From assembly GCA_012837285.1 (NCBI GenBank), contig DURJ01000153.1, forward strand, positions 1 to 51,942: DNA of 51,942 bases, read 5' to 3'. Under the pieces are notes generated by a model. It worked only from the letters and a program-made list of their open reading frames with translations. It was not told the DNA's origin and did not search any database. Position numbers and translations under genes: made by a program. This document shows positions 1 to 51,942 of this stretch, piece by piece. The stretch's first letter is position 1. Each line of letters starts with the position of its first letter. The stretch comes from Bacillota bacterium (GTDB taxonomy: Bacteria; Bacillota; DTU030; DUMP01).

Positions 1-1223
1 ACATCAGGTACCTGGGCCAATTCACGGCCTTTGCTAACAATCAGGCCGACTTTTTCGCCGACACCGCTTTTTCTAATTGAACTCGGTTTCGGTTCCTGAT
101 CTACTACTACGCCTGCTTCTTCTTCGCTGTATACTTCCCGCAGCACGTAATAGTCTAAACCTTTTTCTGCCAGCAGCAGACGGGCATCTTCCACCTGTAA
201 TCCCAACAACGGGGGCACCTCTACTATCGGCACTAAGAAGTAGTAGCGGAACCATAAGAAGGCTCCGGTTAGAACAGACAGCAACAGGATCGTGGCTACC
301 ACCCAGGTTGTAGACCGGCGGTTGGGCTTTGGTCGGTTACGCGTCGCTGTGGCTTTTTCCCGCCCAGGTACAGCAGTAAGAACACGGGTCGGCTCCTCCT
401 GAGCCCCTGTCCTGCTGGCAGCTGGAGCCAAAGCCCGATTCAGCTCCCCGGCGGTTTGATAGCGATGGGCCGGATCCTTGGCCATTGCTTTCATGATGGC
501 CTGTTCCAGATCTTCGGGTACATAGGGACAAAGTTCCGCCACCGCTGGCGGCTCAGAATCCAAATGGCTCAGCGCAATAGCAATAGGCGAGTCCCCTGTA
601 AACGGCGGTACCCCAGTCAACAGCTCATACAGCACCACACCCAAGGCATAGATATCGGACCGAGCATCCACGGCACCGCCTTGTGCTTGCTCGGGGGAAA
701 AGTAATGCACCGATCCCAGCACTACCCCGGTTTCGGTGAGACTGGAAGCCGCTGCCGCCCGGGCAATGCCAAAATCCGTCACTTTTACTTGACCTTCAGG
801 GCTGACCAAAAGGTTATGGGGCTTGATATCGCGATGGATAATACCGCGGCAATGAGCGTGAGCCAGCGCTGCCGCCACCTGCTGTCCCATCTCGGCCACA
901 GTCTGTGGTGCCAGCGGTCCGCGCCTGGACAAGTAGTCTTTCAAGTTTTCACCTTGTACATACTCCATAACGATAAAATGGCGGCCCTGGTCCTCGCCCA
1001 CGTCGTAAATAGAAACAATGTTAGGGTGGGCCAGTCGTGCCGCCGCCCTGGCTTCCCGCTGAAAACGGTCTACAAACTCAGGGTTGTTGGCGTATTGATC
1101 ACGCAAAATCTTGATCGCTACCCAGCGATCCAGAAAAGTGCAGCGGGCTTTATATACTACGGCCATACCGCCTTCGCCAATCTTCTCCATTAATTCGTAC
1201 CGATTCGCCAGCATCTGGGACAC
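1..1223 (-). CDS. prkC: PASTA-domain Ser/Thr protein kinase (PrkC/PknB type), C-terminus beyond window
   Basis: Membrane Ser/Thr kinase that senses wall fragments through PASTA domains; in Firmicutes it regulates wall synthesis, growth and germination. The first ~270 residues are a Hanks-type kinase: glycine loop IGEGGMAVVY, catalytic lysine in VAIKIL, HRDIKPHNLL catalytic loop, DFGIARA magnesium loop, then SLTETGVV as the activation segment. A basic linker and one membrane helix (WVVATILLLSVLTGAFLWF) follow, then PASTA repeat 1, and a second begins as the sequence runs off the window. About 407 residues are visible. The GTG start directly follows the TAA of the PBP gene, with AGAGGTG 6 bases upstream. 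The phosphatase prpC lies three genes upstream in the same run, the usual kinase/phosphatase pairing. Kinase family membership is certain; the number of PASTA repeats is unknown. Confidence 0.95.
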   Translation of the reverse strand, partial: MSQMLANRYELMEKIGEGGMAVVYKARCTFLDRWVAIKILRDQYANNPEFVDRFQREARAAARLAHPNIVSIYDVGEDQGRHFIVMEYVQGENLKDYLSRRGPLAPQTVAEMGQQVAAALAHAHCRGIIHRDIKPHNLLVSPEGQVKVTDFGIARAAAASSLTETGVVLGSVHYFSPEQAQGGAVDARSDIYALGVVLYELLTGVPPFTGDSPIAIALSHLDSEPPAVAELCPYVPEDLEQAIMKAMAKDPAHRYQTAGELNRALAPAASRTGAQEEPTRVLTAVPGREKATATRNRPKPNRRSTTWVVATILLLSVLTGAFLWFRYYFLVPIVEVPPLLGLQVEDARLLLAEKGLDYYVLREVYSEEEAGVVVDQEPKPSSIRKSGVGEKVGLIVSKGRELAQVPD

Positions 1224-2600
1224 TTAGCTCACCTCTTTTAAGGCCAATTCTAACAATCTCCGTGCCAAAGGCAACGCTGCCGCCGCACCGCTGCCGGCGT
1301 TTTCCACCACCACCGCCACCGCTACTTTCGGCTTGTCCGCCGGAGCAAAACCTACGTACCAGGCGTGGGGAGCGCCGTGGGGGTTTTCGGCGGTGCCAGT
1401 CTTGCCGGCTACTTCTACCCCGGATAAAGCAGCTCCGGTGCCGGTGCCCCGCTTGGTCACCTCGGTCATTATGTTGGTTATGGCCGCAGCCACCTCGGGC
1501 GAGACAAACTGAGCCAGTTTGTCCGGTTGAGTCCGAGCAATGATCCTTCCACCCAAGTGTCGCTCTTGGACCAGATAGGGACGCCAAATAACCCCTCCCC
1601 CAGCAATGCCAGCCGTTACTAATGCCATCTGCATAGGGGTAGCCAAAACCTGGCCTTGACCGATAGCCCGCTGAGCTGTTTCGCCCTCCCCTGCTTTGCC
1701 CGGTGGAAATGAACTCACGCCCAGCGGTAACTCGAGCGGTATATTGCGGTTGAACCGGGCTCGCTCCGCCTGTTTAGCCAAGCTACCATTGCCTAATTCA
1801 ATCCCTAGCTGGGCAAAAGTAACATTGCAGGACACTGACAGCGCTGAGGCTAAGTCCAATTCACCATGGGGCTGAGAACAATGTATTGTATACCCGGGCA
1901 ATGCCAGTTTGCCGGAACAATGGTAAACCTTGTTGACCAGGTCGGTTCGGCGAGTTAAAGCAGCAGCCAACGTTACTAGTTTTAAGGTTGAGCCCGGCGG
2001 GTATAAACCTTGCGTGGCTCGATTCAATAGAGGAGCAGCCGAGTCTTGGCGGACATTCTCCCACTTAGCCGCAAGATGAACCGGATCGAACGAAGGTTGG
2101 CTGGCCAGCGCTAACACAGCCCCGGAACGGGGATCCAAAACTACGGCGGCACCCCGGCGGCCGGCTAAATAGCGCATAGCTTCTTGCTGCAATTCAGTGC
2201 TGATGGTGAGTACTAGGTCTTCGCCTGCCAGCGCCAACGGAAAATTCAATCCCAGTGCGGCCCAAAATAGCGGCCGACCGCTGAGCTCGGCACTGTAACG
2301 AGCTTCCAGTCCGGCCGCACCTATGTTGGCATCAATATACCCGATCACAGGGGCCAGGGTATCTCCCAAAGGGTAGCGACGCAAGCCGCCTTTTTTCTCT
2401 GTGACTGCTAGAACTTCGCCATGACGGTCATAAATTCCTCCCCGCCTACTTTGGCTATCCCAGCCAGAAATTCGGTGTTTATTATACGGTGAAGCCATGA
2501 GCTTATCACGCTGAAAAACCGTGAGATTGGTTAAAGTTAAGATAACAAGTAAAAACCCGGTGATAAACAACCGCAGTAACTTCTGAATGTTAGTTCGCAT
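1224..2600 (-). CDS. pbpA: Class B penicillin-binding protein (PbpA/FtsI-like transpeptidase)
   Basis: Cross-links peptidoglycan as a D,D-transpeptidase, acting outside the membrane with an SEDS glycosyltransferase. It has one N-terminal membrane helix (residues ~9-30), a short dimerisation region, and a transpeptidase domain with all three signature motifs: STLK (S204, K207), SCN (257-259) and KTGT (400-403). At 458 residues it is short for the class and resembles actinobacterial PbpA more than the larger FtsI with PASTA repeats. Its start overlaps the end of the FtsW/RodA gene by 11 bases, and the kinase gene follows with no gap, so the three are probably co-translated. The function is solid; whether it serves division, elongation or sporulation cannot be told from sequence. 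Confidence 0.93.
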   Translation of the reverse strand: MRTNIQKLLRLFITGFLLVILTLTNLTVFQRDKLMASPYNKHRISGWDSQSRRGGIYDRHGEVLAVTEKKGGLRRYPLGDTLAPVIGYIDANIGAAGLEARYSAELSGRPLFWAALGLNFPLALAGEDLVLTISTELQQEAMRYLAGRRGAAVVLDPRSGAVLALASQPSFDPVHLAAKWENVRQDSAAPLLNRATQGLYPPGSTLKLVTLAAALTRRTDLVNKVYHCSGKLALPGYTIHCSQPHGELDLASALSVSCNVTFAQLGIELGNGSLAKQAERARFNRNIPLELPLGVSSFPPGKAGEGETAQRAIGQGQVLATPMQMALVTAGIAGGGVIWRPYLVQERHLGGRIIARTQPDKLAQFVSPEVAAAITNIMTEVTKRGTGTGAALSGVEVAGKTGTAENPHGAPHAWYVGFAPADKPKVAVAVVVENAGSGAAAALPLARRLLELALKEVS

Positions 2601-3852
2601 TTAGCTCCCCCTCGCTCGACAAGCGTAGTAGGAAACCAAAACCGGTTAGCGAGCTCACCAGCGAACTACCCCCATAGTTAAACAGCGGCAAGGTAACACC
2701 GGTCAAAGGGATCAGTCGCAGTGCGCCACCTAAGATAACCAAAGATTGAAGCGCAAATAAACTGGTTACCCCCACCCCGGCCAAGGTTAAGAAATCGTCA
2801 TCTGTGCTCAGGGCTGCTTTAAACCCTCGCTGCATCAGGAGCATGTAAATAAGAAGCAGGGCAATGGCACCGGCCAACCCGGTTTCCTCACACCAGGCCA
2901 CAAAAGTAAGGTCCGTAGTAACAGCTGGGATCAGCCCTGGCCACCCTCGTCCCAAACCGGCTCCCAGAAGACCCCCGGCACTGGTCCCAAGCAAAGCCTG
3001 TACCAGCTGATAACCTTGTTCACCGGCATATTCCCAGGGAGAAAGCCAAATGTCGAACCGGATCCGCACATGATCAAACAGCCGATAGCTGATGGCGCTA
3101 CCGACCCCTAAGGCCAGAAATCCCAGCAGTAAGTAATCCCAGCGGGGAGCAGCTACGTATAGTTCGCAGACAAATAGTCCAAACAGTAGCAATCCGGTAC
3201 CTAAATCTCGTTGCACCACCATGAGTAACAAAGCCAGCGCCAGGGCTACTGTCAAAGGCCCAAAGTAAATGGGATGAGGAAGTCTCAGCCCTCCTAATTG
3301 CCAAGAACGGACCAAAAGTAGCTCCTTCCGGGTACATAGATAGCCTGCTAACGCTAACGACAACAAGATCTTGGCCGGCTCTGACGGCTGGAACTTCACG
3401 GGCCCAACTGGGAGCCATATCTTGGCTCCGTGCACTTCAGTTCCATACACCAGAGTAACCGCCAGGCATCCCAGCCCCAGCAGCAATAGTACACCCCAAT
3501 AAGAGCGCCATCCCCTAATATTAGGAACGACTTGTAGTAATAGTAAGATAATCAAGCCGGCAAGAACCCAAACCACCTGCCAGAAGGCACTGGACCGATC
3601 CAAGCGGTATAAGATAGCTACTCCCAAAAAAAGCGGCACTGCTATCAGAGGGAGCAGCAGTTGGTCAGCAGCCGATCCCATGGCTGTTAGGCTACGATGA
3701 ATCAAGTACAGCGCGAGTGTGATCGCAGCCGGGTACAACAAAGCCTGTGGCTCCCACACCGGGGCTGCCAACCAGGACAAGAAGAAGGCCAGCCACCCCA
3801 ATAAGAACGCCCCCCAAAGCAGTGAGCTTTCCGTCGGTCGACCCTGGATCAC
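2590..3852 (-). CDS. SEDS-family peptidoglycan polymerase (FtsW/RodA/SpoVE)
   Basis: Polytopic membrane enzyme that polymerises lipid II into glycan strands with a partner class B PBP. The 420 residues contain about ten hydrophobic segments and the family signatures KFQPSEPAKI and, near the C-terminus, FNYGGSSLVSSL. The partner PBP is encoded immediately downstream with an 11-base overlap, which fits the family's obligate pairing. The GTG start overlaps the TGA of the phosphatase gene as GTGA, a translational-coupling arrangement. SEDS proteins of division, elongation and sporulation are hard to separate by eye, so no symbol is given. The location between a PP2C phosphatase and a PASTA kinase matches the actinobacterial pstP-rodA-pbpA-pknA/B order. 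Confidence 0.93.
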   Translation of the reverse strand: MIQGRPTESSLLWGAFLLGWLAFFLSWLAAPVWEPQALLYPAAITLALYLIHRSLTAMGSAADQLLLPLIAVPLFLGVAILYRLDRSSAFWQVVWVLAGLIILLLLQVVPNIRGWRSYWGVLLLLGLGCLAVTLVYGTEVHGAKIWLPVGPVKFQPSEPAKILLSLALAGYLCTRKELLLVRSWQLGGLRLPHPIYFGPLTVALALALLLMVVQRDLGTGLLLFGLFVCELYVAAPRWDYLLLGFLALGVGSAISYRLFDHVRIRFDIWLSPWEYAGEQGYQLVQALLGTSAGGLLGAGLGRGWPGLIPAVTTDLTFVAWCEETGLAGAIALLLIYMLLMQRGFKAALSTDDDFLTLAGVGVTSLFALQSLVILGGALRLIPLTGVTLPLFNYGGSSLVSSLTGFGFLLRLSSEGELNAN

Positions 3853-4598
3853 GGCTGATCACCTGCTTGCACCAACAGCGCGGTAACGTTGTCATGGCCG
3901 CCTTGCTCCAAAGCCTGTCGAACCAACTCCTCCACTGCTTGCAACGGCGGTAAAGACTTCAGTACAGCTTCGATTTCACTATCGGCAAGCTCCCCGGTGA
4001 GCCCGTCGGTGCAGAGCAAAAATAAGTCCCCAGGCATAGTCGGTAACCAAACCCGATCAATGGACAGATCGGGGGCAGTGCCTAAGACTCTGGTCAAAAG
4101 ATGCCGCTTAGGATGATGTCTGGCCTCGGCCGAGGATATGGATCCCATATTAACCAACTCCTGGACCAAAGAATGGTCATCCGTCAACTGACGGAGCTTT
4201 CCTCCCCGGAATAAATAAGCCCTGCTATCCCCTACGTGGGCTATTTCTGCTGTCCCATCAAGCAAGCACAGGGCGGTAACTGTTGTGCCCATACCGAACA
4301 AACCGCGGTTGTCTTGGGCGCGAAGAAATACTTGGTTGTTTGCACTTTGCACCGCAGCATGAAGTGCCAGGTGAACGGGCACTGTCTTCTTGCTCTGAGC
4401 CTGGTTTTCCATTTGCGCCGTAACATACTGCTGAATCACAGTGGCAGCGAGCTGACTTGCTACCTCTCCAGCCTGGTGACCGCCCATTCCGTCAGCTACC
4501 AGAGCCAAATACCAGTTTTCTTCTCCCCCCAGCCAGAACGCATCTTCATTGCCTGATCGGACCTTACCTGCATCTGTCCGTGCCCATCCTGCCAGCAC
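3849..4598 (-). CDS. prpC: PP2C-type Ser/Thr phosphatase PrpC
   Basis: Metal-dependent cytoplasmic phosphatase that reverses phosphorylation by the PASTA kinase. PP2C motifs occur in order: TDAGKVRSGNEDAF near the N-terminus, VADGMGGHQAGE carrying metal ligands, HVGDSRAYLFR, LLCTDGLTGEL and GGHDNVTALL at the end. The start used is GTG 4598 rather than an in-frame GTG at 4607, because the latter lies inside the Shine-Dalgarno sequence GGGGAGG, which is 8 bases from 4598. That choice gives 249 residues and leaves one base after the stop of the small ORF upstream. It is coupled by GTGA overlap to the SEDS gene. Confidence 0.94.
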   Translation of the reverse strand: MLAGWARTDAGKVRSGNEDAFWLGGEENWYLALVADGMGGHQAGEVASQLAATVIQQYVTAQMENQAQSKKTVPVHLALHAAVQSANNQVFLRAQDNRGLFGMGTTVTALCLLDGTAEIAHVGDSRAYLFRGGKLRQLTDDHSLVQELVNMGSISSAEARHHPKRHLLTRVLGTAPDLSIDRVWLPTMPGDLFLLCTDGLTGELADSEIEAVLKSLPPLQAVEELVRQALEQGGHDNVTALLVQAGDQP

Positions 4599-4599
4599 T

Positions 4600-4755
4600 T
4601 CAGTCACCTCCCCGCCCTGAAGTCCGGTATGGCCTCTTGGCGTCTTCCTCTCTTTGGTTGGCTATATCACGTTCCATGGCCCGTACCACCGACAGTATAA
4701 ACCAGTAAAAGAAACTAAGAAACACTATTTGGACTACCAGACGAATTACGTCCAC
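4600..4755 (-). CDS. Small single-pass membrane protein, 51 residues, unrecognised
   Basis: A short open frame fills the gap between the FHA gene and prpC. It starts at GTG 4755, five bases after GGGGGTG, and stops one base before the prpC start, as expected for a translated operon member. It has one hydrophobic helix at residues ~4-24 (VIRLVVQIVFLSFFYWFILS), then a charged cytoplasmic-type tail containing RAMERDIANQREEDAKRP. This layout resembles the N-terminal membrane segment of FhaB-like proteins, whose helix and basic linker precede an FHA domain, but no FHA domain follows. It could be a truncated fhaB remnant or a stand-alone partner of the kinase/FHA system. I do not recognise a family and infer expression only from spacing and ribosome-binding site. 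Confidence 0.6.
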   Translation of the reverse strand: MDVIRLVVQIVFLSFFYWFILSVVRAMERDIANQREEDAKRPYRTSGRGGD

Positions 4756-4759
4756 ATCT

Positions 4760-5461
4760 TCACCCCCGGTACTCCAGGGTCGTGGAACCCAATGTTATCT
4801 TGTCTCCCTCTTCGAGCCGCCTTTGTCCCAGCACGGGGCATCCATTTACCCAGGTACCGTTGAGGCTGCCCAGATCCTCAATATATTCTTCGTTGTCAGT
4901 CCACGAGATTCTAAGATGTACCCTAGACACACCCTCATCGTGAAGCACTATATGATTAGTCTCACTTCGTCCTATTAATACCTCGGTTCCCCAAAGGGTA
5001 AAGATACTCCCTCGATCAGGTCCAGTGAGCACCACCAGCTGGCGTGACGGCAACGACGACTGTTTCTTCCGCTTCGATAAGCGAAATATAACCGTAGTGT
5101 CATTATCTGCCTCTGCCGGTGCTTCCGACACGTGCTGGGTCTTAACCCGCATTGTGTTTACCGTCCCGACAACAATCTTCACTCCAGCGGCACCGGTAAG
5201 ATGATAGCCCCGCTTAAGGGCCTCTGTCGCCAATCTGCCCGCTAACTCCACTTCCAAATCGGCAATTAGCGGCCGTAGCAGATCATAATCCGAGGCCGGT
5301 ATCATTACTTGATATAAGTTGGGACGCAAAGCCATGCCCTTACCGCTTTCTTCCAGGGCAGCCACCAGGTGCAGCCAGATGGTCTGGGGCAAGGTTTTCT
5401 GTTGCTGCCGGTACCTGGCATGGCGAAATCTGTTGACTAGTTTTTCCCATAAACCTGTCAT
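4760..5461 (-). CDS. DUF3662 and FHA domain protein (FhaA-like)
   Basis: Phosphothreonine-reading adaptor, likely a substrate or effector of the neighbouring kinase. Residues ~1-115 match the DUF3662 (FhaA N-terminal) fold by the N-terminal pattern and by ALKRGYHLTGAAGVKI near its end. A charged linker follows, then a C-terminal FHA domain from ~145, with GRSETNHIVL, SRVHLRI and GSLNGTWVNG, which carry the Arg, Ser and Asn that contact phosphothreonine. In Actinobacteria the orthologue FhaA recruits regulators of lipid II flipping; that role here is inferred. The ATG overlaps the rlmN stop as ATGA. The gene leads the run FHA, small membrane ORF, phosphatase, SEDS, PBP, kinase. Confidence 0.9.
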   Translation of the reverse strand: MTGLWEKLVNRFRHARYRQQQKTLPQTIWLHLVAALEESGKGMALRPNLYQVMIPASDYDLLRPLIADLEVELAGRLATEALKRGYHLTGAAGVKIVVGTVNTMRVKTQHVSEAPAEADNDTTVIFRLSKRKKQSSLPSRQLVVLTGPDRGSIFTLWGTEVLIGRSETNHIVLHDEGVSRVHLRISWTDNEEYIEDLGSLNGTWVNGCPVLGQRRLEEGDKITLGSTTLEYRG

Positions 5462-6516
5462 GCTCTCGACGTCCTTTTTCTGAGCACCCTCCGCCTGAGC
5501 TGACCACAGGCAGCCGCAATATCGCGGCCGAGCTCGCGCCGCACAGTAACAGAAACGCCTCTTTCCTGCAGCACTTGATAAAAGGCTTCTACTCGACTAG
5601 GTTCAGGTCGCCTAAACCCGCGCTCCGGAACCGGATTAAAGGCAATAAGGTTCACGTGACACGGCAATCCACCGATCAAATTTGCCAATTGGTGGGCATG
5701 GTTAAGCGAATCATTTACCTGAACCAGCAAAGCGTACTCGAAGGTAAGGCGACGACCGGTAATCTGGGTATACTCACGGCAAGCAGCCATAAGTTCTTCC
5801 AGCGGGTACACTTTGTTAATGGGCATCAGCTCGGTTCTAAGCTCGTCTGTAGGAGCGTGTAACGACACGGCTAGAGTGAGCGGCAGCTCCTCCTGGGCCA
5901 AACGGCGAATACCCGGTACCAAACCACAGGTGGAAAGCGTGATCCGACGATAACTTAGATTAAAGCCATGGGGTTCGGTAACCTGAGCCAAGAATTTCAG
6001 CACGTTCTTATAGTTGTCTAAGGGTTCACCGGTGCCCATGAGCACTAAGCTCCGAACGTCACCCCCCAGCTGTCTCGCTTCCCGGGCCAAATGCACTAGT
6101 TCCCCAGTCATTTCACCTACGGTGAGATTGCGAGCCAGCCCTCCCAAGGTAGACGCACAGAAAGCACAACCCATCCGGCAACCGGCCTGGGACGAAAGAC
6201 AGGCACTGAACCAGCGGCGATACCGAAGCAAAACCCCTTCCACTGCTTGGCCGTCAACCAGCGAGAATAGCAGTTTCACCGTATCAGTGTCGGAGGAGCA
6301 ATAGCGTTCACGCACACGGATACTATCCAAGGTAGTCTCTTCGGTTAGCTGCCAGCGCAACTGAGCCGGCAGATTCGTCATTTCCTCAAAAGACAGGACC
6401 ACGTGTCTGTACAACCAGTTGTAAATCTGGTCCGCCCGATAGGGCGGTTCTCCGAAGGAACGTATCAGCTCATGGAGCTCACCAAAGCTAAGATTCCTCA
6501 GCTCTAACTTAGTCAT
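5458..6516 (-). CDS. rlmN: Dual-specificity 23S rRNA/tRNA adenine-C2 methyltransferase RlmN
   Basis: Radical-SAM enzyme that methylates C2 of A2503 in 23S rRNA and of A37 in some tRNAs, supporting decoding fidelity. The iron-sulfur cluster motif is CRMGCAFC (CxxxCxxC). The methyl-carrying cysteine is probably the one in AAACGQLRR near the C-terminus, in the usual place. The start chosen is ATG 6516, behind AAGAGGGG with a seven-base gap. It overlaps rsmB by 8 bases and gives 352 residues, typical of the family; an upstream in-frame start at 6573 would overlap rsmB far more and adds non-conserved residues. The rsmB-rlmN-prpC order is the same as in Bacillus subtilis. Confidence 0.95.
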   Translation of the reverse strand: MTKLELRNLSFGELHELIRSFGEPPYRADQIYNWLYRHVVLSFEEMTNLPAQLRWQLTEETTLDSIRVRERYCSSDTDTVKLLFSLVDGQAVEGVLLRYRRWFSACLSSQAGCRMGCAFCASTLGGLARNLTVGEMTGELVHLAREARQLGGDVRSLVLMGTGEPLDNYKNVLKFLAQVTEPHGFNLSYRRITLSTCGLVPGIRRLAQEELPLTLAVSLHAPTDELRTELMPINKVYPLEELMAACREYTQITGRRLTFEYALLVQVNDSLNHAHQLANLIGGLPCHVNLIAFNPVPERGFRRPEPSRVEAFYQVLQERGVSVTVRRELGRDIAAACGQLRRRVLRKRTSRA

Positions 6517-7879
6517 GGTTTTTCCCCTCTTGGCACCGTTTGAGACCGGCCAGGAAAAACCCGTCCAGTTCATGTTTATGTGGGTATAGCTGCAGAAAGC
6601 CCTGCCTTAGTGTCGGTTCCTGGATGAATTCCCCCAGTGTAGGTCTTAAGTCAGTCAAAACGAACTCCGGTCGTGACGCTAAAAACGCGGTCACAACCTC
6701 CATGTTTTCTTCCGGCTCCAGGCTACACGTACTGTACAAGAGAGTCCCGTCAACAGCCAAGGCTTCACTGGCACCGACGAGTATCTTAAGCTGCATCTTG
6801 GGCAAACTCGTAAGCTCCTCCGGCGTCTTACGCCACCTCAGATCCGGTCTCCGCCTGAGTACTCCTGTTCCTGAGCATGGTGCATCCACCAACACTTTGG
6901 TAAACGCCCCCCTAAGATCCGGTGGCAATCGGCGAGCGTCAGCTTCTCTGGTGTTGATGCAGTCAAGATGCAGCCGCGCGGCATTCTCTCGGACTAGAGT
7001 GAGTTTATGGGGGTGAATATCCAGGGCCAGAATCTGACCTCGATCGTTCATAAACTCTGCCAGATGGGTCGTCTTGCCGCCTGGGCCGGCACAAGCATCC
7101 AGTAATCGTTCCCCGGCCTTGGGCGCCAGGGCATGCGTGGCTAACATGGAACTTTCGTCCTGCACCGTAAACAACCCGGCCTGAAAACCAGGCAGCCCTT
7201 CTACCATGCCAGATCCTTCTACATACAGCGCCTCCGGCACCTTATGGCGCGGAGACACAACCAAACCATGCCTCTTAAGCAGCACAATCAGTTCCGATCT
7301 GGTTGTCCGCGTCAAATTGGCGCGCAAGCAAAGCGGAGGCACTAGGTTATCGGCCCGACAGAGCTCTAAAGTATCTTCTAACCCTAGGCGTTCTAACCAT
7401 CTTTGGACCAGCCATTCAGGATGAGAGTATTTTAGCGCTATATGGCGCACCGGCTCCTCATCTATATCGGGGAACTCTAACCGGCTCCGTTCCCTGGCCA
7501 GACGCCTGAGCACAGCATTAACGAAGCGGGCACTACCCTCATGACTGACTCTTTTCGCCTGCTGCACAGCTTCAAAACAGGCCGCGGCAGGAGGTATCCG
7601 CGTAAACAAAAGCTGGTAAGCCCCCAGCCGCATTAGTGCCCGCACCGGCGGATCCAGTTTAGCCAAGGGCATGTTGCTCCGTTCCTGCAACGCCCAATCC
7701 AAAGTGCCAAGTGTTCGGACTGTCCCATACACCAACTCGGTGGTGAGAGCCCGGTCGCGAGAGCTTAAACTGCTCTTGGCTAAAGCCGGCGCTAACAGTA
7801 AATTAGCATACGATCTTGTCTGTTCTACCCTAAGCAGCACTTCTAGGGCTACGTCGCGAGCAGTTTTGTCTTCAGCCAT
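6509..7879 (-). CDS. rsmB: 16S rRNA m5C967 methyltransferase RsmB
   Basis: Methylates C967 of 16S rRNA in the 30S subunit. Residues ~1-130 are a NusB-like RNA-binding domain; the remainder is a Rossmann methyltransferase. The SAM-binding motif is DACAGPGGKTTHLAE (261-275). The two catalytic cysteines are in DAPCSGTG (C335) and YSTCSLEPEEN (C385). At 456 residues it has normal length. It is followed by rlmN with an 8-base overlap. The fmt-rsmB adjacency of Bacillus is interrupted here by two membrane-protein genes upstream. Confidence 0.96.
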   Translation of the reverse strand: MAEDKTARDVALEVLLRVEQTRSYANLLLAPALAKSSLSSRDRALTTELVYGTVRTLGTLDWALQERSNMPLAKLDPPVRALMRLGAYQLLFTRIPPAAACFEAVQQAKRVSHEGSARFVNAVLRRLARERSRLEFPDIDEEPVRHIALKYSHPEWLVQRWLERLGLEDTLELCRADNLVPPLCLRANLTRTTRSELIVLLKRHGLVVSPRHKVPEALYVEGSGMVEGLPGFQAGLFTVQDESSMLATHALAPKAGERLLDACAGPGGKTTHLAEFMNDRGQILALDIHPHKLTLVRENAARLHLDCINTREADARRLPPDLRGAFTKVLVDAPCSGTGVLRRRPDLRWRKTPEELTSLPKMQLKILVGASEALAVDGTLLYSTCSLEPEENMEVVTAFLASRPEFVLTDLRPTLGEFIQEPTLRQGFLQLYPHKHELDGFFLAGLKRCQEGKNHD

Positions 7880-7909
7880 TCTCCACCACCTTTTTGTTCT
7901 GTCTTTTGG

Positions 7910-8578
7910 CTAGTAAAGGCGTCGTGTCCTCACGAAAAACTGCTGCGGTACCGCCACCCAGCCGCCAAAGAACGACGCCGGCCGTTCCCACTTGTACTCA
8001 ATACCACTAATCTCCCGATCACGCACGTCCCAGGACGTAGTAACATGTTTCTGTAACATTGTACCCAACAACGGGCCGATTAAATTGGCCACTGCCAAAG
8101 CCACCATCACGTTAAGGAAGGTAAAATGACGCGTGGCCCATAACAAACCGAGGAAAGCCGCCGACGAGATGAAATTAGCTGCCGCAATAGTAGTACCGCA
8201 ACGTCGGTGAACCACCAACTCTCTTTCCCCCGCCAACAAACGGCCATGTCCGGCTCGGGCTGCCGCCTCCAGAATACCAGGATCCACAGCTCCGAATATA
8301 TAAAATCCGTCCTCAGCCGCATATCCAGACAGTTGCCGGGAGCCAAACTGTTCTTCAATAACATTGATGGTTGCATGTTCAAGAGCATGATTCTTTCTAA
8401 GATTAGGGTTAAAGGCTACACGTACCAGCTGCCCTGGAACCGTAAGCAAATTCCACATGGAACGGATAGTAAAACCAAACGGTATCATTAGCAGATTAAA
8501 CAAGAAAAACAACACCAGCGGGAAAAGCAGCCAAGGGAAAAACGCAGTTAGCAAGATGAGAAACAATAACAGTAGCAC
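7910..8578 (-). CDS. DUF6391 family membrane protein
   Basis: Uncharacterised membrane protein. It opens with a strongly hydrophobic stretch (residues ~1-45, two or three helices), followed by a soluble-looking region with the family signature NHALEHATINVI and LSGYAAEDGFYIFGAV, then HRRCGTTIAA, and two further hydrophobic segments. The histidines and glutamate in HALEHATIN could be metal ligands, but no function is established to my knowledge. The start is taken as GTG 8578, whose G is also the last base of the TAG ending the DUF116 gene, with GGGGGTGA just upstream; this gives 222 residues. A longer frame from 8668 would overlap DUF116 by 91 bases. The one-base overlap suggests tight coupling to DUF116. 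Confidence 0.75.
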   Translation of the reverse strand: MLLLLFLILLTAFFPWLLFPLVLFFLFNLLMIPFGFTIRSMWNLLTVPGQLVRVAFNPNLRKNHALEHATINVIEEQFGSRQLSGYAAEDGFYIFGAVDPGILEAAARAGHGRLLAGERELVVHRRCGTTIAAANFISSAAFLGLLWATRHFTFLNVMVALAVANLIGPLLGTMLQKHVTTSWDVRDREISGIEYKWERPASFFGGWVAVPQQFFVRTRRLY

Positions 8579-9348
8579 TAATTCACCCCCAAGGTTTCGG
8601 CTTCCGGTTCGATAAAATACAATATGGCCTGTCTTAGCCGCTCCAGATCCACCTTGGTATCCACACAAGGACCATTGGGTCGTTCGTTCAACACCCCGAA
8701 TGCCGGCAGCGGATACACATCCTGTAACCCACTGGATAGATCCCGCTCACATGCTACGGCCACAATGGCGTCAGGTCTTAATTCCTGCACCTTCTTGCGC
8801 GCCAGGGTTCCGCCGGTGACCACAGCCAACCCCACGCCTAGATTTCGAGCTAACAACAATAGGTCTTTGATCTGGCAGCGGCCGCAAAGATGACAGTTGC
8901 TTACATCGGCAGTAATCTTATACTCGCAGCCTGAATACTGCAGACAATGAGGAGCCAGTACCAGCAGTTGCCGGGGTGCCACCTTAATTTTTCGCGCCCG
9001 CACTAAATTGTTGTTAATCTCAATAAACGAACGCTCCAACTTCTCTTTGGTAACGTGAAAGAAACGTCCCACCTGCATAGACAACGGTAACAGCCGGGTG
9101 ATAAGGATGCTAACCGGACGATCAAGAACCGGGATTGGACGGTGCCAGAGAATTATGAGGACAACTCCCACCACACCGACCAAAACCGTGACTACAAAGA
9201 GGAAAAAAGTCAGCCCGAGGCCGAAAAAGACATAGCGCGAGAGTTTATCTAATCCATAAAAAGAAACGTACCATAATCTGCCGGCCAACAGGCCCAACAG
9301 AATGGCAAAACCCAAAGCCAGACTTAAGATCAATCTCTTTTTGGCCAC
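8578..9348 (-). CDS. DUF116 family membrane protein with cysteine cluster
   Basis: Protein of unknown function matching the DUF116 family. Two N-terminal membrane helices (residues ~5-30 and ~40-68) precede a cytoplasmic domain. That domain has a conserved cysteine array: HCLQYSGC, then SNCHLCGRCQI, then ACERDLSSGL and a late NGPCVDTKVD. The CxxCxxC spacing suggests iron-sulfur or zinc binding, which is inference. The 256-residue frame starts at a GTG preceded by GGGAGGGG. It lies 15 bases after fmt and overlaps the DUF6391 gene by one base, inside a translation-modification operon (def, fmt, rsmB, rlmN), so a role connected to protein synthesis or membrane quality control is possible but unproven. 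Confidence 0.8.
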   Translation of the reverse strand: MAKKRLILSLALGFAILLGLLAGRLWYVSFYGLDKLSRYVFFGLGLTFFLFVVTVLVGVVGVVLIILWHRPIPVLDRPVSILITRLLPLSMQVGRFFHVTKEKLERSFIEINNNLVRARKIKVAPRQLLVLAPHCLQYSGCEYKITADVSNCHLCGRCQIKDLLLLARNLGVGLAVVTGGTLARKKVQELRPDAIVAVACERDLSSGLQDVYPLPAFGVLNERPNGPCVDTKVDLERLRQAILYFIEPEAETLGVN

Positions 9349-9363
9349 AGGCCTTCCCCTCCC

Positions 9364-10299
9364 TTAGCCCCAAACATCCCCTGGCTGTACACGGTACCCA
9401 CAAGCATAGGCCGGCGCCGTCATGGAACGTTTGCCGGCAGGTTGTACTTCTTGGATAACTACTGCCCCTTCCCCACAAGCCACCAAGATACCGCTATCAC
9501 CTTGTACTTTCAATACTTGTCCCGGTTTTCCTGCTAAAGAAGCCAGTCCAGATACCTGGCCCCGCCAAACCTTCAGCCGGTTCCCAGCCACAAACGTGGC
9601 TGACCCCGGTTTCGGGTTCAGTGCCCGCACCTGATTGGCTACCATGGGGGCCGGCAGTTCCCAATTCAAAATCTCGTCTTCTTTCTTGAGCGGCGGGGCC
9701 CAACTGGCTAAGGAATCGTCTTGTGGGTGGCGGGGAGCAGTTCCCTCCGCAATCGCCCTTACAGTACGCCGAACCAGATCAGCGCCCTTTTGTGCCAGCC
9801 GTACTGCTAACGTGCCAGCCGTGTCATCAGGCGCGATCTTTTCCTCTGCCTGCATAATTATGTCACCTGTGTCCAGTCCCTCACTCATGTACATGGTGGT
9901 AACCCCGGTCATGACATCACCGTTCATAATGGCGCGCTGTATGGGAGCTGCGCCGCGCAGACTTGGCAACAACGAAGCGTGCAAATTAATACAACCCAGC
10001 GGAGGCATGCCTAGCAGCGCGGAAGGCAAGATCTGACCAAAAGCCACCACTACAATAAGATCTGGCTCCAATGCCCGAATGTCGGCCAGAAACTCATCGC
10101 TGTTCACCTGTTGTGGTTGCAAGACCGGAATGCCGGCGGCTACTGCCGCCTCTTTCACCGCCGAAGGCCGCAGCTGATGGCCCCGCCCTCTGGGCCTATC
10201 CGGTTGCGTAACCACCCCGACCACAGACGGGATCAACTCCTTGAGCGTAGACACGGCAAACTGAGGCGTGCCCATGAAAACAATACGCACCTCGATCAC
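9364..10299 (-). CDS. fmt: Methionyl-tRNA formyltransferase
   Basis: Formylates initiator Met-tRNA using 10-formyltetrahydrofolate, producing fMet-tRNA for translation initiation. The N-terminal formyltransferase domain has [14 protein letters not shown], the catalytic region [17 protein letters not shown] and GDTGDIIM-type residues in [11 protein letters not shown]. The C-terminal tRNA-contact domain begins near residue 205. Its length of 311 residues is normal. The GTG start overlaps the def stop as GTGA, the usual def-fmt coupling: Def removes the formyl group that Fmt adds. Confidence 0.96.
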
Positions 10300-10775
10300 C
10301 CTCTATCTTCTTCACTTTCACTGGGTCGAATGTTTTGAGCCCGGTCGATGAACAAGATGCCGTCCAAATGATCCAGTTCGTGTTGCAGTGCCCGAGCCAG
10401 CAGGTTCTCTCCGCTAATCTCCTGGTTTCGACCTTTAAGATCCAGGGCCCGGACTGTGACCTTGCTACTTCGAGGAACATCCCCCACCAAGCCCGGAAGA
10501 CTGAGACAACCTTCAACACCGAGCTCCTCACCTTCTGCCGCTATGATCTCCGGATTAATAAGAGTCAATAGCCCCTCACCTACATCAATAACCACTGCTC
10601 GCAATAATACACCCACTTGGGGTGCAGCTAAGCCAACGCCATCAGCATCATACATGGAAACAGCCATATCATGTAACAACCGGCGCAGACGGTCATTGAT
10701 CTTGGTCACAGATTGTGCTGGCTGCCGCAGCACCGGATCTCCATAAAGTCGAATATTAAGTTCACCTTCACCCAT
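10296..10775 (-). CDS. def: Peptide deformylase
   Basis: Metalloenzyme that removes the N-formyl group from nascent proteins at the ribosome exit. All three class motifs are present: [10 protein letters not shown] (motif 1), EGCLSLPG (motif 2, metal cysteine) and QHELDHLDG (motif 3, HExxH metal histidines and catalytic Glu). The 159-residue length is typical. It is coupled to fmt by a 4-base overlap and follows priA by 25 bases, exactly as in the Bacillus priA-def-fmt operon. Confidence 0.96.
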
Positions 10776-10800
10776 TGATGCCTCTCCTTTGCTCAGTCAG

Positions 10801-13029
10801 CTACAGATAAGACAGCGGATCCACATCCACTGTAAGCCGCGCTCCGGCCCGCTGACAGGCTGCAGTCAGCGTTGGCAAAGCTGCCGCCAGTTGATTCTTA
10901 AGTCGCCTTAGGTCCGAACCTTTGAGAATCAGTTGCCAGCGAAATCTATTCCCTACTTTCAGGAACGGGCACGGGGCCGGCCCTTCTATCCTTACATCTT
11001 CCCCTTTGGGCAGCATACTAAGTAGTTGCTGCAATAGCTCTATAGCTGTCTTTTCTTTCGGTGCCAAAGCACGAACTAAAACCACTTTCACGAACGGAGG
11101 ATACAGATGGCGTTTTCGCCGCTCCAGCTCCACCCGATAAAAACCAGCATAATCATGTCGCTGAGCCGCTGTAATGCTAACATGATTGGGAGTGTACGTC
11201 TGCAGTATCGCTCGGCCCGGCAGTTCACCCCGTCCTGTACGCCCGGCGACTTGTTCCAGTAGTTGGAAGGTACGTTCAGCCGCATAAGGATCGGGCAGAT
11301 TAAGAGTCAGGTCCGCACTCACAATGCCCACCAACGTTACACGAGCAATGTCCAGGCCTTTGGTTACCATCTGCGTCCCAACCAAGATGTCAGCTCTTCC
11401 CTGGGAAAATGAATGGATGATTTCGTCAGTAGCCCCGGTTCGAGCGCTGGTGTCAGCATCAAGCCTCAGAATCCGCGCCCTGGGCCAGAGGCGCCGGGCC
11501 TCACTGACAACACGCTGCGTTCCGCAGCCAAAATCGCGCACATAGTTACTACCACAGCTAGGGCACAAGTGGTATTGGGGTTCGGAATAACCACAATGGT
11601 GGCAGATTAGACGCCGCCCCACTTTATGGAAAGTAAGAGCTAGATCACAATGCGGACATTCGGCCACTAAACCGCAGTGCCGGCAAAGCACAAAGGTGCT
11701 GTGTCCGCGACGGTTCAGAAACAATATTGCCTGCTGCTTACAAGCCAGAACTCTTTCCATTTCCGTCTGAAGCAGTCGACTGAAAATACTTCTGTTGCCG
11801 GCCAACAGCTCGCGCCGCATGTCCACGATCTCAACTTGGGGCAATGGGCGCTTAGCGATTCTCTCCGGTAAGGTGAGCAAGCGATAGCCACCGTTTTGGG
11901 CCTGATAGTAGGTGTCCACCGCCGGGGTAGCACTGCCTAAAATAGTTACCGCTCCTTGGTTACGAGCTCGCCAAAGTGCTACCTCCCGAGCGTGGTAGCG
12001 GGGACTCTCTTCTTGCTTGTATGCTGTCTCATGCTCCTCATCTAGAATTATAGCACCAATCTTCGCCAGTGGGGCATACACAGCCGAGCGGGCACCCACT
12101 ACTATCTGGGCTTTCCCTTGTCGGATGCGCTGCCACTGGTCGTATCGTTCCCGATCCCTCAGTCCGCTGTGTAAAATAGCGACTCTGTGTCCAAAGCGGT
12201 GGACAAAACGCTCCCGCATCTGCGGGGTAAGAGCAATTTCCGGTACCAGCACTATCCCTCCGCGTCCTTGTTTCAAAGCCGCCGCCAGAACTCGGAGATA
12301 TATCTCTGTCTTGCCGCTGCCGGTCACACCATGGAGAAGAAAGTTTTCCTGCCGATACGTCTCTAGAGCCTCCATAATCGGCTCCAATGATCTGGATTGA
12401 GCCTCTGTAAGTACCGGCAGTTGTTCGGCTGTTGTGGCAGCAGTCTCTAAGCAGCTTAGCTGGGAAACAGGGTCCACCTCGATCCAGGTGGTAACCACAC
12501 CCCGGGAAACCAGAGCCTTCAGGCTGCTGCCAGCGGCCGGAGCTCGTTGCAAGAGTTCTCGGCGCACCGCCGGTCGCTCTTTCAAAAGTGCGGTTACTAT
12601 CCGTGCTTGTGCCGGTGCCCGGCGGCCTAGAGCATGGACTAGGGTGCGTGCCTCCTGCTCGGGTAACAACAGATCAACATACTCCACCCGTCGTTCTAAA
12701 GATAATCCGCTACTTGTTCCCGGTGGAAGCACCAGATACAAAGCCTCAACCTGATGGCATAGATAGCGATCAGCCACAAAGCGTGCTAGCTGCCAAGCTT
12801 CTTCATTGAACAAGTCCTGAGCTAACACCGCTGAAATAGGCCGCACCTTTTCCACCGGTTCCGGTGTCTCCGGTACCACATACCCGGCAAGAACCCGAGG
12901 GCCAAAAGGAATCCGTACCTTGGTTCCACATCCGACTTGGCCCAGGAGCGAGTCCGGAACAATGTAAGTAAAAGTCTTGTTTGTCGCTGACGTAACCAGG
13001 TCGACCAGCACTGCCGCTAGCTTAGCCAT
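10801..13029 (-). CDS. priA: Primosomal replication-restart helicase PriA
   Basis: DNA helicase that reloads the replisome at stalled forks. The N-terminal 3'-DNA-binding domain is followed by a superfamily 2 helicase core: Walker A GVTGSGKTEIY (234-244), DEEH box in LDEEHETAYK, and later QVAGRTGRG. Between the helicase lobes lie two zinc-binding cysteine groups, beginning CRHCGLVAECPHC and ending LCPSCG. At 742 residues it is normal. Its ribosome-binding site lies within a short palindrome just after the coaBC stop (see 13043-13055). It is probably transcribed with coaBC upstream and def downstream. Confidence 0.96.
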   Translation of the reverse strand: MAKLAAVLVDLVTSATNKTFTYIVPDSLLGQVGCGTKVRIPFGPRVLAGYVVPETPEPVEKVRPISAVLAQDLFNEEAWQLARFVADRYLCHQVEALYLVLPPGTSSGLSLERRVEYVDLLLPEQEARTLVHALGRRAPAQARIVTALLKERPAVRRELLQRAPAAGSSLKALVSRGVVTTWIEVDPVSQLSCLETAATTAEQLPVLTEAQSRSLEPIMEALETYRQENFLLHGVTGSGKTEIYLRVLAAALKQGRGGIVLVPEIALTPQMRERFVHRFGHRVAILHSGLRDRERYDQWQRIRQGKAQIVVGARSAVYAPLAKIGAIILDEEHETAYKQEESPRYHAREVALWRARNQGAVTILGSATPAVDTYYQAQNGGYRLLTLPERIAKRPLPQVEIVDMRRELLAGNRSIFSRLLQTEMERVLACKQQAILFLNRRGHSTFVLCRHCGLVAECPHCDLALTFHKVGRRLICHHCGYSEPQYHLCPSCGSNYVRDFGCGTQRVVSEARRLWPRARILRLDADTSARTGATDEIIHSFSQGRADILVGTQMVTKGLDIARVTLVGIVSADLTLNLPDPYAAERTFQLLEQVAGRTGRGELPGRAILQTYTPNHVSITAAQRHDYAGFYRVELERRKRHLYPPFVKVVLVRALAPKEKTAIELLQQLLSMLPKGEDVRIEGPAPCPFLKVGNRFRWQLILKGSDLRRLKNQLAAALPTLTAACQRAGARLTVDVDPLSYL

Positions 13030-13042
13030 AGGGACAACAACT

Positions 13043-13055
13043 CCTCCTTAGGAGG
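13043..13055 (-). other. Palindrome over the priA ribosome-binding site
   Basis: The 13 bases directly after the coaBC stop read CCTCCTAAGGAGG on the transcribed strand, so the priA Shine-Dalgarno can pair with a preceding anti-Shine-Dalgarno (5-bp stem, 3-base loop). It may limit priA translation unless ribosomes finishing coaBC open it. This is sequence observation plus inference; the stem is short and may be coincidental. Confidence 0.4.
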
Positions 13056-14276
13056 TTACTTCTCGAAAGAAGCTAACAGCTCCTCCTGCACGCTTTTGGC
13101 CCGTTTCCAAATGGCTACTGCAATGTCTTCCTTGGCAGCCAACGGTAGGTGCTCCTTCTTGCCATCCGGCCAGAGAATAATCACTTCGTTAGTAGCAGCT
13201 GCAAAACCGGCATCGCTCCGGGTAATGTCATTGGCTACAATAAAATCAAGCCGTTTACGCCTTAGCTTTTCCTGCGCACGGGCGACTAGATCAGAGCTTT
13301 CGGCGGCAAAGCCAATGGTTATCTGTCCCGGTTGTTTCAGATCAGCGATGGAGCTCAAGATATCTACTGTTTGTTCCATCTCTAAGGTTAGTTTTTCGCT
13401 CGTCTTCTTCTTGATTTTGTCAGCGCTGTATTGTTTCGGCCGAAAATCTGCCACTGCCGCGGCCATGATCAAAGCGGTAGCCTCAGGAAAGTACTTCCTC
13501 GTTGCCTGGTACATATCTTCTGCCGTTACTACGTCAATCCGCTTCACCCCAAACGGTACCGGCAACGAAGTAGGTCCGCTGACCAGAGTCACTTGGGCCC
13601 CGCCCTGCTCGGCCACGGCAGCCAAAGCATAACCCATGCGTCCGGTAGATCGATTAGAGAGATAGCGCACCGGATCCAACGGTTCTCGAGTCGGGCCGGC
13701 TGTAATCAGTACCCGCCAGCCGTTAAGATCGAGCTCTGAAGCCAGCAGTCTCTTCGCCTTTTGGACAATGCGCTCCGGAGCAGCTAAGCGTCCTGGGCCC
13801 TCAGCGCCGCAGGCTAAAAAGCCTGTCTCCGGTTCTATCACATGAAAGCCCCGCCGCTTGAGTAAATCTAGGTTCTGCTGAACAACAGGGTTAAGGTACA
13901 TATTGCTGTTCATGGCCGGTGCTACCAGCACCGGGGCCTGGCTGGCCAACACGGTGGCTGTGAGCATGTCATCAGCCAGGCCTAAAGCTAATTTGGCCAG
14001 CGCGTTAGCAGTAGCCGGAGCAACAACAATAAGATCTGCCGCCTGAGCATAGGCCACATGAGCCACGTCCCACTTCTCAGGAGCAGCAAACATATCCACC
14101 ACTACCGGCTGCCGACTCAAAGTCTGAAAAGTGAGCGGTGCTACAAAGCGGGTGGCTGCTTCGGTCATGATAACCTTGACTGTAAACCCCAAGCGCACCA
14201 AGCTACTTGTCACCTGGGCCGCCTTATAGGCTGCTATTCCCCCGGTAACCCCTAGAACCACAGTCTTATTGCTCAT
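13056..14276 (-). CDS. coaBC: Bifunctional phosphopantothenoylcysteine decarboxylase/synthetase
   Basis: Carries out two steps of coenzyme A synthesis: joining cysteine to 4'-phosphopantothenate (CoaB, C-terminal) and decarboxylating the product (CoaC, N-terminal flavin domain). CoaC motifs include VTGGIAAYKAAQ, the catalytic histidine in WDVAHVAYA, and PAMNSNMYLNP. CoaB begins near residue 185 with ITAGPTREPLDPVRY and SNRSTGRMGYALA. The start used is ATG 14276, with AGAGGTGG five bases upstream; an in-frame GTG at 14285 lies inside that site. The length is 406 residues. It lies between rpoZ and priA, as in Bacillus. Confidence 0.96.
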   Translation of the reverse strand: MSNKTVVLGVTGGIAAYKAAQVTSSLVRLGFTVKVIMTEAATRFVAPLTFQTLSRQPVVVDMFAAPEKWDVAHVAYAQAADLIVVAPATANALAKLALGLADDMLTATVLASQAPVLVAPAMNSNMYLNPVVQQNLDLLKRRGFHVIEPETGFLACGAEGPGRLAAPERIVQKAKRLLASELDLNGWRVLITAGPTREPLDPVRYLSNRSTGRMGYALAAVAEQGGAQVTLVSGPTSLPVPFGVKRIDVVTAEDMYQATRKYFPEATALIMAAAVADFRPKQYSADKIKKKTSEKLTLEMEQTVDILSSIADLKQPGQITIGFAAESSDLVARAQEKLRRKRLDFIVANDITRSDAGFAAATNEVIILWPDGKKEHLPLAAKEDIAVAIWKRAKSVQEELLASFEK

Positions 14277-14287
14277 GGTAGCCACCT

Positions 14288-14494
14288 CTACTTACTCTCG
14301 CTTTCTGGCGTTCCAGGGACTATAACCCCGCTGGCAATTTCTTGCAAAGCCACACCTACCGGTTTGCCCTGAGCATTGTCCAGGCGTGGAGCCGCCCCAC
14401 CCATTAGCTGACGGGCTCGTTTGGATGTGGCTGCTACCAACAAATACTTGTTGGGAATACGCTGGCGCAACGTGGCTAGATCAGGTCCCTCCAT
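14288..14494 (-). CDS. rpoZ: RNA polymerase omega subunit
   Basis: Small subunit that assists folding and assembly of the beta' subunit of RNA polymerase. The 68-residue protein has the N-terminal helix region PNKYLLVAATSKRARQL typical of omega, and a short proline-containing tail. The gmk stop is two bases upstream, and GGGGGGA gives its ribosome-binding site. The gmk-rpoZ-coaBC order is conserved across Firmicutes. Confidence 0.93.
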   Translation of the reverse strand: MEGPDLATLRQRIPNKYLLVAATSKRARQLMGGAAPRLDNAQGKPVGVALQEIASGVIVPGTPESESK

Positions 14495-14496
14495 GC

Positions 14497-15105
14497 TTAT
14501 CCCCCCAACATTGCCTTAAGTTCTTGTAGATCATAGCGCCTAATACGGCTACGCTCAGCCAGTAAAATCGCCTCAATCTTGAGCACTGCCTGGGTTACTT
14601 CATCATTGACCACCAGATAATCGTAATTTCGTATTTGAGCTATTTCCTGTCTGGCCGCCTGAAAGCGGCGCTCTCTTTCAGCCGCGTTTTCAGTGCCTCG
14701 TCCGTCAATCCGCCGCTTTAACTCAGCCATACTGGGCGGCAGGAGAAAAAGCAAAATCCCAGCGGGATAACTGGCTTTCACCTGCAATGCCCCCTGGGTA
14801 TCTATCTCCAGCAGCACATCCCTTCCCCTTGCCAATCGGTCCTCCACCCACCCCCGCGGCGTTCCGTATAAATTGCCAAAAACTTCAGCCCACTCCAAAA
14901 ATCCGTCTTCTTTGACCTGGTTCTGAAATTGTTTTTGGGTAAGGAAAAAGTAGTTGACCCCATCTTGTTCTCCCGGTCGGGGTCTCCTGGTGGTAGCAGA
15001 GATGGAGTAAATAAGCTCGCGGTTGCGCTGCCGTAATAAGTCACAGACCGTCCCTTTGCCACAGCCGGACGGTCCTGACACTACCAAAAGCAAGCCTTGG
15101 GGCAT
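14497..15105 (-). CDS. gmk: Guanylate kinase
   Basis: Phosphorylates GMP to GDP with ATP, feeding GTP and (p)ppGpp pools. The P-loop VSGPSGCGKGT lies at the N-terminus; ATTRRPRPGEQDGVNY and FLEWAEVFGNLYGT are the GMP-binding segments. The start used is ATG 15105, eight bases after AGGAG; an in-frame GTG at 15114 is nearly on top of that site. The length is 202 residues. It sits between remA and rpoZ in the conserved Firmicute block. Confidence 0.96.
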   Translation of the reverse strand: MPQGLLLVVSGPSGCGKGTVCDLLRQRNRELIYSISATTRRPRPGEQDGVNYFFLTQKQFQNQVKEDGFLEWAEVFGNLYGTPRGWVEDRLARGRDVLLEIDTQGALQVKASYPAGILLFLLPPSMAELKRRIDGRGTENAAERERRFQAARQEIAQIRNYDYLVVNDEVTQAVLKIEAILLAERSRIRRYDLQELKAMLGG

Positions 15106-15116
15106 AGGTCTCACTC

Positions 15117-15392
15117 CTAATCATGGTCACTGCTGTCCTCAGTCACAGGAGCCCGATCACCGAGGCGGTTGGCTACCGTTTCCGGTTGTACAGCCGAGAG
15201 AATCACATGGTCGCTGTCCATAACAATCACAGCCCTGGTACGGCGTCCGTAAGTAGCATCGATAAGCATGCCCCGATCCCGAGCTTCCTGCACAATGCGC
15301 TTAATCGGTGCCGAGTCCGGGCTTACAATAGCTACTATTCGGTTGGCCGAAACAATGTTACCAAAACCGATGTTGATAAGTCTGATCGCCAT
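15117..15392 (-). CDS. remA: RemA-like DNA-binding regulator (DUF370)
   Basis: In Bacillus subtilis RemA is an oligomeric DNA-binding activator of biofilm-matrix and osmoprotection genes. The frame opens with the family signature [18 protein letters not shown] and continues with [14 protein letters not shown] and [15 protein letters not shown]. The 91 residues are normal. It starts at ATG behind AAGGAGG and lies between yicC and gmk, the same position as B. subtilis remA (ylzA). Whether it controls biofilm genes in this organism is not visible here. Confidence 0.92.
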
Positions 15393-15428
15393 TTGGAAAT
15401 CCTCCTTCGGAGCAAGACCATCAAAGCC

Positions 15429-16301
15429 TCACTCCACATTTTGGGCTTGTTCGCGCATCTTTTCCAGTTCAGCCTTGCACTGCACTACTAGGGCGCTGAT
15501 GTCCACATCTTGAGACTTAGCACCGATAGTGTTCACCTCTCGGTTAGCTTCCTGCAGTAAGAATTCCAGTCTTCTTCCTACCGACTCCTCCAGCTCCAAT
15601 GCAGCCTCCAGTTGCCCTAGATGGCTAAGTAGCCGCACTATTTCTTCGTTGATGTCAGCGCGTTCGGCCATAAGAAGTACCTCTTGGGCCAGCCGAACCT
15701 CATCCACCATGCCTTCTGTGCCTATTGTAGCCAATCTTTCCCGAAGCTTATTCTGGTAATGATCCGGTACTGCAGCCGCCTTGGATTGAATAGCGCAGCT
15801 AAGTTGCCTAATTACCGTTACCCGACCCAGCAGGTCTTCTTTCAGCGCCACTCCTTCCCGCCGGCGCATAGCCAATACATCCGCCAGTGCCGTGTCCAAA
15901 GCTTCTCTGCAAGCCGGCCACAACGCCTCTAAGTCCACTTCGCGGTCTTCTAAGGAAATGACTTCCGGCAGACCTAAGAGAACAGCCGGCGTAACGTCTA
16001 AGTCCAAGGAAAACTCCTGACCCAACCACCGGGCTGCCTTCAGATAGGCCTGAGCCAGTTCGCTGTCCACTCGCACTTCCTTTGGCCAGCTCTCCCCGCG
16101 CACGTTTACCCAAACTTCGACGCGCCCACGAGCTAACTCTGTGGATAGTCGACGCCGTATGCGTTCCTCCCATTGGCCCAGTTCGCGGGGCAAATGTAAG
16201 ACATATTCGCCAAAACGATGGTTCAAGGTGCGTATCTCCACTGTGAAGGTCCTAGCCCCAGCTTGGGCCAAGCCATGGCCAAAACCAGTCATGCTCTGCA
16301 C
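15429..16301 (-). CDS. yicC: YicC-family endoribonuclease
   Basis: YicC-type proteins are metal-dependent endoribonucleases; in B. subtilis the orthologue is YloC. Signatures are QSMTGFGHG at the N-terminus, VEIRTLNHRFGEY, and the C-terminal DUF1732 region with EANREVNTIGAKSQD. The start used is GTG 16301, behind AGGGAAG; it gives 290 residues and begins at the conserved SMTGFG. The longer frame from 16319 would overlap dapL. The dapL stop lies just upstream, so translation is probably coupled to it. Confidence 0.93.
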   Translation of the reverse strand: MQSMTGFGHGLAQAGARTFTVEIRTLNHRFGEYVLHLPRELGQWEERIRRRLSTELARGRVEVWVNVRGESWPKEVRVDSELAQAYLKAARWLGQEFSLDLDVTPAVLLGLPEVISLEDREVDLEALWPACREALDTALADVLAMRRREGVALKEDLLGRVTVIRQLSCAIQSKAAAVPDHYQNKLRERLATIGTEGMVDEVRLAQEVLLMAERADINEEIVRLLSHLGQLEAALELEESVGRRLEFLLQEANREVNTIGAKSQDVDISALVVQCKAELEKMREQAQNVE

Positions 16302-16302
16302 G

Positions 16303-17484
16303 TTATCGCTTCCCTGCAAAGAAAATACCCTGTTGCCGCATCCGATCTACAGCTTCTCTCAGGCGCTGCTCACTGCAAGTGAGGGCAATGCGGAAAAAGC
16401 CTTCACCATACTGGCCATAGCCATTACCGGGAGCTACATTAACACCTGCTTTTTCCAATAACAAAGCGGCAAAGCTTTTAGAAGTATACCCTTCCGGTAC
16501 TGGGGCCCAAACATAAAAGGTACCCTTAGTGGGCTGCAGTTTCCAGCCTAAGCTGTTGAGGCCGTCAATTATGGCATCACGGCGGCCGGTGTAGATGCGA
16601 TTCATACTGTCAATAGAATCTTGCGGACCGGTTAACGCTCTGATGCCGGCATATTGAACGGCGTTAAATACACCGGAATCAACGTTAGTCTTGATTATCG
16701 ACAAAGCTGCCAACACATCTTTGTTGCCCACGGCAAAGCCTATTCGCCACCCAGTCATGTTGTACGGCTTGGACAGGGAGTTGAACTCAATCCCCACTTC
16801 CTTGGCTCCCGGTGTAGCCAAAAAGCTCGGGGCCCGATAACCGTCAAAAGTGGTTTCGCAATAGGCAAAATCATGGCACACTGCTATACCGTGTTGGCGA
16901 GCAAAGTCCACTGTTTGAGCAAAAAACTGCGGTGTTGCTACTGCTGCCGTAGGGTTGTTAGGATAATTGATAAAAAGCAACTTGGCTCGTTGCGCTGTCT
17001 CCGAATCAACCAAGCTGTAATCAGGTAAGAAATCGTTTTCCGCCTGGAGCGGTAGAGTATAAGGTACCCCACCAGCTAATAAAGTACCGGTTCGATAAAC
17101 TGGATAGGCCGGGTCAGGCACCAAAGTTACGTCGCCCGGATCAACAAAGGCCCAACAAATATGGGCAATTCCCTCCTTGGAACCGATTAACGCCATCACT
17201 TCGGTTTCCGGATCGAGCTCAACCTCATAACGCTCCCGATACCAGTCGGCCACAGCCTGCTTAAATTCCGGCAAGCCCTCATAAGGCGGATAGCGATGAG
17301 TGGCCGGATCGGCTGCTGCCTCCTTAAGCGCCTGGATCACATGCCCGGGAGTAGGCTGATCGGGGTCACCGATTCCCAGGTCGATCACATCGACTCCACG
17401 CGCTCTGGCTTGCGCCTTTAGTTTATCGATTTCGGCAAATAGATACGGTGGAACAGCAGCAATACGTTTTGCTCGCTTAATCAT
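16303..17484 (-). CDS. dapL: LL-diaminopimelate aminotransferase
   Basis: PLP enzyme that converts tetrahydrodipicolinate directly to LL-diaminopimelate, bypassing the acylated intermediates of lysine and peptidoglycan synthesis. Family-specific N-terminal pattern: [19 protein letters not shown] then [12 protein letters not shown]. The PLP lysine lies in [12 protein letters not shown], with the arginine that binds the carboxylate near [15 protein letters not shown]. The start used is ATG 17484, with GGGAGG upstream, giving 393 residues. dapF is the next gene upstream, which supports this assignment over a general class I aminotransferase. The dapL-dapF pair is inserted between yicC and the calcium ATPase gene, which are adjacent in Bacillus. 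Confidence 0.92.
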
Positions 17485-17546
17485 ATGTATCCTCCCTTTT
17501 AGCCTGGTGTAAATTGACGGCACCGCTTGGCGGTACCAAGTTCACA

Positions 17547-18407
17547 TCAAACGAAACCATCAGCTTGCTCAGGCCACTGTAGCTCTCCATCAAAAACATG
17601 GGTAGCCGGGCCGGTCATGTAAACGCGATCATCTTGACCCCATTCAATTAACAACTCTCCCCCGGGAAGTTCCACCCAGGCTTTCCGATCCACCTGGCCG
17701 GTCAAGGTAAGAGCTACCACTACAGCACAGGCACCGGTACCGCAGGCTAGGGTGGGACCGGCTCCCCGTTCCCAAACTTTCACCCGTAAGCGGTCCGGTT
17801 CCAGCTGCTGGACAAATTCCACGTTGGTCTTGCGCGGAAAAGCTGGGTGCTGCTCAATTTTAGGCCCCAGCTCCTGCCAGGTGATGTTGTCTATTTTGTT
17901 TACGGTTATCACTGCATGAGGATTGCCCATGGACACAGCTGCAAACCTCAGGCGTGTTTCATCTACCGCCAGCTCGGCGTTTATCACCGGACCGACACCA
18001 TACCCAGTAACCGGAACTTCAGCAGCCTTAAGGCGCGGACGCCCCATGTCAACACACACTTCCGATACCTGTCCATGGTCCAGAAGTAACCGGGGGCGAA
18101 TAACGCCAGCCAAGGTCTCCACCTCAAATTCCGTCTCCTTCGTAAGATTGCGTTCGTAGGCGTACTTGGCAAAACAGCGAATCCCGTTCCCGCACATTTC
18201 AGCCTCGCTGCCGTCCGAATTCAGGATCCGCATTCTAAATGGAGCCTTAACACCGGGGAGAACTAGAATTAACCCATCGGCACCCACACCGAAATGTCGG
18301 TGGCAGATCCACCGGGCCAGCTTTCTTAACTTCTCCTCATCAGCAACAGGCAATCCCTCTGTAAGCACAAAATCGTTCCCCAGGCCGTGGAATTTGGCAA
18401 AATGCAC
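17547..18407 (-). CDS. dapF: Diaminopimelate epimerase
   Basis: Cofactor-free epimerase turning LL- into meso-diaminopimelate, the wall cross-linking residue and lysine precursor. Both catalytic cysteines are visible: MCGNGIRC (C72) and ACGTGACA (C222). The N-terminus MHFAKFHGLGNDF is typical. At 286 residues it has normal length. It starts with GTG behind a weak AGGG site. Product flow from the adjacent dapL is direct. Confidence 0.96.
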   Translation of the reverse strand: MHFAKFHGLGNDFVLTEGLPVADEEKLRKLARWICHRHFGVGADGLILVLPGVKAPFRMRILNSDGSEAEMCGNGIRCFAKYAYERNLTKETEFEVETLAGVIRPRLLLDHGQVSEVCVDMGRPRLKAAEVPVTGYGVGPVINAELAVDETRLRFAAVSMGNPHAVITVNKIDNITWQELGPKIEQHPAFPRKTNVEFVQQLEPDRLRVKVWERGAGPTLACGTGACAVVVALTLTGQVDRKAWVELPGGELLIEWGQDDRVYMTGPATHVFDGELQWPEQADGFV

Positions 18408-18423
18408 GCTCTATACCCTACTT

Positions 18424-21081
18424 TCAAGTATTATTACCCATTATATCAAGCGGGCGCCGTTCTGTCCACCGAAAGGCCCATACCAGGCCCTGCCCTAACA
18501 AACCCAAACCAGCCACCAATACTACCAGTCCCCATTCTTCCACGGTCAACGGAACCGTAGCAAACACCTGGCGCAAGACCGGATGGTACAAAACAGCCAA
18601 CTGCAAACCAAAAGATACCGCCGCTGCCAACAGTAAATAAGGGTTGCCTAATAAACCCACTTCAAAAACGGACCGACTCTCGCTTCTACACTCCAACACA
18701 TGAAACAGTTGCTGCATTACCAGCACCGTAAAAGCCAAGGTACGGGCTAAAGCCAAATCACCGCTTGTGAGGCCGAGAATAAACACTGCTACCGTGAGCA
18801 ACCCCATGATCAATCCCCGCCCGATTATTTTCCTGGCTAATCCGCGGGAGAACACGCTTTCATTTTTCTTTCGTGGCCGGCGCTCCATAATGTCTTGAGC
18901 CGGTGGCTCAAAGCCCAGAGCCAGCGCCGGTAAGCCGTCCGTAAGTAAATTAACCCATAAGATTTGAATCGGCAACAAAGGTAACGGTAACCCTAGCAAG
19001 GCGGCCACGAACATGGTTACTACTTCACCGGTGTTACTGGATAAGAGATAGCGGATAAACTTTCTAATGTTATCGTAAATGGCTCGCCCTTCTTCCACCG
19101 CAGCGACAATAGTCGTAAAATTATCGTCTTCAATAACCATGGCCGCCGTTTCACGGGCCACATCAGTGCCGGTGCACCCCATAGCTATACCGATGTCCGC
19201 TTCTTTCATGGCCGGTGCATCGTTAATACCGTCGCCAGTCATGGCCACTACTTCTCCCCGTCGTTTGAGGGCACGAACAATACGAAACTTGTGGCGCGGG
19301 CTGACCCGAGCATAGATATTGATAGTTCGAGATCGGTCTTCTAATTCCAGCTGGCTCCAACTATCCAAGTCGGCGCCGGTGGCAACCCCGCCTTGCCAAG
19401 ATAAGCCCAGCTCTTTGGCCACAGCTACGGCGGTACTCCGGTGATCCCCGGTAATCATTATAGTACGTATCCCGGCTCGCTGACAACGAGCAATGGCTTC
19501 TTTCACTCCCGGTCGGGGCGGATCATTCAATCCTACCAGCCCGACCAGGGTCAATTCCTTTTCCAATTCCGGGCTTGGGCGCCCACTAAAACCAGGCAGA
19601 TCCCGATAAGCAACAGCCAGTACTCGGAGCGCCCGGGAAGCCATATTCTCGTTTTCTGTGAGCCATCTTTCCTTGACTTCAGCCCGCAAGGGCTGAACGC
19701 TTTTGGGGCCATTATAGACTGAGCAGCAACGATCCAACACGATATCAGGCGCCCCTTTAACCACTAACCGGATACCGCCGTCAAAGCGGTGCAGCGTGCT
19801 CATGCGCTTACGTTCAGAATCAAACGGTACTTCCCCTAGGCGGGGGTAAGTTTGCTCCAAAAACCCGCGCACCAAGCCCGCCTCCGCTGCCTTCACCGCC
19901 AACGCCGCCTCAGTCGGGTCACCTTCGGCTGTCCAAATTCTATCCTCTGAGCCCCGGCGACGTCGCCATAGATCTAGAACTTCAATGTCTCGTCGTTTGA
20001 GGGAAGCATCGTTACACAAAGCGGCTAGAGTTAGCAGCAAACGGTGATCTTGAGCCCGGATTTCACGCACTGTCATCTTGTTTTCGGTTATGGTGCCGGT
20101 CTTATCGGCGCATATTACCGACGCACAGCCCAAAGTCTCCACTGCCGGCAAAACACGGATTATGGCTTGTCGCTTAGCCATACGTTGTACGCCTACCGCC
20201 AGAGACAGAGTAACCACTGCCGGCAGTCCTTCCGGAATAGCGGCCACGGCCAGACTGATCCCAGCCATGATAAGCTCCAAAGCGGATCCTCCACGCTTCA
20301 GTCCCAAGGCGACCACGGCGGCACACACGGCCAAACAGGCGCCCACCAGTACTTGCCCCAGATGGTGTAACCGTCGCTGCAATGGAGTTTGCTCCTCTTT
20401 GCGCCGACCTAAAAGACGCGCTATTTGGCCGGTTTCTGTTTTTACACCGGTAGCCACCACTATGGCTTCGGCTTTTCCCCGAGTAGCCAAAGATCCAGCA
20501 AATACCATGTTGCGGCGTTCAGCCAGCCCAGTCTCTACAGGCAAAACAGATACGTTCTTACTAACCGGTGTCGATTCTCCGGTAAGCGACGACTCGTCAC
20601 ATTGCAGACCCCAACACTTCACCAGGCGGGCATCGGCAGGAACTCTGTCCCCGGCAGTTAGAATCACTAGATCGCCGGGTACCACCTCTGCCGCCGGCCG
20701 TTCGGCTGCTAAGACTCCTCTTCGAACCCTAGCTTTGGGAGTACTTAACTGGTTCAGGGCCGCCAACGAGCGTTCCGTTCGGTACTCCTGAACAAATCCG
20801 AGCAGAGCGTTTAGTATTACAATGGCAACAATGGCTAAAGCATCGCTCCATTCCGTAAGCAAAGCTGATAAAATCGCAGCCACCAATAGGACTCGAACCA
20901 TAAAATCGTGGAACTGATCTTGAAGCACTTCGAAGGCGGTCTTAGGTCCCTGAGTCGGAACAGTGTTCGGGCCAAAGTCGAACAGACGAGCCTTGGCCTG
21001 GACAGGGTCTAAACCTGTGGTGGCATTGGTTCTAAGTGCAGTCAGAAGCTCATTTAACGATAGGGCATGCCAAGGTTGCAA
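18424..21081 (-). CDS. Calcium-transporting P-type ATPase (SERCA-like, PacL/YloB)
   Basis: P2A-type pump exporting Ca2+ at the expense of ATP. Motifs include TGES (167-170, actuator), phosphorylated Asp in DKTGT (D326), and MTGDGINDAPAMK. Calcium-site residues match SERCA: IPEGLPAVVTLSLAVG in helix 4, SNTGEVVTMF in helix 5 and NLLTDGLPALALG in helix 6. The 885 residues are full length with about ten membrane helices. The start is TTG 21081, eight bases after AAGGAGG. It lies divergently from rqcH, matching yloA-yloB in Bacillus, where the pair is co-oriented, so the rqcH gene is inverted relative to that order. Confidence 0.94.
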   Translation of the reverse strand: MQPWHALSLNELLTALRTNATTGLDPVQAKARLFDFGPNTVPTQGPKTAFEVLQDQFHDFMVRVLLVAAILSALLTEWSDALAIVAIVILNALLGFVQEYRTERSLAALNQLSTPKARVRRGVLAAERPAAEVVPGDLVILTAGDRVPADARLVKCWGLQCDESSLTGESTPVSKNVSVLPVETGLAERRNMVFAGSLATRGKAEAIVVATGVKTETGQIARLLGRRKEEQTPLQRRLHHLGQVLVGACLAVCAAVVALGLKRGGSALELIMAGISLAVAAIPEGLPAVVTLSLAVGVQRMAKRQAIIRVLPAVETLGCASVICADKTGTITENKMTVREIRAQDHRLLLTLAALCNDASLKRRDIEVLDLWRRRRGSEDRIWTAEGDPTEAALAVKAAEAGLVRGFLEQTYPRLGEVPFDSERKRMSTLHRFDGGIRLVVKGAPDIVLDRCCSVYNGPKSVQPLRAEVKERWLTENENMASRALRVLAVAYRDLPGFSGRPSPELEKELTLVGLVGLNDPPRPGVKEAIARCQRAGIRTIMITGDHRSTAVAVAKELGLSWQGGVATGADLDSWSQLELEDRSRTINIYARVSPRHKFRIVRALKRRGEVVAMTGDGINDAPAMKEADIGIAMGCTGTDVARETAAMVIEDDNFTTIVAAVEEGRAIYDNIRKFIRYLLSSNTGEVVTMFVAALLGLPLPLLPIQILWVNLLTDGLPALALGFEPPAQDIMERRPRKKNESVFSRGLARKIIGRGLIMGLLTVAVFILGLTSGDLALARTLAFTVLVMQQLFHVLECRSESRSVFEVGLLGNPYLLLAAAVSFGLQLAVLYHPVLRQVFATVPLTVEEWGLVVLVAGLGLLGQGLVWAFRWTERRPLDIMGNNT

Positions 21082-21142
21082 AGCGCTGGCCTCCTTTTCT
21101 GGTTCCGAGCTTCAGGTACTGGAATTACTAAAGAATCCCTAT

Positions 21143-21201
21143 GCCCACAGGAGGAAAAACATGCCCCGGGAGCACGTCCTCAATTGACCCTCTCTGTGGG
21201 C
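21143..21201. repeat. Inverted repeat in the ATPase-rqcH intergenic region
   Basis: GCCCACAG (21143-21150) is repeated in reverse as CTGTGGGC (21194-21201), with 43 bases between. The right arm lies in the spacer of the rqcH promoter. It could be a regulator binding pair or part of an RNA fold; no family is recognised. Confidence 0.4.
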
Positions 21202-21212
21202 GGAGGTATACT
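21184..21212 (+). promoter_or_regulatory. Sigma-A type promoter for rqcH
   Basis: TTGACC (21184-21189), a 17-base spacer and TATACT (21207-21212) match the housekeeping consensus well. Transcription would start about 25 bases before the rqcH ATG. Confidence 0.72.
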
Positions 21213-21243
21213 GAAAAGGAAACTGGTGTAAAGGATGATCAGC

Positions 21244-23010
21244 ATGGCTTTCGATTCTATTGCCTTAACAGCCCTAATGGCTGAGTTGGAAACCTTGGTC
21301 GGGGCACGCGTGTCGCGGATCCAGCAGCCTAGTCAGTTGGAAACGGTCTTTACTATGCGAGGCTCAAACGGTAACAAGCGCTTGCTCATCTCAGCTCATC
21401 CGGAGAGGGCACGAAGCCACCTGACTACTGCTTCCTACACCAATCCGTCCCAGCCACCGGGATTCTGTATGTACTTGCGCCGCCATCTGGAGGGCTCGCG
21501 GCTGGAACGTATTACCCGACCCGAAAGTGAGCGCATCGTATACTTGCACTTTGCCGCGCGGGATGAGCTCGGAGACGAACGACCATTGCTTCTTATTGTG
21601 GAAGCCATGGGCCGACACAGCAATATTATCGTGGTGAACCAAAAACAGAATATAATCCTCAACGCTATTAAATCCATTTCCGCTGCTATTAGCCGCTACC
21701 GCCAGGTCCTGCCTGGGCTACCGTATAAGAGCCCACCGCCGCAGAACAAACTGCACCTATCTTCTCTCACCGAACTTGAATTCTACTTGGAGCTCCGCCA
21801 ACGAGGCCGACGCCCGGCTCAGGCATTGCTGGCAACCATCGCCGGCCTTAGTCCGCTCTGGGCTGAAGAGCTAGTAGTCCGCTCCGGCCTGGAGGATACC
21901 CTCAACATAAAGTCCGCCACCCAAACAGAACTTAGACCGTTGTGGCGAGAAGTAGGCACCCTGAGGGAATCGCTTTGGCGGGCCGAGTTTAAGCCCACTG
22001 TTTACTTAGAACCAGAAGGTCGAGCCGTGTCCGTGGCCCCTCTGCCCTTGGTACGTTATGCCCGCTTGTCGGTTAAGAGTTTTCCCACCATGAGCGCTGC
22101 CTTAGACTATTACTTTCAGGCCAAAGAAAGGGAAGTGCAGTTCTCGGCCCTGCAGCAAAGCTTGCTGACCAAACTGCGTCACCAAATAGAACGGGTCGAA
22201 AAGAAGCTCGCCCTTCATTTTGAGGCTATCCAAAACGCTAAAAAGGCTGACCGGTATCGAAAGTTTGGAGAACTGCTTCTGGCCTATGCTTATCAGCTAA
22301 CCAGTGCCGGCCTCACGGAAGTGCAGCTCCCAGATTGGACCGAGGCCGGAACGCAAGTTGTGGTTCCTCTTGATCCAGCATTGACTCCGGTGGAGAATGC
22401 TCAGCGCTACTTTGCCCGCTACAACAAAGCTAAGAAAACCCTGACGGCGGCCCAGCATCAGAAACAGCAGGACCAAGCGGACTTGTCTTATTTTGAGAGC
22501 GTGTTACTGGCTGTAGAAGAAGCTGATAGCCTGCCAGAGCTGGAGGAAATAAAGGCCGAACTTACAACAGAAGGCTACATTAAGAAAGAAGCAACATCCC
22601 GTCTGCACAAAGATAAGGTGAGTCCAGACAGCAAGCCTCTTTCTTTTGCTATCGATGGTTATGCTGTTTTTGTCGGTAAGAACAACCGGCAAAACGATTA
22701 TCTAACGTTGCGGCTAGCTCAAAACGACGACATCTGGCTTCACACTCAAAACATTCCTGGCTCCCATGTTATTATCCGGTGTCCGGACGGCCAACTGCCG
22801 CCCCAAGACGTTTTGCTACAGGCAGCCCATCTGGCTGCCTATTACAGCCGGGCTCGCGCCTCGTCCAATGTTCCAGTGGACTATACCAGATGCCGCCAGG
22901 TGAAAAAGCCCCGGGGTGCCCGGCCCGGTTTCGTTACCTATAGCCAGCAACAGACTGTCTACGTTACACCGGACCCGAGCACGATTAAAGCCCTCAAAGG
23001 CCGGCCTTGA
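21244..23010 (+). CDS. rqcH: Ribosome-associated quality-control protein RqcH
   Basis: NFACT-family protein that binds obstructed 50S subunits and recruits Ala-tRNA to add C-terminal alanine tails, marking stalled peptides for degradation. The NFACT-N domain has SAHPERARSHLT, FCMYLRRHLEG and EAMGRHSNIIVVN; a helical coiled coil follows (~280-430); the NFACT-R domain has DDIWLHTQNIPGSHVII. Motif residues required for alanine tailing in B. subtilis RqcH (Asp97-Arg98) align here with Glu96-Arg97. The start used is ATG 21244, eight bases after AGGA, rather than ATG 21235, which sits against that site; the length is 588 residues. Older annotations call this family fibronectin-binding protein. Confidence 0.94.
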   Translation: MAFDSIALTALMAELETLVGARVSRIQQPSQLETVFTMRGSNGNKRLLISAHPERARSHLTTASYTNPSQPPGFCMYLRRHLEGSRLERITRPESERIVYLHFAARDELGDERPLLLIVEAMGRHSNIIVVNQKQNIILNAIKSISAAISRYRQVLPGLPYKSPPPQNKLHLSSLTELEFYLELRQRGRRPAQALLATIAGLSPLWAEELVVRSGLEDTLNIKSATQTELRPLWREVGTLRESLWRAEFKPTVYLEPEGRAVSVAPLPLVRYARLSVKSFPTMSAALDYYFQAKEREVQFSALQQSLLTKLRHQIERVEKKLALHFEAIQNAKKADRYRKFGELLLAYAYQLTSAGLTEVQLPDWTEAGTQVVVPLDPALTPVENAQRYFARYNKAKKTLTAAQHQKQQDQADLSYFESVLLAVEEADSLPELEEIKAELTTEGYIKKEATSRLHKDKVSPDSKPLSFAIDGYAVFVGKNNRQNDYLTLRLAQNDDIWLHTQNIPGSHVIIRCPDGQLPPQDVLLQAAHLAAYYSRARASSNVPVDYTRCRQVKKPRGARPGFVTYSQQQTVYVTPDPSTIKALKGRP

Positions 23011-23023
23011 GGGCTTTAATCGT
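22981..23023. terminator. 17-bp hairpin spanning the rqcH stop codon
   Basis: Arms ACGATTAAAGCCCTCAA (22981-22997) and TTGAGGGCTTTAATCGT (23007-23023) are perfectly complementary, with a 9-base GC-rich loop. The rqcH TGA is inside the right arm. It separates convergent rqcH and uraA and probably ends transcription from both sides, although no good U-tract follows on the rqcH side. A smaller hairpin (GTTAG/CTAAC) follows at once. Confidence 0.6.
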
Positions 23024-23067
23024 GTTAGAACACTAACCGCTTTCCGCAGGTTTGCTATAACAGTGGA

Positions 23068-24321
23068 TTATGCGCTCTGGCGTTGTTCTGGCGGCAGGAT
23101 CAAGTTGAGAACAATCCCCACCATGGTAGCCAAAGGCATACCGCTCACGGTAAAATTGCCTACGCTGATCTCTGCCCCGCCAATGCCGATAACCAGAATA
23201 ACCGAGGCCAAGATAAGATTACGATTTTCAGCAAAATCCACCTGGCTTTCCACTAACATCCGTACCCCAGCCGCAGCGATGGTGCCAAAGAGCAAGATGG
23301 AAATTCCGCCCAACACCGACGGAGGGATTGTCTGAATAACCACACCTAGTTTCTGCACAAAGGACAGCACCACGGCAATAGCTGCCGCCCAGCCAATCAC
23401 CCAAACACTGTACACTTTGGTGATCGCCATCACCCCGATGTTTTCACCGTAAGTGGTATTAGGTGGACCACCGAAGAGAGCAGCCAACGAGGTGGCTAAG
23501 CCGTCGCCTAAGATAGAGCGGTGCAGCCCCGGATCCTTTCCCAGATCCCGTCCGACAATATTATTAGTTACCAACAGATGGCCGATATGCTCGGTAATAC
23601 TGACAACAGCCACCGGAGCAATCAACAATGCCGCCGGCAGAGAGAACTGAGGAGTAACAAAGGGCGGAACGGCAAACCAAGCCGCTTCTCTAACCGGTGT
23701 TAGGTCCACCAAACCTTGAGTAAAAGCACATACATAGCCGGAAACGATCCCGATCAAGATGGGAATTACGTTTAGAATTCCCTTAAAGTACATGTTAGCA
23801 ATAATAGCCATGGCCAAAGTAAACAAGGCCGTCCATACGCCCGGTGAACTTAGAAAGTGCACCGTCTCCCCAGGCGGAGGTAACAAGCCGGCCATTTCCA
23901 CTGCGGTCCGCGCCAGACCCAAGCCAATTACAATAACCACCGAACCGACCACTGCCGGCGGTAGTAAACGATCTATCCAAACAGTACCGATTCGATATAT
24001 CAAACCGGCTACCACCACATACAACAGTCCGGCCATAACACAGCCAAACAAAGCTGCCGGCAAGCCCCAGTTCCTAATAGCCACCTGAATAGGGACAATA
24101 AACGCGAAGGAAGAGCCCAGGTAAGCCGGGATTTTAGCTTTGGTGCAAATAATGTAAGTAAAAGTCCCCAGTCCGCTGCCCAGCAAAGCCAAAGAAGGAT
24201 CCATGCCCGTTAGAATAGGTACTAAGATAGTGGCGCCAAACATGGCAAACAAGTGCTGAATACTAAGAGGTATTGTCTCCCACAACGGTAGCCTTTCGTG
24301 AACATCGATGATTGGCCGCAA
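23068..24321 (-). CDS. uraA: Uracil permease (nucleobase:cation symporter-2 family)
   Basis: Membrane symporter importing uracil, comparable to UraA/PyrP. The 417 residues have about 12-14 hydrophobic segments. Family features include QHLFAMFGATILVP, the substrate-region TYGENIGVMAITKVYS and FGGPPNTTYGENIG. The start is TTG 24321, preceded by AGGAAGGA. A PyrR-type attenuator lies between pyrR and this gene, so uptake should fall when UMP or UTP is abundant. No pyrimidine biosynthesis genes follow, unlike the Bacillus pyr operon. Confidence 0.93.
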   Translation of the reverse strand: MRPIIDVHERLPLWETIPLSIQHLFAMFGATILVPILTGMDPSLALLGSGLGTFTYIICTKAKIPAYLGSSFAFIVPIQVAIRNWGLPAALFGCVMAGLLYVVVAGLIYRIGTVWIDRLLPPAVVGSVVIVIGLGLARTAVEMAGLLPPPGETVHFLSSPGVWTALFTLAMAIIANMYFKGILNVIPILIGIVSGYVCAFTQGLVDLTPVREAAWFAVPPFVTPQFSLPAALLIAPVAVVSITEHIGHLLVTNNIVGRDLGKDPGLHRSILGDGLATSLAALFGGPPNTTYGENIGVMAITKVYSVWVIGWAAAIAVVLSFVQKLGVVIQTIPPSVLGGISILLFGTIAAAGVRMLVESQVDFAENRNLILASVILVIGIGGAEISVGNFTVSGMPLATMVGIVLNLILPPEQRQSA

Positions 24322-24365
24322 AAAGCATCCTTCCTTTCACTAATATCATACCCATATATATAAGA

Positions 24366-24434
24366 CCCTCCTCGCCGGCTCCAAACCGGTAAGGAGGGCA
24401 TTCCCTCTTCCCTTACCGGCCACACAGGACCGAC
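24366..24434 (-). promoter_or_regulatory. PyrR-dependent attenuator in front of uraA
   Basis: On the transcribed strand a PyrR-loop-like segment, GGTCCTGTGTGGCCGGTAAG, occupies about 24412-24431 within 24411-24434. Its 3' end, CCGGTAAGG, can instead pair with CCTTACCGG (antiterminator, 24386-24419). That downstream arm also belongs to a terminator made of CCCTCCT and AGGAGGG with inner CCGG/CCGG (24366-24398), followed by a U-rich TCTTATATATAT. PyrR with UMP would stabilise the loop and so favour termination. The binding consensus is known for the family; the folds were assigned by eye. Confidence 0.75.
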
Positions 24435-24445
24435 TTAAAGGGACG

Positions 24446-25006
<561 letters not shown>

Positions 25007-25015
25007 TTATTACCA

Positions 25016-25079
25016 AAGCCTTTCCTGCGGCCGCAGGAAAGGCTTCCCTCCGTTCCTTACCAGCCTCACGGGACCAGTC
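25016..25079 (-). promoter_or_regulatory. PyrR-binding loop and terminator in the pyrR leader
   Basis: The transcribed strand has ACTGGTCCCGTGAGGCTGG (within 25055-25079), matching the ARUCCNGNGAGGYU core of PyrR-binding loops. Downstream, 25016-25045 is a perfect 30-base palindrome with arms AAGCCTTTCCTGCGG and CCGCAGGAAAGGCTT, the likely terminator; its U-tract is poor (TTTGGTAATAATT). The 5' segment TAAGGAACGGAGGG between the two is a candidate antiterminator strand. This places pyrR under feedback by its own product. Confidence 0.78.
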
Positions 25080-25104
25080 TTAAGGCTTACCTGTTATGTA
25101 CATA

Positions 25105-25134
25105 AGTCTACCATAAAACAAACAGTACCGTCAA
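25105..25134 (-). promoter_or_regulatory. Sigma-A type promoter for the pyrR leader
   Basis: TTGACG (25129-25134) and TAGACT (25105-25110) are separated by 18 bases. The start would lie about 20 bases before the PyrR loop. The upstream rest of this gap (25135-25208) holds only a weak GGCAG/CTGCC stem after rluD. Confidence 0.55.
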
Positions 25135-25208
25135 GATTTACCAGCTATAGAGGCCGACTTACATGCCCAGGCAGTGGTACCAGGAACTGCCTATTGCAGA
25201 CAGGTCTT

Positions 25209-26150
25209 TCATTTGCCTCTTAACCGGCTCAGTACCGCCATCAAGTCTTCCGGTAGCGGACTGGAGAACCCCAGCTCCTCCCCTGTTACCGGATGGAGAA
25301 AGCTTAGCTTAGCAGCATGGAGAAACTGACGTTTAAGACCCAGGTTTCCTTGGCGCCGCCCATAGAGAGGATCGCCCACTACAGGGTGACCCACAAAGGC
25401 TAGGTGTACCCGAATCTGGTGGGTACGCCCGGTATCTAAGGTGGCCTTAAGGTAACTGTAGTTTTCTAATCGTTCTAACACGGTAAAATAGGTTCGGGCC
25501 GATCGCCCGCTTGGTACTACCGCCATTTTGAGTCGCATCTTAGGGTGACGCCCGATAGGAGCATCTACTGTGCTTTGGTCCGGTTTCATCCAGCCGTGGG
25601 CTAAACAAAGATAGCTCCGTTTTACTGTGCGCTCTTTCAGTGCCAATGTCAGCCCCTGATGGGCAGCTTCTGTTTTTGCCACAACCAACAAACCCGAGGT
25701 GTCTTTATCTAAGCGGTGAACGATCCCCGGGCGCAGCTTGCCGCCAATATCAGCCAGTTTGTCACCACAATGAGCCAGTAGAGCATTCACTACGGTACCT
25801 CTGCGGTGGCCCGGCGCAGGATGAACTACCAGGCCGGCCGGCTTGTCGATGACTAACAGATACTGGTCCTCATAAATGACGGTCAGCGGCCTATCCTCCG
25901 CCACTACTGCCAGCGGCTCCGGGGGCGGCACCTTAACGATAATTTGTTCGCCTCCAGAAACACGTAAGCTGGCTTTGGGAGCTTTGCCCTGAACCTGTAC
26001 TCGCCCCATCTGAATTAGATGCTGCAGCCGCGACCGACTGAGCTCCGGGCCCAACGCTGCGGCCAAAAAAACATCTAACCGCTGCCCGCTCTGATTAGGC
26101 TCCACTTTGAGATGGTACTCCCTAGGACCTAGGTTTTGGTTCGTGGTCAC
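25209..26150 (-). CDS. rluD: Pseudouridine synthase, RluD family
   Basis: Isomerises specific uridines in 23S rRNA to pseudouridine. An N-terminal S4 RNA-binding domain (residues ~15-75, with SRSRLQHLIQMGRVQVQG) precedes the catalytic domain. The catalytic aspartate lies in GIVHRLDKDTSGLLVVAK, with YEDQYLLVIDKPAG before and GRTHQIRVHLAFVGHPVVGD after. The 313 residues are typical; it matches B. subtilis YlyB by position. The GTG start overlaps the lspA stop as GTGA. The exact uridine targets cannot be read from the sequence. Confidence 0.93.
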   Translation of the reverse strand: MTTNQNLGPREYHLKVEPNQSGQRLDVFLAAALGPELSRSRLQHLIQMGRVQVQGKAPKASLRVSGGEQIIVKVPPPEPLAVVAEDRPLTVIYEDQYLLVIDKPAGLVVHPAPGHRRGTVVNALLAHCGDKLADIGGKLRPGIVHRLDKDTSGLLVVAKTEAAHQGLTLALKERTVKRSYLCLAHGWMKPDQSTVDAPIGRHPKMRLKMAVVPSGRSARTYFTVLERLENYSYLKATLDTGRTHQIRVHLAFVGHPVVGDPLYGRRQGNLGLKRQFLHAAKLSFLHPVTGEELGFSSPLPEDLMAVLSRLRGK

Positions 26151-26593
26151 AGCAGTTTGCCCTCCGATTGAAGCAAGTACAGAAACAGCAGGCCTACACC
26201 GGTGACAATAGCCGTGTCAGCGACGTTGAACACCGGAAACACGCGAAAATCAAGAAAATCAACCACATAGCCAAAACGTAATCGATCAACTAGGTTACCA
26301 ACGGCTCCCCCCAAAACCAAGATCATGGCCCAACGAAGTAACACCATGTGGGGTTCCAGACGACCGGCATAAAGCAAGATGGCCACCACCACCACAGCAG
26401 TCACTGCCACCAACAGACCGGTTTGATGCTTGAGCAGGCCAAAAGCCGCCCCAGGGTTCTGTACATAGGAGAAGTGAAATACCCCGGACCAAATAGGCCA
26501 ACTCTGACCCGGCAAAAGGAAATACCTGATCAAGGCCTTAGTTAATTGGTCTAGAGCCACAATAATACCGGCACCGATGAAGATTTGGGTCAA
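26147..26593 (-). CDS. lspA: Lipoprotein signal peptidase (SPase II)
   Basis: Aspartyl membrane protease that removes signal peptides from lipidated prolipoproteins. Four membrane helices and the family motifs are visible: DQLTK, QNPGAAFG, GGAVGNLVDRLRFGYVVDF and FNVADTAIVTG; the last two supply the catalytic Asp pair. Its length of 148 residues is normal. The start is TTG 26593, shortly after GGGGGAG. It is coupled to rluD by overlap, the conserved lspA-rluD pair. Confidence 0.95.
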   Translation of the reverse strand: MTQIFIGAGIIVALDQLTKALIRYFLLPGQSWPIWSGVFHFSYVQNPGAAFGLLKHQTGLLVAVTAVVVVAILLYAGRLEPHMVLLRWAMILVLGGAVGNLVDRLRFGYVVDFLDFRVFPVFNVADTAIVTGVGLLFLYLLQSEGKLL

Positions 26594-26626
26594 TTGTTCT
26601 CCCCCTTACCGTTCTCCTCTCGCTCA

Positions 26627-27295
26627 TTAGCTAAGCCGAGATTTCTTTCCCGGTCGTGGTTTAGCCCGGCCGAAAGGCTCAGCTTTGTCCTCCATTACTA
26701 CTTCTTCCACATCTTCTACGGCTCCCCGATGCTCACTGGAATCAATATAGGTATCGCTATAGCTGTCCACTCCGCCTACATCCTGCGGGCCGGAAGCCGT
26801 ACCATAGCGCGCCACTGCCTGCCAGGCATCTTCTCCGTCAAAACCAGTGTAATCGGTATTGTCCAAAAAAGTGCGGCCAAACGGCTGTGCTAACACTTCT
26901 TCCTCCACCGGACGCTGAGTACCGTCCCAGTCTTGTGCTTCTTCTTTTTCCTGACAGCCAGAACATAGGGTAGCCCAGGGCAACACCTGCAACCGACCTG
27001 GGTCTATCTTGTTCTCACATTGATCGCAAATACCGTATGTTCCGCTCGCCAGTTTTCTTAGGGCCTGGTCCACTTGGGCTAACAACCGCCGGGTATTGTC
27101 CCACAATCCAATGTCTTTGCCCCGCTCAAACGTCTCCGATCCTACATCGGCTGGATGATTGTCGTAGAGAGACAGCTCTCCAATAACATCGCTTTGCCGT
27201 TCTTGAAGCCCACCTTGTTCAATTCTCCCGCTTAACTGCTTAAGTCGCTCTTTTTCCGCTTGTAGCCGGGTCTTAATCTCCTGGGTATTCTGCAT
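26627..27295 (-). CDS. yteA: TraR/DksA-type zinc-finger protein, YteA/YlyA family
   Basis: Member of the TraR/DksA zinc-finger group found in Firmicutes (B. subtilis YteA, YlyA). An N-terminal coiled-coil (residues ~1-35) precedes SLYDNHPADVGSETFERGKD, the family hallmark, and a zinc finger formed by CDQCENKI and LCSGC. The C-terminal third is acidic and less conserved, ending in a basic tail. YlyA in B. subtilis affects sigma-G-dependent transcription by binding RNA polymerase; a similar role here is inference from position between ileS and lspA. The 222 residues start at ATG 27295, five bases after the DUF5665 stop. Confidence 0.88.
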   Translation of the reverse strand: MQNTQEIKTRLQAEKERLKQLSGRIEQGGLQERQSDVIGELSLYDNHPADVGSETFERGKDIGLWDNTRRLLAQVDQALRKLASGTYGICDQCENKIDPGRLQVLPWATLCSGCQEKEEAQDWDGTQRPVEEEVLAQPFGRTFLDNTDYTGFDGEDAWQAVARYGTASGPQDVGGVDSYSDTYIDSSEHRGAVEDVEEVVMEDKAEPFGRAKPRPGKKSRLS

Positions 27296-27300
27296 CCTGA

Positions 27301-27594
27301 TCAGTGCCTCCCTAGTTGTAGAGTAACTATGTCTACTATCTGGGCAATAAAGGCTCCCAGAACAGGAATGCTCACCATCTGGCGCAAGAGATAGAGCACC
27401 AGCGCTCCCACCAAAGTAAAGCCCACGGCCATGCCAAAGCCCCGAGCCACCCCAGCCACAAAGTTCAGATACAGCAAACGACGAGTATTTGTTTGTAGGT
27501 CCACATACTCAGCCAAGCGGGCCTTATCGAGAGAATCAGCCAGGCGATCCACTTGGGCTTGCATAAGCTCGACCGGGCTTTGATCCTGAGCCAT
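27301..27594 (-). CDS. DUF5665 small membrane protein
   Basis: Uncharacterised 97-residue protein. A helical N-terminus (VELMQAQVDRLADSLDKARL) leads to EYVDLQTNTRRLLYLNFVAG, the family signature, then two hydrophobic segments (residues ~53-75 and ~78-95). The start used is ATG 27594, following GAGGTGACAGG; an in-frame GTG at 27603 lies in the ribosome-binding region. It is flanked by ileS upstream and yteA downstream with minimal gaps. The family name is recalled from sequence pattern; no function is known to me. Confidence 0.78.
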   Translation of the reverse strand: MAQDQSPVELMQAQVDRLADSLDKARLAEYVDLQTNTRRLLYLNFVAGVARGFGMAVGFTLVGALVLYLLRQMVSIPVLGAFIAQIVDIVTLQLGRH

Positions 27595-27635
27595 TCCTGT
27601 CACCTCTAATGTAGAATGCCCAAACCAGGTCGGCC

Positions 27636-30431
27636 TTATGGCAGGTGTTGGTTCTCAGCTAACACCGCCTGACAACGTGGGCAAACTCCATCCTGAGTAT
27701 CCTCGTTGTACATCCAACAGCGCTCGCATTTCTCACCGGCAGCCAATGTAACCAGACAATGGGCACCGGCGTAGTTCTCAAGTTCGACTGCTGTAGTCGG
27801 TGGCGTTTCACCCGGCTCATGTAATTTCACTTGGGAGACAATAAACAACCCTGGCAGTATGCTCTCGTAGTCCTGCAGCAATTCATGCGTTGAGCTTAAC
27901 GTCTCTGGAAACCAAAGATCTACCCGGGCCATGAGCGAAGTGCCGATTAGACTGCTTTGCCGTGCCTCTTCCAGTGCCTTGGCCACATCAGAACGTACGG
28001 TTAACAGTTGGGTCCAGCGTTGCTCCAGCTTCTCATCCAGGTACTCTGGGTTTGCCTCCGGCCAAGCGGCCAACTGAACGCTCTCTTCTTGTGTGCCTGG
28101 AATATAGTCCCAAATCTCCTCCGCCGTAAACGTGAGTATCGGTGCCATTAACCGTACCAAGGTGGTCAGTATTTCATACATGGCTGTCTGGGCCGACTGC
28201 CGCCTGGGATCATCCGCTTGGCTACAGTAAAGCCGGTCTTTGAGTACATCGAGGTAGAAGGCGCTCATGTCCAGAGTGCAGAAATTGTGGAGTGCATGGT
28301 ACAACAAATGGTATTCGTACTCCTCGTAGGCAGCTGTTACTTTTTCGACTAGCCGGGTTAAAGCCATCAGCGCCCACCGATCAAGTTCGGTCAGGTCTTG
28401 ATATGGTACCCGGTCTTTTTCCGGCTCGAAATCAGCCAGATTCCCTAGCAGAAAGCGGGCTGTATTTCTGATCTTGCGGTAAACCTCCGACATCTGGAGC
28501 AGAATATCTCTTGATACCCGCACGTCCCCTTTAAAATCTGACGATGCCACCCATAATCTTAGCACGTCAGCACCAAACTCGCTGATGATCTCCTGCGGAT
28601 AAATTACGTTGCCAACAGACTTAGACATTTTCCGGCCTTTGCCATCCACAACATAGCCGTGGGTTAGTACCGAACGATAAGGAGCGTGCCCGTTCATGGC
28701 TACCGATGTCAGCAGTGACGATTGGAACCAACCGCGATGCTGGTCACTGCCCTCCAAGTAGAGATCGCAGGGCCACTCCAGCTCCGGCCTAGTGGTTAGC
28801 ACAGCATGATGGCTGGATCCAGAATCGAACCACACATCCATGGTATCAGTCTCTTTGCGAAAGGCTGTACCGCCACACTGAACACAGCGTGTTCCAGGGG
28901 GCAAAATATCCTCGGCTTCATACTGGTACCAAGCGTTGGATCCTTCCCGCCGGAATAGGTCGCGCACAGCGTTTATCGTCTCAGCGGTAATAAGCTCGTG
29001 GCCACACTGCTCACAATAAAATATCGGAATCGGTACACCCCATACTCGTTGTCGAGAAATGCACCAATCCGACCGCTCTCTTACCATGGCGGAAATTCGC
29101 CCTTCACCCCAGGCCGGATACCATGTGACTTCTTGGATAGCATCTAATGCCTGGTCGCGGAAAGCTTCCACCGAAGCAAACCACTGTTCTGTAGCCAAAA
29201 ACAGTATCGGCTCTTTGCAACGCCAGCAGTGCGGATACTGGTGGGTTGTGGTGGTGAAATAAAGCAGAGCGCCACGTTCTTCCAGTTCAGTTACAATGGG
29301 TCCGGTAGCCTGCGTTACAGGAAGCCCGGCAAACTTACCAGCTTCAGACGTAAAAATCCCTTTACCGTTTACCGGGTTTAAAATCGGTAGATTATACTCC
29401 CGGCCAATTTCGAAGTCCTCGAGCCCATGCCCAGGAGCAGTATGCACACAACCGGTACCGGCTTCAAGGGTAACATGATCGCCCAAAATAACCACCGCTG
29501 GGCGGTCTATAAACGGATGCCAGCACTCAATTCCTTCTAATTCCTCGCCTCGAAACGAACCCAGGATTGCCCCGTGGTCACGCTCGATGGTAGACATAAC
29601 CTCGGCGATTAAGTCCTTGGCCAACACAAGATACTCGCCTTCTGACTCCAGCAACACATACTCAAACCGGGGATTTAAACAAATAGCCAAATTAGCCGGC
29701 AGTGTCCAAGTGGTAGTTGTCCAAATGGCAAAACAGATCTTGTCTGCCGGAGCCAGACTGGTTAGTTTTCCCTTAGGGTCCGATTTCAAGGGGAACTTTA
29801 CATACAGTGAATCTGACTTCGATTCCTGATACTCCACTTCGGCTTCTGCCAGCGCGGTTTCGCAAGTGCTACACCAATACACCGGCTTCAGACCCTTGTA
29901 AATGAATCCCTTGGCGGCCATGGCACCAAAAACTTCGATCTGCTTGGCCTCATATGCTGGTTTTAGGGTCAAGTAAGGATCGTCCCAATCGCCCCGAACC
30001 CCAAGGCGCTTGAACTCTTCCATCTGCACATCGACAAAATGGCGCGCATACTCTTCGCAATGGCGCCGGAGCTGTAGCGGTGTAATCTCAGCTCGATCCA
30101 AGCGCAACTTCTTGATAGCGGCGTGCTCAATGGGCATACCATGAGTATCCCAACCGGGCACATAGGGGGTATCGAAGCCGCGCATATACTTATACTTATT
30201 TACAATATCTTTGAGCACCTTGTTGAGCGCAGTACCCAAATGGATATTGTTGTTGGCATAGGGCGGTCCGTCATGAAGGATGAATTTGGGTCGCCCAGCA
30301 GCCTTCTTACGTGCTAATGCATTGATGTTCATTTTTTCCCAACGAGCCAAAATTTCAGGCTCACGCTTGGGCAGATTAGCCCGCATGGGGAATTTTGTTT
30401 TGGGCAGGTTCAGAGTTTTCGAGTAATCCAT
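27636..30431 (-). CDS. ileS: Isoleucyl-tRNA synthetase
   Basis: Class I synthetase charging tRNA-Ile, with an editing domain that clears Val-tRNA-Ile. The HIGH-equivalent motif is NNNIHLGTALNK near residue 62; KMSKS occurs in GRKMSKSVGN near 600. The CP1 editing insert has WTTTTWTLPANLAI. A C-terminal zinc site has CERCWMYN and CPRCQ. The start used is ATG 30431 behind GGGAGGTG, giving 931 residues; the longer frame to 30533 runs into the leader. Expression is controlled by the T-box leader upstream. Position next to divIVA and lspA matches Bacillus. Confidence 0.97.
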   Translation of the reverse strand: MDYSKTLNLPKTKFPMRANLPKREPEILARWEKMNINALARKKAAGRPKFILHDGPPYANNNIHLGTALNKVLKDIVNKYKYMRGFDTPYVPGWDTHGMPIEHAAIKKLRLDRAEITPLQLRRHCEEYARHFVDVQMEEFKRLGVRGDWDDPYLTLKPAYEAKQIEVFGAMAAKGFIYKGLKPVYWCSTCETALAEAEVEYQESKSDSLYVKFPLKSDPKGKLTSLAPADKICFAIWTTTTWTLPANLAICLNPRFEYVLLESEGEYLVLAKDLIAEVMSTIERDHGAILGSFRGEELEGIECWHPFIDRPAVVILGDHVTLEAGTGCVHTAPGHGLEDFEIGREYNLPILNPVNGKGIFTSEAGKFAGLPVTQATGPIVTELEERGALLYFTTTTHQYPHCWRCKEPILFLATEQWFASVEAFRDQALDAIQEVTWYPAWGEGRISAMVRERSDWCISRQRVWGVPIPIFYCEQCGHELITAETINAVRDLFRREGSNAWYQYEAEDILPPGTRCVQCGGTAFRKETDTMDVWFDSGSSHHAVLTTRPELEWPCDLYLEGSDQHRGWFQSSLLTSVAMNGHAPYRSVLTHGYVVDGKGRKMSKSVGNVIYPQEIISEFGADVLRLWVASSDFKGDVRVSRDILLQMSEVYRKIRNTARFLLGNLADFEPEKDRVPYQDLTELDRWALMALTRLVEKVTAAYEEYEYHLLYHALHNFCTLDMSAFYLDVLKDRLYCSQADDPRRQSAQTAMYEILTTLVRLMAPILTFTAEEIWDYIPGTQEESVQLAAWPEANPEYLDEKLEQRWTQLLTVRSDVAKALEEARQSSLIGTSLMARVDLWFPETLSSTHELLQDYESILPGLFIVSQVKLHEPGETPPTTAVELENYAGAHCLVTLAAGEKCERCWMYNEDTQDGVCPRCQAVLAENQHLP

Positions 30432-30454
30432 GCCTGCAGCACCTCCCTGCTGAA

Positions 30455-30481
30455 ATAAAAAATCCCGTCCATTAGGACGGG
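30455..30481 (-). terminator. Regulated terminator of the ileS T-box leader
   Basis: CCCGTCC and GGACGGG flank a TAAT loop (30464-30481) and are followed by ATTTTTTAT on the transcribed strand. It forms when tRNA-Ile is charged, stopping transcription before ileS. Confidence 0.88.
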
Positions 30482-30694
30482 GACTTTCCCGTGGTACCAC
30501 CCAATTGAATGCAAGCCTATTGCATCCTCTCATAGCCGTAACCGTGGCTGCCGGGGTGTCCCTACTCCGATTACTGTTTCAGAACCCAGCTCCCAGGTGA
30601 TTTTCAGCTTTGGCTACCGTACCGGCTTCCACCTAACCCGGTTCGCTGACCGTCAGCCCAAACCTACTCGCCCGTTCATCACTGTTTCATGATT
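30482..30694 (-). promoter_or_regulatory. T-box riboswitch leader of ileS
   Basis: Senses uncharged tRNA-Ile and allows ileS transcription when it accumulates. The conserved T-box sequence TTGGGTGGTACCACGG is at 30489-30504; its ACC-containing bulge pairs with the tRNA acceptor end. About 190 bases upstream form stem I. A candidate specifier codon ATC (isoleucine) lies at 30599-30601 in the context GAAAATCACC, flanked by AGCT on both sides. The mutually exclusive terminator lies immediately downstream. This accounts for the gene-free stretch 30432-30749. Confidence 0.9.
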
Positions 30695-30700
30695 ACGGCC

Positions 30701-30729
30701 ATTATACCTATTCTGGTTACAAAAGTCAA
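30701..30729 (-). promoter_or_regulatory. Sigma-A promoter of the ileS leader
   Basis: TTGACT (30724-30729), 17 bases, TATAAT (30701-30706): near-perfect housekeeping promoter placed just before the T-box leader. Confidence 0.85.
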
Positions 30730-30749
30730 ATGAAAACAACGGTCTCGCT

Positions 30750-31220
30750 TTAGAGGTCATTATTTGCTTTTGCCGACCAGGTGCGACCACGGAAGTAGTA
30801 GTTTAGTCCCAGCATCACAAGAACTGTCGGTACTAGCCGTACTGCCAAAAGAGCCGGTACCGACAAGCCCATGGCGGCAAAAATAGCCGTGTCCTCAATA
30901 ATCGCATGAGACAGGCTTAAGACAATCCAAAGAAGGGTCAACTCGTGCTCGCTCCACTGTCCTTCTTTGACCGAGGCCAAGATAACGCCGGCACTGTAAG
31001 TAAAACCGATGATAAGTCCAGCAACCAAGGGGAGGGCTGCCTGAGGGGGGAAACCTAGCTGTCGGCAGGCTCCGGCCAGTTGTTCCGAGACTTTTTCCAG
31101 CCAGCCAAATTCCGCTGCTATCTCCAGCGTAATTAGCAACGGAAACAGTATGTATGCTATCCGGATCAAAGAAGCCAGGCCAGTGGGCAGGCCTAACTTA
31201 AGAGTCTCAAGTAGCAGCAA
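30750..31220 (-). CDS. Gate-domain (nucleoside recognition) membrane protein, second of a pair
   Basis: Multi-pass membrane protein with the nucleoside-recognition/gate fold also found in sporulation proteins SpmA and SpmB. About four to five hydrophobic segments are visible in 156 residues. The segment AALPLVAGLIIGFTYSAG parallels AAVPLVAGNISGLYAGVG in the upstream partner, and LSHAIIEDTAI parallels LCHSLPQEGAI, so the two look like divergent copies. The start is TTG 31220, eight bases after AGGGGG. The substrate, if any, is unknown. The stop lies about 20 bases from the -35 of the ileS leader promoter. Confidence 0.75.
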   Translation of the reverse strand: MLLLETLKLGLPTGLASLIRIAYILFPLLITLEIAAEFGWLEKVSEQLAGACRQLGFPPQAALPLVAGLIIGFTYSAGVILASVKEGQWSEHELTLLWIVLSLSHAIIEDTAIFAAMGLSVPALLAVRLVPTVLVMLGLNYYFRGRTWSAKANNDL

Positions 31221-31232
31221 AAAACATTCCCC

Positions 31233-31661
31233 CTACAAGATGAGGCTTAACAACAAACCAACGACTACCGCTGTCCCTATGCGGGCTGAAATCACAGCAG
31301 TCACCTTTCCCCTGGCCTGGGCTACTATGGCTCCTTCCTGCGGTAAAGAGTGGCACAGCATTAACATAGCGGCTAGGATAAGCTTCTGTTTGCTGCTCAA
31401 GGACAAAGCCGCCATAGCACCCACACCAGCATAAAGTCCGGAAATATTCCCGGCTACAAGCGGCACCGCTGCTTCTCCCGGTAACGCAAACCAAGCCATA
31501 AAGGGAGAAAAGAATGCTGAGAGGTAGTCCAAGCCACCGGACAAATCTAACCACGTTACCACGAGAATAGCCGGTATCATAACTTTAGCCAACAACCATA
31601 GAACTTTCAAGGCGTTTTTAGAACCTCGAACCATGGCTGGCAGCAACCTCTCCGTTAGCAT
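31233..31661 (-). CDS. Gate-domain (nucleoside recognition) membrane protein, first of a pair
   Basis: Partner of the preceding entry: 142 residues, about four membrane segments, with AAVPLVAGNISGLYAGVG and LCHSLPQEGAIVA. The start used is ATG 31661, because AAGGAGG lies exactly nine bases upstream; this makes it overlap the divIVA 3' end by 44 bases in another frame. An internal ATG at 31634 has only a distant purine-rich site. SpmA/SpmB-like pairs act in spore dehydration in Bacillus, but these are shorter and their assignment to that role is inference. Confidence 0.75.
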   Translation of the reverse strand: MLTERLLPAMVRGSKNALKVLWLLAKVMIPAILVVTWLDLSGGLDYLSAFFSPFMAWFALPGEAAVPLVAGNISGLYAGVGAMAALSLSSKQKLILAAMLMLCHSLPQEGAIVAQARGKVTAVISARIGTAVVVGLLLSLIL

Positions 31662-32124
31662 TCGGCTCTGCCTCCTTACCGTCTACGCTCCTTGTCTCTA
31701 ACAGGGCCATGGCTCCCAGAAGAAGTGCTTTTGTCTGAGCTTTGTACTCTTCCACTTTACCTTGCAGCTCTCTTAATCGAGTGGTTAGCTCAGCTAACTG
31801 TCGTCGGCCCTCTTCTTCCAGAGCTTGGGCGTTGGCTTCAGCCTGGGCTCGAATAAGATCCGCTTCTTTTTGGGCATTAGCCCGTGTCTCGTCAGCGGCC
31901 TTTTGAGCTAATACCAGGGTATTGCGTAACGTCTCTTCCAAGTTCTGGTAACGGTTTGTTTCTTCCTTAAGTCGAGAGATTTCATCTTTAAGGCTAGCAT
32001 TTTGCCGGTACAACATTTCATAGTCTTCCAAGATTTGGTCCAAAAACTCGTCTACTTCCTCCTCACAGTAGCCGCGTAGACGGCGGCGAAACTCTTTTTT
32101 CTGAATGTCCAGCGGAGTAAGCAT
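31618..32124 (-). CDS. divIVA: Cell-division/polarity protein DivIVA
   Basis: Coiled-coil protein that binds negatively curved membrane at poles and septa, positioning division and sporulation factors. The N-terminal lipid-binding domain has LTPLDIQKKEFRRRLRGY and EEVDEFLDQILEDYE; a long coiled coil runs from ~45 to ~140, and a short variable tail follows. The start used is ATG 32124 with AAGGAGG upstream, giving 168 residues; the longer frame from 32172 overlaps proC. sepF lies two genes upstream, as in the Bacillus ylmD-to-divIVA cluster, but ylmG and ylmH are absent. Confidence 0.95.
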   Translation of the reverse strand: MLTPLDIQKKEFRRRLRGYCEEEVDEFLDQILEDYEMLYRQNASLKDEISRLKEETNRYQNLEETLRNTLVLAQKAADETRANAQKEADLIRAQAEANAQALEEEGRRQLAELTTRLRELQGKVEEYKAQTKALLLGAMALLETRSVDGKEAEPNANGEVAASHGSRF

Positions 32125-32155
32125 GGTACCCTCCTTGGTGTTTTCTTTTTGGCAG

Positions 32156-32956
32156 CTATTTCTCCTGTCCAAGCTCAGCGGAACGCTTGGCAGCCGTCAC
32201 CACAGATTCTAACACTAACCCTCGGAAACCGCCTTCTTCCAGGGTAGCTATGCCGGCAATGGTGGTACCGGCCGGGGATGCAACCCTGTCTTTTAGGGTA
32301 CCCGGGTGTTCACCGGTCTCAAGTACCATCTTAGCAGCACCGAAAACAGTCTGGGCCGCCAATGTCTGTGCCACTGGCCGTGGCAGGCCAGCCATGACAC
32401 CGCCGTCGGCCAAGGCCTCAATAAACATATATACATAAGCCGGCGCAGAGCCGCTAAGTCCGGTTACTGCATCCAACAGACTCTCATCCAGCACCACGGC
32501 CCGACCCACAGCCGAGAGCAGTTCTTTAACCCGGTCCACATCGGCCGGCCCGGCATTGGGTCCCTTTGCTATTCCTGCGGCCCCAGCTTGAACCAAGCAG
32601 GGAGTATTGGGCATAACCCTCACTAACCGTGCCGTCCCAGTGTACTTCTGAAGATAGGACAGCGGCAATCCGGCCATAATCGAAACTACCAAGTGCTTCT
32701 TCTCCCACCGACCCGCCAGATCGGCCAAAACAGCCGCTGCCGCCTGGGGTTTCACAGCCAGAAAGACTACCTTACATCTCGCTAGCACATCGGCATTGCC
32801 GGCTGCAGGTTGCACCCCTAATGTCTCTTGAAGATACGACACCCGACTGGAATCGATATCTGATACCCACACTTGCTCCGATAAAACTAAGCCATTACCC
32901 AAAATACCGCTGAGCAAGGCTTCGGCCATGGCTCCAGCGCCAATAAAACCAAGCAT
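32156..32956 (-). CDS. proC: Pyrroline-5-carboxylate reductase
   Basis: Reduces 1-pyrroline-5-carboxylate to proline with NAD(P)H. The Rossmann motif LGFIGAGAMAEALL opens the protein; RVMPNTPCLVQAGA and the signature LSGSAPAYVYMFIEALADGG are further landmarks, with SPAGTTIAGIATLEEGG near the end. The 266 residues are normal. It lies between sepF and divIVA, where Bacillus has ylmG and ylmH; this proC location is known in other Gram-positives. Confidence 0.95.
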   Translation of the reverse strand: MLGFIGAGAMAEALLSGILGNGLVLSEQVWVSDIDSSRVSYLQETLGVQPAAGNADVLARCKVVFLAVKPQAAAAVLADLAGRWEKKHLVVSIMAGLPLSYLQKYTGTARLVRVMPNTPCLVQAGAAGIAKGPNAGPADVDRVKELLSAVGRAVVLDESLLDAVTGLSGSAPAYVYMFIEALADGGVMAGLPRPVAQTLAAQTVFGAAKMVLETGEHPGTLKDRVASPAGTTIAGIATLEEGGFRGLVLESVVTAAKRSAELGQEK

Positions 32957-32980
32957 TCATCTGCCTCCTAACAATAGACT

Positions 32981-33427
32981 CTAACCTAACCACGACCACG
33001 GTTCATCGCTGTCGGCTTCGAATGATTGTAAAGCCATTACTCCAACATTGTTGGGAGCAAAAAGGAAAATCTCACTGCCTACACGCTCCACAGTACCATT
33101 TAAGGCATAGACCGCTCCGCTGACAAAATCCACAATGCGCTGAGCCACTTGAGCCTCTGTTCCTTCCAGATTGACAATGACGGTACGGCGTGCCTTCAGG
33201 TGATCGGTTACGTCACGGGCCTCATCGAAGCTCTTCGGCCGCGTAACCACTACCTTGCCTCCTGCCCCTGGCGCGCTGGGAAGACTCACCACCTTGGGTC
33301 GGCCAAAACTTGTTCTGGCCGGTGCCTGGAAGCCACTACTCAAATCTTCATCTTCAACTACTTCTTCCACCACCGTCTCCTCAAAGCCCATTAGGTTCAG
33401 AATCCTACCCACCAGAGAACCTGCCAT
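32981..33427 (-). CDS. sepF: Cell-division protein SepF
   Basis: FtsZ-binding membrane-associated protein that bundles protofilaments and assists septum formation. The N-terminus has an amphipathic segment (SLVGRILNLMGF), then an acidic linker, then the SepF core from ~65: RPKSFDEARDVTDHLKARR, VIVNLEGTEAQVAQRIVDF and LNGTVERVGSEIFLFAPNNV. The start used is ATG 33427, eight bases after AAGGAGG, giving 148 residues. yggS precedes it, the typical ylmE-sepF pair. Confidence 0.95.
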   Translation of the reverse strand: MAGSLVGRILNLMGFEETVVEEVVEDEDLSSGFQAPARTSFGRPKVVSLPSAPGAGGKVVVTRPKSFDEARDVTDHLKARRTVIVNLEGTEAQVAQRIVDFVSGAVYALNGTVERVGSEIFLFAPNNVGVMALQSFEADSDEPWSWLG

Positions 33428-33445
33428 TTGCACAACCTCCTTACC

Positions 33446-34150
33446 TTACTCTGTGGCTGGATCGGTTCGGCTGCCAAAAATTGCCGTACCCACCCGGATC
33501 ATGGTCGCTCCTTCTTCTATCGCTACCTCGAAATCACCGCTCATACCCATGGACAATTCTTCCATCCTGATCCCAGGCAACTTCAGTTTTTCGGTTTCTC
33601 GAGCCAGTTCGCGTAATTGGCGAAATACCGGCCGTACCTTCTCCGGATTGTCGACATAAGGAGCTATAGTCATCAGGCCGCGCACATTAAGACGCGACAG
33701 GGCAGACATCTTCTTCAGCAACGGCAGTAGCTGCGCCGGTGAAACACCGTACTTGGCTCTTTCACCCGCCACATTCACCTGTACCAGACAATCTACGGTC
33801 CGCTTAGATTCTTCGGCTCGTCTCTGCAAAGTATAACCCAGTCGCAGACTGTCCACTGAGTGAATGAAGTCAAATATCTGTACAGCCAGCTTGGCTTTGT
33901 TACGTTGCAGATGGCCAATAAGATGCCAAGTCGGTCCGGGCGAAATTATCCCCACCTTGCTCAGGGCTTCTTGGATCCTGCTTTCGCCCATGTGCTCTAT
34001 TCCAGCGGCCAGAGCCGCTTGGATTTTCTCCGGCGGTACCGTCTTGGTAACAGCTACCAGACAAACATCTTCGGGCCGGCGTCCACTTCTGGCCGCCGCC
34101 GCCGCAATTTTTTCTTGTACCACTGCTACATTGTTTTCGATCGACGGCAT
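33446..34150 (-). CDS. yggS: PLP homeostasis protein YggS/YlmE
   Basis: Single-domain PLP-binding protein that maintains vitamin B6 and amino-acid balance. The PLP lysine lies in VAVTKTVPPEKI; other signatures are HLIGHLQRNKAK, IHSVDSLRLG, VQVNVAGERAKYGV and ELSMGMSGDFEVAIEEGAT. The start used is ATG 34150 behind AGGAGG, giving 234 residues. A longer frame from 34381 runs back into the HlyD-like gene and is rejected. The ylmE-sepF order is conserved. Confidence 0.94.
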   Translation of the reverse strand: MPSIENNVAVVQEKIAAAAARSGRRPEDVCLVAVTKTVPPEKIQAALAAGIEHMGESRIQEALSKVGIISPGPTWHLIGHLQRNKAKLAVQIFDFIHSVDSLRLGYTLQRRAEESKRTVDCLVQVNVAGERAKYGVSPAQLLPLLKKMSALSRLNVRGLMTIAPYVDNPEKVRPVFRQLRELARETEKLKLPGIRMEELSMGMSGDFEVAIEEGATMIRVGTAIFGSRTDPATE

Positions 34151-34263
34151 ATGATTATTTCCTCCTACTAAAACATACCTTTTCCCATGGTATTCGACAC
34201 TATCCAAAAATTCCCTGCTTTTAACGCGAAAAAACTCCCGCAGCGACGAAAAACGCCGCGCCT
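34151..34263. other. Gene-free segment between the HlyD-like gene and yggS
   Basis: On the transcribed strand, a weak hairpin GCGGCG-TTTTT-CGTCGC follows the HlyD stop (34243-34259), with TTTTTT eight bases later (34229-34234), possibly a poor terminator. Next comes an AT-rich element reading GCAGGGAATTTTTGGATAG and then TGTCGAATA (34188-34218), of unknown meaning. No credible promoter was found. Confidence 0.4.
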
Positions 34264-35484
34264 TTAGAACCGCAGCCCAACAGCAATCTCTGCGCCGGGC
34301 TTGAGCCCAGAAACAACGGCCTGTCCCTTGTCTACAGCCAGAACTCTCACCGGTGTAAAGGACCACTTGCCCTGGTGCCAACGATAGACTCCCTCTTGGC
34401 CGTCTTGATAAGTTAAGCTCTTCTCCGGCACTACCGTCCCCCGCACCTGCTGGTAGATCACCTCCGCCTCCGCTTCCCGAACAGAAGACAATTCCGGCGG
34501 TGCGTTAATCAGCTTCAGTACAGCTACACTTTCGCTTTCCTGGTGCGCTAGCGCCACCACCTTGGCTGATAACTGAACCTGCGTCGCTCTAAGACAAAGA
34601 TCAACCCGGTCATCTAAGGCCAGTAGATCTACCCTCTCCTGGAAACTAACACGGGCAAAAGTCGGCTCTTCCTGGATTATTTTGCCCACCGCGCGGCCAC
34701 TGTCAACATAATCCCCAGCCGAAGCCGGCGCCGGTTTCAAGGGACTGCTTGGAGTCAGGGCCGTTAAAGCCACCTTGTATTCCAAGGGGTCGAACGCGTC
34801 TTCATAACCGTCCAGGCTAACTTCAAACCTCCCGGCCAAGGGCGTCACCACGGGAGTTGTTGCTAGGGCCATTAACTCTTTGGCCTCGGTCTCGGTTTGG
34901 CGCCACTGGCCACCACCGGCAGCTTCTTGATTTAATTGTTCTTTTTCGGTCAGCAAACGTCCTCGCTGCCTTAACAACACTTGCAGCTTATCGTTTTGAG
35001 CTTGCACCGGAGCTGTCTGCTGTTGGGGCCCACCGCTCTTTAGCTCCGCCAGTAGTAGCTGTATTTTTTCGTTCACCTGGATTAAAGTCTGGTCTAACCG
35101 GTGCTGTCTAGCCTGTAGTTCACTTTCCCAGGCAGTCTTTTCGCCCCTGGCTTTTTCCTGGAGCTGTCGGGCCCGGTCCAAAAGTTTAGGATTCAGCACC
35201 TCCCCGACGTTTGTTCCCGCTGGTACCTTCTCTCCTTTTACTACCTTGGGATGCCAAACCCCAGCCTGCGGTGTCACCAAAATAAGCTCACGCCGCAGAA
35301 ACACTGCTTCACCGGAAGACCCTATAGTAACAACGCCTTCCTCAGCCACAGTCCGCCGAACTGTTTTCGCCAGCAGCAATCCTCCCACCACATGAACAGC
35401 GTTCAGCGCAATTACCAAACCCAAGACCGCCATGAAAGCCATTACCGACCAAGGTAAACGTTTTCTTGTTCTCGGGGCGCTCAT
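34264..35484 (-). CDS. HlyD-family membrane-fusion/adaptor-like protein
   Basis: One N-terminal membrane helix (residues ~13-40), then an outer segment with a coiled-coil hairpin (~95-205, rich in Gln, Glu and Lys) flanked by lipoyl-like beta segments, GVWHPKVVKGEKVPAGTNVG before and SAGDYVDSGRAVGKI after. The C-terminus ends in a beta-barrel-like domain with GLKPGAEIAVGLRF. This is the layout of HlyD/efflux adaptors. No ABC transporter or outer-membrane partner is adjacent, so it may act alone in the wall zone. The start used is ATG 35484, eight bases after AGAGGTGG. It is inserted between pgeF and yggS, which are adjacent in Bacillus (ylmD-ylmE). Confidence 0.75.
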   Translation of the reverse strand: MSAPRTRKRLPWSVMAFMAVLGLVIALNAVHVVGGLLLAKTVRRTVAEEGVVTIGSSGEAVFLRRELILVTPQAGVWHPKVVKGEKVPAGTNVGEVLNPKLLDRARQLQEKARGEKTAWESELQARQHRLDQTLIQVNEKIQLLLAELKSGGPQQQTAPVQAQNDKLQVLLRQRGRLLTEKEQLNQEAAGGGQWRQTETEAKELMALATTPVVTPLAGRFEVSLDGYEDAFDPLEYKVALTALTPSSPLKPAPASAGDYVDSGRAVGKIIQEEPTFARVSFQERVDLLALDDRVDLCLRATQVQLSAKVVALAHQESESVAVLKLINAPPELSSVREAEAEVIYQQVRGTVVPEKSLTYQDGQEGVYRWHQGKWSFTPVRVLAVDKGQAVVSGLKPGAEIAVGLRF

Positions 35485-35554
35485 AAGCCAGGCCACCTCT
35501 TTCTGTGAGATCGCCTTTATGTTCTACCCTCTACCATAAATTTCCTTTCGGAAT

Positions 35555-36358
35555 TTAAAGCGAAATAACCGCCATTAGACTGCTGGCTCGACCGTGTTCG
35601 GCACGGTAAGAGAAAAAATCTCGGTTCCCATGGCAAGTACATAGCCTGGCCACGCTGATATGTTCCGTTTTTACCCCCGCCGCCTGCAGCAGTCGTTGAT
35701 TCAGCGCCCACAGATCGAGAAAATAATGTCCCGGCCGGGAAGGATAAATCACTTCCGGCCAAAAGACAATGCGTTGGCTCAGGGGCGTCAGCACTCTCTC
35801 GTCAATCTCATAGCAACACGGTCCAATGGAAGGGCCTATGGCTACCAGTATATCTTCCGGGCGGGAAGAAAAATGTTGTTGCAGCAACTGCAAAGTCAAT
35901 ACCGCAATCCCGTTCACCGAGCCGCGCCAACCTGCATGGGCGACACCGATGGCCTTTTGTACCGGGTCCAGGAATAACAGCGGCACGCAATCAGCCGTAT
36001 AAACTGACAAAGCCACATTGGGGCTGGCTGTAACTAGGGCATCCGTGGCCGGAAAACCGTCCTCCCATGAGAACGCTCCGCGGGGTGCAGTCGTTACCAC
36101 CTCTACATTGGTACCGTGACTCTGCCGGCCGGCCACGAGATTATCCAGGGTAATTCCCACGGCGGTAAGAAATAGCTGTCTCATCTCGCGTACATGAGCC
36201 GGGTCGCTGTTTTTGAACCCCAGATCAAAATTGGCCGTAGTCCGGCCTTGAAGCTGGCCGTGTCTGGTACTGAATCCGTGTTTTGCTATCTTAGCAGCCG
36301 TAATCAGGTCTGACGTTAAGTAGACAAGGTGGGGGTAATAATGCCAGCTAAAACTCAT
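35555..36358 (-). CDS. pgeF: Peptidoglycan editing factor PgeF (YlmD, DUF152)
   Basis: Multicopper-oxidase-like fold protein; in E. coli YfiH removes mis-incorporated serine from UDP-MurNAc peptides, and some homologues act on purine nucleosides. Metal-site residues lie in GRQSHGTNVEVV, DCVPLLFLD, VAHAGWRGSVNG and IGPSIGPCCYEID. The start used is ATG 36358, following AAAGGGTG, giving 267 residues. It has its own candidate promoter upstream at 36392-36420. The gap 35485-35554 to the HlyD-like gene holds a 6-codon ORF and no clear terminator. Confidence 0.92.
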   Translation of the reverse strand: MSFSWHYYPHLVYLTSDLITAAKIAKHGFSTRHGQLQGRTTANFDLGFKNSDPAHVREMRQLFLTAVGITLDNLVAGRQSHGTNVEVVTTAPRGAFSWEDGFPATDALVTASPNVALSVYTADCVPLLFLDPVQKAIGVAHAGWRGSVNGIAVLTLQLLQQHFSSRPEDILVAIGPSIGPCCYEIDERVLTPLSQRIVFWPEVIYPSRPGHYFLDLWALNQRLLQAAGVKTEHISVARLCTCHGNRDFFSYRAEHGRASSLMAVISL

Positions 36359-36391
36359 TGAGGGCACCCTTTCTGCTTGTACTCTAAGGTT

Positions 36392-36425
36392 ATTATACAC
36401 GTCAGACTGTGTGAAAAGTCACAGT
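36392..36425 (-). promoter_or_regulatory. Candidate promoter and operator-like repeat of pgeF
   Basis: TATAAT (36392-36397) in the context GTGTATAATAAC has only a weak -35 (GACTTT, 36415-36420) at 17 bases. An inverted repeat ACTGTG/CACAGT (36406-36425) surrounds the -35 and could bind a repressor or activator. Confidence 0.5.
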
Positions 36426-36443
36426 ATGAAAGGTAGTCAAGAT

Positions 36444-36490
36444 TGTCATCCTGAGCGAACTTAAGACTCTTCACTGCGTTCAGAGGGACA
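36444..36490. repeat. Degenerate REP-like palindromic element
   Basis: Left arm TGTCATCCTGAGCG and right arm CGTTCAGAGGGACA pair at 10 of 14 positions. The words match a dispersed intergenic palindrome (TGTCATTCTGAGCG type) that I recall from several bacterial genomes. It lies in the gap between ylmC and pgeF. No second copy was seen in this window. Confidence 0.5.
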
Positions 36491-36546
36491 TAAAACATGG
36501 GTTGGCAGGTTTTCATAAAATCTGACGTTCCCGAAGACAGAATAAT

Positions 36547-36590
36547 AATAAGCCCTTGTGCTTGCCTGCTGCAAGAACCAAGGGCTTATT
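36547..36590 (-). terminator. Terminator after ylmC
   Basis: A 12-bp stem AATAAGCCCTTG/CAAGGGCTTATT encloses a second stem CTTGC/GCAAG, and ATTATTATTCTG follows on the transcribed strand. It separates the sporulation cluster from pgeF. Confidence 0.75.
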
Positions 36591-36604
36591 AAGTTCTTCT
36601 TTGC

Positions 36605-36871
36605 CTAGCGCGATAAGGGAGGAAGTGAGGGGCGTTCCACTAAAATCACGTCTTGCCCGATGCGCTTGATCTTATCCCACGGTATCACTATATCTTCGTT
36701 ACGGCCAAAAATGCTAAACATCCCCCTTGGCCCAGGAACAACGATGGCTCTTAGCCTGCCGCTCTCCAGGTCGATATCTACATCTACCACAGCGCCCAAT
36801 TTACGGCCATCACTGATATTAATCACTTCACGGGTACGAAGTTCCGAAGTGCGAACTAAAATAGCCCTCAC
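36605..36871 (-). CDS. ylmC: YlmC/YmxH-family PRC-barrel sporulation protein
   Basis: Small PRC-barrel protein of the YlmC/YmxH family, associated with sporulation gene clusters but of unknown biochemical function. Signatures are SELRTREVINISDGRKLG, a central VDIDLESGRLRAIVV, FGRNEDIVIPWDKIKRIG and DVILVE. The annotated GTG start (36871) overlaps its own Shine-Dalgarno GGGGAGGTGAGG, so the real start may be the ATT four codons in; no ATG is available before the conserved region. A 7-bp hairpin at 36874-36896 lies just upstream. It follows the sigG cluster, as in Bacillus. Confidence 0.85.
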   Translation of the reverse strand: MRAILVRTSELRTREVINISDGRKLGAVVDVDIDLESGRLRAIVVPGPRGMFSIFGRNEDIVIPWDKIKRIGQDVILVERPSLPPLSR

Positions 36872-36873
36872 CT

Positions 36874-36896
36874 CCCCACAGTTAGTATATGCGGGG
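36874..36896 (-). other. Hairpin upstream of ylmC
   Basis: On the transcribed strand CCCCGCA and TGTGGGG can pair over seven positions (one G-U) around a nine-base loop. The right arm contains the GGGG of the ylmC ribosome-binding site, so the fold could mask it. Observed by eye only. Confidence 0.4.
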
Positions 36897-36913
36897 TAGG
36901 CTTGTTCTAGTGC

Positions 36914-37069
36914 TTAAACTTTGGGTTCTAAGCGAAGGCCAGCCGCAGCCTCATAGGGAAAAAGGTTCGTACTGTTAAAAGCCTTCACCGCGCTCCGGCT
37001 GTGCCGGGCGAATAAATAGCCCGACACGATAACAGCGCCCACCAGCAATACTACCAAGAACCGGCGCAT
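36914..37069 (-). CDS. Small membrane protein downstream of sigG, 51 residues, unrecognised
   Basis: Short open frame starting at ATG 37069 with AAGGAGG exactly eight bases upstream; that site begins right after the sigG stop, so the two genes are probably one transcript. An N-terminal hydrophobic helix (residues 4-20, FLVVLLVGAVIVSGYLF) is followed by a basic ARHSRSAVKAF and a polar tail ending RLEPKV. It could be a signal-anchor protein with the tail outside the membrane. No family is recognised. Its place between sigG and ylmC suggests expression during sporulation, possibly in the forespore; this is inference. Confidence 0.7.
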   Translation of the reverse strand: MRRFLVVLLVGAVIVSGYLFARHSRSAVKAFNSTNLFPYEAAAGLRLEPKV

Positions 37070-37082
37070 ATCATCGACCTCC

Positions 37083-37865
37083 TTACGGAGAACTGAGATG
37101 ACGTTTAAGGCGCTCCAGAGCCGCCTTCTCCAACCGTGAAACTTGAGCTTGAGAAATCCCTATTTCCTCGGCTACTTCCATTTGGGTCTTACCGTGAAAG
37201 AACCGGAGGTTCAAAATATGGCGCTCGCGCTCATTGAGCTTGTGCAGAGCTTCCCGCACCGCCAATTCCTCCACCCAATTGCTGTCCAGTTCTTTTTCGT
37301 CTTTGACCTGGTCCATGACGAAAATAGGATCTCCGCCATCATGATACACCGGTTCAAACAAGGACAGCGGTTCTTGGATGGCATCCATGGCAAATACCAC
37401 ATCTTCCCGGGGAAGCTTGAGCTCGCAGGCAATTTCCCCGATAGACGGCTCCCTACTGTAGCGGGTAACTAGGGTATCACGGGCCTGCAGGGCCTTGTAG
37501 GCTGTATCTCGGAGTGAGCGGCTGACACGAATGGCATTATTGTCACGCAGATAGCGGCGAATCTCACCCACGATCATGGGCACAGCATAAGTGGAAAATT
37601 TTACATTCTGCCCCAAGTCGAAGTTGTCAATAGCTTTCATTAAGCCGATACAACCTACTTGAAACAAGTCATCGACATTTTCGCCTCTGTTGTTAAAGCG
37701 TTGGATCACACTTAGAACTAACCGCAAATTACCCCCAATTAGCTTCTCCCGAGCCGAAACGTCACCAGCCATTAAGGCACGAAAAAGTTCGCGCATTTTA
37801 GCATTGGACAGCACCGGGAGTTTGGCCGTGTTGACGCCACAAATCTCAACTTTGTTAACTAGCAT
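37083..37865 (-). CDS. sigG: RNA polymerase sporulation sigma factor sigma-G
   Basis: Late forespore sigma factor. It begins with NKVEICGVNTAKLPVLSNAK, the conserved sigma-G N-terminus; region 2 has GNLRLVLSVIQRFNNRGEN and DLFQVGCIGLMKAIDNFD; region 4 ends with GISQAQVSRLEKAALERLK. The start used is ATG 37865, giving 260 residues as in B. subtilis; GGGAGGGG lies upstream with a short spacer. Its ribosome-binding site and AUG lie in one arm of a 15-bp hairpin whose other arm follows the sigE stop (37861-37925). A sigma-F-like promoter sits between (37896-37924). Confidence 0.97.
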   Translation of the reverse strand: MLVNKVEICGVNTAKLPVLSNAKMRELFRALMAGDVSAREKLIGGNLRLVLSVIQRFNNRGENVDDLFQVGCIGLMKAIDNFDLGQNVKFSTYAVPMIVGEIRRYLRDNNAIRVSRSLRDTAYKALQARDTLVTRYSREPSIGEIACELKLPREDVVFAMDAIQEPLSLFEPVYHDGGDPIFVMDQVKDEKELDSNWVEELAVREALHKLNERERHILNLRFFHGKTQMEVAEEIGISQAQVSRLEKAALERLKRHLSSP

Positions 37866-37925
37866 AAAACCCCTCCCGGAAGGCAACCTAATTTCAGTAT
37901 TGCCACCAAAGAGAGGTTTTATGCT
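37861..37925 (-). other. Read-through hairpin sequestering the sigG start
   Basis: On the transcribed strand AGCATAAAACCTCTC (37925-37911) pairs along all 15 positions with GAGGGGTTTTATGCT (37875-37861), one pair being G-U. The second arm contains most of the sigG Shine-Dalgarno and its AUG. The loop holds a further GGCAA/TTGCC pairing. Transcripts reading through from spoIIGA-sigE would carry both arms; transcripts from the internal promoter would lack the first. It lacks a U-tract, so it is unlikely to be a terminator. Confidence 0.75.
37896..37924 (-). promoter_or_regulatory. Sigma-F-type promoter of sigG
   Basis: GCATA (37920-37924), 15 bases, then GGCAATACT (37896-37904), which fits the sigma-F -10 pattern GGnnAnAnT at every fixed position. 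The start site would lie near 37889, about 24 bases before the sigG AUG. Confidence 0.7.
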
Positions 37926-37930
37926 TTATC

Positions 37931-38653
37931 TCATTCTAGGCGTTTAATTTCACGACGCAGACGCTTTAGTATACGTTTCTCCAAGCGCGATATGTATGAT
38001 TGCGAAATCCCAAGTAGATCTGCCACTTCTTTCTGTGTTTTTTCCGGCTGGCCGCGTAAACCAAAACGCAATTCCATGATCAGTTTTTCCCTAGGCGCCA
38101 GGCGCTGGAGCGCTTGGTGCAGAAGTCTTCTTTCTACGTCTTCTTCCACCCGGCGAGAAATGATATCCCCTTCCGTACCCAAGACATCTGATAACAGCAG
38201 TTCGTTTCCATCCCAGTCAATGTTTAGCGGCTCGTCAAAAGACACTTCTGCTCGTAGCTTATTGTTGCGCCGCAGGAACATTAGAATCTCGTTTTCCACA
38301 CAGCGGGAAGCATAAGTGGCCAACTTGATTTTTTTGGCCGGATTAAAAGTATTAACAGCTTTTATAAGTCCTATGCTACCAATAGAAACCAAATCCTCAA
38401 TGCCAACCCCGGTATTTTCGAATTTACGGGCAATATAAACAACTAATCTTAGATTATGTTCGATTAAGAGACTGCGTACCGCCTTGTCACCTCTTTGCAG
38501 GCGATCCAACAAATACACTTCTTCGGCCCTAGTCAAGGGTGGCGGCAAAGCCTCGCTGGACCCCACATACCAAATTGCGCGGCGCTTCCAGCCAATGAAT
38601 TCTAGGATTCGTATTATCGCCAGGCGTACAGCGATGCGGTAGCCAGGTTTCAT
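37931..38653 (-). CDS. sigE: Sporulation sigma factor sigma-E (pro-form)
   Basis: Early mother-cell sigma factor made as an inactive membrane-bound precursor. The N-terminal pro-sequence (about 27 residues, [20 protein letters not shown]) is present. Region 2 has [17 protein letters not shown] and [19 protein letters not shown]; region 4 has [18 protein letters not shown]. The start used is ATG 38653 behind AAAGGAG, giving 240 residues. The processing protease gene spoIIGA lies 16 bases upstream. The stop is five bases before the hairpin arm that controls sigG. Confidence 0.97.
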
Positions 38654-38669
38654 ACCCATCTCTCCTTTG

Positions 38670-39593
38670 TTACGCCTCATCCAGGTAGGGTAACAATACC
38701 TCCGGACTTACCAGAGCCCGCCAGCCCCCTTCTGGGGACAGGTACCCAGGGGAGAGCCCTACTATCGCTTGCGGCACAGACACAATCTGCCCACGATATT
38801 TTATCTGCACTCGATCCGGTCTGAAAGCCAACAGTAAAGCGTTTTCCTGACCCAACGAGTCAAAGGGGATGACCCGAAATCGAACAGCGCTAGGCTCATT
38901 GGCCAACGTTCGCCCCAGACTTTCAAGATCCAGTTCTCCCCTAATCCCTCCTTCCACCAGCGCTATTATAGCTTCCGGGATAATTGCCGCCAGTGCCTGC
39001 GCTTCCACCACCATTACCGGCGCTCCTGTTAGCGGATCCACCAGCATGTTGCCACTATCTAAAATGCCCGGGACTTCTACTTGCTGTCGACGCCAGTCCA
39101 CGATTAGCGTAGCCTTGAGCTCATCTTGCCACCGACGCTGCTTAAAGTATGTCCAGGCCAGCCGAGTCAGGGGGATCGCCAAAGCTAGGCCAGCGGCCAA
39201 AGTCCACCAAGGTATCCCCGGCCAAGGTCCGGTAGTAGGAAGAACTAAGCCCTGACTAAGGTAATGCACGGCCAAGGCTGCTCCGCCTAAGGTGAAGGAA
39301 ATCAGATAAAAGTATCCGACCACCCGCACGAAACGTACCGCAGGCATCGGGAAATAGGTAGCTGCCAAGATCGCCAGCGACGCCCCCACTTTCGCTGGCC
39401 AGCCTGCCAGCCGAGTAGTTGGATTGAGCACCAAATAGACAGCATAGGCCGTTCCCAGCAACGCCCCGCCAGCCAACCGACTGAAGCGGGCCGGAACCTG
39501 TGCCAACCAAGAGGTGAGTAATAAGATAATGAAATTCATAACTGCATTAACCACCGTGAGAACATCCAGGTAGACGTAACGCAGCTGCCTCAC
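38670..39593 (-). CDS. spoIIGA: Sporulation sigma-E factor-processing peptidase SpoIIGA
   Basis: Membrane aspartic protease that removes the pro-sequence of sigma-E after a signal from the forespore. Five hydrophobic segments occupy residues ~1-150; the soluble protease half has the catalytic motif LDSGN (D179) and continues to a C-terminus with [14 protein letters not shown]. Length 307 residues is normal. The annotated GTG (39593) lies inside the Shine-Dalgarno AGGAGGTG; CTG at 39584, six bases after it, is a possible true start. The gene is preceded by a Spo0A-type promoter. Confidence 0.95.
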
Positions 39594-39662
39594 CTCCTGG
39601 CAAATATACCTACTTCTACCTTATCATGTCTATGCCTTTTCTGAGCTAAATAGCACAGCAAC

Positions 39663-39696
39663 ATTATATCGGCCTGACCGGTCAAAAAATGTCAGA
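39663..39696 (-). promoter_or_regulatory. Spo0A-type spoIIG promoter with long spacer
   Basis: CTGACA (39690-39695) and TATAAT (39663-39668) are 21 bases apart, too far for a normal sigma-A promoter but close to the 22-base spacing known for B. subtilis spoIIG, which needs Spo0A. On the plus strand GGTCAAA (39680-39686) and TGTCAGA (39690-39696) resemble 0A boxes (TGTCGAA) at 10-base spacing. A palindrome TGACCGGTCA (39675-39684) also lies in the spacer. Confidence 0.7.
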
Positions 39697-39717
39697 TTGC
39701 GGCTGGCCGTAACCAAA

Positions 39718-39747
39718 TAATCCCCTGCACAAACGTACAGGGGATTA
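39718..39747 (-). terminator. Terminator after ftsZ
   Basis: TAATCCCCTGTAC and GTGCAGGGGATTA pair over 13 positions (one G-U) around a GTTT loop, followed by TTATTTGG. It insulates spoIIGA from ftsZ transcription. Confidence 0.75.
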
Positions 39748-39764
39748 ATCCGGGGTCGAAGGTT

Positions 39765-40823
39765 TTATCGGCGTCGTAAGAACGGCGGAATGTCCAGTTC
39801 GTCGTTGGCAAAAGGTCGAAACTCCAGTTTCTGAAGCACCTTATCGCTTTGTTTCTCCCGCTTCTTGGGTTGGGGTTCAAAGCCAGTGGCAATAACAGTC
39901 ACCTTAACTTCTTCACCCATAGTCTCATCTATTACCGCCCCAAAAATTATGTTGGCCTCCGGATCGGCTGCTTCGGCAATAATGGCTGCAGCTTCGTTAA
40001 CTTCAAATAGCCCCAGATCGGAGCCCCCGGTGATATTAAGTAGAACCCCTTTGGCTCCGTCGATAGAAGTCTCTAACAACGGGCTAGCGATAGCCATTCG
40101 CGCCGCTTCCACCGCCCGGCTCTCACCGTTAGCCTGACCGATCCCCATAAGAGCAGAGCCCGTGTCAGCCATAATGGTCTTTACATCGGCAAAATCCAGG
40201 TTTATCAACCCTGGAACGGCTATCAAATCGGAAATCCCTTGAACACCCTGGCGCAGTACATCGTCGGCAATACGAAAGGCTTCTAAAATCGAAGTCCGCT
40301 TCTCTACCACCTGAAGCAATCTATCATTAGGTATGATGATTAACGTATCCACCTTATCTCTTAACTCGCCAATTCCGGTCTCCGCTTGGGCCATGCGTCG
40401 TCGTCCTTCAAAAGCAAATGGTTTGGTCACTACGCCCACTGTTAGCGCTCCTGCTTCCTTGGCTACTTCAGCCACCGTAGGACTGGCTCCGGTTCCAGTT
40501 CCGCCCCCCATACCGGCAGTAACAAACACCATGTCTGCGCCCTTCAAAGATTCTTGGAGCATTTCTCGGCTTTCATCAGCAGCCTTCTTGCCAATGGCCG
40601 GATCGGCTCCTGCCCCCAGCCCCCGTGTTATTTTTTCGCCGATTTGAATCTTACGGTTGGCCTGGGACAAAAGGAGCTGTTGGGCATCAGTATTAACTGC
40701 AATAAATTCTACGCCTTTGAGGCCCGAAGCAATCATGCGGTTAACGGCATTATTACCGCCACCCCCGATGCCAATAACTTTTATGTCGGCAAAGCGATCG
40801 GTGTCGATTTCGAATTCTAGCAT
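39765..40823 (-). CDS. ftsZ: Cell-division GTPase FtsZ
   Basis: Tubulin-like GTPase that forms the division ring. The GTP-binding tubulin signature GGGTGTG lies at 106-112; NTDAQQL and the T7 region [14 protein letters not shown] are visible. The C-terminal peptide DIPPFLRRR, which binds FtsA, SepF and other partners, is intact. The start used is ATG 40823, with GAGGAGGG upstream, giving 352 residues. No ftsA lies upstream; an M48 protease gene does. SepF, encoded at 32981, can supply membrane tethering. The gap 40824-40961 holds no gene or clear promoter. Confidence 0.97.
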
Positions 40824-40961
40824 TCTGTCGTGCCCTCCTCGCTCTTGTAAAGACCAGTTCATAAGTCTAAGATTCAACAGTGAGGTAGAATTTCCCTTTT
40901 TTTCGCAAACATTTTTCTATACCGCTTTGGTCCTAGAGCCACTAGTTGTTAGTACCTAGAA

Positions 40962-42188
40962 TTATTTCACCAAACTGCGCTTGAGCAGTTCGATTCGCCG
41001 CAGGGTGCTGGGATGGGTATAAGCAAACCATTCGATAAACCAAGGTGGCAAGACATCAGAGCGGTTTTGTCGGGCTAGGTTCAGCTGTAAGGCCACAGCT
41101 CCATTGGGATTCTGGGTTAGTTTCACCGATTGCCTATCGGCAGCTCTTTCCATTTGGCGCGACACGGCTGTTTCCACCGGGCTAGTAACAAAGGCTGTTA
41201 GCATCATAACAAGTAGTGCTATCGCCCAGGCCTGGAGTGGGTACTGGCCTGATTCCCGCCCACACACAGAGGACTTTAGTACCAGAGCTAGTAGATAAAA
41301 TTGGACAAAAGTTGCCAAAATCCCTAACAATATTCCAGTGCGAATGTGTCCCAGTTTCCAGTGGGCCATTTCATGAGCCACCACGGCCTCGACTTCAGCT
41401 GAGCTGTAGTTGTCTAGCAATGTATCGTAAAGAACGATTCTCTTTGTTTTGCCTATACCGGCAAAGTAGGCATTAGCCTTATTGGTACGACGGCTAGCAT
41501 CCATTACCAGAACTTCCTCAACCGGAATCCCGGCCCGGTCAGCTAGCTGTCTTATCATGCCTATCACTTCCGGATCCTGAACAGGCTCAAATCGGTTAAA
41601 GAGCGGAGCCACTAATATGGGCCAAAGCAGAGTCTGTATCACTATCCAGCCGGCCATCAGTACACCGGCCGGTACCCACCAACCGCCGGGCCACCTCTGT
41701 AGCGCCGTAAAAAACAGCATAGCCCCAACTGCCGACAACCCCAGATCTAAAGTGGCACTCTTGACATAGTCCGTCCACCATCCAGCTAAAGATTGGGTGG
41801 AAAGTCCCCACCGGTGTTCCAACACATAACCGCGATAAAAACTCAAGGGCAGACTTATCAGTTGCAATAGGGACCAGAGAGCAACCAAATACAACAAAAC
41901 AGCCAAGAGCCTATGTCCACGGGCTGCCTGCAGCACACGGCGCGCGAATACAGCCGCCCAAGGGCCTAAGGCCACTGCTGTTAAGACCAAAACCCGGATT
42001 ACAAAACTGAGTGCAAATAATAATTGCCGCTCCCGCCAGTATTTGCGACCCAAAAGTATTTCTTCCCGGGAGAAGTATTCCAGGGCTGTAGACGTGACCT
42101 TAGCCGGTTGCAGGGTAAAAAATACATACAGGAACAAAAAAACGACTGTGAGGACAAACAGCATGATCCAAACAGGTTTGGCCCGCAC
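40962..42188 (-). CDS. Ste24-like M48 zinc metalloprotease
   Basis: Membrane zinc protease related to Ste24/CAAX protease 1 and HtpX. About six to seven hydrophobic segments; an N-terminal M48_N-like region with YFSREEILLGRKYWRERQLL and LSFYRGYVLEHRWGLSTQSL, then the catalytic helix VVAHEMAHWKLGHI (HExxH) and the third ligand region SRQMERAADRQSV. At 408 residues it is typical of the Ste24 group. Prenylated CAAX substrates are not expected in bacteria, so the physiological role is unknown. The start is GTG 42188, seven bases after AGGAGG. It follows csrA without a clear terminator. Confidence 0.9.
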   Translation of the reverse strand: MRAKPVWIMLFVLTVVFLFLYVFFTLQPAKVTSTALEYFSREEILLGRKYWRERQLLFALSFVIRVLVLTAVALGPWAAVFARRVLQAARGHRLLAVLLYLVALWSLLQLISLPLSFYRGYVLEHRWGLSTQSLAGWWTDYVKSATLDLGLSAVGAMLFFTALQRWPGGWWVPAGVLMAGWIVIQTLLWPILVAPLFNRFEPVQDPEVIGMIRQLADRAGIPVEEVLVMDASRRTNKANAYFAGIGKTKRIVLYDTLLDNYSSAEVEAVVAHEMAHWKLGHIRTGILLGILATFVQFYLLALVLKSSVCGRESGQYPLQAWAIALLVMMLTAFVTSPVETAVSRQMERAADRQSVKLTQNPNGAVALQLNLARQNRSDVLPPWFIEWFAYTHPSTLRRIELLKRSLVK

Positions 42189-42234
42189 CGCAGCGCCTCC
42201 TTATCACTGCTTTCTTTTTTCTGGTCTCGAGAGT

Positions 42235-42456
42235 TCAAAATGGCTGCGGCAGAGATGATAAGTCTATACTCTCTTGCTTCACAGCAGCCAAGTTTTCCTG
42301 CAAAACAGCTTCGTAGATTTCTCGCCGGTGAACAGCCACCGACTTAGGGGCAGTAATGCCCAGTGATACTTGTCCGTCCTTCCAAGCCAGTACTGTTACT
42401 TCTATATTATCACCGATCACGATGCTCTGACCAGGGCGCCGACTTAGTATAAGCAC
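42235..42456 (-). CDS. csrA: Translational regulator CsrA
   Basis: RNA-binding dimer that blocks ribosome access to GGA-containing leaders; in Firmicutes it represses flagellin (hag) and is antagonised by FliW. Signatures: MLILSRRPGQSIVIG, ITVLAWKDGQVSLGI-like strand, and APKSVAVHRREIYEAV. The 73 residues are typical. GTG 42456 immediately follows the fliW TAA. No hag gene follows, so its targets are outside this window. Confidence 0.95.
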   Translation of the reverse strand: MLILSRRPGQSIVIGDNIEVTVLAWKDGQVSLGITAPKSVAVHRREIYEAVLQENLAAVKQESIDLSSLPQPF

Positions 42457-42921
42457 TTATCGGCCCCCCTTTTCTTGCTTCCCGCTACTGGCAGGTCTAA
42501 AGAGCTGCTCTCGAACAAGGTAGCCAACATCTTCTAATACCAATTGGCACCCTAACTGGGTTCGGTTGTTAACCACCACCGGTGCTAGAAAGTTTGCGCT
42601 TATATCTTCTACCTTGCCGGTCGACGGTATGCGGACAATAACGTGCACCGATACTTCCTCCGGTTTGCTTACCTGCAGCAACTGGCGCTCGTCTGAAGGT
42701 AGATGCACTGTGTAATCAGGGCGGAAAAGAAAAGGGTTGGTAACCAAAAAAGCAACATCGGGTGCGCCTGCAGACTGCAACCAGGCAAAATAGCTATTTT
42801 CCGGTACCGGAACAAAAAAGAACTCGGTAAGCTCACCAAAACCCGGGAGCCCACGCGGAAATTGCACTATGTTTTCCGCTGCCACCTCAACAGTGCCGAA
42901 ACGAGTTGTTCTGTATTCCAT
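42457..42921 (-). CDS. fliW: Flagellar assembly factor FliW
   Basis: Binds flagellin and CsrA in alternation, linking flagellin secretion to hag translation. Signatures: RFGTVEVAAENIVQFPRGLP, GFGELTEFFFVPV, and VTNPFLFRPDYTVHL. The 154 residues are normal. It lies directly upstream of csrA, the conserved partner-switch pair. The DUF6470 gene lies upstream with a 39-base gap. Confidence 0.95.
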   Translation of the reverse strand: MEYRTTRFGTVEVAAENIVQFPRGLPGFGELTEFFFVPVPENSYFAWLQSAGAPDVAFLVTNPFLFRPDYTVHLPSDERQLLQVSKPEEVSVHVIVRIPSTGKVEDISANFLAPVVVNNRTQLGCQLVLEDVGYLVREQLFRPASSGKQEKGGR

Positions 42922-42960
42922 TTTCTGTGCCCCTATCTCGGTGATCTTTTTTATTGTAGC

Positions 42961-43521
42961 TTAGGCCAAAACATCGAGCCTGGGCCATGCTATTTCCATG
43001 GCCGCTTGCTGACGCAAATAAACCTGAACAAAACCCGCCTCATATGGTCGCGGGTCCGGTTTGTCCCCTAAGTGCACTGCAGCCGAGCCGCGGCGATAAT
43101 CTATTCGTATTTCCCCTGGACGTACTTCTACCACCACCGCACGTGCAGGCCGAGAAAAAAGCGCAAACGGCGGCACCGGAATGTCTTCGGCCGCCAGCCC
43201 CTCCACTGTATTTCCCGGTTCCCAAAAAGCAGCCAAACGATCCCCTTCGGCTACTGCACGCTCGGTGCCGAAAGCAGCGTCACGCCAACTTTGATCCCGG
43301 AGACGCCGGTTTAGTTCCATGGGCTGGGCCAAACCTAATTCCGCCCAACCGGCGTCCGAGTCCAACTTTATCTTGGCCAGCTCGGTGTCAATCGCCAGTG
43401 TGGACGCCGTTTTATCGATAGAAAAAGAAGCCAGCTCTGTGCGCACCGGCGCCCGAGCCAGTTTCGTTTCCACCCCGATCAATGCCGGTTGAGTACGTAT
43501 ATTAAGCTTTATCCGCAGCAT
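42961..43521 (-). CDS. DUF6470 protein of the flagellar cluster (YviE-like)
   Basis: Uncharacterised protein found between flgL and fliW in Firmicutes (B. subtilis YviE). It has the opening IRTQPALIGVETKLARAP and a middle repeat-like region AIDTELAKIKLDSDAGWAEL; the C-terminal third has RPARAVVVEVRPGEIRIDY and ends with PRLDVLA. No membrane segment is visible. The 186 residues match the family. Function unknown; position implies a flagellar role. Confidence 0.85.
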   Translation of the reverse strand: MLRIKLNIRTQPALIGVETKLARAPVRTELASFSIDKTASTLAIDTELAKIKLDSDAGWAELGLAQPMELNRRLRDQSWRDAAFGTERAVAEGDRLAAFWEPGNTVEGLAAEDIPVPPFALFSRPARAVVVEVRPGEIRIDYRRGSAAVHLGDKPDPRPYEAGFVQVYLRQQAAMEIAWPRLDVLA

Positions 43522-43577
43522 AAGCTTGATCCCTTCTTCTGTTCCGTCACCCTAAAGAAACCCGGTGTGCTAGTCTG

Positions 43578-44546
43578 TTAGCGCAGGAAGTCCACTAAAG
43601 TGGGCTGCATGATCCGTGCTCCTGTAGCTAAAGCGGCCCGATAAACATTTTCCTGCGCCTTAAGATAGATAATGGCTTCCGCCACATCCAAATCCTCGGT
43701 CTTGGATAACAAACCGCTAAAATTAATGTCAGCTGAGCTCAGCCGGGCCTGGGTCATCTCCAATCGGTTCACTTTGGCACCCACTTCCGCTCGCACAGCC
43801 ACCAGATGATCCAAAGCTCGATTGAGTCTGCCGATGGTAGAGCTAGATATGTCGGCTGTCTTGCCAGCGCGTAAGTTTGCTGAGAGTTCAATCAAGCTGT
43901 CAAATACATTGGACAATGTCCAAGTCCCGTCAGTATCTTCCTTCATGGCAAAAGCTTCGCTGCCAGTAACATTATAGGCAAAATCAATCCCCGCTCCGAT
44001 CTCGGTAGCTCGATCTTGCTCATTGCCGTTATACTGTACATAGCGTACATAGGTCCCGCTTTCTTCGTCGATCACTTCTTCTATTAATTCAAACGGCTGA
44101 TAGTCTTCTTCACCGGTAACAGCCCTAGTCTTAGAGCCGCCGAATAGGTATTGCCCTGCTTGGGCTGAGTTAGCAATCTGGATCATTTGTTCCAGCAGCT
44201 GATCAACTTCATCGGCAATAGCGTGAAGTGCCGCTTCGGGATTGGTACCGTTGGCTCCGGTTATGGCCAAATCGCTGGCCCGCTGGATAATATCGCCGGC
44301 ATGAAGCAATGCATCCTCAGTGCTACCCAGCCAGCATAACGCATGATCCGCGTTGGCAGTAAAAGTAGCAATATCAGCCAAATCCGAGCGCAAGCGCAAA
44401 GAATGCACTATAGCCACCGGATCATCCGACGGGCGACTGATCCGTTTTTCTGTAGCCAGCTGGTGCTGATACCTAGCTAGCTGACGCAGATTATAATTTA
44501 GGTCGCGCTTGAAAGTGTTAGTTATCATCCCTTGGGTAACCCGCAT
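43578..44546 (-). CDS. flgL: Flagellar hook-filament junction protein FlgL
   Basis: Secreted junction protein (HAP3) between hook and filament. Flagellin-like N-terminal D0/D1 helices (ITNTFKRDLNYNLRQLARY and KRISRPSDDPVAIVHSLRLR) and C-terminal helices (SKTEDLDVAEAIIYLKAQEN, ending PTLVDFLR) flank a central QYLFGGSKTRAV region. The 322 residues are normal. It is preceded by flgK (GGGAGGTAAGG forms the end of flgK and its ribosome-binding site). Confidence 0.95.
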   Translation of the reverse strand: MRVTQGMITNTFKRDLNYNLRQLARYQHQLATEKRISRPSDDPVAIVHSLRLRSDLADIATFTANADHALCWLGSTEDALLHAGDIIQRASDLAITGANGTNPEAALHAIADEVDQLLEQMIQIANSAQAGQYLFGGSKTRAVTGEEDYQPFELIEEVIDEESGTYVRYVQYNGNEQDRATEIGAGIDFAYNVTGSEAFAMKEDTDGTWTLSNVFDSLIELSANLRAGKTADISSSTIGRLNRALDHLVAVRAEVGAKVNRLEMTQARLSSADINFSGLLSKTEDLDVAEAIIYLKAQENVYRAALATGARIMQPTLVDFLR

Positions 44547-44552
44547 AGCACC

Positions 44553-45992
44553 TTACCTCCCCACCAAGCCAGTGCGGCTTATCAGAACTTCCAGCATCTC
44601 GTCCACGGCGGTAATCAAACGAGCGGAGGCATTGTACGCCTGCTGAAAGCGAATCATATTGACCATTTCTTCATCCAGAGACACACCGGATACCGCCAGC
44701 CGGCGGTTATCGATTCCCGCTGTCAAGACTGTCTGGTTTTCCACCATTCTCTCCGCCTCTTGCCCCTGCACACCCAGCTCGGCCACCAAAGCATTATAAT
44801 AATCGCCAAAGGTAGCTGATCCATTCGCCGCCAGTTTATACCGCAGCTGGGCAATTAACAGCGCGTTGGAACCGTCGCCGGGCGGTGGCGGGGTTGGATT
44901 ATTAGGATCTGGCTTAATTGCAGCAGCAATCTTGCTCAAACCGTCAGTATCTAAAAGAACATCGTTTACCTTCATGCTACCCGCTCCGAACCCGGCGAAA
45001 AACTCTAGGCCGGTTTCGCCGGTTAGGCCCAACCCGTCAACATGGAGCCCGTTTACTCCGTTGATAATAGCTTTGGCTAAGGTGTCCAGCCGTGACTGGT
45101 AACTTTGAATCAGGCCTGGATCAGTAGGCGGTTCAGACTTGTCTTCGCGCACCGCCTCCAGCAAACCCTCCAGGGTCCCGTACGGCTGGCGGCCCAGGCG
45201 ATATTCTGCTCCGTCCGGCCACCTAACTTGTCCGGAGCCCACCTCCACCGCCAGTTCATTTACTTTCTGCCCCGACAGTAAGGTGTGATCGCGCACCACA
45301 ATGCTCACGGCCCCAAAGCGATCTTCTTCCACCTGAATCGGCACTACCTCGGCCAGCTGATCCAGGAGCAAATCACGACGGTCGCGCAAGTCGTTGGCAG
45401 CCATGTTACCGGCTTCAGCTTTAACAATCTGGGTATTCAGGTCCCGAATTTGTCGGGCCAATGAGTTTATTTCATTTACCTTTACCTCAATGGAGCTATT
45501 AATATCAGCCTTAAGATCGTTGATTTGATCGGCCAAATGACGAAAAGCATCGGCCAAAGCCATGCCCTCTTGCCGCAGAGCCGACCGTGCACCCTCGGTA
45601 TCAGGATAGCGGGCCACATTCTGCCAAGCATCAAAAAAACGATCCATTAGCTTACTCAGACCCTGGTCGCTAGGCTCGTTAAGAATAGCTTCCAGCTTCT
45701 CCAGCGTATCCTGGCGCACCTGCCACCGCCCCAGGGCTTTAACTTCATTGCGATACTGGTAATCTAAGAATTCCTCTCGAATCCGCCGCACTTCTTGGGC
45801 CTGCACTCCGGTACCTCGCTGTCCGGCACCCATGCCGGGATAGGAGTAGGGCGATGTGGTGGCAAGAACCACCTCTTGACGGGAATAGCCCTTCGTATTG
45901 GCGTTGGCTACGTTGTGTCCCGTGGTCTCCAGGGCTCGCTGCCCGGCAGCAATTCCTCGTCGGCCAATTTCAATACCAAAAAAAGTTCCCAT
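44553..45992 (-). CDS. flgK: Flagellar hook-associated protein FlgK
   Basis: Secreted hook-filament junction protein (HAP1). The N-terminus has GIEIGRRGIAAGQRALETTG and HNVANANTKGYSRQEVVLAT; the C-terminal D0 region has LDEEMVNMIRFQQAYNASAR and ends AVDEMLEVLISRTG. The central part includes VNGLHVDGLGL. The 479 residues are typical. The flgN chaperone gene precedes it by 14 bases. Confidence 0.95.
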   Translation of the reverse strand: MGTFFGIEIGRRGIAAGQRALETTGHNVANANTKGYSRQEVVLATTSPYSYPGMGAGQRGTGVQAQEVRRIREEFLDYQYRNEVKALGRWQVRQDTLEKLEAILNEPSDQGLSKLMDRFFDAWQNVARYPDTEGARSALRQEGMALADAFRHLADQINDLKADINSSIEVKVNEINSLARQIRDLNTQIVKAEAGNMAANDLRDRRDLLLDQLAEVVPIQVEEDRFGAVSIVVRDHTLLSGQKVNELAVEVGSGQVRWPDGAEYRLGRQPYGTLEGLLEAVREDKSEPPTDPGLIQSYQSRLDTLAKAIINGVNGLHVDGLGLTGETGLEFFAGFGAGSMKVNDVLLDTDGLSKIAAAIKPDPNNPTPPPPGDGSNALLIAQLRYKLAANGSATFGDYYNALVAELGVQGQEAERMVENQTVLTAGIDNRRLAVSGVSLDEEMVNMIRFQQAYNASARLITAVDEMLEVLISRTGLVGR

Positions 45993-46006
45993 TTACTGCA
46001 TCCCCC

Positions 46007-46453
46007 TTACACCCGACGATCCATCAACTTTGGCCCCGTTCCGGCTTTTGTCAGGACGCGCTGAACCACGTCAAGGGCGCCTTTGATAATTACCTGGCAA
46101 CGGTCGTTTCGCTCCTTCAGTTCAGACAAAACAGCAGTCAGTTCTTTTCCGGCAAGTTGGCACCGAGCCGCCACTTCCTTATCAGCGCGAGCCGTAATGG
46201 CCTCCAAAGTTACCTCATCTACTGGTAAATCCCAGGTAGCAGCCAACTCCTTTTGACTGGCAAAACGGCACTTTTCCAGCTCTGCTACCTTCAAAATAAG
46301 AGCTTGTTCGGTGGTGATTATGTCATCTAAAGCTTCCACATCGGCTTGGGAAAGCACTTGTTCCTTGCGTTTGGCCAAATCGTTCAAGGTGCGGTAGATC
46401 TCCACTTGCTCTTCTAACAATTGTGCCTGGTACAGGGCTCGGCTAGAGGTCAT
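46007..46453 (-). CDS. flgN: FlgN-like flagellar export chaperone
   Basis: Helical cytoplasmic protein, 148 residues, in the place of B. subtilis YvyG/FlgN, which chaperones FlgK and FlgL. It has long helices with LLEEQVEIYRTLNDLAKRKE and an export-chaperone-like charged pattern, ending NDRCQVIIKGALDVVQRVL. Sequence in this family is poorly conserved; the call relies on helix pattern and position between flgM and flgK. It begins two bases after the flgM stop. Confidence 0.85.
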   Translation of the reverse strand: MTSSRALYQAQLLEEQVEIYRTLNDLAKRKEQVLSQADVEALDDIITTEQALILKVAELEKCRFASQKELAATWDLPVDEVTLEAITARADKEVAARCQLAGKELTAVLSELKERNDRCQVIIKGALDVVQRVLTKAGTGPKLMDRRV

Positions 46454-46455
46454 GC

Positions 46456-46758
46456 CTACACCTCCCGGCAGTATTCCCGCACCTGGGCCAGTAAGGATTC
46501 AGCTACTTTGTCCGGCTCAATCCGGTAGCGGCCTTGTCTTATAGCCTTTGTCAGCTCGGCCACTTTATCCCGCCGCACAACCGGACTGGCAGCCACAATT
46601 TCTTGGGCCCGCTTCAAATCCCGGGCTCGAGCCGACAATTCCACTTGATCCTTGGCGCTGGGCCTAGCTTTGTCACTAGCTTTTGAGTTGTCTAAAGCAA
46701 CCTTTTGTTTGGTATAAGCCCTGATTACACCGCCCACCCCTGAAGATGAAATATTCAT
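46456..46758 (-). CDS. flgM: Anti-sigma factor FlgM
   Basis: Binds and inhibits the flagellar sigma factor (SigD/FliA) until the hook is complete, when it is exported. The 100 residues include a disordered N-terminus with KASDKARPSAKDQVELSARA and the sigma-binding C-terminus VAELTKAIRQGRYRIEPDKV. It is preceded by a sigma-D-like promoter (46813-46840), consistent with feedback control. The gap 46759-46853 otherwise holds no gene. Confidence 0.93.
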   Translation of the reverse strand: MNISSSGVGGVIRAYTKQKVALDNSKASDKARPSAKDQVELSARARDLKRAQEIVAASPVVRRDKVAELTKAIRQGRYRIEPDKVAESLLAQVREYCREV

Positions 46759-46812
46759 GCTCCTGGCCCCCTAAACTTTCAAGCATAAGCCAAACTCATG
46801 ACCCTTACATTC

Positions 46813-46840
46813 TTATCGGCAAACTCCCCTTAAAAGATTA
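46813..46840 (-). promoter_or_regulatory. Sigma-D (FliA)-type promoter of flgM
   Basis: GCCGATAA (46813-46820) matches the sigma-D -10 (GCCGATAT) at seven of eight positions; TAAT (46837-46840) sits 16 bases upstream as a fair -35 (TAAA). It lies about 55 bases before flgM. Confidence 0.72.
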
Positions 46841-46853
46841 ACTCCAGGTAGTA

Positions 46854-46883
46854 AGAAAAAGCGCCGACTGAGTATCAGCGGCG
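46854..46883 (-). terminator. Terminator overlapping the yvyF 3' end
   Basis: CGCCGCTGA and TCAGTCGGCG pair with one bulged base around TAC, and GCTTTTTC follows. The TGA stop of yvyF (46875-46877) is inside the left arm. It separates yvyF from flgM. Confidence 0.82.
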
Positions 46884-47297
46884 TATACGGCCTCTTTTTT
46901 GTAGCAAATCAGCAATGTGCATCCGTTCATCGCTGCGCTTAGAGATAGCATCGGAACGCGCTGGGAGCGCTTTTTTGCGCGTCAGTCCTTCCTTGAACTG
47001 GGCAGCACAATCGTTGCAGATGCGGCCTTGATCAATGGGACGGGCACAAATATCACACCGCAGCAGTCCCGCTGTCTCTAGAGTTACCAGTCTGCCCCGC
47101 CGGATAAAATCTAGAATAATTTCCTTGGCGATGCCCGTGCCTTCAGCAACTGCCTCTAAGTTAGCTCCGGGATGATCGCGCAAATACTTGTCTACCTGTT
47201 CGAACAGGGCCTCTTCTTCCTTAAAACAACTCGGGCACAAACGTTGACCTGTATAAACATATATCTTACCGCATCCTGGGCAATTCCTCACCTGCAT
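46875..47297 (-). CDS. yvyF: Flagellar operon protein, YvyF family
   Basis: Small zinc-finger-type protein next to comFC and flgM in Firmicutes. An N-terminal CPGCGKIYVYTGQRLCPSC and a later CDICARPIDQGRICNDC supply two cysteine pairs each. A helical region between them has HPGANLEAVAEGTGIAKEII, resembling a small winged-helix or HTH. The start used is ATG 47297 behind AGGAGG, giving 140 residues; the longer frame from 47513 overlaps comFC. Function is unproven; B. subtilis YvyF affects flagellar gene expression. Confidence 0.87.
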   Translation of the reverse strand: MQVRNCPGCGKIYVYTGQRLCPSCFKEEEALFEQVDKYLRDHPGANLEAVAEGTGIAKEIILDFIRRGRLVTLETAGLLRCDICARPIDQGRICNDCAAQFKEGLTRKKALPARSDAISKRSDERMHIADLLQKRGRIRR

Positions 47298-47319
47298 GTT
47301 CCCCGACCTCCTACACCCT

Positions 47320-48090
47320 TCAATATTTATTGGCTCGGCCCTGGGGATGGCTAGATGCCATGGCAACAGTGGCCACATATACTCGCTCCGCTCCGGCTTC
47401 AACCAGGGCTTGACTGGCCGCTTCAGCAGTAGCCCCAGTAGTATATATATCGTCAACCAGGAAAATTTCTTTACCGGCAAGATCCCCGTCAGCAGCAAAC
47501 GCCCCAGCCACATTCAACCAGCGGTCTTTTTCATCCAGGTCGGCCTGAGGTAAGGTGGTCCGCAAGCGTCGCAACGCCTTCTTTCTCAGCGGCCAACCAC
47601 AAAGCCGAGCCACTTCGGTAGCCAATAGTTCAGCCTGGTTAAAGCCTCGAGTGCGCAGCCTTTTGCGATCCAAAGGCACCGGAACCACTATCGGTCGCAA
47701 CGGTACTCCATCGGCTTGTTGCAAACAGTCTGCCAGCAGCGAACCCAAAAAAGGAGCCAGATAAGCACCGTGGTCATACTTAAACCGATGTAAACACCGT
47801 CGAAGTAGGCCCCGATACACAGCTGCCGACCAACAACGAACAAAAGAGCGTTTCCGTAAGCGGCACTCTACACAAAAACCGGGGTATGCCAGGGGCCGAC
47901 CGCAACACTCACAGGTAGGTTTACTGATCAAAACTATCTGCGCCCGGCAAGTTGAACAAATATACTCATTATCCTTAGCCAAAGTTGCCCCACAGGCAGC
48001 ACAACCTGTTACCCCCGGAAAGAGCAAATCAAGAACTGCCCCGACTATCTCTTGTCCCCAGTGGTGCCTGTTCTCAGTTTCACCGAACAT
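47320..48090 (-). CDS. comFC: Competence protein ComFC family phosphoribosyltransferase
   Basis: Cytoplasmic protein required for natural transformation in several species. An N-terminal zinc region has CAACGATLAKDNEYIC and CECCGRPLAYPGFCVEC; the C-terminal PRT-like domain has PVPLDRKRLRTRGFNQAELL and the PRPP-type motif FLVDDIYTTGATAEAAS. The start used is ATG 48090, eight bases after GGAGGA, giving 256 residues. comFA and comFB are not adjacent in this window. The gene follows the GGDEF gene by a small gap. Whether the organism is competent is unknown. Confidence 0.92.
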   Translation of the reverse strand: MFGETENRHHWGQEIVGAVLDLLFPGVTGCAACGATLAKDNEYICSTCRAQIVLISKPTCECCGRPLAYPGFCVECRLRKRSFVRCWSAAVYRGLLRRCLHRFKYDHGAYLAPFLGSLLADCLQQADGVPLRPIVVPVPLDRKRLRTRGFNQAELLATEVARLCGWPLRKKALRRLRTTLPQADLDEKDRWLNVAGAFAADGDLAGKEIFLVDDIYTTGATAEAASQALVEAGAERVYVATVAMASSHPQGRANKY

Positions 48091-48092
48091 GC

Positions 48093-49769
48093 TCACGATC
48101 CTCCGCCGCGACCACTGCTTGACTGTCCCTCTGTCCGCGTCAGCTGTGCGAAGCTCAGGACCCTGTTACCACCTAAATGTTTGGCCTGGTACATGGCCTG
48201 ATCAGCTGCTGTCAGCAGCTCTTCAACTGTTTCCCCGTGTTGTGGATAGCCGGCAATACCGATACTGGTAGTTACAGGTAGCACTTCGGCTTCCGTAAGA
48301 TTGCGCACGGCTGCACAAATACGCTCTCCCACTGAATACGCCTCGATTGGTCCTGTTTCGGGCAAAATGACTATAATTTCATCGCCGCCGTACCGGCCAA
48401 CAACATCCACACTGCGCACTTGCGCCTGAATCGAAGCGGTAATTTTTGTCAGCAACGCATCCCCGGCCATGTGACCATAGACATCGTTAACTCGCTTGAA
48501 ATTATCCAGGTCCACCATTAGGATAGACAATCTTAAATCATACCGTCGGCAGCGAGACACTTCTCCGGTTAGATTTTCCAGCACAGTTCGCCGATTTAGA
48601 ATCCCTGTCAGCCCGTCTAAGCGAGCCAAGGCAGCCACGTCAGAATATAGGCGCGCGTTTTCTAATGCTGTAGCCACCTGTCCGGCCACAATAGACAACA
48701 ATTGAACTTCATGATCAACAAAAGGAGATCGCTGCCTTTTAAGTGACAGCACCCCTACTAGACGTTCTCCAGCTGTTAGGGGCAGCGCTAACCGATATTC
48801 CCCGGGTATACAATCGGAATTCGGGGATTCATTCTCAGGAAGAACCACTTCCGCCACCCGTTCTTGCGCTGCCATCCCCACTAAACCTTGACCTATCTCC
48901 ACTTCACTGTAACGCACAGTGTCCGGAACCGGTCCTTGGTGGGCAGCTGGCATCAGTGTCGGCCCATCCACCAGATAGACTAATCCTTCGTCGTATGGAG
49001 CCAAGCACTGAGCTTGTTCCAGAATAAGCTCTAACGTAGTGTTTAAATCGATACTAGTGCCAATTTTTCGGGTAGCTCGATATAGCTTTGTTATTTCCGT
49101 GTGCGCTCGGCGCACCTTGATATAGAGATGCCAGACATAATTTAGAATTAGCAGTGGTACAGCTGCCAGGGCGACTACTTCCGTCCCCAGGTGGACATAC
49201 ACCTCAGCTAAGAAAGCTCCAATTGGTAAGGCCACCCCCGTTGCCAGCAAATCCCAGCCAGCCAGAACCTTATACTCCTGCCATAACATTACTCCCTGTT
49301 CCATTAGCAGAGCGATGCTCACTAGGGCATGGTTGATTAAGTAGTACACTGCCAGAAAGACAATCTGGGGCAAAGCAAAGGCCAAAGAACTACCACCAAC
49401 ACTGCCCCCCAGGGCATGATAAGGATACGATGCCGCCAAAATTGCCAAGACTGCTTGGGCGGAGTTAAAAAGTGTGGCACCGGTAAGTCGTCTCCGCAGC
49501 ACATCCCCCAAAAAATAACTGGCCGCTCCAACTATTAAGGCTGCCGGTACACCCAAGGTGACCAAAGCAGCCAGTACCACACTCGAACTCAAGCTCAGGG
49601 ATCCACAATCGAGCTGAATGCGAGTAGCCTCCATTCCTCCGGCCAAACCCGAATAGAGGGCAACCAAAAGCAGGGACTCAGATCCCCGAACGCCGCCCAC
49701 CAGCATTAGGAATCCTATCCCCAACACCATTACTAGCCAGCGATATCCTGTCTCTAAGCGGCCCTGCAT
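48093..49769 (-). CDS. Membrane diguanylate cyclase (GAF-GGDEF)
   Basis: Makes cyclic di-GMP, a motility and biofilm signal. About six to eight N-terminal membrane segments (residues ~10-215) are followed by a short linker (HTEITKLYRATRKIGTSI), a GAF domain (~245-380, with GQGLVGMAAQERVAEVVL) and a GGDEF domain with LDGLTGILNRRTVLENL, DLDNFKRVNDVYGHMAGD and the active site RYGGDEIIVILPE. The loop reads GGDEI, a mild departure from GGDEF; the RxxD inhibitory site (RSVD) lies five residues before it. The start used is ATG 49769; an in-frame GTG at 49775 is too near the ribosome-binding site. Confidence 0.92.
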   Translation of the reverse strand: MQGRLETGYRWLVMVLGIGFLMLVGGVRGSESLLLVALYSGLAGGMEATRIQLDCGSLSLSSSVVLAALVTLGVPAALIVGAASYFLGDVLRRRLTGATLFNSAQAVLAILAASYPYHALGGSVGGSSLAFALPQIVFLAVYYLINHALVSIALLMEQGVMLWQEYKVLAGWDLLATGVALPIGAFLAEVYVHLGTEVVALAAVPLLILNYVWHLYIKVRRAHTEITKLYRATRKIGTSIDLNTTLELILEQAQCLAPYDEGLVYLVDGPTLMPAAHQGPVPDTVRYSEVEIGQGLVGMAAQERVAEVVLPENESPNSDCIPGEYRLALPLTAGERLVGVLSLKRQRSPFVDHEVQLLSIVAGQVATALENARLYSDVAALARLDGLTGILNRRTVLENLTGEVSRCRRYDLRLSILMVDLDNFKRVNDVYGHMAGDALLTKITASIQAQVRSVDVVGRYGGDEIIVILPETGPIEAYSVGERICAAVRNLTEAEVLPVTTSIGIAGYPQHGETVEELLTAADQAMYQAKHLGGNRVLSFAQLTRTEGQSSSGRGGGS

Positions 49770-49854
49770 TACCACGTTCTCACCATCCGAATTTGTTGCC
49801 AGCTATCTAGCGGCCGATTCCACTGTATCCCCGTTCCGATCCCCTGGAAAACCT

Positions 49855-51807
49855 CTACATACGAGGCAATGCCGGAATGCCGAGAGTAGTCAATGCATTA
49901 TTCATAGTCTGTTTGAAGCTTTTCACCAGCGCCACACGAAATCGCATCCGAGCCGGGGCTGCCGTAAGCACAGGAGAAGTCTCATAGAAATTCATGAAGG
50001 CGGTGGCTAAGTTATAAGTATACTCCGCAAACGATGAACTTTGTAGGGTTTCTGCCGCCCTCTGGGTGGCAGCCGGCAATTCGGCAATTAAGCGAATGAG
50101 CTTTTTTTCTTCTTCCATTAGATCCTGGGGTACAGGGACTGTACGTAGGTCCACATCGTCCAGCACTTCGCGATCAACTCTCCCTAAGATATTGGCCGCC
50201 CGGGCATAGGAATATTGAAGATATGGTCCGGTGTTACCTTGCATGCTCAGCGCCTCGTCAAAATCAAACACTAGCACACTTAAAATATTGAACCGCACCA
50301 TGTAGTAACGAACAGCCCCGATAGCAATGTCAAGCCCCAGTTTGCGGTGTTCCTCCGGAGACATTTCCGGATGACGCTTGGCCACTTCGGCAGTAGCGTG
50401 TTCAACAATCCGTTCTATCATATCATCGGCCTTGACCCCGATGCCTTTGCGACCGGACATAGCATAAACACTTTTTTCTTCCTCTTCAGCAACTGAAACT
50501 CCCAACTCCCGAGCAGTCTTGGGCGATAAGGCCACTACCTCATAGCCAAAGTGAATCGAGTTCTCACCTTCTTGCTCAAAGCCCAATTTAATCAAGGAAA
50601 ACCGCAGCACATCCTGTAAATATTTTTGCCTTAAATCAATAACATTGATCACCTGATTGGCCCGTCCAAAGCGTTCCATCTTGGTGCCTTCGCTGCTGGT
50701 AGTCCATAAGACTGTTCCGTTCGGCTGTAAGCAATAACGATCGTAAAAAAAGTCCTTTCCTAAGACACCGAATTTCCACAGTTGGTAAGCAATGTCTTTG
50801 GCAGTGTAAGTGGCTGTGCCGTTAGAACGTACCAAAACTTTGTCTGGGTTTTCCAAGTCTTCAAACCCAGGCACATCGCCTAAACGCACCACCCAACAAC
50901 CGGCATTCTCCCCTTCTTCCTCGTACACCAAATGACCCTTAGACTTCAAAAGGTCAAAAGCCTGGTTCCAAAAGCCCAAGCGGATAATGTCGCTTTCCCA
51001 ATTAAGAAGACTATAATAGATACCCAGGCGCCACATGGTGTTTAGGTGGCACTCTACCACCTTTTCGGCCACATCTTTAGCCAGTTTAGCCGTGGGATTG
51101 TCGCCTTCTTCAATGAGTCTCAACACATCGTAGCGTTTTTCTTGCAACTTAGGATCCTGCTCATACCTCTGGTTAACCTCGGTATACAGATCCCAGCAAA
51201 AGTAGTCAAAACGGTCATTCATCATCTCAGGTGCCAATTCCTGGAACGCCACCACTACGTCGGCCACAGCCATACCAGTATCGTCGATGTAGTTTTGAAC
51301 CTCTACCTCGTACCCGGCTCTCCTTTTCAGACGGGCCAGTGTATCACCTAAACAAGCATTCCGAAGATGTCCTATGTGGGCTGCTTTGTTAGGGTTAATG
51401 TTGGTGTGCTCGATTACCACCTTCTGCCCCTTACCCACTTTTACTTCGCCATACTTTTCTTTGTCTACCGTAAGCTGATCAAAAACCGAACGGGTAAGTG
51501 CTTGCATGTCCAGCCAGGCATTGACATAGCCCGGAGCAGTTACTGCAAATTCCTTCACATAAACTGGCTTGCGTTCGGTCAAATAGGTGCATATTTCCCG
51601 GGCAATTTCCAGCGGTGCCCGTCGTAGTTCCTTGGCCAACCGCAATGGCAAGGGAGTGGACAGGTCACCAAACTCCGGTTGCGGCGGAGTTTGCCAAGTA
51701 ATATCATCCTCTGGTACAACCGAATCATACAGTTCGTTCAGGCTTTGGCAAGTTAGAGTCTGCAACACCTGTTCCAGTTCGTAAAAATGGTAGGAATTAC
51801 CCTCCAT
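49855..51807 (-). CDS. argS: Arginyl-tRNA synthetase
   Basis: Class I synthetase charging tRNA-Arg; like others of its type it needs tRNA to activate arginine. The signature is NPNKAAHIGHLRNACLGD near residue 140. The C-terminal DALR anticodon-binding domain begins near 525 (MQGNTGPYLQYSYARAANIL) and ends NALTTLGIPALPRM. At 650 residues it is longer than the usual ~560, with extra residues mainly in the catalytic half (CWDLYTEVNQRYEQDPKLQE region). GGAGGAGTAAGG precedes the ATG. The 79-base gap to the GGDEF gene has no terminator. Confidence 0.94.
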   Translation of the reverse strand: MEGNSYHFYELEQVLQTLTCQSLNELYDSVVPEDDITWQTPPQPEFGDLSTPLPLRLAKELRRAPLEIAREICTYLTERKPVYVKEFAVTAPGYVNAWLDMQALTRSVFDQLTVDKEKYGEVKVGKGQKVVIEHTNINPNKAAHIGHLRNACLGDTLARLKRRAGYEVEVQNYIDDTGMAVADVVVAFQELAPEMMNDRFDYFCWDLYTEVNQRYEQDPKLQEKRYDVLRLIEEGDNPTAKLAKDVAEKVVECHLNTMWRLGIYYSLLNWESDIIRLGFWNQAFDLLKSKGHLVYEEEGENAGCWVVRLGDVPGFEDLENPDKVLVRSNGTATYTAKDIAYQLWKFGVLGKDFFYDRYCLQPNGTVLWTTSSEGTKMERFGRANQVINVIDLRQKYLQDVLRFSLIKLGFEQEGENSIHFGYEVVALSPKTARELGVSVAEEEEKSVYAMSGRKGIGVKADDMIERIVEHATAEVAKRHPEMSPEEHRKLGLDIAIGAVRYYMVRFNILSVLVFDFDEALSMQGNTGPYLQYSYARAANILGRVDREVLDDVDLRTVPVPQDLMEEEKKLIRLIAELPAATQRAAETLQSSSFAEYTYNLATAFMNFYETSPVLTAAPARMRFRVALVKSFKQTMNNALTTLGIPALPRM

Positions 51808-51843
51808 TCCTTACTCCTCCTCAGTGGGATGCATCTTCCAGTT

Positions 51844-51872
51844 ATTATACCATAATTATTTAGTTGTATCCA
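51844..51872 (-). promoter_or_regulatory. Candidate promoter of argS
   Basis: TATAAT (51844-51849), 17 bases, TGGATA (51867-51872, four of six to TTGACA). The start would be about 30 bases before the argS ATG. Confidence 0.55.
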
Positions 51873-51892
51873 GGTACAGGAAAGAACTGCCA

Positions 51893-51942
51893 GTAAAAAG
51901 GCCCTGTCTCCCTTAGGAAACTAAGCCTCCCGGCTGGTGGCC
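51893..51942 (-). terminator. Possible terminator of a gene beyond the window edge
   Basis: The transcribed strand here has a CTTAG/CTAAG stem, then AGACAGGGCCTTTTTAC, a terminator-like end. Most of the structure and its gene lie outside the window, so the call is tentative. Confidence 0.35.

Follow-up and report, generated by a model that had tools for sequence, protein, structure and literature searches.

The window, by which we mean the whole stretch of 51,942 nucleotides analysed here, contains a small gene between sigG and ylmC. All three genes are on the reverse strand. The upstream gene, sigG, which presumably belongs to the same transcript, is found at 37083-37865 (TIGR02850 above its cut-off, E 1e-144), and ylmC/ymxH follows the small gene at 36605-36871 (TIGR02888 above its cut-off, E 7.7e-29). 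The small gene itself, which we call mini-SpoIIR, or simply mini, is a frame of 51 codons plus stop at 36914-37069; it starts with ATG and has the product MRRFLVVLLVGAVIVSGYLFARHSRSAVKAFNSTNLFPYEAAAGLRLEPKV. Its Shine-Dalgarno sequence, AAGGAGG (37078-37084, same strand), overlaps the TAA stop codon of sigG (37083-37085) and ends eight bases before the ATG. The original prediction, made from the letters alone, had described the frame, the ribosome site and the placement between sigG and ylmC in just this way. Frame and site are present as claimed, and the two model matches confirm the neighbours.

The protein presents two arginines, a hydrophobic stretch at residues 4-20 (37010-37060, reverse strand), a short charged linker and the tail AVKAFNSTNLFPYEAAAGLRLEPKV. 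The hydrophobic stretch is more variable than the tail. Its mean Kyte-Doolittle value is 2.66, and the two arginines precede it; both features support a signal or anchor helix for export, as had been proposed. Residues 27-36 (36962-36991, reverse strand) read AVKA|FNSTNL: a putative signal-peptidase I site, [VI]xA, where we infer cleavage, followed by a [YF]NxxNL motif. The protein reaches the cut-off of no Pfam or NCBIfam model. Its best matches are at chance level, far under the cut-offs (LINES_C, E 0.03; small_EYxxD, E 0.04; VC2662_fam, E 0.06), and the SpoIIR domain (TIGR02837 / PF09551, Spore_II_R) gives no Pfam or NCBIfam match at E ≤ 1. Nine further minis, described below, have no Pfam or NCBIfam match above cut-off either, and none to the SpoIIR domain at E ≤ 0.05. 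The sequence supports a small unannotated protein, probably inserted in the membrane, as the original prediction had it, or exported.

Sigma-F promoters have the consensus GYWTA-N15-GGNNANANTR. A single match is found in the window, GCATA-N15-GGCAATACTG at 37895-37924 (reverse strand), upstream of sigG; 0.16 matches are expected, and 14 of 100 shuffled sequences contain one or more. The same type of consensus is found ahead of sigG in the five loci tested of the window's family (f1), the window included, and the strict consensus is absent from the four loci tested of the sister family f2. Co-transcription of the mini with sigG, which had been suggested before, and expression in the forespore are likely from these sites.

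Other features surround ylmC. Ahead of this gene, at 36868-36916 (reverse strand), a GCATATA box is invariant in the seven f1 loci aligned, and is followed by a G-rich ribosome site. Its place is taken by TTCATATATATA or TCATATATATA in f2 and by CTCATATAT in Syntrophaceticus (L199, about 3995-4025). The box is possibly the -10 region of a ylmC promoter. We have also considered a conserved RNA hairpin before ylmC, and have rejected it as weak: only one of its 10 pairs has a two-sided change which keeps the pairing. In two f2 loci, a terminator-like stem with a T run is seen by eye between the mini and ylmC, at approximate positions (L017, about 1440-1475; L015, about 1365-1400); in L017 the mini frame runs into the stem.

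We have searched 61 related genomes with the mini. Eight of them, including that of the window (G000), belong to family f1. Homologous frames in close relatives, as expected for a real gene, are present: seven of the eight genomes have the frame between sigG and ylmC, with E 5e-5 or better. In the eighth, G004, the contig begins inside the mini gene, at the codons for LEPKV and the stop. One further contig scan, with the window protein as query, found no relative. All seven readable members have retained the frame, the place of its start and a GGAGG-type ribosome site, and none of the other five reading frames across the mini is open in all seven, so the frame goes beyond what chance would leave.

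Most pairs of minis have a dN/dS ratio well below 1. Three pairs within genus g2 give 0.22-0.28, and their tails show pN 0.04-0.07 against pS 0.43-0.48. Pairs in family f38 give 0.18, 0.20, 0.21 and 0.33 (the last on two changes), the f91 pair 0.27 and the f53 pair 0.20; the five pairs of these three families with more than three changes range from 0.18 to 0.27. Several wider f1 pairs are saturated or near 0.4-0.5, and the Desulfoscipio-Sporotomaculum pair has 0.67 on three changes. The f1 pair with the lowest dS is the window's own (G000-G002), and here the expectation of selection is borne out less well, with a ratio of 0.59. In this pair the helix part shows no visible constraint (pN 0.32, above pS 0.27), and the tail has 0.18 non-synonymous vs 0.49 synonymous. 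Tails are conserved inside families and different between families. Judging from these comparisons, the mini frame is a real gene, with a polar tail under purifying selection.

The origin of this gene is apparent from its relatives. Four of the five f2 genomes have a frame of 81-90 codons at the place of the mini, with the motif [VI]xAYNTxNL; the fifth, G011, has no ylmC match and a partial sigG, and is outside this count. A profile built from the 11 minis of f1 and f2 finds many matches directly downstream of sigG over 398 genomes of the phylum. A good part of these matches are 200-290 codons long and correspond to SpoIIR: They have a helix, AYNxxNLIRLHVIANSD, and then the SpoIIR domain. Against circularity, a second profile was built from no other sequences than the N-terminal parts of 58 full-length SpoIIRs whose genes follow sigG. 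It was run over 3958 frames (at least 38 codons, six reading frames) from the fetched loci. At E ≤ 1 it has 36 matches under 130 codons, two of which are a single G002 gene, and every one is found right after sigG. The window frame has E = 0.0012 and its relative in G006 2.2e-7. Since all short matches of this SpoIIR-only profile adjoin sigG, the 51-residue protein corresponds to the N-terminus of a sigG-linked SpoIIR. The first SpoIIR strand is recognisable in the minis of G003, G006 and G007 (NLLRFEAVA vs NLIRFHVIA).

By sequence, then, the mini is the front end of SpoIIR, that is, the export helix and [VI]xA[YF]NxxNL, without the SpoIIR domain. It shares with SpoIIR the place in the genome directly after sigG, which is found in many Bacillota (sigG-spoIIR-ylmC), and the N-terminal helix and [YF]NxxNL segment which precede the domain in sigG-linked SpoIIR. 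The original prediction left the function open, and its reader missed the SpoIIR identity; a truncated SpoIIR narrows the question considerably. We consider it very probable that the mini is a functional, exported forespore mini-protein derived from SpoIIR.

The domain missing from the mini is encoded elsewhere, as mini genomes have a separate full-length spoIIR. In the window's genome it is found on contig 158, away from sigG, with its own sigma-F-type consensus upstream, GTTTA-N15-GGTAACAATA (L251, about 4298-4327, reverse strand). Full SpoIIR is away from canonical sigG in 32 of the 34 genomes of mini lineages (f1, f2 and others); none was found in the fragmented assemblies G005 and G007, possibly owing to the fragmentation. 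In five of these 32, belonging to f53, f54 and f69, the full spoIIR directly follows a second, diverged sigG-like gene: G138 (L078), G262 (L282), G263 (L081), G068 (L083) and G369 (L072). Four of the five second sigma proteins were scored, and their best match is SigG, under the TIGR02850 cut-off, which is passed by the sigG adjacent to the mini in f53, f54 and f69. These three families seem to have duplicated an entire sigG-spoIIR block.

Double copies of full SpoIIR are also found. We looked at 46 genomes chosen for long frames: 40 of them have a single SpoIIR, the other six two or three. Five f29 genomes have one full SpoIIR at sigG and one elsewhere (L245-L249 vs L151 and L257-L260; also L040), which is the state expected before truncation. 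In G184, copy L250 follows the better sigG match, while copy L256 follows a diverged sigG-like gene whose best match is SigG, under the TIGR02850 cut-off. The canonical sigG of this genome is followed by full spoIIR, not by a mini, and the two SpoIIR rows are sisters on the SpoIIR tree. We should also note a third SpoIIR in G151, after another sigG-like gene on contig C5, which is possibly foreign to that bin. A separate observation is a dispersed repeat, GTCATCCTGAGCGAA..., at 36445-36459 (forward strand) of the window, between ylmC and the next gene. The GTCATCCTGAGCGAA word has seven exact copies in the genome, one of them at 3221-3235 of contig 158, about 480 bases from the unlinked spoIIR.

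The distribution of the motif among full SpoIIRs depends on the locus. Its strict form is found before the core in 35 of 59 SpoIIRs beside canonical sigG vs 1 of 55 elsewhere, in a set gathered without regard to the motif. A further linked set (12 of 13 with the motif) is biased, since it was picked by a motif-bearing profile, and is outside the count. The sole motif-bearing SpoIIR away from canonical sigG is the G184 copy beside the diverged sigG-like gene; the G343 SpoIIR presents a near miss (YQKDNL). The other 24 of the 59 SpoIIRs beside sigG are without the motif. In lineages without any mini, unlinked SpoIIR is equally motif-less (17 of 17). The motif thus goes with the sigG locus and not with SpoIIR function as a whole, and its loss is not specific to mini lineages. 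As far as the sequences go, what is found in mini lineages is a complementary loss: One copy has the domain and the other has the motif.

An AlphaFold model of the sigG-linked SpoIIR of Syntrophaceticus (224 aa, mean pLDDT 79) has a helix at 2-24, the motif at 31-36 and the first strand from 37. This predicted position, directly ahead of the first domain strand, suggests that the motif is tied to SpoIIR structure. With this model as query, a fold search of the PDB yielded nothing at E ≤ 0.001, and a sequence search for a solved SpoIIR structure found none, with two chance-level matches.

Signal-peptidase sites are marked by the -3/-1 rule. Counting back from the aromatic residue, 31 of 33 minis have V or I at -3, and 32 of 33 have A at -1; the corresponding figures in motif-bearing full SpoIIR are 15 of 46 and 43 of 46. 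The 33 minis do not include the near-identical G231 and L181, and the 46 full proteins include the motif-bearing G184 copy. V/I at -3 is far more regular in minis than in full SpoIIR (Fisher p 3e-8, uncorrected for kinship). These residues look like a signal-peptidase I site, and cleavage there would release between 14 and 59 residues as a peptide; for the window the figure would be 21.

We have fetched 80 sigG loci, where the next gene is a full spoIIR in 40, a mini in 21 and neither in 18. A frame cut by the contig end in G333 is outside the 21 minis (22 by script), and G361, one of the 18, has only 100 bases. These loci are not a random sample: They represent about one per family from some 150 listed places, plus loci which the profile of the 11 f1 and f2 minis had flagged, or whose family it had flagged. 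Minis are found in nine families besides f1 and f2, which makes 11 sampled families. In a set of 80 named loci, of which 52 were examined, there are three minis, in a Desulfoscipio geothermicus bin (L177), Sporotomaculum syntrophicum FB (L181) and Desulfallas sp. Bu1-1 (L185). The 18 loci with neither gene after sigG indicate that sigma-E activation does not generally depend on the segment.

One region of the sigG tree (Desulfallas, Desulfoscipio, DeMMO5 and Pelotomaculum) contains mini, full and empty sites alike. On this tree, which lacks four of 90 rows (G094, G080, G057 and G049), the minis require five changes, of which well-supported branches force only one. On the SpoIIR tree, the label beside or away from sigG changes six times, two of them forced; this tree lacks 8 of the 58 linked rows (no clean core), 3 of the 13 further linked and 5 of the 32 unlinked ones. 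Repeated truncation of spoIIR to a mini is likely, a single origin less so.

How would the mini work? The sigma-F-type promoter would direct its synthesis in the forespore, alongside sigma-G, and the product would enter the forespore membrane or cross it. Signal peptidase I may then cleave A30|F31, so that a peptide of 21 residues reaches the space which separates the forespore from the mother cell. The mini would then act in trans on the SpoIIR-SpoIIGA step which activates sigma-E, supplying the docking segment which is no longer present in the relocated SpoIIR: Two genes would share the roles of one ancestral protein. This work beside relocated SpoIIR is the likeliest mechanism, which we propose only tentatively.

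Known systems offer some guidance. As described in PMC13174948, B. subtilis SpoIIR is made under sigma-F, and its N-terminal helix can be exchanged for other membrane segments. The same paper presents the site of action of SpoIIR as disputed, the candidates being the space between the membranes and the interior of the mother cell; if SpoIIR acts inside the mother cell, an intermembrane peptide would not fit. A precedent is SpoIIT (YwmB), reported in PMC4703394 as a second forespore protein for efficient sigma-E activation in B. subtilis, secreted and aiding the same step as SpoIIR. We have set aside the possibility that the mini is SpoIIT itself: According to that report, SpoIIT is YwmB, encoded beside murAA, while the mini gene adjoins sigG, so that the two are set apart by locus alone. 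SpoIVB and CtpB, which according to PMC13174948 leave the forespore and set off the pro-sigma-K step later on, resemble the mini in forespore export to act on a mother-cell membrane protease complex. Nevertheless, they are proteases, and the mini has no recognised domain.

Other explanations must be weighed. It is possible, though doubtful, that the mini is independent of sigma-E activation and is secreted from the forespore as a peptide which has a receptor of its own. The YNxxNL peptide would come into play later, in the sigma-G stage, with the intercell channel or engulfment as conceivable targets, a second role which sigG-linked SpoIIR would also have. The presumed co-transcription with sigG, the near-invariant -3/-1 residues of the minis and a motif which tracks the sigG locus, not SpoIIR function generally, all agree with this. 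However, we have found no partner, and the modelled full SpoIIR has its motif directly before the first domain strand. A broader proposal, which we regard as rather unlikely, would make the minis a new family of peptides secreted by the forespore. Freed by signal peptidase I, these peptides of 14-59 residues would start with [YF]NxxNL and serve as a separate intercellular sporulation signal, once part of SpoIIR and set free from it, probably several times, when another locus took over the production of the SpoIIR domain.

The truncated protein might also be a brake: it would bind SpoIIGA or the septal site, cause no activation there, and thereby limit or end SpoIIR signalling once sigG is on. 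The mini retains the anchor and the motif without the SpoIIR domain, and in B. subtilis sigG is made after the early sigma-F genes, both of which suit a brake. Helper and brake are nevertheless indistinguishable by sequence, and we consider the brake improbable.

It is more improbable still that the mini is a decaying, functionless relic, left behind after spoIIR moved. The mixture of the three kinds of site (mini, full, empty) within a single region of the sigG tree, the tails which differ between families and the 0.59 ratio of the window's lowest-dS pair would agree with decay, but the frame, start and ribosome site are intact in the seven readable f1 members, pairs from four families have dN/dS of about 0.2, and tails are conserved within families. 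Finally, a frame which serves the mRNA only, protecting or coupling the translation of sigG and ylmC with an irrelevant peptide, would explain why the ribosome site overlaps the sigG stop, but in the codon alignment the motif codons have synonymous changes while the residues are kept, which makes this very improbable.

In summary, a truncated SpoIIR which would work beside the relocated full protein is the reading we prefer. A literature search of titles and abstracts found no description of such minis. They represent a small, recurrent sporulation protein missed by the Pfam and NCBIfam models searched (10 members tested). The activation of SpoIIGA by SpoIIR is unsettled, and a 2026 paper argues for moving the action into the mother cell. 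In 11 sampled families the N-terminal segment of SpoIIR has been split from the domain, and both have been kept, at two loci: The role of the segment may therefore be tested directly, with a gene of 50 codons.
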